Positions 1 to 33,090 of a stretch of 33,090 bases of DNA are shown here, piece by piece. Below the pieces are notes generated by a model, which did not search any database, was not told the DNA's origin, and worked only from the letters and a program-made list of their open reading frames with translations. Made by a program: the position numbers and the translations under genes. Where the stretch lies: positions 1 through 33,090 of IMG/VR virus record IMGVR_UViG_3300031963_000571; one strand, given 5' to 3'. Source of the stretch: a virus. Positions within the stretch are counted from its first letter, which is position 1, and each line of letters starts with the position of its first letter.

Positions 1-207
1 CATCTTTTATAAATACCTTTGATTCTTCTTTTATACCCCCAAATCTTATTACTTCGTTGTACGCCTTGATAATGTCTTCCTCGTCATAGATAATCAAAGG
101 AAGGGGTGTTAAATCAATTTCTGGTAGGGTTGTAACTTCTTTCTTCTTCTTACAGGATGTACAACCTTTCTTTTTCTTTGGAGGATTTTCTATTGCTTCC
201 TGTTTTG
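1..207. repeat. Terminal overlap repeat, copy 1
   Basis: Bases 1-207 match 32884-33090 base for base except at positions 128, 129 and 200. The repeat lies wholly inside one open reading frame that continues on both sides, so joining the ends gives an intact gene and a circle of about 32,883 bp. Three mismatches in 207 argue for the overlap of two slightly different population variants rather than an exact packaged terminal repeat. Confidence 0.93.
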
Positions 208-247
208 CTTTGTTAATCTTTTCCAATATTTCGTTATTCGTATCCAT
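1..247 (-). CDS. Cys-motif small protein spanning the circular junction (N-terminal part)
   Basis: An ATG at 247 opens a frame that runs off the left edge. On the circle it continues into 32883-32768, giving a 120-aa protein. It begins MDTNNEILEKINKAKQEAIE and then has a lysine-rich segment with a CxxC (GCTSCKKKK). A second CxxC (CASC) lies near the C-terminus, in the part encoded at the right edge. Paired CxxC motifs suggest metal binding, but I recognise no family function. The start overlaps the end of the sigma-factor gene by 14 nt, and the stop overlaps the small-terminase start (TAATG). It therefore sits inside the regulatory-to-late operon, between the sigma factor and the packaging genes. 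A start at internal TTG 97 would drop the first CxxC and is less likely. Confidence 0.85.
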   Translation of the reverse strand, partial: MDTNNEILEKINKAKQEAIENPPKKKKGCTSCKKKKEVTTLPEIDLTPLPLIIYDEEDIIKAYNEVIRFGGIKEESKVFIKD

Positions 248-782
248 TATAATCATTAAGTTTTTGAATTACATTATTTCTAATTTGGTCCTTACTTTCT
301 TTGATATATTTTATAATTGAACTTTTTGGAATTTCTGTGTGTTTTGCCACTTTATTAACTGAACCAAGGGTTAAATACAAATCCATAAGTGACTTGTGAA
401 ACCACGTTAATTCACTATATTCCTTTTCTAATATATCAAATAATTTTTGTTTTTCAAAGAATTTCTGTTCTTCTGATACTTCAAATAAACTATCTATATT
501 TACATTTGAAATGAAACTATCGTATTTGAGAAACTCTCTACGCACTTTATAGTAGAATGGACTGGTTTTACTTATCCAATTGATACGGATGATTGATACT
601 ATATAATATTTGATACTACAATCATCATAGAACTTTAGATTGATATGTTCTTTCTGATACAATTGAATTATAACCTCGTGTAGTAAATCCTGCGTTAAAT
701 CGTGGTTCTTGGTTATTTTCTTTGTTATTTGAAGTAACTTATAGTAATTAACCGTTATATACTTCTCAACTTCTTTGTTCAT
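234..782 (-). CDS. ECF-like RNA polymerase sigma factor
   Basis: A 182-aa protein with the two-domain layout of a sigma-70 family ECF factor. Residues 13-45 resemble regions 2.1-2.2 (YYKLLQITKKITKNHDLTQD, then LLHEVIIQLYQ), the core-binding helix. Residues 55-85 would be regions 2.3-2.4. Residues 130-170 form a region-4-like helix-turn-helix (GSVNKVAKHTEIPKSSIIKY). The size is typical of ECF factors. The gene overlaps the 89-aa gene upstream by 17 nt and the Cys-motif gene downstream by 14 nt, and lies just ahead of terminase and all virion genes. Redirecting host RNA polymerase to late promoters is the natural inference. Target promoters are not proven. A non-sigma HTH regulator is the alternative. 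Confidence 0.75.
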   Translation of the reverse strand: MNKEVEKYITVNYYKLLQITKKITKNHDLTQDLLHEVIIQLYQKEHINLKFYDDCSIKYYIVSIIRINWISKTSPFYYKVRREFLKYDSFISNVNIDSLFEVSEEQKFFEKQKLFDILEKEYSELTWFHKSLMDLYLTLGSVNKVAKHTEIPKSSIIKYIKESKDQIRNNVIQKLNDYNGYE

Positions 783-1035
783 TAATTAAATTTCTAATAC
801 TGGTCATTACCTCACATATCTCGTAATTCTCACAGGCTTCGTTAACCATTATACTTGATTGAAGTAATTTATCCAATACATCTATTCTGTTTATACCTCT
901 GTTGAGGTTATGGTCTAATATGGTTAACATACTATCAAGTAACGTTAAACATAACTGGTCTTTTTCTTCCTCAGTCATCTCCCAATAAGATGCTGGTATT
1001 TCAAGTTCCCCTACTTTGACGTGTCTCGTTTCCAT
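766..1035 (-). CDS. Hypothetical 89-aa acidic protein
   Basis: Not recognised. The protein is acidic and predicted helical (METRHVKVGELEIPASYWEM at the start), with two cysteines in the C-terminal half and no membrane segment. It starts 35 nt inside the end of the zinc-finger/HTH gene and ends 17 nt inside the sigma-factor gene. Such tight overlaps indicate translational coupling in one operon. Its position directly before a sigma factor makes an accessory role (anti-sigma or co-activator) conceivable, but nothing in the sequence shows it. Confidence 0.8.
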   Translation of the reverse strand: METRHVKVGELEIPASYWEMTEEEKDQLCLTLLDSMLTILDHNLNRGINRIDVLDKLLQSSIMVNEACENYEICEVMTSIRNLINEQRS

Positions 1036-1690
1036 ATTCAGTACAAATTTTCATTACTGTATTTTCTGATACACCAATTTTATTTGCTATTTTTGCTCTG
1101 GTCCAATTTCTCTTTCTATAATCTAAAACTTTGAATATCATTTCATCTGTTACTATTCCTCGTCTTAAAGTATATTTCCTTTTCCTTAGTTGAGTAAAGA
1201 CTGGTTTACCATCTATTACTTCTTTCCAACCAGGTTTAATCCAAATACCAGAAGCTTCATCATATAAATATCCAAGAAGTTGCATAAGTTCAAAAGTGTT
1301 AGCACGCTGGTACTCATCAAAATAAACATTAGGTTTTTGAGGCACCATTTTACTACCACCATTCAATTCTCTTAACTTTTCTGCTTCTATTCTATCTGAT
1401 ACCTTTTGACAATCCTTGCACTTTTTGGTTATTACTTTTCCATCTCTTAGATAATAATAACTAATTTCTTTCCAAGTTTGGCAAGTATTGCATTTGCAAT
1501 AATTTGGATTATTTTGATAAAACTTATCTCTATCTTCTTTTTCCAATTTAATTCTGTTTTTATATTGTTGCTTCTGTTTTCTATAACAAGATTTACAATA
1601 CTTTCTGGTGCGTATTTTATTTTGTGTAGAATGAAAATAGGTATCATACTGGTCAACTGGTTTATCTATTGAACATTTTCTACATATCAT
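1001..1690 (-). CDS. Zinc-finger protein with C-terminal HTH
   Basis: A 229-aa basic protein. The N-terminal half has four CxxC knuckles: CRKC (3-6), CKSC (about 32-35), CNTC and CKDC (about 60-95), so it probably binds two zinc ions. The C-terminal part has a resolvase-type helix-turn-helix (WTRAKIANKIGVSENTVMKI). The frame is open upstream to a TTG at 1711, but ATG 1690 is preferred because it starts immediately before the first CxxC and lies clear of the terminator hairpin at 1714-1748. It is probably a DNA-binding regulator. A degenerate homing-type nuclease is an alternative, although I see no HNH or GIY-YIG catalytic residues. First gene of the operon leading to the sigma factor and late genes. 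Confidence 0.75.
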   Translation of the reverse strand: MICRKCSIDKPVDQYDTYFHSTQNKIRTRKYCKSCYRKQKQQYKNRIKLEKEDRDKFYQNNPNYCKCNTCQTWKEISYYYLRDGKVITKKCKDCQKVSDRIEAEKLRELNGGSKMVPQKPNVYFDEYQRANTFELMQLLGYLYDEASGIWIKPGWKEVIDGKPVFTQLRKRKYTLRRGIVTDEMIFKVLDYRKRNWTRAKIANKIGVSENTVMKICTEYGNETRQSRGT

Positions 1691-1708
1691 AAATACTTTT
1701 CTTTTCAA

Positions 1709-1748
1709 CAAAAATCCCGCTGACTAATGGCACTAAGTCAAGCGGGAT
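1709..1748 (-). terminator. Rho-independent terminator / possible attenuator
   Basis: On the minus strand an 8-bp stem (ATCCCGCT / AGCGGGAT at 1714-1721 and 1741-1748) plus an inner 4-bp stem is followed by five T residues. It lies downstream of the initiator gene and only about 20 nt before ATG 1690 of the next gene. It therefore either ends the initiator transcript or acts as a leader attenuator for the regulatory/late operon. Confidence 0.75.
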
Positions 1749-1782
1749 AAAATCTAATTTTAGTTGGAAGCCTTATTAGAAT

Positions 1783-1797
1783 CTATATATAAATATA
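1783..1797 (-). promoter_or_regulatory. Candidate TATATTTATATA element upstream of regulatory/late operon
   Basis: The minus strand reads TATATTTATATATAG in the short gap between the initiator stop (1821) and the terminator hairpin. No TTTG/TAnnTTTG promoter is visible here. Similar elements occur in other gaps (8135-8150, 8521-8531, plus strand 3459-3472). It may be a phage-specific promoter, but A/T richness alone could produce it. Confidence 0.25.
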
Positions 1798-1820
1798 ATA
1801 AAAAGTACTGGAAATAAAAA

Positions 1821-2423
1821 CTATTGTTGAGTTATTTTTTCCAATTCTTTTATTTGCTTTTCAATACCATATCTTTTCTGGTATGCAATACCTCTTTCAT
1901 CTGGTGTATTGAACTTATCTTCTTTTATTAATTTATTTAATTCTTTTAATTCTTCTTCAAGTTCAATTTTGTTATTTAATACATTATCTGGTACATTGTC
2001 TAATACTTTATCTAATAATAAAGGTTGTATAATACTGCCAACTTCTCCGACTAATGACGTGTCGGTTTTCCGACTAACACGGTTCGGTTTTCCGACCAGT
2101 AGTGTCGGTTTTCCGACTAATGGATTCGGTTTATCGACCAGTGAAACCATCCTCAACGGAACGATAGTTCTTTTCTCTTTTCCATTAATCATCTGTCTAT
2201 CACATTTGATATAACCTAAACTTTCCAACTTTGTTACTTTTTCACTTGCGGTCGTTCTACTAATACCCATCATATCTCCCAACATATTATTTGATATAAA
2301 ACATTCTTTTTTATTATCATAAAAGGAATAGATAATTGCAAGTGTCATCTTATCTCCAAAATTTAATTCTTTATTTCTCATCAAAGTATGTGGTATCTTT
2401 GTGAATTGTTCTTTATTTGCCAT
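1821..2423 (-). CDS. Winged-helix replication initiator-like protein carrying origin iterons
   Basis: A 200-aa protein. Residues 7-75 form a winged-helix/HTH_36-type domain (FTKIPHTLMRNKELNFGDKM, then ISNNMLGDMMGISRTTASEK), the kind found at the N-terminus of phage replication proteins and initiators. Residues 95-130 are a linker with repeated VGKP units, encoded by DNA iterons. The C-terminal 60 residues are charged and probably coiled coil, suited to recruiting a partner. The layout resembles lambda O: N-terminal DNA-binding domain, origin inside the gene, C-terminal partner-binding region. It is the only replication gene I can recognise. The gene stands alone, divergent from the early plus-strand genes, and is followed by a terminator. 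A plain transcription regulator is the alternative. Confidence 0.7.
   Translation of the reverse strand: MANKEQFTKIPHTLMRNKELNFGDKMTLAIIYSFYDNKKECFISNNMLGDMMGISRTTASEKVTKLESLGYIKCDRQMINGKEKRTIVPLRMVSLVDKPNPLVGKPTLLVGKPNRVSRKTDTSLVGEVGSIIQPLLLDKVLDNVPDNVLNNKIELEEELKELNKLIKEDKFNTPDERGIAYQKRYGIEKQIKELEKITQQ
1905..2035. other. A/T-rich stretch beside iterons (candidate unwinding region)
   Basis: Next to the iterons, on the side towards the 3' end of the initiator gene, lies about 130 bp made almost entirely of A and T with short TTTAAT/TTATTAA runs. It encodes the charged C-terminal part of the initiator. In lambda-type origins an A/T-rich segment flanks the iterons on the same side. The role here is inferred from position and composition only. 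Confidence 0.35.
2047..2138. repeat. Iteron array inside initiator gene (candidate replication origin)
   Basis: Four copies of TCGGTTTTCCGAC start at 2062, 2084, 2105 and 2126 (the last is TCGGTTTATCGAC). A half-copy CCGAC lies at 2047. Spacing is 22, 21 and 21 bp, about two helical turns. Each unit is itself a dyad, TCGG-TTTT-CCGA. In the protein the three in-frame copies read V(G/D)KP, while the copy at 2062, displaced by the 22-bp spacing, reads SRKTD. The DNA word is kept while the reading frame changes, so it appears to be conserved as DNA. Confidence 0.75.
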
Positions 2424-2438
2424 ATTGTTAAATTAAAA

Positions 2439-2520
2439 AGGGTCACCAAATACTCACTGCTTCTCACGTCAGTTTTCTTTGGCAACCCTCAAAATCTTTA
2501 ATGTCCTATAATGTGAGAAG
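2439..2520. other. Overlapping inverted repeats in divergent intergenic region
   Basis: Two structures share this stretch. AGGGT-CA-CCAAA (2439-2450) can pair with TTTGG-CA-ACCCT (2478-2489). CTTCTCAC (2460-2467) can pair with GTGAGAAG (2513-2520). They are mutually exclusive in RNA. The region would be the untranslated leader of the initiator gene on the minus strand, or an operator between the divergent units. No function is demonstrated. Confidence 0.4.
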
Positions 2521-2539
2521 GGACTATACTAATAAATAC

Positions 2540-2572
2540 CAAAAATTTTTCGTAAATCCAAATCCAATCAAA
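2540..2572 (-). promoter_or_regulatory. Weak candidate promoter for the initiator gene
   Basis: On the minus strand TTTG (2569-2572) and AATTTTTG (2540-2547) are separated by 21 nt. This approximates the Bacteroidetes TTTG/TAnnTTTG promoter with one mismatch in the -7 box. It would give a leader of about 110 nt containing the inverted repeats at 2439-2520. Confidence 0.25.
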
Positions 2573-2627
2573 AAAAGTTACCAACTTTTCCACATTCCGT
2601 ATATATGTATATATTTTTCTAAACTTT

Positions 2628-2659
2628 TTTGGAAATATAAAATATTTATTGTAAATTTA
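2628..2659 (+). promoter_or_regulatory. Bacteroidetes-type promoter for 2685 and 3157 genes
   Basis: TTTG at 2628-2631, a 20-nt spacer, then TAAATTTA at 2652-2659. This matches the Bacteroidetes consensus except for the last base of the -7 box. The expected start near 2665 gives a leader of about 20 nt before ATG 2685. Confidence 0.6.
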
Positions 2660-2684
2660 GATAAACAATTAAAACTTATTAGAA

Positions 2685-3155
2685 ATGGCAAACAAACCGT
2701 TACAGCAGTATTACAACACTACCAACATTGATGGAGAGGAACTTCGTCAACGTATGGAAAGTTGTGAAAGCCAGAATATGGAAATATTAGAACTGGCAAG
2801 AGAAGTTAAAACAATTTGGAGATGGAAGTTAATCGAATTGTATCAACAGTACAAAGGTCAATTATTATTGGATGCAGTTGCAAGTAGGGCTCTATCTGAT
2901 TTACGTGCGATGGGTTACCTAATTGAAACAGGAGAGAAGGTTAGAGGTAGTAGAGGTGCATTCAATATCATTTATGAAATTAATCCAAATCCACCAATTG
3001 ACCCAATTAAAATTCCAAAGAAGATTTGTGTGGCATTACGATTTGTAGAAAATCAAGATGGAGAATTGGAATTAGATTTGGAAGGAATGTCAGATGAATT
3101 TATTTCAAAGTTAAATCATTGGGACGGAATTTTCACACCTCAAAACAATAAATAA
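2685..3155 (+). CDS. Putative winged-helix early protein
   Basis: A 156-aa protein. Residues 18-100 read like a winged-helix domain: an arginine/glutamate-rich helix, a central hydrophobic helix (LLLDAVASRALSDLRAMGYL) and a beta-wing with basic residues (GEKVRGSRGAFNIIYEI). The C-terminal 50 residues are acidic. DNA binding is plausible but the family is not recognised. First gene of a two-gene unit: it follows a TTTG-N20-TAAATTTA promoter and is separated by one base from the next gene. Like the initiator it starts MANK in an A/T-only context without a Shine-Dalgarno sequence. Confidence 0.75.
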   Translation: MANKPLQQYYNTTNIDGEELRQRMESCESQNMEILELAREVKTIWRWKLIELYQQYKGQLLLDAVASRALSDLRAMGYLIETGEKVRGSRGAFNIIYEINPNPPIDPIKIPKKICVALRFVENQDGELELDLEGMSDEFISKLNHWDGIFTPQNNK

Positions 3156-3156
3156 A

Positions 3157-3381
3157 ATGGCAAACGATTATCAGAAAAATCAGGAAAGTATTGTTAGACA
3201 ATCTACACTTAAATTTGTAGGAGAGTATTGCAGAATGATTGGTACACCACTTACACTTAAAGAAGTGGTTGGTATCACAAATGTATTGACAGATTATTGT
3301 CAATCTGGTTACAACAAAGAGATTGGTGAACGATTAGAGAAGATTGATAAACATATCCAATCAAAGTTTGAAGAAGTATAA
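3157..3381 (+). CDS. Hypothetical 74-aa protein
   Basis: Not recognised. A small, predicted mostly helical protein (middle: YCRMIGTPLTLKEVVGITNV) with two cysteines and no membrane segment. It starts one base after the stop of the winged-helix gene, so the two are almost certainly co-transcribed, and an intrinsic terminator follows within 25 bases of its stop. The composition resembles small phage proteins of the early region. Confidence 0.75.
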   Translation: MANDYQKNQESIVRQSTLKFVGEYCRMIGTPLTLKEVVGITNVLTDYCQSGYNKEIGERLEKIDKHIQSKFEEV

Positions 3382-3401
3382 TTCTTTTTGTGTTTAATAA
3401 T

Positions 3402-3447
3402 AATAAGGGGTTTTGGACTGGTGTACCAATTCCCCTTTATTTTTTTT
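3402..3447 (+). terminator. Intrinsic terminator after early two-gene unit
   Basis: The stem AAGGGG (3405-3410) pairs with CCCCTT (3432-3437), with an inner TTGG/CCAA pairing. A run of T residues interrupted once follows (3436-3447). It ends transcription from the 2628 promoter. Confidence 0.7.
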
Positions 3448-3471
3448 CATAGTATTGATATATTTATATAT

Positions 3472-3546
3472 GGGGAGGACGAGAAACCTGATATTTTCAT
3501 CTATTCTAAATTTGCCATTTTATAATATATCGTCCTCCCTTTTTTT
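3472..3546 (+). ncRNA. Candidate structured RNA or leader closed by a long-range stem
   Basis: GGGAGGACGA (3473-3482) is perfectly complementary to TCGTCCTCCC (3530-3539), enclosing 47 nt and followed by six T residues. TATATTTATATATG (3459-3472) immediately precedes it and could be a promoter. The structure ends exactly at ATG 3547 of a membrane peptide. It is either a terminated small RNA of about 75 nt or a 5' leader that controls the peptide. No homology to a known RNA family was recognised. Confidence 0.4.
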
Positions 3547-3681
3547 ATGAAGAAACACATAGAAGATTTAATTGAAGTTATTATCACTATGTTGGCATTT
3601 ACAGTCGGAATGTTCCTAATGTTTTTTATTTTTAATTTCGCTTGGGCTTTGGTAAAGTCATTTTTTTCTGTTATATTTTAA
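3547..3681 (+). CDS. Small membrane peptide (44 aa)
   Basis: MKKHIEDLIEVIITMLAFTV opens the frame, and a hydrophobic segment of about 25-30 residues follows to the end, rich in Phe, Leu and Val with one Trp. It has a short charged N-terminus and a single predicted transmembrane helix, and no cleavage site is evident. The size fits a small holin-like or membrane-acting peptide, but no family is recognised. The start directly abuts the T-run of the structured element at 3472-3546, and a strong terminator follows at 3714. It is an isolated single-gene unit. Confidence 0.55.
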   Translation: MKKHIEDLIEVIITMLAFTVGMFLMFFIFNFAWALVKSFFSVIF

Positions 3682-3713
3682 ATGTAAACCATTCTATATA
3701 TAAATACGAAAAT

Positions 3714-3742
3714 CCCCCGCCGTTTCTACGGTGGGGTTTTTT
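3714..3742 (+). terminator. Intrinsic terminator (TTCT loop)
   Basis: The stem CCCCGCCGT (3715-3723) pairs with ACGGTGGGG (3728-3736) around a TTCT loop and is followed by six T residues. It is nearly identical to the terminator at 4453-4482, which indicates a duplicated element. Confidence 0.85.
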
Positions 3743-3750
3743 ATTGCACA

Positions 3751-3773
3751 AAAAAAGGGGTTTCCCCCTTTCT
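3751..3773 (-). terminator. Intrinsic terminator for the 52-aa minus-strand gene
   Basis: On the minus strand AAAGGGG pairs with CCCCTTT around a short GAAA-type loop and is followed by a run of T (plus-strand A residues 3750-3756). It begins one base after the stop of the gene at 3774-3932. Confidence 0.7.
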
Positions 3774-3932
3774 TTACTTCTTTTCCTCTTGTAGGAATTT
3801 AATCATAATTCCTTCTAAACTGTCTCCTACCGTGTGTCCACCATCTCCTCTAAAATTGTGTCGTAGTTGTTCAATTTCATAGGATAAGTCTTTGATTGCC
3901 TCTACGATTTGGTTTACTTGTTCTTGTGTCAT
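3774..3932 (-). CDS. Small helical protein (52 aa)
   Basis: A 52-aa frame starting at ATG 3932 (MTQEQVNQIVEAIKDLSYEI) and ending KFLQEEKK. It is predicted to be an amphipathic coiled helix followed by a Gly-rich turn (FRGDGGHTVGD) and a second helix. Function unknown. Support for a real gene is strong: a perfect TTTG-N20-TAACTTTG promoter at 3989-4020, the leader motif shared with two plus-strand genes, and a hairpin terminator immediately after the stop. It is the only minus-strand gene inside the early region and lies head to head with the 4154 gene. Confidence 0.75.
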   Translation of the reverse strand: MTQEQVNQIVEAIKDLSYEIEQLRHNFRGDGGHTVGDSLEGIMIKFLQEEKK

Positions 3933-3941
3933 TTTAATTTT

Positions 3942-3967
3942 TGTTCAGATTTTGTCCTGTCCCCGAG
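3942..3967 (-). promoter_or_regulatory. Conserved leader motif, copy on minus strand
   Basis: The minus strand reads CTCGGGGACAG, then nine bases, then TCTGAACA, 10 nt before ATG 3932. The same pair of words occurs at 4124-4145 and 4551-4573, always between a TAACTTTG promoter and the first ATG. Confidence 0.65.
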
Positions 3968-3973
3968 TTTAGG

Positions 3974-3998
3974 TTTAACTTTGTGGAACAAAGTTAAA
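3974..3998. promoter_or_regulatory. Perfect inverted repeat over the -7 box (candidate operator)
   Basis: TTTAACTTTG (3974-3983), TGGAA, CAAAGTTAAA (3989-3998): 10-bp arms around a 5-nt loop. The right arm contains the -7 box of the minus-strand promoter. The left arm is a TAACTTTG facing the other way, 21 nt after a TTTG at 3951-3954, so a plus-strand start here is also possible. Confidence 0.6.
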
Positions 3999-4020
3999 AG
4001 GTATTTTTCAATCTACCAAA
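3989..4020 (-). promoter_or_regulatory. Bacteroidetes-type promoter for the 52-aa gene
   Basis: On the minus strand TTTG (4017-4020), exactly 20 nt, then TAACTTTG (3989-3996). A full consensus match driving 3932-3774. Confidence 0.85.
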
Positions 4021-4076
4021 TAAACTTATCCACATTTTTATGTTAATAACTTTTTTTTATTTTTTTTTAAAAAATG

Positions 4077-4108
4077 TTTGGTGGTTAAATATAAATGTAT
4101 TAACTTTG
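4077..4108 (+). promoter_or_regulatory. Bacteroidetes-type promoter for the 71-aa gene
   Basis: TTTG (4077-4080), 20 nt, TAACTTTG (4101-4108). The -7 box lies in an inverted repeat, TTAACTT (4100-4106) and AAGTTAA (4116-4122), so the start site would be within or next to a 7-bp dyad. Confidence 0.88.
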
Positions 4109-4123
4109 TATAAACAAGTTAAA

Positions 4124-4145
4124 CGGGGGACAGCGGTTCTGAACA
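4124..4145 (+). promoter_or_regulatory. Conserved leader motif, copy 2
   Basis: CGGGGGACAGCG followed by GT-TCTGAACA, within the untranslated leader and 8 nt before ATG 4154. The words GGGGACAG and TCTGAACA are shared with the leaders at 3942-3967 and 4551-4573. Confidence 0.7.
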
Positions 4146-4153
4146 CAAATGGT

Positions 4154-4369
4154 ATGAAAGTTTTAAGTCACACAAAATCGAGAGACCAGTTAGGTAAACC
4201 TATCACAGTTGCAATTGTCATCAGTGAGTTAGGTACATTAGAACTAAGAAGATTAGTTGAGACCAAGTTACCATCCAACCAAGACTTTTACGTTGATTTA
4301 ATTAACGACTATAAAAGTGGTGAGAAGATGTATCACGTAATATCTCTCAAGGATTTTCATTTAAAGTAA
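4154..4369 (+). CDS. Hypothetical 71-aa protein
   Basis: Not recognised. It starts MKVLSHTKSRDQLGKPITVA. The frame is open further upstream, but ATG 4154 is chosen because the promoter (4077-4108) and the conserved leader motif lie immediately before it. A small alpha/beta protein without membrane segments or cysteines, ending in a basic FHLK. It is a single-gene unit, transcribed towards the small RNA candidate at 4413. No terminator separates them, so transcripts may also run to the hairpin at 4453. Confidence 0.75.
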   Translation: MKVLSHTKSRDQLGKPITVAIVISELGTLELRRLVETKLPSNQDFYVDLINDYKSGEKMYHVISLKDFHLK

Positions 4370-4375
4370 ATTAAA

Positions 4376-4407
4376 TTTGGTGGGGAATGAAAAGTTCCCT
4401 ACCTTTG
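4376..4407 (+). promoter_or_regulatory. Bacteroidetes-type promoter of candidate small RNA
   Basis: TTTG (4376-4379), 20 nt, TACCTTTG (4400-4407). The spacer holds an inverted repeat GGGAA (4382-4386) / TTCCC (4395-4399), a possible operator. No start codon follows before the terminator at 4453. Confidence 0.8.
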
Positions 4408-4412
4408 TATTG

Positions 4413-4482
4413 TTGAATTTCCATTCAATTGTTTTTTTATTATTACTAATAACCCCCGCTGTTTCTACGGTGGGGGTTTTTT
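4413..4482 (+). ncRNA. Candidate small RNA, about 70 nt
   Basis: A full-consensus promoter ends at 4407 and a strong terminator lies at 4453-4482, with no ATG-initiated frame between. The predicted RNA begins with a hairpin TTGAAT-TTCC-ATTCAA (4413-4428), continues through a U-rich A/U single-stranded stretch and ends in the terminator stem. Function unknown. It could regulate by pairing or simply be a decoy or leader fragment. Confidence 0.55.
4453..4482 (+). terminator. Strong intrinsic terminator
   Basis: The stem CCCCCGCTGT (4453-4462) pairs with ACGGTGGGGG (4467-4476) around TTCT, with two G-U pairs, and is followed by six T residues. A near copy of the terminator at 3714-3742. Confidence 0.9.
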
Positions 4483-4508
4483 GTTTATAAAAATATTTTG
4501 AAAATAAA

Positions 4509-4540
4509 TTTGGATATTCTAAAATGTTGCAATAACTTTG
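4509..4540 (+). promoter_or_regulatory. Bacteroidetes-type promoter for the 4583-5646 operon
   Basis: TTTG (4509-4512), 20 nt, TAACTTTG (4533-4540), a full consensus match. TTTGT-GGAA-ACAAA follows as a short dyad over the expected start site, as in the other two TAACTTTG promoters. Confidence 0.88.
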
Positions 4541-4550
4541 TGGAAACAAA

Positions 4551-4573
4551 TCGGGGGACAGCGTATCTGAACA
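4551..4573 (+). promoter_or_regulatory. Conserved leader motif, copy 3
   Basis: TCGGGGGACAGCG followed by TA-TCTGAACA, 10 nt before ATG 4583. It shares 12 consecutive bases (CGGGGGACAGCG) and TCTGAACA with the copy at 4124-4145, although the genes that follow are unrelated. Confidence 0.7.
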
Positions 4574-4582
4574 AAACAAGTT

Positions 4583-4795
4583 ATGACAAAAAATCAATTT
4601 TCAAACAAAATGATTGACATTACAAATGATGTTAATCGAATTATGGATGAATTTAATCCATCAAAAAAGAAACTTTTAATACAAGCATTAACTTTATTGT
4701 TAATGAAACAGAACTTAACATACTCAGAACAATTAGAATTATCTGATTATATTAAGGAACAAACTATCAAAAATAGAAATACACAATTAATCTAA
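4583..4795 (+). CDS. Hypothetical 70-aa helical protein
   Basis: Not recognised. A small, Asn/Lys-rich helical protein starting MTKNQFSNKMIDITNDVNRI, with a hydrophobic middle (LLIQALTLLLMKQNL) that looks like a buried helix rather than a membrane span. First gene of a three-gene plus-strand operon driven by the 4509-4540 promoter, with the next gene 5 bases downstream. The A/T-only start context is typical of this genome. Confidence 0.75.
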   Translation: MTKNQFSNKMIDITNDVNRIMDEFNPSKKKLLIQALTLLLMKQNLTYSEQLELSDYIKEQTIKNRNTQLI

Positions 4796-4800
4796 AAGTT

Positions 4801-5229
4801 ATGAAAAATTACACAACGATGGGTGAACTTATGGAAGTAGCCCAAACCAAAATGGATTGTCATCAAAAAATGATTATATGGTATAATCGTTTAAAAAAGG
4901 AATTAAAAAAAGAATGGAATTTAACAAAGAAAAAAGATAAAACTTTTTCTAATATTCCGTTTGAAGTTTATATTCTAATGACACATAATGCTTACAGAAG
5001 AAAAGACACTAATCCAAATCAAGTTGAAATTGATTATATTGATGATGTAACTGAATTTTATTTACAAAATTATCAAGAAGTGAATGAAGAATATCAAATT
5101 GATAAGAGAGGTTGTAAATCTCTATTTGAATATATCTTCACTGCATTTGATATTCATTTGTCAAGAAATTGGAGTATGAGTTTATCTGATGTAAGTAAAT
5201 TATTTAAAAATTTTACACCACAAGATTAA
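4801..5229 (+). CDS. Hypothetical 142-aa protein
   Basis: Not recognised. A basic N-terminal half with a Lys-rich stretch (RLKKELKKEWNLTKKKDKTF) is followed by a more acidic, aromatic-rich half (EVEIDYIDDVTEFYLQNYQE-like region), and no metal or catalytic motif is visible. Second gene of the 4583-5646 operon, with 5 bases before it and 12 after. Lys-rich plus helical content would suit nucleic-acid or protein binding, but this is weak. Confidence 0.75.
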   Translation: MKNYTTMGELMEVAQTKMDCHQKMIIWYNRLKKELKKEWNLTKKKDKTFSNIPFEVYILMTHNAYRRKDTNPNQVEIDYIDDVTEFYLQNYQEVNEEYQIDKRGCKSLFEYIFTAFDIHLSRNWSMSLSDVSKLFKNFTPQD

Positions 5230-5241
5230 AATAAAATAGTT

Positions 5242-5646
5242 ATGAACGATTATAAACAAGCGTTAGAATTATCTGAACGATTAAAACAAACCTATATGGA
5301 TGAGGAACAACAAGCTACCTTATCTATTTTCTGTGACCAAGTATGGAACGAAGTGAATGGTGATTATGATACTGCTTGTACACAAAGTAATATTATTAAT
5401 GTACTACAACATTATGTAGATACAGGTGGTAGTATTGCTGGTGGTTACATCCATTGTGTACCTAACATCATTAGGTTTATTGAAACCAATTATGATTTTT
5501 ATAAACCAATCCATACACAACTAAAAGAAAGAGGATTGTATAGGATGGATATATTAGAGTTTTTATTAACTCAATATAGAGAATTTATATTTCAAAACTA
5601 CAATTCCACAGCACTCAGTTCAGACGAACTTACAAACACTGTTTAA
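5242..5646 (+). CDS. Hypothetical 134-aa acidic protein
   Basis: Not recognised. An acidic, mostly helical protein (MNDYKQALELSERLKQTYMD at the start) with three cysteines and a glycine-rich loop (DTGGSIAGGYIH) in the middle. No membrane segment or known enzyme motif. Last gene of the early operon. A bidirectional terminator lies 29 bases after the stop. Confidence 0.75.
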   Translation: MNDYKQALELSERLKQTYMDEEQQATLSIFCDQVWNEVNGDYDTACTQSNIINVLQHYVDTGGSIAGGYIHCVPNIIRFIETNYDFYKPIHTQLKERGLYRMDILEFLLTQYREFIFQNYNSTALSSDELTNTV

Positions 5647-5674
5647 GGTTTCCGTAACTTGTACCTTGAACAAT

Positions 5675-5703
5675 AAAGGGACCTGTAATGGGTCCCTTTT
5701 TCA
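5675..5703. terminator. Bidirectional terminator between early and late blocks
   Basis: AAAGGGACC (5675-5683) pairs with GGTCCCTTT (5691-5699) around a 7-nt loop. T residues follow on the plus side, and on the minus side the stem ends in TTT followed by A/T sequence. It separates the convergent ends of the early operon (5646) and the late block (5742). Confidence 0.85.
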
Positions 5704-5741
5704 TTTGTGTTTAGTGTTTGATACATTTATTTTTTTTGTCC

Positions 5742-6080
5742 TTATTCTCCTCTTAACTTTCCGTAGCAAATTCCAAGTGATTGGTCTTGGTCATACTCAC
5801 CATAAATTTCTTTCATACATCTACTGATAAATTCATCATCACTTTCTCCACCTTCAGGAGAAGGGATTGGGAAACCTTCTTTCTTTACCTTAGATTGTTC
5901 TTCTTTGATTGGAACGCAATTAGGGACCATTTTTCCATCTTTCTCTTTCATACCAATAGGTTCATAACCTTCCCAACACGCACCTTCTAATCCTTCACCT
6001 TCTTCCATCTTATTGGGTTTAATATCAGATAAATTTAATTTTATCTTTCTTACCAAATTAAATCTTTCTAACTTGTTCAT
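5742..6080 (-). CDS. Small head-associated protein
   Basis: A 112-aa protein with two short motifs. ACWEGYEPIGMKEKDGKMVP followed by NCVP occupies residues 34-57. ESDDEFISRCMKEIYGEYDQ followed by DQSLGICY occupies about 78-105. Modules of both kinds recur as short tails on phage portal, protease or other head proteins. Here they form a separate protein at the end of the late block. It starts in a 4-nt ATGA overlap with the coiled-coil gene. The exact role (capsid assembly or metal-binding tail) is unknown. Confidence is high for the gene and modest for the role. Confidence 0.7.
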   Translation of the reverse strand: MNKLERFNLVRKIKLNLSDIKPNKMEEGEGLEGACWEGYEPIGMKEKDGKMVPNCVPIKEEQSKVKKEGFPIPSPEGGESDDEFISRCMKEIYGEYDQDQSLGICYGKLRGE

Positions 6081-6334
6081 AGTTTCATTTTTTTGAGTTT
6101 CTTATTTTCATCCATTAGTTTCATAACCTTATTTTCAAGGTCTTGGATTTTGTTATTTAATTCGTGTATTTCATTTTTTAAATCATCAATTATATTTTTA
6201 TATATACCAATTGATAATTCTAAATTTCGTAACACTTGATTGTCTGTTTCTGCTTGTTGACGTTTCTTTCCAACAAACCACGCAGCTACTCCTGTAAGTG
6301 CGTTTGATAAAATTAATAGTAATTCGTTATTCAT
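6077..6334 (-). CDS. Membrane-anchored coiled-coil protein
   Basis: An 85-aa protein. Residues 1-22 (MNNELLLILSNALTGVAAWF) form one hydrophobic segment followed by basic KKRQQ, and residues 25-85 form a long coiled coil rich in Leu, Asn and Lys. This short-TM-plus-coil layout is common beside the adaptor and portal genes of Bacteroidetes phages. It could be a holin- or spanin-like lysis protein or a structural anchor, and is the nearest thing to a lysis gene in the late block. One base follows the stop of the adaptor gene upstream. It overlaps the next gene by 4 nt. Confidence 0.65.
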   Translation of the reverse strand: MNNELLLILSNALTGVAAWFVGKKRQQAETDNQVLRNLELSIGIYKNIIDDLKNEIHELNNKIQDLENKVMKLMDENKKLKKMKL

Positions 6335-6335
6335 A

Positions 6336-6959
6336 TTAGTAACAATCGTAACAAGGCGGTGATGATGATTCTATTTCACTATATGATGGTAAGTTTCCAA
6401 TACCACCACTACCTCTCTTTGCATAACCATAACGAGTGGTGTGATTTAGAACAATCGGGTTATTGTATTTTGCTGACTTGTCAGGTATCATTCCATCAAT
6501 AGTAGATGTAGATAGATAGTCGGGGAAAAGGTTCTGACCTTGACCAGTAATTAACCAGTCTTGTAACCTCATCTTATAAAAGTCTGCGGTTTGTTTTTGT
6601 ATTGAACGAAGATATTTCATCGTTTCTAAATCAACAGGTGTACCACCTTCGGTCTGACCTTCAATTATCGCACGGTTCATCGTTCTATAATGTAAGTGAG
6701 GAATTGCACGAAAATAACTTGCTTGTATAAGATATGGTGCAATATAATCATTCACCAAAGTCAATTCATTTGCATTAAATGTATTACCTGTTGATGATAC
6801 TTGACTCAATAAATGATTATAGAACTTTGTTCCCAATAGTGGTTGTAGTTCTGTATCTTGTGTTATTTGTACTTCCGCACGTAATACATCCATATCAACA
6901 TTCTTATTGATATTTGTGAAATTTTTTAATTTGGTTTCTGATATTAATAGTACTCCCAT
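6336..6959 (-). CDS. Head-tail adaptor (connector) protein
   Basis: A 207-aa protein starting MGVLLISETKLKNFTNINKN. The frame extends to 7022 inside the portal gene, but ATG 6959 begins one base after the portal stop and matches the usual start of this family. It is helical, with the pattern of gp6/gp15-like connectors: an N-terminal acidic helix (VDMDVLRAEVQITQDTELQP), a central helix around NDYIAPYLIQASYFRAIPHL and a C-terminal hook ending in Cys and Tyr residues (SPPCYDCY). It would sit under the portal and join the neck. Position directly after portal supports this. Confidence 0.65.
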   Translation of the reverse strand: MGVLLISETKLKNFTNINKNVDMDVLRAEVQITQDTELQPLLGTKFYNHLLSQVSSTGNTFNANELTLVNDYIAPYLIQASYFRAIPHLHYRTMNRAIIEGQTEGGTPVDLETMKYLRSIQKQTADFYKMRLQDWLITGQGQNLFPDYLSTSTIDGMIPDKSAKYNNPIVLNHTTRYGYAKRGSGGIGNLPSYSEIESSSPPCYDCY

Positions 6960-6960
6960 A

Positions 6961-8127
6961 TTATAATACTTGTGTTGGTTGTTCAGGTTTATCTTCAACA
7001 ACTGGTTGTTCAACCACATCACCTACTTCATAGATTGATAATGGTTTAATTTCAAATGTTGTTGGTCTTTGAGATTTAAGAGATACCAATTTGTTAAAGA
7101 CTGGTAATAGTTCAGATTGATATGGCATAATAACCATCTTTCTGATATATTCTGAGTGGTCCACAATCTCGTTTCTTGTTCCTAACTTACCACTCGTACT
7201 GATACCATATAACTCACCAGAACTAATCCTATGACCTGACAGGATGGTTCTGATAATGTCATCGTATATTGCTTGATAATACCCATCGTTTGATGATGGG
7301 GCAATCTGTGTGATTTTTGGTGAAAGTTCAGCACTCTCATTAAATGATATGATTGGACGACCAGCATTATTAACAGAAGAATATTGTTCTTCGAGTGCAC
7401 GTGTCATCAATCTTTGATTTTCTTCATCAGGGATACCGTTCACAAAATCTATCCAAAGACTTGGTAACATACCATTCTTTAAATTGTTACTGTGAAACTC
7501 CTTGATGTTTACATCAATTTCAATAGCAGCCAAAGCACCGCTATAATCTGGATTAGGATAATAAGAATTACTTGGTTGGTATTGTTTGTAATAAAGGATT
7601 TGAGATGGTTCACCATCTTCTTGACTGAATGTATCATATTCCTCAACGGGATGTTTTTTGATATTTGTCCAATCAGCTGAATAATAGTATTTTTCAATTT
7701 CATCTGTTTCAGGATTAATCTTACCACATCTTACTCTACTAAAATCCAAATGATATATTTCAGCAATACTTTCTCTATCTCTACTCCATATTACATTCAA
7801 ACTGTAACCTCCGAATAGTACAAGGTCTAACGCACATTTCTTCATCACTTCAGAAACGTTTTCTTTCTTATTAATTAAATTAACAGAAGCCATAGGGTTA
7901 TTGATGGATACAACTCCATCACCCATAATCTGATTAACCTTGCTTGTAACGATTGCCTTATGTATTGCTGAATTATTATATCTGGTTATTAGATATTGTG
8001 GCATCAAATTATTGTCACCATAATATACCCAAGGTACTCTTTGAAATAATTCTGTGAACTTTGGTAATATTGGTTCTTGTCTGAACGCAATTTTATTTAA
8101 TTGATATTTCTTTTTTTCTTCACTCAT
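6961..8127 (-). CDS. Phage portal protein
   Basis: A 388-aa protein with portal features: an N-terminal WVYYGDNNLMPQYLITRYNN segment, the crown/wing domain with FGGYSLNVIWSRDRESIAEI and YHLDFSRVRCGKI (the HK97/PBSX-type portal beta region), and a clip/stem helix region (YQAIYDDIIRTILSGHRISS). The C-terminal tail is acidic and Pro-rich. The portal forms the dodecameric DNA entry vertex that docks the terminase. It starts two bases after the upstream gene and is followed within one base by the adaptor. The unusual feature is its position near the end of the late block, 22 kb from the terminase. Confidence 0.85.
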   Translation of the reverse strand: MSEEKKKYQLNKIAFRQEPILPKFTELFQRVPWVYYGDNNLMPQYLITRYNNSAIHKAIVTSKVNQIMGDGVVSINNPMASVNLINKKENVSEVMKKCALDLVLFGGYSLNVIWSRDRESIAEIYHLDFSRVRCGKINPETDEIEKYYYSADWTNIKKHPVEEYDTFSQEDGEPSQILYYKQYQPSNSYYPNPDYSGALAAIEIDVNIKEFHSNNLKNGMLPSLWIDFVNGIPDEENQRLMTRALEEQYSSVNNAGRPIISFNESAELSPKITQIAPSSNDGYYQAIYDDIIRTILSGHRISSGELYGISTSGKLGTRNEIVDHSEYIRKMVIMPYQSELLPVFNKLVSLKSQRPTTFEIKPLSIYEVGDVVEQPVVEDKPEQPTQVL

Positions 8128-8129
8128 AA

Positions 8130-8504
8130 TTAATCTTGTATATAAATATAATTGGAATTATCTTCATCTGGTGAAACATATTCTGTGAATGGATTTGACT
8201 CCTGTGTTCCATTTAATTGTGCCATACCTGTATATACAAGGTTGGAACCATTACCAAATATTTGAAGTTGATATTGTCCTAAGTAATTTAAGTCTTGTCC
8301 CGCATTTTGTAAATTGAGAATTATTTCACAATATCTATCATTCTCAGCATATTGTGCGGGATTTGATGTACTGACTGTATATGATTTTACTTCTTGTGAT
8401 ACAACGTGTGTGAATGTCAAAGTATAACCTGAAAAATCAGTTCTTGAATTGTTATTAATGTTTAACACCAATTCATTTTGTTGACCTTTGTTTAATATTA
8501 GCAT
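8130..8504 (-). CDS. Beta-sandwich virion-associated protein (hypothetical)
   Basis: A 124-aa protein starting MLILNKGQQNELVLNINNNS. It alternates short hydrophobic strands with Asn/Thr/Ser turns (YTLTFTHVVSQEVKSYTV; GQYQLQIFGNGSNLVYTGMA), reading as an all-beta, Ig- or BppU-like fold. The C-terminus is acidic and Tyr-rich. Similar small beta proteins sit next to portal genes in related phages. Assignment as head decoration or neck fibre is inference. It is preceded by a terminator (8563-8590) and a 60-nt A/T-rich gap, so it may begin a new transcript with portal, adaptor and the genes after it. Confidence 0.6.
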   Translation of the reverse strand: MLILNKGQQNELVLNINNNSRTDFSGYTLTFTHVVSQEVKSYTVSTSNPAQYAENDRYCEIILNLQNAGQDLNYLGQYQLQIFGNGSNLVYTGMAQLNGTQESNPFTEYVSPDEDNSNYIYIQD

Positions 8505-8520
8505 ATTAGTGACTGTATAA

Positions 8521-8531
8521 CTATAAATATA
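8521..8531 (-). promoter_or_regulatory. Candidate A/T-rich promoter element before the portal cluster
   Basis: The minus strand reads TATATTTATAG between the terminator at 8563-8590 and ATG 8504. The same word occurs at 1783-1797 and 8135-8150. Because a terminator lies upstream, a promoter for 8504-5742 is expected about here. The element itself is unproven. Confidence 0.3.
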
Positions 8532-8562
8532 AAAAAATTAAAATTGAATTGATATATTAATA

Positions 8563-8590
8563 AAAAAAAGGGTCCGAAGACCCCTTTTTA
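8563..8590 (-). terminator. Intrinsic terminator with TTCG loop after the tail-tube gene
   Basis: On the minus strand GGGTC-TTCG-GACCC, flanked by A residues upstream and eight T residues downstream. A UUCG tetraloop stem followed by a T-run is a strong terminator. It sits inside the late block, between the tail-tube-like gene and the portal cluster. Confidence 0.85.
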
Positions 8591-8627
8591 TAGGATATAT
8601 GAATAAAATGGAGATATTCTCCTAATA

Positions 8628-9179
8628 TTATCCTTGGAATGTTGCACCTGAGAAGACAGATGATAATACTCCATCAATAACACGTGCGGGAACTGGTTCC
8701 TGACCTGTTAGTGTGAAATTCATACCATTTCTATCACCCAATGCTAATCCTGATGTTAACGCACCTGCTGATACGTACATACCTCTTACTTGACCCAACA
8801 TATATTGTGTTTCATTTTGGTCAATTGCAATTACTTGCAAATTGTCTTTCTGTGCTAAGTTCAATATGATGTTTCTTTTATCTTCATCATATTTGTATAA
8901 CACCATTTCCAAAAGTTGTTCAAAGAAAACAGTTCCGTTTTCAAATGATTTTTGAATATTTTGAGTAAGTTGAGAAGTTCCTCTTTTTAGTTCAAATCCG
9001 TAAAATATTGTTCCTGATGCTGCAGTTGCACCTGTAATTGCATCATCACCGTTGTATGTGAAACCTGTTACACCACCAAGAGTAGTACCAGTTCCACCAG
9101 CGATATATACCTTTTGGATACCACCTATAGAGTCTGAACATTGATTTAAACTAATTCCTTCTGAAATATAGCAACTCAT
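8628..9179 (-). CDS. Major tail tube protein (probable)
   Basis: A 183-aa protein starting MSCYISEGISLNQCSDSIGG. It follows a pattern I associate with tail-tube-like proteins of Bacteroidetes siphophages: an N-terminal Cys/Gly segment with GGIQKVYIAGG, a central FYGFELKRGTSQLTQNIQKS, then FENGTVFFEQLLEMVLYKYD and C-terminal strands ending MNFTLTGQEPVPARVID. The tube forms hexameric rings around the tape measure. It sits directly after the major capsid gene with a stem-loop (9218-9236) between them, and a terminator follows. A capsid-associated protein is the alternative. Confidence 0.6.
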   Translation of the reverse strand: MSCYISEGISLNQCSDSIGGIQKVYIAGGTGTTLGGVTGFTYNGDDAITGATAASGTIFYGFELKRGTSQLTQNIQKSFENGTVFFEQLLEMVLYKYDEDKRNIILNLAQKDNLQVIAIDQNETQYMLGQVRGMYVSAGALTSGLALGDRNGMNFTLTGQEPVPARVIDGVLSSVFSGATFQG

Positions 9180-9217
9180 ATTATTTATTATTAATTTTTT
9201 TCGTTTATTTTAAAATT

Positions 9218-9236
9218 GGGAGGACTTTCACCTCCC
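9218..9236 (-). other. GC-rich stem-loop between capsid and tail-tube genes
   Basis: GGGAGG (9218-9223) and CCTCCC (9231-9236) pair around 7 nt in the 79-nt gap after the capsid stop. On the minus strand only AATTTT follows, so it is a weak terminator. It may limit read-through or protect the 3' end of the abundant capsid message. Confidence 0.5.
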
Positions 9237-9258
9237 CGTTTTTTATATGGAAAAACGA

Positions 9259-10236
9259 TTATGCTAATCCGTTAGTTGCAAAGTAATTTACACCTGAGAA
9301 AGTAACGATTGCTGCACCATAGTTGTAATTACCACGGATACGAATTTCGTCATTGTCACGGCTCCACCACATATCCAATCTTTCGTGGTCTGACATAAGG
9401 TCAAAACCTACTACGAAATAATCAGCTGGTCCAATAACAACTTGGTTAGAAGATGCAAGACCTAATGTTGGATATACCTTTACAGTTGAGTTTGGATGTA
9501 CTGCGAAAGCATTTGCTTCACCACCAATTACAGTAGATGAACCAATGTAATTTTGGAAGAAGTTAGCCTTAGTTAATGCTTGTACATACAATCTGTAGTT
9601 AGGATAAGACATAAACACTACAAGATTTTCAATTGCTTGTGCATTGTCATCAAGTGCGTTGATTAATTTATCCACCTCAGTGATTGGGTTACCATTAGAA
9701 CCATACGCTGCAGTTGGTGAGAAAGTTGTACCTGAAGCAGATACAGCAACACCAGTTGCACCTGATACGATTAATGATTTAAAACCATCGAAACAATCAC
9801 CACCTGATACTGTAGCACCCCATAGTTTTTGTTCAATTCTTTGTTGGATTTGTTTTACTTTTAATTCTGCAATTTGTTGTTCAAATGGAACTGATTCTTC
9901 AGTTTCACCTTTTTGTAACAATAATGACTGATAAGTTGAATATAACGCATCAGGACATAGTGATTCGTTAATTCTTTCAGGACATACAGTCAAAGAGATT
10001 TGAGAGAAAGTGGTTGTACCACTTGCAGACCATCCACACGCACCAGCTTGGAACGCAGGAGTACTGTCTAAAATTTGGATTTGTTGGGTTCCCTTAACGC
10101 CTAATTTTACGTTACTTACCTTTGCGGTTGTTCCACCTACAAGGGCTTTCATCATCAACTCAGTTGATGTTTGGTCAGTAAAACCAGTAATACTTGAAAC
10201 TACATATTGAAAATCCTCTTTTGAATAATTTTTCAT
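9259..10236 (-). CDS. Major capsid protein
   Basis: A 325-aa protein starting MKNYSKEDFQYVVSSITGFT. It has the size and pattern of HK97-fold capsid proteins in Bacteroidetes phages: an N-terminal helical arm, a Gly/Thr-rich E-loop region (LKVSNVKLGVKGTQQIQIL-like stretch near residue 40), a long spine helix with charged repeats (EQQIAELKVKQIQQRIEQKL), and a C-terminal FVVGFDLMSDHERLDMWWSR segment leading into GNYNYGAAIVTFSGVNYF. It follows the scaffold and protease genes in transcription order and would assemble the icosahedral shell. Fairly sure, from family pattern plus context. Confidence 0.85.
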   Translation of the reverse strand: MKNYSKEDFQYVVSSITGFTDQTSTELMMKALVGGTTAKVSNVKLGVKGTQQIQILDSTPAFQAGACGWSASGTTTFSQISLTVCPERINESLCPDALYSTYQSLLLQKGETEESVPFEQQIAELKVKQIQQRIEQKLWGATVSGGDCFDGFKSLIVSGATGVAVSASGTTFSPTAAYGSNGNPITEVDKLINALDDNAQAIENLVVFMSYPNYRLYVQALTKANFFQNYIGSSTVIGGEANAFAVHPNSTVKVYPTLGLASSNQVVIGPADYFVVGFDLMSDHERLDMWWSRDNDEIRIRGNYNYGAAIVTFSGVNYFATNGLA

Positions 10237-10260
10237 TTTTTTAATAGTTTTATTTTGTTT

Positions 10261-10998
10261 TTATTTTTTTCTCATACTCATAATAGAAGCGATTCTTGCA
10301 TCTAATGAGTCGATGTTTTCTTGTTTATTAAATTCTGTTTTACCATCAGATATTTTTTTACCTGCTGGTTCTTTTTTGAATGACTTAAATTGATTTTCGA
10401 TTGATGACATTTTTTCTTCCATATTCTTCATTTTCTCAGATACTTTTTTCATCATATCTTCAAGTAAAGAATATAGTTCTTTCATACCATCACCCATATC
10501 TTCAGACTTAACTTCAATTTCAACTTCAGCTTCAGGTTCTTCTTCTTTAGGTCCTTCAACCTTAACAATCACCCCATCTTTAGTTTCAACTTTACTACCG
10601 TCCTCCAATTCGTGAACACCATCAGGTGCAGGAACTTCAGCTTCTTCGGTTACTACTACGACCTTAGCACCTTCAATTACTTCTTCTCCTTCTACCTTAA
10701 TAGGTGTACCATCAACCAATTTTGCATCAACAAAAATTTCTTTGACAGAAACAATTTCACCATTTTTAACTTCTAATTCAAAGTTTTCTACTAATCTATA
10801 TGAACCATCTTCCAATACAACTCTTTCAAAATCTTCACTAATTTTGGTAATTTTGTTACCTACTTTAAGTTCAGGAGTTTCTACAATTGTATTGTCTTCA
10901 AGTTTAAAAGACGCCATAGTCACTTCACCATCAGCTAAAAATCCGAATTGCTTCATCAATTTTTTAATTTCTTGAATTGCTGTTTTTGGATTTGACAT
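10261..10998 (-). CDS. Scaffolding-type head protein
   Basis: A 245-aa, very acidic protein. Residues 18-155 contain several short beta repeats of the form LEDGS-x-V-x-x-x-DG-x-I-V (for example LEDGSYRLVENFELEVKNGE and LEDGSKVETKDGVIVKVEG). Residues 165-205 form a helical coiled coil (DGMKELYSLLEDMMKKVSEK), and the C-terminus is basic (MRKK). A coiled, charged protein between the prohead protease and the capsid gene is the classic place for a scaffold, which the protease would remove. The repeated DG hairpins are unusual for scaffolds and may be decoration-like. Gene certain, role probable. Confidence 0.65.
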   Translation of the reverse strand: MSNPKTAIQEIKKLMKQFGFLADGEVTMASFKLEDNTIVETPELKVGNKITKISEDFERVVLEDGSYRLVENFELEVKNGEIVSVKEIFVDAKLVDGTPIKVEGEEVIEGAKVVVVTEEAEVPAPDGVHELEDGSKVETKDGVIVKVEGPKEEEPEAEVEIEVKSEDMGDGMKELYSLLEDMMKKVSEKMKNMEEKMSSIENQFKSFKKEPAGKKISDGKTEFNKQENIDSLDARIASIMSMRKK

Positions 10999-11052
10999 AA
11001 TACTTTAGTTTATTATTGTTTATATATAGAAATATAAATTATTATCAGTAGA

Positions 11053-12963
11053 CTATAAATCTTTTATAATTTTAGCTACTTCTCTTAAAAATTCTTGTTC
11101 TTTATAGAATTGTTCTATTTCCTCAAAGAAACCTGATACGGAAAATCCGTTTAGTTTCTTCTCTTTTACCATCTTCCAAACATCGTCATTTCTTACTTTC
11201 ATAGAAACAAACCAAGTTCCCACAGGTAAATCTTTATAACCATATTTGTTAGACTTGTCATTCTCATCTTCTTTAATCCAACTCTCTACTACATACACAT
11301 CCTCTGCAGCCTCTCCATTATGTTCTGTATCGTTATTGTCAGTATATTTGTTTCTCATATACTTCTCCATAATCATTTTGATTGTGTCCTCTTTGAACAC
11401 CACATAATATGGGTTACCCTTTTTATCTTTACGGAATATTTTCAAGTTTGGAACCATAGCGGGACCTACCACAATTCTTTTATCTTCATCTACTTGGAAG
11501 TTTTGTTTTGACATTTTCTCTCTGTCAATAGAATTGATTTTGCTTTCAGCCCAACTAAGTGCTGATTTACCTCCCCAACTATCATACATCAACTTACCAC
11601 AACCATCATCATAAGATTTACTTGATTGTAGGTCTACTTCGTGTCTTGATAGATAAGAGTACATCCTACGTATCGTGTCCTCTGAGATTGGGTTTCCTTG
11701 TGCAAGGTCGTTTGCTCTTTGTTTACCCACGGCGGTTCCACAAGAACCCCATCCATTTTCTTCAACATACTTAAGTACAGCCTTAGCATTGTTCTTTACA
11801 CTATCAGGATAGTCAGTATATGATTCATAGTTACTTCTTTTCTTCTTTTTCTTTCCAATACCTTGGTCAACATATCCTGTTATTGTACTAACATCATACC
11901 CCATATCTTCTTGTAGATATTCCGCAATCAACTCAATATGGTCATCCATAAAAGATAAGTCGTGTTCCATACCTACTCTTTTATCAACCTCAGACATAAT
12001 ATCTTTTATATCATCAACTGATATGAGTGCTTCTTCGTATTGATGTTGTGTTACTTCTTCTGATTTAACTACTTCAATTTCAATTTTAAAAACATTATCT
12101 GCCGCACGTGCAGCACTTCTAATCATTCCTTTTGTATCCTCGTCTATTTCCATAGTTATAAGGTGTCTGAATAATTCTTGTGCTGAAGGACACAAAGCAA
12201 AATATCTTGTATGGTAACCAAATACATTTACGTTTTGGTCATCAATTTCCATTTTTTCTTTTGATAAACCCAAGTTCTTAATTGTTGAAGGTGATGGGTT
12301 AGCCAAAGTTTTATTTGTAACCGTATCAGGTTCAGAATATCCCAATACTCTTGTATCAGGTGCAATATCATTTGGAAACCCACCTACTAAAACTTTTCCT
12401 TTGTTTATAGACGCCTTATTTGTAATTGTAGCATCTTTTCTATACTTGATACGAGACCATACGTGACGACAATTGTAACCACCTCTCCATACCATTGCAG
12501 ATTGACCAAAATCATTCTGAGTGGCATCCATATCTTCTATTCTCCAAACGTAATTACGATTGATTAGAGTTTTACAAAAATCTCTTGTTGTGGGAATAAT
12601 AGGTGCAGTTGATATATTAGGTTTTAGAATATACTTGTATCTAACATTATATTCTTCTTCATCTTCAATAGAAGGACCATTCGGGTCAGTAGAAATAAAA
12701 CTATTTTTACCATCCAATATCTCAATACTATCTACAACCCATCCTTCATCAAACAATTCCTGTTCATCTTGTGCGGTTGCAATAAGTTTTTGAATATATT
12801 TCTCATCTTCCCCTTCAGGAATATGAAAGTCCTCTGATTTTACTTTGTTGAATGCTACCCAATTTATTTCAATTGCTGGTTCTGAAACTAAAGATATACT
12901 GTCGATACCCGATATTTCATCGTCTTCTTCTATCCTTAATTCATATACTTTATCTTTCTTCAT
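11053..12963 (-). CDS. Prohead protease (XkdF-type) fused to head-morphogenesis-like domain
   Basis: A 636-aa multidomain protein. Residues 1-40 carry a lead-in typical of this group (GIDSISLVSEPAIEINWVAF). Residues 120-300 include TRDFC (126-130) and GGYNCRHVW (161-169), resembling the C-terminal Cys/His part of Mu gpF-like head-morphogenesis proteins. Residues 383-475 form a small domain with GWGSCGTAVGKQRANDLAQG. Residues 500-625 match the XkdF/Peptidase_S78_2 serine protease pattern, with candidate His548 (TEHNG) and Ser608 (GFSVSGFF). It would mature scaffold and capsid, whose genes follow directly. The fusion of a morphogenesis-like domain with the protease is notable. The catalytic pair is inferred from motif position. 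Confidence 0.7.
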   Translation of the reverse strand: MKKDKVYELRIEEDDEISGIDSISLVSEPAIEINWVAFNKVKSEDFHIPEGEDEKYIQKLIATAQDEQELFDEGWVVDSIEILDGKNSFISTDPNGPSIEDEEEYNVRYKYILKPNISTAPIIPTTRDFCKTLINRNYVWRIEDMDATQNDFGQSAMVWRGGYNCRHVWSRIKYRKDATITNKASINKGKVLVGGFPNDIAPDTRVLGYSEPDTVTNKTLANPSPSTIKNLGLSKEKMEIDDQNVNVFGYHTRYFALCPSAQELFRHLITMEIDEDTKGMIRSAARAADNVFKIEIEVVKSEEVTQHQYEEALISVDDIKDIMSEVDKRVGMEHDLSFMDDHIELIAEYLQEDMGYDVSTITGYVDQGIGKKKKKRSNYESYTDYPDSVKNNAKAVLKYVEENGWGSCGTAVGKQRANDLAQGNPISEDTIRRMYSYLSRHEVDLQSSKSYDDGCGKLMYDSWGGKSALSWAESKINSIDREKMSKQNFQVDEDKRIVVGPAMVPNLKIFRKDKKGNPYYVVFKEDTIKMIMEKYMRNKYTDNNDTEHNGEAAEDVYVVESWIKEDENDKSNKYGYKDLPVGTWFVSMKVRNDDVWKMVKEKKLNGFSVSGFFEEIEQFYKEQEFLREVAKIIKDL

Positions 12964-12992
12964 ATATTAAAATATAAATATTTTGGTTTATA

Positions 12993-13121
12993 CTATCTAC
13001 CTTGCCCGCGGTACTTCTTAGGTTTTTGTGATTTAGGACCATATGACTTTTTACCGTTAGGTTGTGACTTACGTTTACCAAAACTGATTTTATTACTTCT
13101 TTCTGATTTACCCTTTTTCAT
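12993..13121 (-). CDS. Small highly basic protein (42 aa)
   Basis: ATG 13121 overlaps the tape-measure stop by one base (TAATG). The 42 residues (MKKGKSERSNKISFGKRKSQ, then a Pro/Gly/Lys-rich end) include about 15 Lys/Arg and no acidic residue except one Glu. The strong charge suggests binding to DNA or RNA or to acidic virion proteins. No family recognised. Tight coupling to the tape-measure gene and a 29-base gap before the protease gene support a real gene. Confidence 0.6.
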   Translation of the reverse strand: MKKGKSERSNKISFGKRKSQPNGKKSYGPKSQKPKKYRGQGR

Positions 13122-15844
13122 TATAATGTTGATAGGTCTTTAAGTCTTGCCTGTCTTTGTTGAGTTGATGTTAATTCACTCTCAACAACATAGGTCTTCA
13201 TTATTACAGGTTGTTGTTCCATCGCAGGATTTTTAACTTGTGGATTGTCAGGTAAACCGACATTTAAATCACTTGTAAACGCCGCACCACCACCCATTTG
13301 GTTCATCATAGATAATAACGGTGCGAACATAGTTACAGCACCACTTGTCATTACTGCCTCCCCATTTGATAATCTTGCGGGGATACTATCTGATTTAGGT
13401 CCACCAGGTCCTCTTACAATACCACCATCTGCATATCCTCTACCTAATTGGTTACCAGCATTTCCTCCACCACCACCTTCAGTTGACTCAAACTGTGTTC
13501 TTTTGATATTTGAAATTTGTACTGCAGTTGCAATTGCAAGTGCCGCCGCATTTACACCTTTTACAATCCAATCAAATGGTGATGGTAAAGTTGAAGGTTG
13601 TGCAAGGATTTGAATTATACCTGAAGCCGCAGACATAGTTGCGGTTGCAATTTGTAATTTCTTTCTCTTTTCAAATGCCGCTTTACTTGTCTTCGCTTCC
13701 TCATCATAAGATGATGCAATTGCACTTGTTAATCCTGCAAACGCACCTATGGTTTCACCTATGGCACTAAGTGTAGCCATCTTCTCTTGATTATCAAGGT
13801 CCTTTCTTAACTTAACATATTTCTCCTTGATTGCGGTAATTTCTTTTTCTTTACCTTCTGCCGCAGCAATTTCTCTTGCCTCAGCAGCCGCAAGAATATC
13901 TCTTTGACCATCATAGAACGCCTTAGTTCCCGCTCTGATGGCTTCTTGACGTATTTGTAAAAATCTTAATTCATCATCAAGTTTCTTAAGATTATCATCT
14001 GCTTCTTCTTTATTTCTATTTTTTGTAATTTCTCTATCTTCATTCGCATACTTCTGACGAATATTTTTTCTTACTTCTTCTTTCTCTTCCTCTAATAATT
14101 TTATAAATTCTTTGTCTTCTTCTAAATCCTCTAAATCTCTTTGTAATTTAATTTGTCTTTCAGCATCTTCTCTCTTTTTCTTATCCTCAATTGCAGCAAT
14201 TTCTATATCTTCTCTTTTTCTTGTAAACTCTTTTGCTGATTTTAAATCTTCTTCTTGTCTTTTAAGATTAATATCGTTTTGTTTTGCGTCAAATTTGAGT
14301 CTAACTTGTTCTAATAATTTGTTCTTTTTTTCATCACTAATCTGTAACGCCTTAATCTTATTTTCCTCATTGGTTTTTTGATTGGCTAATTCTTTATCCT
14401 GTCTTTCTCTATCTGTTTTTAACGATAATACCGCATTCTCTTGTTGTAATGCAAGAAGTTGTTCGTCTGCAGATTTATTATCGGCAATAATTTTATCATT
14501 CTTCGCCTTATTATCTGCAATTGTTTTATCATTTGCTGCCTTTTGTTGTTCCTTCTTCTTTTCTGCCGCCTTAATATCATCTTGAAGTTCAGCAATTTTG
14601 ATTTGGTTTCTAAGGTCTTTTACCTCTTGGTCCAATTCAAGCTGTCTTTTACCAATAGTTTCTAAATCCTTTAAGGCGTTTTCATCAGTTCTTTTTAATG
14701 TTTTGTTATATAAATCTGTTGCATCTACTAACGCCTGTTGTTTTAACGCGAAATTTTCTTTTAGACCTTCAAGACTTGCATCATTAATTTCTTTCTCTGA
14801 TGCACCCCTTGCTTTAAGTTCTGCGACTCTTAAATCTTGTCTTCTTTTTGCAGCCCTTAAATCTAAATCTAATAATGTATTGGTTCTTTCTAATTCATCA
14901 TTAAATTGTTTTTGTGCTGCTTCTGCTTCTTTAGTTCCTGATACCCAATCTGCAAATAATGTAATTAATTGACCAAGAAGAACAATTAAAACACCTATAC
15001 CCGTTGCAATTAAAACACCTTTTATAGTATTACCTAAAGTTGTAGTCCAAAAGGTTGCAGCTTTTTCTGCAACAACTAAACCTTCGGTAGTAACTGTAAG
15101 AGTTTTACCTGCAGCAACTGCCGCGACTTGACTTTCAGTTAATTTTAAAGTTTCACCTTTTAAACCTTTTACTGAAATTGATGCTTTCTCAACAACATCA
15201 TTACCATCAATAATCTCAGCATATAGCGGGTCTAAACCTTGTTTTGTTAAATTATCATATGCTTTAAGTGTATCATCTAATGTTAAATTAGTTTTGGCTA
15301 AATTTGTTTCTAAACTTGTAAATTTTGCGGTGGCATTACCAACAACGGCACCTGTTGCACCCGCTTCTGCGGCTGTATTTGATAAACTTCTACCTAAACC
15401 ATCAACATTATCTGCAGCTTCTTTTGAAGAATTTGCAACATCTTTATTGGTCTTATCAAAACCAAGAAAATTATTTGAAATTTCTACAACGTCATCTTTT
15501 ATATCACCCAAAGAATTTTTAATATCTTTGAAAGTGAATGAACTAAAGACCTTTAGTGTATCTACAACACCCAATAATGAACTACCAAATGCACCAACAG
15601 GACCAGGTAAAGTTGATAAAACACCAAAAAAGTCCTTAGACCTTACAGTTGTTTTAGCAATTTGGTCCTCTGTATCACCAATCTTTTTACGAAGAATATC
15701 AAATTGTTCAGGTTTTAAATCACCTCTTTGTAATTCTTTCTTTAATATACGGAGTTGTTGAGTAAGTGACAGGGTTTCACCATTAGCAATTTTTAAATCA
15801 CTACTGTCTATGTCATACTCAATAAAAATTTTCTTACCCGCCAT
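13121..15844 (-). CDS. Tail tape measure protein
   Basis: A 907-aa protein. Residues 1-270 are helical with Ala/Gly-rich parts. Residues 272-300 form a hydrophobic segment (GVLIATGIGVLIVLLGQLIT), typical of the membrane-spanning part of tape measures. Residues 300-700 are long coiled coils rich in Lys, Glu, Asn and Asp. The C-terminus has a Gly-rich stretch and GYADGGIVRGPGGPKSDSIP followed by ARLSNGEAVM, a hallmark of phage tape measures. At about 0.15 nm per residue it predicts a tail of about 130-140 nm. No lysozyme or peptidase motif was seen in it. It lies between adhesin genes and the protease gene, not next to a tail chaperone as usual. Confidence 0.88.
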   Translation of the reverse strand: MAGKKIFIEYDIDSSDLKIANGETLSLTQQLRILKKELQRGDLKPEQFDILRKKIGDTEDQIAKTTVRSKDFFGVLSTLPGPVGAFGSSLLGVVDTLKVFSSFTFKDIKNSLGDIKDDVVEISNNFLGFDKTNKDVANSSKEAADNVDGLGRSLSNTAAEAGATGAVVGNATAKFTSLETNLAKTNLTLDDTLKAYDNLTKQGLDPLYAEIIDGNDVVEKASISVKGLKGETLKLTESQVAAVAAGKTLTVTTEGLVVAEKAATFWTTTLGNTIKGVLIATGIGVLIVLLGQLITLFADWVSGTKEAEAAQKQFNDELERTNTLLDLDLRAAKRRQDLRVAELKARGASEKEINDASLEGLKENFALKQQALVDATDLYNKTLKRTDENALKDLETIGKRQLELDQEVKDLRNQIKIAELQDDIKAAEKKKEQQKAANDKTIADNKAKNDKIIADNKSADEQLLALQQENAVLSLKTDRERQDKELANQKTNEENKIKALQISDEKKNKLLEQVRLKFDAKQNDINLKRQEEDLKSAKEFTRKREDIEIAAIEDKKKREDAERQIKLQRDLEDLEEDKEFIKLLEEEKEEVRKNIRQKYANEDREITKNRNKEEADDNLKKLDDELRFLQIRQEAIRAGTKAFYDGQRDILAAAEAREIAAAEGKEKEITAIKEKYVKLRKDLDNQEKMATLSAIGETIGAFAGLTSAIASSYDEEAKTSKAAFEKRKKLQIATATMSAASGIIQILAQPSTLPSPFDWIVKGVNAAALAIATAVQISNIKRTQFESTEGGGGGNAGNQLGRGYADGGIVRGPGGPKSDSIPARLSNGEAVMTSGAVTMFAPLLSMMNQMGGGAAFTSDLNVGLPDNPQVKNPAMEQQPVIMKTYVVESELTSTQQRQARLKDLSTL

Positions 15845-15859
15845 AATCTTTTATAATAA

Positions 15860-16057
15860 TTATTCTGTTATATGTAGAGATAGTTCTTCTAAGAACGCTT
15901 TGTTCAAAATATTCTTATCCCCTTTTAGTTTATTGATTGAACTAAAATCTAAATGATATTTTTCAAACAATTCTCTATTTCTCAACAAACTTTCCTTATG
16001 ATTTTTAATCACAATCTCATTTAAATTCTCATTATCTATTTCAAAGTATATTTTCAT
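15860..16057 (-). CDS. Hypothetical 65-aa protein
   Basis: Not recognised. A small charged helical protein starting MKIYFEIDNENLNEIVIKNH and ending LSLHITE. It lies between the proline-threonine adhesin and the tape measure, with 15-base gaps on both sides, and is co-oriented with them. The start context is A/T-only (ATATATG). Confidence 0.65.
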   Translation of the reverse strand: MKIYFEIDNENLNEIVIKNHKESLLRNRELFEKYHLDFSSINKLKGDKNILNKAFLEELSLHITE

Positions 16058-16072
16058 ATATATGTATATATT

Positions 16073-17023
16073 TTATGGTATTGTACCACTATCAATTGTT
16101 ATTGCTATTTGTTGTATTGATGGTGCGTCCATCACATATGTATAAGTGGTAGCACTTCCTGACGATGATGGACAAGAAGATGATGAACCATTTCCATTCA
16201 TTACACACGCAATACTTGTTCCAAATTCAATACTATCAAATTGTGTTAATCCTGTTATAGTATATAAATTTGTACAACTAATAGGTAATTGTGCACCTGT
16301 ATAACCAGGTACGTTTATTGAACCACCGCCATTAATACTATAAAATAATGTTAAAGTTGATGGTGTTCCATCTACATCTTGACCATAAATTTCTAAACTA
16401 AGACCGCTTGGTTCAGGTGTTGGTGTAGGAGTAGGTGTCGGTGTACTTGTAGGTGTAGGTGTAGGTTCACCTGGTGTAGGTGTAGGAGTACTCGTTGGAG
16501 TAGGAGTTGGTGTTGGTGTTCCCGTAGGTGTTGGAGTAGGTGTTGGTGTAGGTGCAACTAAATTTAAATTTGCACAAACAGGTAAATAACATAACTCACC
16601 AATAAATCTAAATTCAAAATAATACATACCATCTGTAAAACCTGTAAGTCCTACATTTGCGGGTGTAACAGTAAAACTAAAATTATTTGTTGAACTTGTT
16701 GCTGTTGTTCCTGTTGTTGATATGTTATGTACCGTCCTCCAAGGTTTAAAATAACTTTGAGTTGGTGCCAACATATGAATAGAAACAAGAGATAAATCCC
16801 CATTAGATTGTAAAAATCTTTTTGAATTATTTAGACTCCAAGATGTTGTACCTGAAAAGGTAATACTACTTGAACTTACTGTTGTTGCAGTAAAAGTTAT
16901 AACACTTCCACTTACACAATCATCATATATATCGTGTATAATTTCTGTATCATATTCTTTCCTTACTTTGTTTGGATAAACAAAATCTGAATTAACTAAT
17001 TGTCTTATATATTTTCTACTCAT
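16073..17023 (-). CDS. Tail-associated protein with PT-repeat linker
   Basis: A 316-aa protein in three parts. Residues 1-150 are an N-terminal attachment region and a beta domain containing VITFTATT, a word shared with the propeller protein upstream (VSITFTATT). Residues 158-205 are an almost pure Pro-Thr linker. Residues 206-316 are a second beta domain (LSLEIYGQDVDGTPSTLTLF) with several Cys and Ser-rich turns. The attachment-linker-binding-domain layout suggests a host-binding accessory fibre. The PT linker is encoded by hexamer repeats prone to slippage. Binding target unknown. Confidence 0.65.
   Translation of the reverse strand: MSRKYIRQLVNSDFVYPNKVRKEYDTEIIHDIYDDCVSGSVITFTATTVSSSSITFSGTTSWSLNNSKRFLQSNGDLSLVSIHMLAPTQSYFKPWRTVHNISTTGTTATSSTNNFSFTVTPANVGLTGFTDGMYYFEFRFIGELCYLPVCANLNLVAPTPTPTPTPTGTPTPTPTPTSTPTPTPGEPTPTPTSTPTPTPTPTPEPSGLSLEIYGQDVDGTPSTLTLFYSINGGGSINVPGYTGAQLPISCTNLYTITGLTQFDSIEFGTSIACVMNGNGSSSSCPSSSGSATTYTYVMDAPSIQQIAITIDSGTIP
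16409..16552 (-). repeat. PT-dipeptide coding microsatellite
   Basis: About 144 bp of 6-bp units (plus strand GGTGTA/GGAGTA/GGTGTT variants), encoding (Pro-Thr)n with occasional Gly, Ser and Glu interruptions. A flexible extended linker. The repeat number is likely to vary between strains and is a place for assembly error. Confidence 0.85.
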
Positions 17024-17036
17024 ATTATGTTATATA

Positions 17037-17570
17037 TTAATTTTCTCCTATTTGTGTAAATGTTGCAACAAAAGAAGAACTTGCAATAGGCACATCATTA
17101 ACTACTAATACAACACTTGAAGTTGTTGGACTCATATATCTTGCTTCGGTATTTTTAAATTGTTCGGTATCAATATTATAATTAAACATAACATTACCAG
17201 AATAATTGTCTGTAAATGGTGTGGCAAAATTTAGTGTATAATATCTTAAAGAACCACTACCAGGATAAGTCCACCCTGAGGTTCCATTAATAATAAAACT
17301 TTTTGTTTTTAAACCACTATTAGTATTATTTGTTCTTTCCAATTGGTTTGTTGATGTATTATACATTACAACTTGATTTGAAGAACTACCTGATGGAATA
17401 TCTGTAACTCTTAATGAACCTGTAATTGTTGCATTACCATTATAAGGAAATACCCAATTCTCTTTTCTAACTTTATATGTAGCGGCAGAACCACTATCAT
17501 TCATTACTATATAACTACCTGAGGTATTTCCACCATATTCAGGTAGTTGTGATATTTTTATATTTGACAT
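17037..17570 (-). CDS. Short tail-fibre-like protein
   Basis: A 177-aa protein starting MSNIKISQLPEYGGNTSGSY. The ISQLP opening is common at the N-terminus of phage fibre and collar proteins and probably mediates attachment. The middle (NATITGSLRVTDIPSGSSSN) resembles the TGSL repeats of the 1241-aa fibre, and the C-terminal 90 residues form a beta domain (SLRYYTLNFATPFTDNYSGN). It lies between the propeller protein and the PT-linker protein, so this is a cluster of three host-contact candidates. Precise role unproven. Confidence 0.65.
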   Translation of the reverse strand: MSNIKISQLPEYGGNTSGSYIVMNDSGSAATYKVRKENWVFPYNGNATITGSLRVTDIPSGSSSNQVVMYNTSTNQLERTNNTNSGLKTKSFIINGTSGWTYPGSGSLRYYTLNFATPFTDNYSGNVMFNYNIDTEQFKNTEARYMSPTTSSVVLVVNDVPIASSSFVATFTQIGEN

Positions 17571-17582
17571 ATTTATAAATAT

Positions 17583-19166
17583 TTATAAATCTATTATTAA
17601 ATTTAATTCGTTTTCTGTTGTTATTGATTCTGATAATTCTGTCATTAATTCAATTTCTATATTATCACACATAAGTAAATTACCATCTCTATCACATTCA
17701 AATATTTTTCTATATGTGTTTCCGTTAACAGTAACAAATCCTCCACCCACTATTATATTACCATTATCTCTTACTGCAATACTTTCTTGTGTAGCAGAGA
17801 ATGTTTGGTCAAATAGAACGGGATTGAATGTTGTATCTAATGAACCGTCTGAATTTAATCTATATAAACCATCTATATCAGGGGATGTACTTGTAACTAA
17901 CATTAAAATTTTATTATCAGGTAGAACATAAAAATCTGTAACAACCTCACCCACAAAATATGTATCTGTGGTAAATGTTGTATCTAATGAACCATTTGAA
18001 TTTAATCTGGCTAAACCATAAGATGTACTTCCACTTATGGGAAAATCAAATATTCCACCTATCATTATTTTACCATCTGATAAAATTTCTGTAGTTAAAA
18101 CATTTGATGCAGTACCAATTGTACCAGCAAATGGTGAAGTGAAAGTACCATCAATTGAACCGTCTGAATTTAGTCTTACAATTTTATCTGCTGATGCAAC
18201 ATTATTGTAATTTAAAAAATCCCCACTAATTAACATTTTACCATCAGAATATAAACTAATATCGGTTATAATTTGTGAACTACCTGCACTATTTGTATTA
18301 CCACTAAAACTTGTATCTATACTACCGTTGGAATTTAATCTACATATATTTCTAATCGATGTTCCATTATAAGAGGTAAAATTACCACCAGCTAATATCT
18401 TACCATCTGGTTGTATTTCTAAATCATATATCTGTGGAATTGCACCACCAAAACCTGTACCTGTAACAAATGTATTATCTATGGAATAATTGTTATTAAT
18501 TCTAACAATACCATTTTTTGTTACACCTGAATATGTTGTAAATGAACCACCAAGTAATACCTTCCCATCACTTTGTTGTTCAATTGTAGAAGCAAATGCG
18601 TTTAAAGTTATAACATTAAGAGGAAACGTTGGGTCAATAGAACCATTATTATTTAACACAGTAAAACAACCTGTCACAATACCTTGGTATTGTGCGAAGT
18701 TTCCCATACAATATATCTTATTGTTAATGAGTTTCACTTCTCTTACCGCATAAGAACCGAATGGTGACAAACCCTGATTAAATCCTGTTTGAATATTTAA
18801 ACAATTTTGTACAGTACTATCAACTTTATATTCAAATCCATATGCGTCATTTCTTGTTGTTGCAGTAAATGTTATAGAGACACCAGTTATTCCTGAGGTT
18901 GATGATATGTTTGTTGTTTTAATTCCTCTATCACCATTTTCATCGTCTGTTGTATAGTCAGTTCTTGATATTGATAATGTTTTATCATAATTGTCATCAA
19001 AAAGACTTACTGTAACTACATCCCCAATATTAATATTTGAGGAATATAAATTAGACATACCATAATATGCTCTATATGTTTCATTTCCGTTCACAACAAC
19101 AGTATAATATGGACCACCTAAATCAGAGAAAAACTCGTCAAATGTAACTACTAAAGAACCTCTCAT
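17583..19166 (-). CDS. Delta-60 repeat (beta-propeller) tail adhesin
   Basis: A 527-aa protein. Residues 1-115 are an N-terminal beta domain with VSITFTATTRNDAYGFEYKV. Residues about 120-495 hold seven repeats of about 53 residues with the pattern DGK-I-hydrophobic-GG-x-F-x-x-Y-x-G then LNSNGSIDTSF (for example at 254-287, 307-342 and 363-398). This is the delta-60 repeat signature. Seven copies fit one complete seven-bladed propeller. The C-terminus is acidic. It is likely displayed on the virion to bind surface glycans or proteins. Delta-60 repeats are known mainly from large bacterial surface proteins, so acquisition from a host is possible. Confidence 0.75.
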   Translation of the reverse strand: MRGSLVVTFDEFFSDLGGPYYTVVVNGNETYRAYYGMSNLYSSNINIGDVVTVSLFDDNYDKTLSISRTDYTTDDENGDRGIKTTNISSTSGITGVSITFTATTRNDAYGFEYKVDSTVQNCLNIQTGFNQGLSPFGSYAVREVKLINNKIYCMGNFAQYQGIVTGCFTVLNNNGSIDPTFPLNVITLNAFASTIEQQSDGKVLLGGSFTTYSGVTKNGIVRINNNYSIDNTFVTGTGFGGAIPQIYDLEIQPDGKILAGGNFTSYNGTSIRNICRLNSNGSIDTSFSGNTNSAGSSQIITDISLYSDGKMLISGDFLNYNNVASADKIVRLNSDGSIDGTFTSPFAGTIGTASNVLTTEILSDGKIMIGGIFDFPISGSTSYGLARLNSNGSLDTTFTTDTYFVGEVVTDFYVLPDNKILMLVTSTSPDIDGLYRLNSDGSLDTTFNPVLFDQTFSATQESIAVRDNGNIIVGGGFVTVNGNTYRKIFECDRDGNLLMCDNIEIELMTELSESITTENELNLIIDL

Positions 19167-19180
19167 ATTTTATAAATATT

Positions 19181-22100
19181 TTATGGACACGGCGAACCAC
19201 AACTTATTATGGTCCAATTTCCTAAATCAAATAATGGATATGCATACCTTATACTTTCACAATCTACACAACCAGAAATAACTGTACTACCCAAAGAACC
19301 AAAGTATGTATCAACAGTTCCTGAAGGTGTATCATATCTGATATATCCTGTATCCGTTACGTTTATGGTCACACCAGTATTATATGTAGAACCTGTAATT
19401 GCTTGTCCGTAATTCACTCCAATTGCGTCTGCTGAGGTATAAAAGTCAGCACAATCCGTAAATACATTTAGTATTGCTTGGGTTTGTCCTGAGTTAATTA
19501 ACCATACAGGATTGTCTTGATTATATATTGTACTTATAGGTTCTTCCTCAATACTCAATAAGAAGAAATATTTATTTGGGTCAGATGTATATATTATTCC
19601 ACCCGCATCATAATCACTCTTAGTTGTTTCGTATATTGAGTAAGGGAAATATGTTGAACCTGTATAAGAAATAGAACTTGTATATCCACTTACATTACCA
19701 CCTAATGCACCCACAAAATAATCATATAGAATAGAATAATAATATAAACTTTCATATATACTATCTGTTCCTGTAAATTCTGTTTTGAATTTATAGATTG
19801 TTGATGGGTCAGTACAATAAGAATATTTAAAATATCTTGTTGGGTAACTTTGTGGATTATAGTTTGCTTGGACCAATTCTACTTTTGTAAGTTCTGCATT
19901 GGTTAAGTTAAAATTATCTATTTTATTCCAAGTGAAATATTGGTTATTGATTTTAATTAAATCTTTTGCTGTTAGATTTTTTACATCACCTAACTTCAAA
20001 TCAAAATAACCTACAATCATTCTTGTATTTTTATCAAACGCATTCTCTACTCTATTCTGATAAAATAAATTGTATAAATCTTGGTTTGTATATGCATCAA
20101 ATAATGACACACTATCACCAGCAATTGTGGTAGGTTCTTCTGAGTTGAATAAGATACAAATACTATCGTTATTAATCTTATTACTGTCAGGGTTACCCAT
20201 CGGCATTGTGTGTGAAATAACAGGAGATATTAAACCACCTGAAGGATTTGATGCATCACTCTTTGTAACTCTAAAATAAGATGTTGTTACACCTGTCAAT
20301 GTAAAAATTTCAGTAGGGTCATCCAAGAATGGTGAGAAGTTACCCAAGTTATAGAATAACTTTGGTTTTGTTTTAACACCTTTATATATCCAATCTACTT
20401 TTGATTTATCTGTACTACTAATTTCTTGTGATTGTTCAACATAAGAAACACCTAATGGGATACCTACGTCATTTGAGAATGCAGCATTAGGACCATTATT
20501 AGGATTCCACTTTCTAACAATCATCGGTGAGAAATTAGTTTTAATTTCTTTTGTTTGTGATTTAAATTCTGTTGGGTTATATACTTTATGCTCACCATAT
20601 ACCCTACTATTACTATCCTTAAAATCTTTGTTGCCTGCGTCACCATCTTCTACATCTGTAAGAATTAATTCACTCTCAACAAAGTTCTGTACGGGTTCTA
20701 CACTAAATCCTTTATCCCAAGATAATTTATCTGACCAATCATATATATTACCCGTACCAACATAATAGTTGTATGGTTCAATTATGATTTGATTCTGAAC
20801 TTCAGGGTCAGGAATAAATAACAATCCAAACTTCTTTGCAATACTTGACAGAATATCAATCTGTTTTATGTTTTGGTCTATGATTAAACTAAAATCAACA
20901 TACTGATTTTCAACAATCTCAACTGTTTGATTTGAAGTTATTGGTAAGTAAGCAAGAGGTTCAGAAGATAATCCTACATTTGATGATAAGGGTAAGAAAC
21001 CGTTGTTTACCTGTGATTCTGCCGTATATGGACACCCAAATCCACAATCTACATATTGTAATTCCGTATAGTTATAAGTCGTTCCTGTTGCATTTGCTGG
21101 TATTGTGATTGGTAATGGGTAGTTTGGAATCGTACCAAAACAAAAGGTTGTGGTAAAATCAAAGTTTAATGTAATTTCTTGGTTACAAAATACAGGGATA
21201 CCAGTTCCCTTTTTTACAACATAGAATGTCCAACTTACATCTATCTTTGGATATGTTGTTGAACAATAATTTTCAAGTTGGTAATTAGTACTTTCTACCA
21301 TTACAACTTCCACACCATCCAAACCATATGTTTGAACCTGTGGTGTTTTGTATGAAAACTTTGCCGTATCGTTGGAAAAATATCCATACATATATAATAA
21401 CTTCATCCAAGGACTTGACATAAAATCTGATTTGATTGTATATCCATATGTCTTGAATATGAGTTTTATAATTGAATATAAATTAAGTGCTGGTTTTAAT
21501 TGATTGTCTCTGATACCATCTTCAGGTGAATTAATTCTATATCGTTGTACACCATTTGAATATGCGGTAGCATTGTTTGCCCAACTTCCTAATTTTGTTG
21601 TTGTATATAATGAATTACCTGTAAGTCCTGTGAATAATACTTGTGATGTTTCACCACTAACTTGATAATTGTAACCATTATGTACCACAGGATAGAAATA
21701 ATTTGATGGTACTTCCTGTGTTGATTTTAGAGTTTCATATCTCCATCCTGCAATTACATCATCTCTTGTAAAAACGTGGTTGAAATGATAGTCAGGGTTT
21801 CTAAAATCTAAGTCTTTAAGTAAGTTATTTCCAATCTTACCATATAAATCTCCTATGTTTGAATAAAGAGTTACCTCATATTCAATCTTTCCTAATAACA
21901 CATTAACTCTATTGAGTTTCATATATCCTGTAAAATAGGATTCATCATTAATCAATACATTACATTGAACCTTTGCTGTTGCATCAAAATATAATGATTG
22001 TTGGTCCACATTAAAAAAATTCTCAAAGAACGCATTGTTCTTTTTAGAACCAGGTAACCTAACACCAACAGAATAGTCAGAGTTACGTTTACCAATATCT

Positions 22101-22615
22101 TGTATCTCGGCGTATGATTTATTTATTGTAAGTGGAATATCAGAATATAAATCTAAAAAGTCATATTCGTTTGGTATTGTTTGTAGTGTTTGATTATCAC
22201 CAACAAAATAAACACTGAATGTTCCACCTGCATATCCTGCACCTTGTTTTACCGCAACAATATCACCATCTCGTACCAAAAAATAATTCTCATTATTTGC
22301 CGCAAACGATGTAAATATTGTTCTAAAAAATTCATCACCAGGATGTTTTATAAACATCTGTAGATAATTTTGACCTATTTGAGTATTTGTTAAAGTTATA
22401 TCATAGTAAAATGTACCACTACCTGTAACCTCACATTCAAAAAATACAGATGAGTTTGGAAAATTACCTACGTATGGTGATGCACTTGTTCCACTACCAG
22501 TTGCCGTTGTACCTGTGGTAGAACCACTAAACGTCATTGACGTGGTTCCTGTAATAATTATTGAACTTGGTTTATTGGTTTGAACCCTTAAAACTGTTTG
22601 TTGTAATTGTGACAT
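19181..22615 (-). CDS. Large tail-tip / baseplate hub-like protein
   Basis: A 1144-aa protein. Residues 1-135 form a beta-sandwich (GTFYYDITLTNTQIGQNYLQ). Residues 155-260 match a pattern I associate with tail-hub proteins of Bacteroidetes phages: YAEIQDIGKRNSDYSVGVRL then PGSKKNNAFFENFFNVD and SYFTGYMKLNRVNVLLGKIE. The middle contains the FGLLFIPDPEVQNQIIIEPY region with DWSDKLSWDKGFSVEP. The C-terminal third is beta-rich. It would sit at the tail tip and organise fibres. No peptidoglycan-cutting domain recognised. It follows the 526-aa gene by 3 bases. Gene certain, role inferred from size, order and pattern. Confidence 0.65.
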   Translation of the reverse strand: MSQLQQTVLRVQTNKPSSIIITGTTSMTFSGSTTGTTATGSGTSASPYVGNFPNSSVFFECEVTGSGTFYYDITLTNTQIGQNYLQMFIKHPGDEFFRTIFTSFAANNENYFLVRDGDIVAVKQGAGYAGGTFSVYFVGDNQTLQTIPNEYDFLDLYSDIPLTINKSYAEIQDIGKRNSDYSVGVRLPGSKKNNAFFENFFNVDQQSLYFDATAKVQCNVLINDESYFTGYMKLNRVNVLLGKIEYEVTLYSNIGDLYGKIGNNLLKDLDFRNPDYHFNHVFTRDDVIAGWRYETLKSTQEVPSNYFYPVVHNGYNYQVSGETSQVLFTGLTGNSLYTTTKLGSWANNATAYSNGVQRYRINSPEDGIRDNQLKPALNLYSIIKLIFKTYGYTIKSDFMSSPWMKLLYMYGYFSNDTAKFSYKTPQVQTYGLDGVEVVMVESTNYQLENYCSTTYPKIDVSWTFYVVKKGTGIPVFCNQEITLNFDFTTTFCFGTIPNYPLPITIPANATGTTYNYTELQYVDCGFGCPYTAESQVNNGFLPLSSNVGLSSEPLAYLPITSNQTVEIVENQYVDFSLIIDQNIKQIDILSSIAKKFGLLFIPDPEVQNQIIIEPYNYYVGTGNIYDWSDKLSWDKGFSVEPVQNFVESELILTDVEDGDAGNKDFKDSNSRVYGEHKVYNPTEFKSQTKEIKTNFSPMIVRKWNPNNGPNAAFSNDVGIPLGVSYVEQSQEISSTDKSKVDWIYKGVKTKPKLFYNLGNFSPFLDDPTEIFTLTGVTTSYFRVTKSDASNPSGGLISPVISHTMPMGNPDSNKINNDSICILFNSEEPTTIAGDSVSLFDAYTNQDLYNLFYQNRVENAFDKNTRMIVGYFDLKLGDVKNLTAKDLIKINNQYFTWNKIDNFNLTNAELTKVELVQANYNPQSYPTRYFKYSYCTDPSTIYKFKTEFTGTDSIYESLYYYSILYDYFVGALGGNVSGYTSSISYTGSTYFPYSIYETTKSDYDAGGIIYTSDPNKYFFLLSIEEEPISTIYNQDNPVWLINSGQTQAILNVFTDCADFYTSADAIGVNYGQAITGSTYNTGVTINVTDTGYIRYDTPSGTVDTYFGSLGSTVISGCVDCESIRYAYPLFDLGNWTIISCGSPCP

Positions 22616-22618
22616 ATA

Positions 22619-24199
22619 TTAGAAACCTTTGTTTACGAAGAAACTATCTGCGTATTTACAAGTTATTTTATATTTGTTTAATTTTTTATGTTTAACATTT
22701 ATCGTTTCAACTTCTGTTGAAAGAACTTGTATTGGTCTAAGGTCTTTATAATATTTGTCTTGTCTATCTAATGGACTAATAAAATCAGGTTTCATCTCAT
22801 AAACTTGTGGTGAATAAAACAATTCCTCTAACCAATCACCCATACCCTCACTAAGAAAATCACTTTCTAAAACAAATTCCCTTTCAACATCAGTATCGAA
22901 TGTTTTAACTGTTCTACCCATATCCCTATCGGGAGAAGACAAATTGGTTGCATAATATCTATTATCATACGTTTGTCTTGTTATTTTCTTTTTATCTTGT
23001 CTATATTTTGTAAATGTGAAATAGTCAAACCCACCTCTACTGTTTAAGAATGTTAATCTTGTATCTTCAGGTCCACAATTATCATATAGATAGAAGTAGA
23101 ATGTTTCTGATGAAGGTCCTACTGCACCTTCTGATATTCTATTTGTACTATTTGTTGGGTATCCATAACATAGTTCAACTGTGTAATAAGATACTCCTGA
23201 CCAAGCAACCGTTGAAAAGATATTATCAATATCAATTGGTCCACAAGGTAATGCCCATATTTTTAAATTGTCAGTATTACCTGTTGGTGATGCGTATGTT
23301 GTACCACTATAATTAATTTGTTCTTCAATATATCCTACTAATACATTGTCTTCATCATACATTCTAAAAACAACAAAGTCACTTTCCATTACTTGCCTGT
23401 CACCTGTTTGACCGTTCAAGAAATATAATACGTAATTTTCACTTTCTTGTATAGCCTGAATGCGTGGTGACTCAGTTAAAAATCTTGCCGTTTCACTATC
23501 TTGTGGAAGAATTGGTCCATCAATCATAAATTGTGACATAGGACTCAATCTTCTGTTTACGTCTATTGTGTTAATTGTCAACCCCGTACCTACAACTGTT
23601 CCTAACTCTTGGTCAAAATTTGGTAGGTAATATTTCTCATTCATTTGGAATGCACCACCAACATAATTAAAATACTCTCCTGTGTTTGTAAAACCACTTG
23701 CTGTAAATCCTGTTGAAGTTGCACAATAAGGAATATCTGTATAATGTACAACATTATTTGATGGACTACCTGTATATTCTGTTACAACAGTTGAACCTGT
23801 TAAGTATCTATATCCATATTTTAAATTTGTTTTTATAATATTAGGATATGGATTGTTTATGTTTATATCTTCGTTTGTTTGTTGCCAATCACCTAACCAA
23901 TAATTGTTATAGTGTTGTGATTTGACATAGTTTGATAAATACTCATATGGTCTAATATTAAAACGATAGGTGAATGTTGCGCCTGATTGTGTTACATTAT
24001 ATGGGACCAAACTCATTCTACCAACTTGCTCATCGTCACTAAATAAATCCACATCAAGTTCCATAGATGTTTGGTAAGTATTACCAGTTAATACAACCTC
24101 ATAGGTTCCACCTCTTTGGTAAACCATATCAGTTGACCTTCTCAACTGAGTGTTGTTGTTCAAACCATTTGCGTATAATTGTGGGTATCCAAAACTCAT
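22619..24199 (-). CDS. Distal tail / baseplate-like protein
   Basis: A 526-aa beta-rich protein starting MSFGYPQLYANGLNNNTQLR. The C-terminal 170 residues include FLNSRGGFDYFTFTKYRQDK and a DWLEELFYSPQVYEMKPDFI segment, seen in a recurrent tail protein family of Bacteroidetes phages. The middle has several paired Cys residues (YDNCGPED; LPCGPIDI). It is paired with the 1144-aa tail protein (3-base gap) and follows the gp10-like gene by one base. A distal-tail adaptor between tube and hub is a reasonable guess. It could equally be another baseplate component. Confidence 0.55.
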   Translation of the reverse strand: MSFGYPQLYANGLNNNTQLRRSTDMVYQRGGTYEVVLTGNTYQTSMELDVDLFSDDEQVGRMSLVPYNVTQSGATFTYRFNIRPYEYLSNYVKSQHYNNYWLGDWQQTNEDININNPYPNIIKTNLKYGYRYLTGSTVVTEYTGSPSNNVVHYTDIPYCATSTGFTASGFTNTGEYFNYVGGAFQMNEKYYLPNFDQELGTVVGTGLTINTIDVNRRLSPMSQFMIDGPILPQDSETARFLTESPRIQAIQESENYVLYFLNGQTGDRQVMESDFVVFRMYDEDNVLVGYIEEQINYSGTTYASPTGNTDNLKIWALPCGPIDIDNIFSTVAWSGVSYYTVELCYGYPTNSTNRISEGAVGPSSETFYFYLYDNCGPEDTRLTFLNSRGGFDYFTFTKYRQDKKKITRQTYDNRYYATNLSSPDRDMGRTVKTFDTDVEREFVLESDFLSEGMGDWLEELFYSPQVYEMKPDFISPLDRQDKYYKDLRPIQVLSTEVETINVKHKKLNKYKITCKYADSFFVNKGF

Positions 24200-24200
24200 T

Positions 24201-24722
24201 TTATATTCCTTCTAAACTGTTAATCAATTCTTCAAAAGCCTCATTTCCTAATGCCTCGGCAATCCTTGCGTCTGTTTCCAAAAGGTTTACCGCTTTGTCC
24301 AAGAAATTTGATGGTCTTATTCCGAATTTGTTTATATTTGTTCGTATTGCAAAAGCAAAACTTTTTCTACTAATAAATCTACCTTTTTTATCTCTACCTG
24401 TCAATCCTCTATACTTAATCCACTTCATCAATTCATCTAAGAATTGTGATTGTCCACCACCTCCACCACCTCTCCTTACATTATATTGTGGATAAGGTCT
24501 TCTACCATTTTGAACATTAATCCAATAACTCTCCATAAGGATTTGAATTACAGGTCTAACATCTGATGGTATTACATTTACTTGCACACTATTCTTTAAT
24601 CTACCACTGGCTACTTTGTCACTCAATCCTCTGTATTTGGCAAAACCAAAAGGATATACCCTTTCAGATAATACCTTTTGAATTGTATCTTTGATTATTG
24701 GTGCAATTACTTCGTAGTCCAT
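24201..24722 (-). CDS. HK97 gp10-like tail/neck completion protein
   Basis: A 173-aa basic protein. Features include an N-terminal helix (MDYEVIAPIIKDTIQKVLSE), SGRLKNSVQVNVIP near residue 38-50 (the usual strand after a conserved Gly-Arg-Leu), and a poly-Gly loop (RRGGGGGG, 84-91). The C-terminal helices FAFAIRTNINKFGIRPSNFL and DKAVNLLETDARIAEALGNE match the pattern of gp10-type completion proteins. Such proteins join head neck to tail. It starts in a TAATG overlap with the 1241-aa fibre gene, and one base separates it from the next gene. Role moderately supported. Confidence 0.6.
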   Translation of the reverse strand: MDYEVIAPIIKDTIQKVLSERVYPFGFAKYRGLSDKVASGRLKNSVQVNVIPSDVRPVIQILMESYWINVQNGRRPYPQYNVRRGGGGGGQSQFLDELMKWIKYRGLTGRDKKGRFISRKSFAFAIRTNINKFGIRPSNFLDKAVNLLETDARIAEALGNEAFEELINSLEGI

Positions 24723-27700
24723 TATCTAACTTGTGTTATTGTTGTTATTACTGATGGTATTGCTGGTAAGTTTCCTGTTGCAGCTTCACCTAATAATCTT
24801 GCGTGACCAGCGTTATTCTGCCAAGCAACCTCATAATAATCACCAACAGATGCTGTTTCAAGAATATTAACCGTCATAACTTGTGATGTATTATTTGGCA
24901 TCGTTACTTTTGTGTTTGAGTTTGCGATGTTTGTACCATTCTTTTTAAACCAAGCCCATCCTGTGTCTGCACCTGATGCACAATCCCATTGTGCTGAGAA
25001 TTGAATGTTATACACACCAGCAGTTGGTATCGTTAATCTTGAACCACTTACCAATGTTATACCGTTAACACTTCCTGATATATCATATGATATTGAACCA
25101 GATACACCTGATGCCGCGGTTAATGTTCCTGTTTGTGCAAATTGTCCTTGACTGAATAATACTGCTGCTACGTCACTAAATGCTGCTTTAGTTAATGTAC
25201 CTGTACTATCTGTTGTTACAACAAATGAACCTGTTGATGTTGATAAACTTGATACTGTTAATGAACCAGTTACTTGTGTATCGTCACCAATTTGTAATGG
25301 GTCTGTTCCTTGTTTATGGAATATTCTTGATGATGCTTGTGTTCCTAATTCAAATTTATCACTGAATATTGAACCTGATGAGTATGAAGTAGAACCTAAT
25401 AATATATTTGCTGAACCACCTGCTTGTCCACCGTGTGAACCAATAAAGATGTTTCCACTACCTGATATAAAGTCATCACCAGCACCTTGAATAATAACGT
25501 TGTTAGAACCTGTTGCAAATGGTGTAAAGAAACCATTGAAAATCATATTCTTTTCAGAACTTCCAAAGAAACCATTATCAACACCTGCAGCATTACCTAC
25601 AACAGTATTATAATTTGATGAATTTCTATACAACCAGTTACCACCATTTGTTATAACAATTTTACCGATATTATCAGTTTCATTTAATCTTACACTAAAT
25701 GAACCAGATACTTTTAATTGTCCTTCTATTTGTTGGTTAGCAAGTTGTGAACCTGTTGTAATTACATAATTTGGTAGGTTAAAGTTTTGTGCAAATGACG
25801 CAGATAATGCGTTTGTTGCAAATGATGCGGTTCCTTGTAGTGAACCTGTAAAGTCAGTTGCGGTAACCGAACCTGTAATTATTGTGTTACCTTTAACATC
25901 TAATGAACCACTCACACCAACCAATGAACCTGTTGTTACATATAAACCTGTTCTTCTGTTTGATGTACCAGTACCTGTACCAACGGCAAATACAATATCA
26001 TTTGTTTGTGACAAAGAACCCGTATCATTAAATCTTCCAACAAATGCAGAACCACCTGTTAATACGGGTGCATTTGCATTAATAACCAATCCACGACCAT
26101 ACAACAATGTTGCTGCGATACTACTGTTATTACTTCCTGATACTATTGAATTTATTGAATTTTGGTAACCACCAAAGAAACTATCACCTATTGCCCTTGC
26201 ACCACCAGCAGTAGAACCTGATAGGGTAACATAATTTTGTTGACCCATTATAAAGTTTCTATTAAATGATGGTGTGTTATTTCCTGCACCTGCATTATGA
26301 AAATAATTATCAATACCGTTTGAAGCACCCGCAAAGTTATTATTGAGTGCGTTTACTACTGATGATGTATAGTTGTATATAAATTGTTGTGCACCATTAA
26401 CAATATTATTATTAAATGTTTGTTGTGCTACGCCTTGTGAACCAGTGTGTTGAAAAAGCATTGAACCTACAATAACATTTGAGTTTGCACTTAGTGAACC
26501 ACTAACCATATTCACATCAACTGTACCAGCAATATAGTTAGTAAATAATGCGGGGTTCGGTAAAGAACCTGATGTAAATCTCAAAGTTACTTGTCCATTA
26601 AAAATATTACTATTGGTTGTTGGTCTATAAACAGATGATGTTGTAATTAATGGTATTACATTAACCATATTATTATTACCACCGATATATCCAAGTGTTC
26701 CTTGTGCAATTGTATTAGTTCTATTTGAGTTGAATAAAATGTTATTTGAACCAGATAATAGAATAGAACCTGTTAGTCCTGCTGTTAAAGAACCTTGTTG
26801 TGTTGCACCTGCAGTTGTTGCAAATATAAAGTTTGATTGTGATACAGGTAAAGAAGATGTTATAAATTGACCTGGCTGAACAGATGCATTAATGGTTGAT
26901 GGTAATGAGTACATCAACAAATTACTTCTTAATGTTTCAGAACCACTTACAACTAATGAACCACTAATACCAACATTCCCAATTACACTATGTGTTGAAC
27001 CTGATACATTTAAACTACCTGTAATATCTACACCATTCTTAAATGATGTTTTAGGTAATAAAGTAGCAAAACTTGAACTAATATCTAATAAGTGAAAGTT
27101 GCCAGGGTCTTGAACAATACCAAACTCACCACCTACTTTTCTACTTAATCTGTAATACGCACCATCAAGTCCATCCCCAATATTGAAATTGATTTGTGAA
27201 CCCGACTTAATAAAACTATCTGCGTTATATTGTATATTACCATTATATGTTGTTTGACCATCAAATGTACTATTACCACCAACATTTAAAGATTGTGTAA
27301 CATTTAAGTTGGTTTCAATATTTTGTTGACCTGTAAATGTATTTGAACCTGTTGTGGCAAAGTAACTTACATCTGGCATTGGTGCAAATGATGCAGATAA
27401 TGCGTTGGTTGCATATGATGCAGTTCCTTCTAATGAACCTGTGATACCATCTGTTACATCTACACTACCTGTAACTACAACTGATGAACCACTAAATCTT
27501 GCTAATGGACTATATACATTTAAGTTACCTGTGGTAATATCAACATTACCATTTAATAATGTACTACCTGTTACATTTAAAGGACCATTCGGTAAATTAA
27601 CCGTACCATATAATGTTTGTGTATCACCCGCTTCATCACCAAGTATGTTACTACCAGATGAGAATATAACAGATGATGTTTGATATATTGTTTCTAAATA

Positions 27701-28447
27701 AGTAATTGATGCTGATAGTGCTGTAATTTCACCTGTCACATTTAAACTACCTGTAATTTCAACAGGGATATTTTTGTCACCACTATCGTTATTGTATATT
27801 CTTACTTTCTTACTTACACCACTTGTGTTTGATTTAATATCAACAAAATTTGTAGCATTTAAATTTAACGCTGATTGACCTTGAACAAATGATGTATAAA
27901 CCCCATTACCAGCGTTTACTTCTTGTGTAGATGTAATAGAACCAGTTACAATTAGGTTACCATTTATTCTTTGTTGACCCACAAAGTTATTTGACCCTGT
28001 GGTTGCGTAACTACCTGTTTTAGATATTAGGTCATTAACCTTGGTGTCATTACTACTTGTGTAAGCGTTAAATGAAGATGTTAATGTATATGAGTTTAGT
28101 GAACTTGTGGTTGCAAGTCCATTAATTTGATTTTGTAAACTTCCTGTTTCAATCTCTAACGCATCAACTCTACTATCTATTGAACTTGTAAAACTGTTCA
28201 TAGAAGAAGTAAATGCATTGAATGATGATGTGGTTACAAGTGAACCCGTATCAACAGAAATAGGTTGACCATTAACAGTTAAAGAACCTGTAATGTTAAC
28301 CTGTGTTTGACTTATTTGTAATGCAGTGTTTCCACCAAGACCATCCGTTACATATTGTAATGAATTGGTAACCCCTGTAAATGGGTTTTCAAGGTTTAAT
28401 AGACCTTGGTAAGATTGTGATACATATTGATTGGTGAGTTGACCCAT
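24722..28447 (-). CDS. Long tail fibre with repeated TGS beta motifs and C1q-like tip
   Basis: A 1241-aa, Ser/Thr/Asn/Gly-rich protein with no cysteine clusters. Residues 1-500 carry repeating NVTGSL/VTGSI turns, with two copies of a conserved unit (LEGTASYATNALSASFA near 340 and LQGTASFATNALSASFA near 880). Residues 500-860 are an Asn-rich beta-helix-like shaft (NNILFNSNRTNTIAQGTLGY). The last 150 residues (FAQTGTLTAASGVSGSISYD, then RLTIPTAGVYNIQFSAQW) match C1q/TNF-like jelly-roll tips that trimerise and bind receptors. It is the main receptor-binding candidate. The low-complexity DNA (many AACCTGT words) invites recombination between copies. It lies between the duplicated terminator-like gene and the gp10-like gene. 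Confidence 0.75.
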   Translation of the reverse strand: MGQLTNQYVSQSYQGLLNLENPFTGVTNSLQYVTDGLGGNTALQISQTQVNITGSLTVNGQPISVDTGSLVTTSSFNAFTSSMNSFTSSIDSRVDALEIETGSLQNQINGLATTSSLNSYTLTSSFNAYTSSNDTKVNDLISKTGSYATTGSNNFVGQQRINGNLIVTGSITSTQEVNAGNGVYTSFVQGQSALNLNATNFVDIKSNTSGVSKKVRIYNNDSGDKNIPVEITGSLNVTGEITALSASITYLETIYQTSSVIFSSGSNILGDEAGDTQTLYGTVNLPNGPLNVTGSTLLNGNVDITTGNLNVYSPLARFSGSSVVVTGSVDVTDGITGSLEGTASYATNALSASFAPMPDVSYFATTGSNTFTGQQNIETNLNVTQSLNVGGNSTFDGQTTYNGNIQYNADSFIKSGSQINFNIGDGLDGAYYRLSRKVGGEFGIVQDPGNFHLLDISSSFATLLPKTSFKNGVDITGSLNVSGSTHSVIGNVGISGSLVVSGSETLRSNLLMYSLPSTINASVQPGQFITSSLPVSQSNFIFATTAGATQQGSLTAGLTGSILLSGSNNILFNSNRTNTIAQGTLGYIGGNNNMVNVIPLITTSSVYRPTTNSNIFNGQVTLRFTSGSLPNPALFTNYIAGTVDVNMVSGSLSANSNVIVGSMLFQHTGSQGVAQQTFNNNIVNGAQQFIYNYTSSVVNALNNNFAGASNGIDNYFHNAGAGNNTPSFNRNFIMGQQNYVTLSGSTAGGARAIGDSFFGGYQNSINSIVSGSNNSSIAATLLYGRGLVINANAPVLTGGSAFVGRFNDTGSLSQTNDIVFAVGTGTGTSNRRTGLYVTTGSLVGVSGSLDVKGNTIITGSVTATDFTGSLQGTASFATNALSASFAQNFNLPNYVITTGSQLANQQIEGQLKVSGSFSVRLNETDNIGKIVITNGGNWLYRNSSNYNTVVGNAAGVDNGFFGSSEKNMIFNGFFTPFATGSNNVIIQGAGDDFISGSGNIFIGSHGGQAGGSANILLGSTSYSSGSIFSDKFELGTQASSRIFHKQGTDPLQIGDDTQVTGSLTVSSLSTSTGSFVVTTDSTGTLTKAAFSDVAAVLFSQGQFAQTGTLTAASGVSGSISYDISGSVNGITLVSGSRLTIPTAGVYNIQFSAQWDCASGADTGWAWFKKNGTNIANSNTKVTMPNNTSQVMTVNILETASVGDYYEVAWQNNAGHARLLGEAATGNLPAIPSVITTITQVR

Positions 28448-28468
28448 AATAATATAATAATTTTTGTG

Positions 28469-29470
28469 TTATACATTTTTCCAGTCAGTAGATATTGTGT
28501 TCCATAATTCTGCCAGTTCATACCACTTCTTATTTACAAATGGTCTTTCAGGAACGTTACATCTATTGTAGTCAAATGGTTGTGTGATTGTTAAGTTCAT
28601 AGTCCATCCCGCCAATACATCCTCAAATCTTTCCAAAAATGGTTCTACAGTAGCATCCCACTCACTTTCATACTCAGATAAATACAAGAAAGTGAACACA
28701 TCTTTAATTATTTCAAGTGTGTCATTCATCACATCTCTTTGATTTGAGTAGTCATCTTTTAATCTGTCTGCTACAATAACTTGGAAGTTATATGTTAATT
28801 GCATTCGGTCTAATACCGTATCGTTAGGAATTATATATAATTTTGTATATACAGGACTTTGTTTTGTCTGTGTGTCCATTGTCAATTGGGTAAGGTCCCC
28901 AAATCCAAATGAATTTATTTGTTCGTGTGCTATTGATAAATCTCTTAAATCTTGAATGATTTGTTGATAGGTAACTCTATTAACACTTCTTGGAATAGAA
29001 AACCCTTCAATCGGTAAAACACACGTATTATAATCAAAAGGTTGTTCTATAGTTATGTTCATCGTCCACCCACCCAAAACTGTTTCAAACCTTTCAAGGA
29101 AAGGAGTGACGTTTGGACTCCATAATGGGGTATAATCAATTGAGAAACCACCCCAAGTTGCCGTATAAGATTGGTATAATATGGTGAAAATATCCTTACA
29201 AATCTCCAAAGTATCACTCATCACATCCTCTTGATTGGATAAATCCTCATTAACTTGGTCCAATATTATAATTGAAAAGTTATATAACAATCTATTTTGT
29301 GCAAGTTGAACCTGACCAGGTACTACATACATCTTGGTATATACTGGTTCTTGTTTGGTTTCTATATCCATAGTGATTTGTGTCAAATCACCATAACCAA
29401 AAGAATTTATTTGGTTGTGATAATATGCAATACCACTTAAATCTTGGATAATTTGTTTATATGTTACCAT
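28469..29470 (-). CDS. Tandemly duplicated tail-terminator-like protein
   Basis: A 333-aa protein made of two copies of one domain (residues 2-154 and 166-308) plus a short C-terminal tail. Matching blocks include TYKQIIQDL/TYQQIIQDL, INSFGYGDLTQITMD/INSFGFGDLTQLTMD, PVYTKMYVVP/PVYTKLYIIP and TPFLERFETVLGGWTMNITI/EPFLERFEDVLAGWTMNLTI. Single-domain proteins with this pattern are common in Bacteroidetes siphophages as the small neck or tail-terminator component, so the role is inferred. A fused pair could assemble as a trimer of dimers in place of a hexamer. No other duplicated gene was noticed. Confidence 0.65.
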   Translation of the reverse strand: MVTYKQIIQDLSGIAYYHNQINSFGYGDLTQITMDIETKQEPVYTKMYVVPGQVQLAQNRLLYNFSIIILDQVNEDLSNQEDVMSDTLEICKDIFTILYQSYTATWGGFSIDYTPLWSPNVTPFLERFETVLGGWTMNITIEQPFDYNTCVLPIEGFSIPRSVNRVTYQQIIQDLRDLSIAHEQINSFGFGDLTQLTMDTQTKQSPVYTKLYIIPNDTVLDRMQLTYNFQVIVADRLKDDYSNQRDVMNDTLEIIKDVFTFLYLSEYESEWDATVEPFLERFEDVLAGWTMNLTITQPFDYNRCNVPERPFVNKKWYELAELWNTISTDWKNV

Positions 29471-29486
29471 ATATAATAAATATAAA

Positions 29487-30304
29487 TTAAATAGTTTTAG
29501 ATTGTTTTTTCTGTAATTTTATTTGTTCCCTATCATAATCCAACAGAAAAGACAATTGGTTTAATACTGTCATCAACTTTTCTTCGTAGATAAGTTTGTG
29601 TTTCGCAAAATCGTTTCCAGCAATTCTGTTGAGGATAAGGAACCATCCATACGTTTTTTGAAAATTGCTGCGAATATCCATTTCCTCATCACCCACATTA
29701 GTTTCATCTTCATCCATATTGAGAGAGTCGGAATCGAAGATAGATGGGAATAACTTAAAAATCTGTTTGCGTAGTTGATAAAAAAAAACTGTGCTCCAAG
29801 TATATACTTCACATCTAATTTCTTTTTGAACAGTTCCGCCCGTTCCTTCATCGTTTCCACGTTATACTTTTCTATCTTATAATCGTGTTCTGATTTTTCT
29901 TCTATGATTGGTCTATACATTACTGCTGCAAGAATGTGTAGTAACCCTAATAGTTCATCGGCTTTCTTTGTTGAGATAGTATCTAAATCCACAAACTCAG
30001 CAAAGGTTAGTTCCTTCCAATTTGGGAAGAACCCATAATTAACACCATCCAATTCAAATCGGTCAATAAACTTTGGTTTCTCCAAAGGTATATGTGACAT
30101 AATGTATGCAGCAATATATGATACTTGTTCATAATCTGCTTCCAATAGTTCCTCTAATGGTGCGTCTGTAATTATGTTTATAATCTTTGCGGCAAAGTAG
30201 TCATCACTAAATAAATCTTTGACCTTATAAATTTTTGAATAACTTTCTATAGATATAAAATCTGGTATTTGATATTCCTTTTCTTGTAATTTGAATTTTA
30301 TCAT
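29487..30304 (-). CDS. Tail-assembly chaperone-like protein, long form by -1 frameshift
   Basis: A -1 shift at the T9 run (29788-29780) joins the first 175 residues of the frame starting at ATG 30304 to 97 residues in the -1 frame, ending at 29487: 272 aa. After the shift the product reads YQLRKQIFKLFPSIFDSDSL and goes on to an acidic, natural-looking tail (NMDEDETNVGDEEMDIRSNF) and a helical end. A programmed -1 slip on T TTT TTT resembles the G/GT-type chaperones of tailed phages. The N-terminal pattern (LLHILAAVMYRPIIEEKSEH, then YILGAQFFF) resembles chaperone-like tail proteins. The alternative is a homopolymer sequencing error in one continuous gene. Confidence 0.6.
29573..30304 (-). CDS. 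Tail-assembly chaperone-like protein, unshifted frame
   Basis: A 243-aa frame starting MIKFKLQEKEYQIPDFISIE with a 4-nt ATGA overlap with terminase. Residues 1-175 are shared with the long form. Residues 176-243 (INYANRFLSYSHLSSIPTLS and onward) are read in a frame whose composition (WMKMKLMWVMRKW) looks less natural than the -1 frame over the same DNA. Either both forms are made from a slippery site, or the unshifted tail is a by-product. Unlike in most siphophages the gene is not beside the tape measure, which lies about 14 kb away. Confidence 0.6.
   Translation of the reverse strand: MIKFKLQEKEYQIPDFISIESYSKIYKVKDLFSDDYFAAKIINIITDAPLEELLEADYEQVSYIAAYIMSHIPLEKPKFIDRFELDGVNYGFFPNWKELTFAEFVDLDTISTKKADELLGLLHILAAVMYRPIIEEKSEHDYKIEKYNVETMKERAELFKKKLDVKYILGAQFFFINYANRFLSYSHLSSIPTLSIWMKMKLMWVMRKWIFAAIFKKRMDGSLSSTELLETILRNTNLSTKKS
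29780..29788 (-). other. T9 slippery run
   Basis: Nine T residues on the minus strand, read as TTT TTT TTT (three Phe, residues 173-175). They allow a -1 slip to TTT TAT CAA. No stop intervenes in either frame for 68 and 97 codons respectively. No clear downstream pseudoknot was identified by eye. Confidence 0.65.
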
Positions 30305-31629
30305 AATTGCATTATTGCGTATCTACCCGTTGTTTTTTGGGTTTTTATTTCAGGTAACATTCTCATCATTAGTGCGTCTGAAAGGTCAGGTGATTTACCT
30401 AACAATCTTTTCATATCCTCTTTTGATTGGACCGCTACCTTATTATCTTTATCTACATCTTTTAATTTAACACTTAGTAGTTCCTGTGTCAAGTCATCTA
30501 TTACTGCTGGTTCTAATATATTCAAACTAATCTTTCCTTCTCTAAACATATCAGATAGTTTGACATAACATTGTGATTTTAGATTTGAGAAGTTCTGTCC
30601 GTGTAATGGTGATGAGTTATTCACAAAATTTGTTGCTCTTAGAATATCTGCAGTTCCGCCCCCAACACCGTCTGAGTCCACGATACAATTATTTGGATGT
30701 ATCCCGTGAGACCTCATTAGGTCCTGTATATTGGACGATAATTCTGTGGTTGATAGTTTCCTATACACCTTACAATCTATTAGAACCAGTCCTACCCAAA
30801 TCATCACCACAGACCTATCATCACCAAACCTTGCTACGTCAATCGTCATATACTTTTTATCCTGTGTATTTGGTGTATGTTTAAATACTGAATTACTAAT
30901 CTCGTCAAACTTGAATAGACTATCACTCTCATCAAGATAATCCCAATCACCTTCCAATAATCTTCTTCTTTGTTGTGGAGGTAATTCCTTTAACATATCA
31001 AGATAAGATGGTGGTAAGTGTGGATTGTCCATCGGTAAGGATGGAATAAAGACCTTATTATCTTCTAATTTGTTTTGTGTGAATGGTAAATAAAAATCCT
31101 TCTTAATCCAATTGTTAGAAGGGTTACACGTCATCAGTACCTTTGGTATAAAATTATATTCTTTTAGTTTATATCTGATACGTGATTTAACTATGTTGTA
31201 TGCAAGAGATGTTATTTGTGAACTTTCATCTATGAATGCTGCAGATATTTCTAACGAACCTAAACTGTCATAGTTAGGGTCACTTGGGTTGTAGGCTAAG
31301 TCCTTGAATATAATTTCTGATTTGTTATAGAATGTTAATACATTTGACTGACCATTGTAATTGAAATGTTCACCACTCTTTAATCCCATAGTACTGAGTA
31401 AGTCAAAGAGAGTATTGAGTGTTGTTAATCTAAGTTGTGTTAATACGGCACGACCTATTAAACATCTGATACCTGTGTATTTTAAACATAGGGTTACAAT
31501 CCATAATGCACCAAGCCAACTCTTTCCACCACCAGCTGACCCACCAAATAATACCACATTGGTCTTATCATCGGTTAGATACTTCCACGCTTCACTCTGT
31601 CTCTTGGTCGGAGATATTGTTATTTCCAT
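30301..31629 (-). CDS. terL: Terminase large subunit
   Basis: A 442-aa DNA-packaging motor and nuclease. Walker A GGSAGGGKS at residues 29-37, Walker B with acidic pair AAFIDES at 130-136, and an ATPase coupling segment LMTCNPSNNW. The RNase-H-like nuclease has MTIDVARFGDD (261-271), CIVDSDGVGGG (315-325) and PDLSDAL (419-425), supplying the three acidic sites. ATG 31629 is preferred over an upstream TTG (31647) since it opens the conserved MEITISPTKRQSEAW lead. It overlaps the 62-aa gene by 38 nt and the next gene by 4 nt. Length and motifs are normal and intact. Confidence 0.93.
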   Translation of the reverse strand: MEITISPTKRQSEAWKYLTDDKTNVVLFGGSAGGGKSWLGALWIVTLCLKYTGIRCLIGRAVLTQLRLTTLNTLFDLLSTMGLKSGEHFNYNGQSNVLTFYNKSEIIFKDLAYNPSDPNYDSLGSLEISAAFIDESSQITSLAYNIVKSRIRYKLKEYNFIPKVLMTCNPSNNWIKKDFYLPFTQNKLEDNKVFIPSLPMDNPHLPPSYLDMLKELPPQQRRRLLEGDWDYLDESDSLFKFDEISNSVFKHTPNTQDKKYMTIDVARFGDDRSVVMIWVGLVLIDCKVYRKLSTTELSSNIQDLMRSHGIHPNNCIVDSDGVGGGTADILRATNFVNNSSPLHGQNFSNLKSQCYVKLSDMFREGKISLNILEPAVIDDLTQELLSVKLKDVDKDNKVAVQSKEDMKRLLGKSPDLSDALMMRMLPEIKTQKTTGRYAIMQL

Positions 31630-31780
31630 TTCTGAATTGATTGGCAAGTTCCTCAGCGTGTTTATTCATTAACATAGAATGAAGTTCATCAACACTTTGT
31701 GGAACCCTTATCTCCTGTTGTACAGGTTCTGGTTTTAGTTCTGCTTGAACGTTCTTTGGTTTCTTACAATTACATCCCAT
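31592..31780 (-). CDS. Small Cys-motif protein (62 aa)
   Basis: Starts MGCNCKKPKNVQAELKPEPV: a CxC pair at the extreme N-terminus followed by lysines, then a Pro/Glu-rich linker and a helical C-terminus. Short proteins opening MGC(N/G)CKK recur near terminase genes in Bacteroidetes phages. Function unknown. No signal peptide follows the cysteines, so it is not a lipoprotein. It overlaps the terminase start by 38 nt and sits one base after the methyltransferase stop. It recalls the CxxC-Lys segment of the junction-spanning protein. Confidence 0.7.
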   Translation of the reverse strand: MGCNCKKPKNVQAELKPEPVQQEIRVPQSVDELHSMLMNKHAEELANQFRNGNNNISDQETE

Positions 31781-31781
31781 A

Positions 31782-32327
31782 TTATATTCCTGTTCTTTGT
31801 TTTACAATTACATTCTTCTTATGTGCGTGTAGAACACCCTGATAATCTATATCTAAATGTGGGAACTTATAATAATATAACTCATATCCATTATCTCTTA
31901 ACAAATGTTCACAAGATAATAGACAGGACAAATTATGATATTCAATACCAATATGACGACACCCTTCAAGAAACTCAGGTCTCATTGCGTTCATAAAAAT
32001 CTCTGAACCTTCCACATCAATCTTTGCAACAGTTGGTTTAACAACATTAAAATATATTTCAAACTTCTCGGTCCTATCTACATAGTCCATTATTTGAATG
32101 AAATTCTTAACATTGAAATTGTTTTTATACCACTCATAAGATTCTTGTGATGGGTCAACACCATATACCTTCTTTGCATTCTTCTGTATCCAATACATTG
32201 GTGTTGGTGTAAATTCTGAATTAATACCTGAACCTAAATCTAAAATGGTTTCACCATCAACAGGTAAAAAAGACCAGTGATTAACAGGGTCTTCGTTATT
32301 TATTAGTCCTTTTATTTCTCTATTCAT
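31782..32327 (-). CDS. FkbM-type SAM-dependent methyltransferase
   Basis: A 181-aa protein. SAM-binding motif I ILDLGSG at 28-34, acidic loop VYGVDPS at 54-60, and the FkbM-family signature AKIDVEGSE at 101-109, then HIGIEYHN (126-132), complete the methyltransferase core. FkbM enzymes methylate hydroxyl groups on sugars or natural products. It is shorter than many family members but the core looks complete. It is inserted between the two terminase genes, where enzymes are unusual, suggesting an acquired moron. It may modify a surface glycan of host or virion. DNA methylation is unlikely since no DPPY- or target-recognition-type motif is seen. Confidence 0.8.
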   Translation of the reverse strand: MNREIKGLINNEDPVNHWSFLPVDGETILDLGSGINSEFTPTPMYWIQKNAKKVYGVDPSQESYEWYKNNFNVKNFIQIMDYVDRTEKFEIYFNVVKPTVAKIDVEGSEIFMNAMRPEFLEGCRHIGIEYHNLSCLLSCEHLLRDNGYELYYYKFPHLDIDYQGVLHAHKKNVIVKQRTGI

Positions 32328-32381
32328 ATATATGTATTTATCTATTTACGAAATTTTTATCGCAACAAATTCAAAAAAATA
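32328..32381 (-). promoter_or_regulatory. A/T-rich gap before methyltransferase
   Basis: A 54-nt untranslated gap inside an otherwise tightly packed operon. On the minus strand a TTTG lies at about 32366-32369, but no TAnnTTTG is found 19-21 nt downstream. An ATAAATAC-type word precedes the ATG. It may hold an internal promoter of another class; nothing firm is visible. Confidence 0.2.
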
Positions 32382-32768
32382 TTAATCTGTTAAATTAATA
32401 TTGATACTGATTGGGTCACCATTTGATGTTATGTCTATCTTACGTTGTTCCAACCCATATAGTTTATTAATGTCGGCTAAGGTTTCCCTTTCCACTCTTT
32501 TGTTATTATCGTTCCTCGCACGTTGAAGTAGGTCAAAATACCTTTGAAGTTGGGCTGAGATAATTTCTTCCGTTTGTTCTTGGAACCTTTCTTTAAGTCG
32601 TGATTTACAATCTTGCCATACATTCTCAGCCTGACGTTCTGTGATTCCATATTTCTTTGAGTATTTTTGTCTAAATTCAGTATAGTTCAACTTCTCATAC
32701 AAAATCATTTCCATCGCATCAGGGATACGTTCTTCATATTCAGCCTCTGTTGTTTTTCTACCAGCCAT
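32382..32768 (-). CDS. terS: Terminase small subunit
   Basis: A 128-aa protein. The N-terminal half carries an HTH-like region (LNYTEFRQKYSKKYGITERQ, then AENVWQDCKSRLKE) for DNA recognition. The middle is a long helix with AQLQRYFDLLQRARNDNNKR, typical of the oligomerisation domain. The end LYGLEQRKIDITSNGDPISI matches the usual small-terminase C-terminus that contacts the large subunit. It selects phage DNA for packaging. The start overlaps the preceding Cys-motif gene by one base (TAATG), and the methyltransferase gene separates it from the large subunit. Confidence 0.8.
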   Translation of the reverse strand: MAGRKTTEAEYEERIPDAMEMILYEKLNYTEFRQKYSKKYGITERQAENVWQDCKSRLKERFQEQTEEIISAQLQRYFDLLQRARNDNNKRVERETLADINKLYGLEQRKIDITSNGDPISININLTD

Positions 32769-33090
32769 TATATTTTTCTTTTGAGTTTATAAAGAATATA
32801 GTTTCTTAATTTATGATATTGAGTATTTTTACAACTGGCACAATTTTCAAATACATATTCTTCGTTGAACAGTTGTTTATACACATCTTTTATAAATACC
32901 TTTGATTCTTCTTTTATACCCCCAAATCTTATTACTTCGTTGTACGCCTTGATAATGTCTTCCTCGTCATAGATAATCAAAGGAAGGGGTGTTAAATCAA
33001 TTTCTGGTAGTATTGTAACTTCTTTCTTCTTCTTACAGGATGTACAACCTTTCTTTTTCTTTGGAGGATTTTCTATTGCTTCTTGTTTTG
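32768..33090 (-). CDS. Cys-motif small protein spanning the circular junction (C-terminal part plus repeat copy)
   Basis: The same gene as at 1-247. The frame is open from the right edge to the stop at 32768-32770. This copy supplies the unique C-terminal 38 residues (VYKQLFNEEYVFENCASCKN and a basic end LRNYILYKLKRKI) with the second CxxC. In the overlapped part it differs from the left copy by one amino acid (Thr-Ile-Leu instead of Thr-Thr-Leu) and one silent change. It is coupled to the small terminase by TAATG. Function unknown. Confidence 0.85.
   Translation of the reverse strand, partial: KQEAIENPPKKKKGCTSCKKKKEVTILPEIDLTPLPLIIYDEEDIIKAYNEVIRFGGIKEESKVFIKDVYKQLFNEEYVFENCASCKNTQYHKLRNYILYKLKRKI
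32884..33090. repeat. Terminal overlap repeat, copy 2
   Basis: The right-hand copy of the 207-bp overlap, with an offset of 32,883 bases. Differences from copy 1 are at 33011, 33012 and 33083. See copy 1 at 1-207. Confidence 0.93.

Follow-up and report, generated by a model that had tools for sequence, protein, structure and literature searches.

An open reading frame (ORF) of 182 residues that overlaps the genes on both of its sides, directly ahead of the terminase and virion genes, raises the question of whether this phage transcribes its late genes with a sigma factor of its own. The initial annotation proposed as much from the letters alone. Here, the window denotes the whole stretch of DNA analyzed, 33,090 nucleotides of an IMG/VR virus record (IMGVR_UViG_3300031963_000571). 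With a probability of roughly 0.7, and from sequence comparisons, we read the gene product as an ECF-like (sigma2-sigma4) factor that serves the phage as late sigma and recognizes the sequence TATATTTA.

The two ends of the window (positions 1 to 207 and 32884 to 33090) share a 207-nucleotide overlap with three mismatches; the phage genome is circular or circularly permuted, with a unit of 32,883 bp and small strain variation. Among named terminases, that of the window comes closest to its counterparts in Flavobacterium phage 11b and Cellulophaga phage phi10:1 (∼44% identity), and a Flavobacteriia host is therefore likely. A pattern scan of GTDB genomes for the sigma gene retrieved no homolog and hence no prophage or host link. 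The overlaps of the sigma ORF first described were confirmed (17 nucleotides with the upstream ORF and 23 with the downstream ORF), as was its place ahead of the packaging and virion genes: the terS candidate, terL, and, beyond terL, a virion block with portal, protease, and tape-measure matches lie on the same strand (Table 1). The methyltransferase-like gene varies among relatives in its place relative to sigma, terS, and terL and lies directly 3′ of sigma in many. The tail/structural block also encodes a 316-residue protein (16073 to 17023, minus strand) with a long (PT)n-rich tract (PTPTPTPTPTG...) and without a PHROG match.

Table 1. Coordinates of genes and sequence elements in the window
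Feature	Position	Strand	Remarks
Cys/Lys-rich ORF, N-terminal part	1..256	-	Overlaps 3′ end of sigma gene; remainder (32768-33090) lies beyond the circular junction
ECF-like sigma-70-family factor, 182 aa	234..782	-	ATG start; sigma2 ∼residues 1-91, linker 87-101, sigma4 ∼104-179
p89, small conserved protein	766..1035	-	Overlaps sigma by 17 nt; beta hairpin and three helices (predicted)
Zn-HTH gene, first of sigma operon	1001..1690	-	Start ATG at 1690; four CxxC pairs, C-terminal helix-turn-helix
Degenerate proximal box AGTATTTA	1690..1697	-	Overlaps Zn-HTH start
Terminator hairpin	1714..1748	-	Between distal box and Zn-HTH gene
Distal late box TATATTTA	1790..1797	-	107 nt before Zn-HTH start
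Host-type early promoter TTTG-N20-TAACTTTG	4077..4108	+	
Host-type early promoter TTTG-N20-TACCTTTG	4376..4407	+	
Host-type early promoter TTTG-N20-TAACTTTG	4509..4540	+	
Late box TATATTTA	8524..8531	-	Closely follows terminator 8564-8589; 27 nt upstream of gene 8130-8504; top PWM score for the window (22.1)
Variant late box AATATTTA	17576..17583	-	13 nt before gene 17037-17570
Late box TATATTTA	29477..29484	-	14 nt before gene 28469-29470; kept at same gene in many relatives
Terminase large subunit (terL)	30301..31647	-	phrog_2, E value 4e-39
Methyltransferase-like gene	31782..32327	-	Between terS candidate and terL
terS candidate	32382..32768	-	By position between sigma and terL only; no family match

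The gene almost certainly encodes a diverged sigma-70/ECF-type factor. In a profile search, the window protein matched TIGR02937 (sigma70-ECF) with an E value of 8e-6 over residues 5 to 169, spanning both sigma regions, at a score of 25.6 bits that falls under the curated cutoff of 42.9 bits. It also matched phrog_1740 (sigma factor; E value, 1e-3). A Pfam search with the window protein gave no significant match and no sigma family, a profile search of PDB sequences retrieved a transposase helix-turn-helix alone (E value, 0.03) and no sigma factor, and tblastn with two family members found no match among named phages. The same profiles were compared with 33 relatives of the window protein, and the structure was predicted from an alignment of these (A1). 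TIGR02937 was matched by 32/33 relatives (best E value, 2.5e-11) and phrog_1740 by 25/33 (best E value, 6.7e-9); weak matches were obtained to TIGR02985 (Sig70_bacteroi1) in 23/33, with the window protein under the family cutoff, and to Pfam Sigma70_r2 in four.

The AlphaFold2 model (pLDDT, 82.8; pTM, 0.45) consists of two helical lobes, with helices at residues 3 to 91 and 104 to 179, and a disordered linker (residues 87 to 101). Both lobes are conserved among relatives, and the pTM is as expected for what the model suggests is a flexible two-domain protein. The predicted architecture is thus that of an ECF factor, with sigma2 and sigma4 joined by a short linker and without sigma1.1 or sigma3. 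When the model was compared with the PDB by Foldseek, the top matches were mostly ECF sigma factors (AlgU, Mycobacterium tuberculosis SigL and SigH, and Escherichia coli SigmaE). The E values were modest, the best being 4.6e-3, for which the hinge is probably responsible; region 4 of E. coli SigmaE in isolation aligned with a TMt of 0.80 and an rmsd of 1.5 Å. The best viral model match was BFVD entry A0A6J7WFY6, with the same fold and 42% identity over the full length (E value, 3e-13). The region 2-like and region 4-like segments of the initial annotation are thus borne out by the span of the family match, the two-lobed model, and a fold search headed by sigma factors.

The sigma gene was present in 98/139 terL loci fetched from IMG/VR, 0.9 to 3.7 kb upstream of terL. 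Only four sigma-less loci had >3 kb of upstream DNA, and three of these (L048, L050, and L074) end short of the expected sigma position, as judged by comparison with their siblings. In the fourth (L077, positions 8 to 400), an HNH-type endonuclease ORF occupies the expected place, directly upstream of the terminase block. One record of 57,002 bases (G007; loci L104 to L106) carries two sigma homologs ∼32 kb apart, with the late-gene signals duplicated, and may be two related phages joined. The gene order Zn-HTH, p89, sigma, (methyltransferase), Cys-rich ORF, terS, terL is kept in >90 IMG/VR loci. Within this order, p89 adjoins sigma nearly always, and in 95/99 loci the two overlap by either 8 (n = 62) or 17 (n = 33) nucleotides. 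A fold search with the p89 model retrieved nothing significant, and no recognized anti-sigma partner was found. Within the operon, the Zn-HTH protein equals sigma itself in conservation; its four CxxC pairs are invariant among relatives, and its C-terminal helix-turn-helix shows a relationship to HTH_23, resolvase, and region 4 of sigma factors.

The primary sigma factor of the Bacteroidota and its promoter are unusual, and a scan for E. coli-type promoters was uninformative, with counts close to the mean of shuffled sequences. Upstream regions of genes on the late and early strands were taken from the window and its relatives; the larger set, drawn from all loci and nonredundant at 80%, comprised 316 late and 113 early regions. 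The host box TAnnTTTG was enriched upstream of early-strand genes (30/113 versus 9.2), and the bipartite host promoter occurred in 8 early regions (versus 0.6). Upstream of late genes, the box stood at chance (18/316 versus 17.5 in shuffled sequences). The window itself contains five TTTG-N16-20-TAnnTTTG sites, against 2.3 expected by chance for the whole window; three lie on the early strand between early genes, and the late strand of the late block has none. Host-type promoters before the early genes and their lack in the late block, both noted from the window initially, therefore hold across the relatives, and the late regions give no sign of promoters with the host consensus.

A different sequence, TATATTTA, is enriched ahead of the late genes. 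It was present in 46 of 150 late upstream regions from 13 genomes or large fragments, versus 3.7 after dinucleotide shuffling (standard deviation, 1.9; maximum, 8), and in 88/316 regions of the nonredundant set, versus 8.3 (maximum, 13), an approximately 10-fold excess. The window taken by itself has no excess of TATATTTA (7 sites versus 7.4 expected); the evidence is therefore positional and from relatives. Single-base variants were mostly at or near chance in the 316 regions. The clearest exception was TATATATA (34 versus 6.0), and TATATTTG (8 versus 1.7) and GATATTTA (8 versus 2.1) were weakly raised. In an EM search started from both frequent and random words, the leading late motif was ttATATtTa....T. 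Across 74 nonredundant sites, the logo shows a T-rich lead-in, a T at −23 (57/74), and TA at +12/+13; when a −35 element was sought in these aligned sites, the T at −23 alone stood out, with no clear −35. The TATATTTA sites, whose pairing with this sigma we infer, thus do not display the bipartite promoter with a conserved −35 element that is an ECF trait. A mild excess in early regions (9 versus 2.4 for TATATTTA and 13 versus 2.4 for its reverse) may stem from late boxes in divergent intergenic DNA and from some wrong strand assignments in loci whose orientation was not set by terL. The T4-like sequence TATAAATA was rejected as a late motif, as it was not enriched on the late strand (3/150 versus 4.6); its reverse-strand form led to TATATTTA.

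Four Bacteroidota phages of other lineages (Flavobacterium 11b, Cellulophaga phi10:1, Polaribacter P12002L, and Flavobacterium 6H; G+C, 0.29 to 0.32) served as controls. The family HMM gave no sigma match in any of them, and TATATTTA occurred in 0/33, 1/34, 1/44, and 0/32 of their upstream regions, respectively, none clearly over shuffles. The host box was enriched in two, 11b (8/33 versus 2.1) and phi10:1 (14/34 versus 2.7). With a control set that is small and of other lineages, the link between sigma and box is a correlation.

Because TATATTTA is the host −7 element TAnnTTTG with its final G changed to A, it could be read by the host primary sigma itself, activated by the phage Zn-HTH protein, and the sigma homolog would then be a minor or degenerate regulator. 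The box differs in the last base only, a change that a relaxed host holoenzyme could accept, and the Zn-HTH protein, co-conserved with sigma and equipped with four CxxC pairs and a helix-turn-helix, could serve as the late activator. In Flavobacterium johnsoniae, however, the G at the end of the −7 element is nearly invariant (PMC6847099), late regions favor A (88) over G (8) at this position, and 11b and phi10:1, flavophages without the sigma, use the box that ends in G. Conservation of both lobes of the phage protein also speaks against a degenerate role, and we consider this explanation unlikely.

The positions of the boxes bear on a second alternative, that TATATTTA is a translation initiation signal of late mRNAs and that sigma has its targets elsewhere, such as in host genes. 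Measured from gene starts, the box starts are most frequent at −11 to −15, −26 to −30, and −90 to −130, and none falls at −10 to +30. Many boxes lie at a fixed 13 to 16 nucleotides ahead of the start codon, a spacing that would fit a leaderless promoter or a translation signal alike. Copies are, however, also found at 20 to 30 nucleotides and at 95 to 120 nucleotides; those of the latter group lie upstream of a terminator hairpin and therefore outside any ribosome site. Several copies directly follow terminators, as with the one ahead of gene 8130-8504 in the window and those at the equivalent gene of several relatives. Known Flavobacterium translation initiation signals are A residues at −3 and −6 (PMC6847099), and TATATTTA is not enriched in the sigma-less controls. 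Given the boxes after terminators and those ∼100 nucleotides upstream of the Zn-HTH gene, beyond the hairpin, the sequence evidence leads us to favor a promoter, and a ribosome signal appears very improbable. Marginally less probable again is a sigma-derived DNA-binding regulator or decoy that is not a functional sigma factor: the weak family scores of the window protein, the pTM of 0.45, and the transposase match in the PDB profile search would suit it, but the match extends over both sigma regions and recurs in 32/33 relatives, ECF factors head the fold search, and a distinct promoter class accompanies the gene.

The region ahead of the sigma operon has a conserved layout. The distal TATATTTA was found in ∼40/50 nonredundant loci and the terminator hairpin before the Zn-HTH gene in 49/50. 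The proximal place is taken in many relatives by GATATTTA or TATATTTA, i.e., a (G/T)ATATTTAT box at the Zn-HTH start codon. Hairpin stems differ by locus, and the apical loop contains T[TCG]CCA in 33/43 distinct loops (versus 3.4 in shuffled sequences); there was no match in Rfam. The boxes ahead of the Zn-HTH gene suggest positive autoregulation of the sigma operon. An RNA of 60 to 75 nucleotides with the conserved loop could possibly be made between the two boxes, as a leader or a small regulatory RNA, and the first sigma molecules could arise, for example, by read-through from early gene 1821-2423. Elsewhere, on the early strand (3459 to 3550, plus strand), an intergenic TATATTTA is followed by an 81-nucleotide hairpin, GGGGAGGACGA...UCGUCCUCCC-U7 (z, −3.15), a candidate small RNA.

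A temporal switch from early to late transcription can be proposed from these observations. Host polymerase with the Bacteroidota primary sigma would transcribe the early genes from TTTG/TAnnTTTG promoters. After its synthesis, the phage sigma would bind the host core polymerase and steer it to a few late promoters with a TATATTTA core. Each of these consists of one −10-like element, preceded by a weakly conserved T at 23 nucleotides from the box start and lacking a clear −35. These sites would drive the packaging/virion operon, and those before the Zn-HTH gene would drive the sigma operon itself in a positive feedback. Transcripts would start ∼5 to 8 nucleotides after the box; under the geometry of phage phiEco32, applied here by analogy, this would be at or just before the ATG of genes with the spacing of 13 to 16 nucleotides, and several late mRNAs are predicted to be nearly leaderless. 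Leaders of F. johnsoniae mRNAs average 33 nucleotides (PMC6847099). The initial proposal that the phage replaces the host sigma for late transcription gains a distinct late box from this analysis; the replacement itself would concern the late genes, as the early genes apparently are still read by the host sigma.

More tentatively, and with the balance of our judgment against the full combination, these elements may form a previously undescribed late system of small Bacteroidota phages. Sigma, Zn-HTH, and p89 would act on a one-element TATATTTA promoter derived from the host −7 box (G to A) to yield near-leaderless virion mRNAs, with self-control by two boxes flanking the conserved-loop hairpin, a possible small regulatory RNA. 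In the open-access literature, we found nothing directly relevant to Bacteroidota phage sigma factors or late promoters and no description of a late-gene switch in small lytic flavophages. The family provides a concrete sigma, promoter sequence, and conserved operon for such a switch, all directly testable, and the sigma/TATATTTA combination could be of use in Bacteroidota genetics as an orthogonal sigma/promoter pair.

Among known proteins, the closest match by sequence and fold is A0A6J7WFY6 of an uncultured Caudovirales phage, annotated as "RNA polymerase sigma-70 region 2" and probably of the same family; nothing was found on its promoter or role. The window sigma shares the sigma2-sigma4 organization of Bacteroidota ECF factors (TIGR02985) and differs from them in its virion operon context, its AT-only box, and the lack of a recognized anti-sigma partner. 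T4 gp55 is likewise a small phage sigma with an 8-bp AT-only −10-like late element (TATAAATA); it lacks a normal region 4, and T4 late transcription needs gp33 and the gp45 clamp. Phage phiEco32 gp36 reads a single-element promoter, tAATGTAtA, with start sites 6 to 8 bp downstream (PMC8948821). Like gp36, the window protein would be a phage-encoded ECF-like sigma for middle/late genes with a single AT-rich −10-like element, but the consensus (TATATTTA) and the host phylum differ, no close sequence relation was seen, and gp36 is without the recognizable region 4 that the window sigma has. Phage 7-11 gp47 is a late-only sigma that works while the host sigma still reads early promoters, and it recognizes the bipartite consensus GTAAtg-16-aCTA (PMC8948821); the window family would share this division of labor but has a promoter without a clear −35. 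The phage sigma is thus best read as a separate family with its own promoter, functionally like phiEco32 gp36 and 7-11 gp47.
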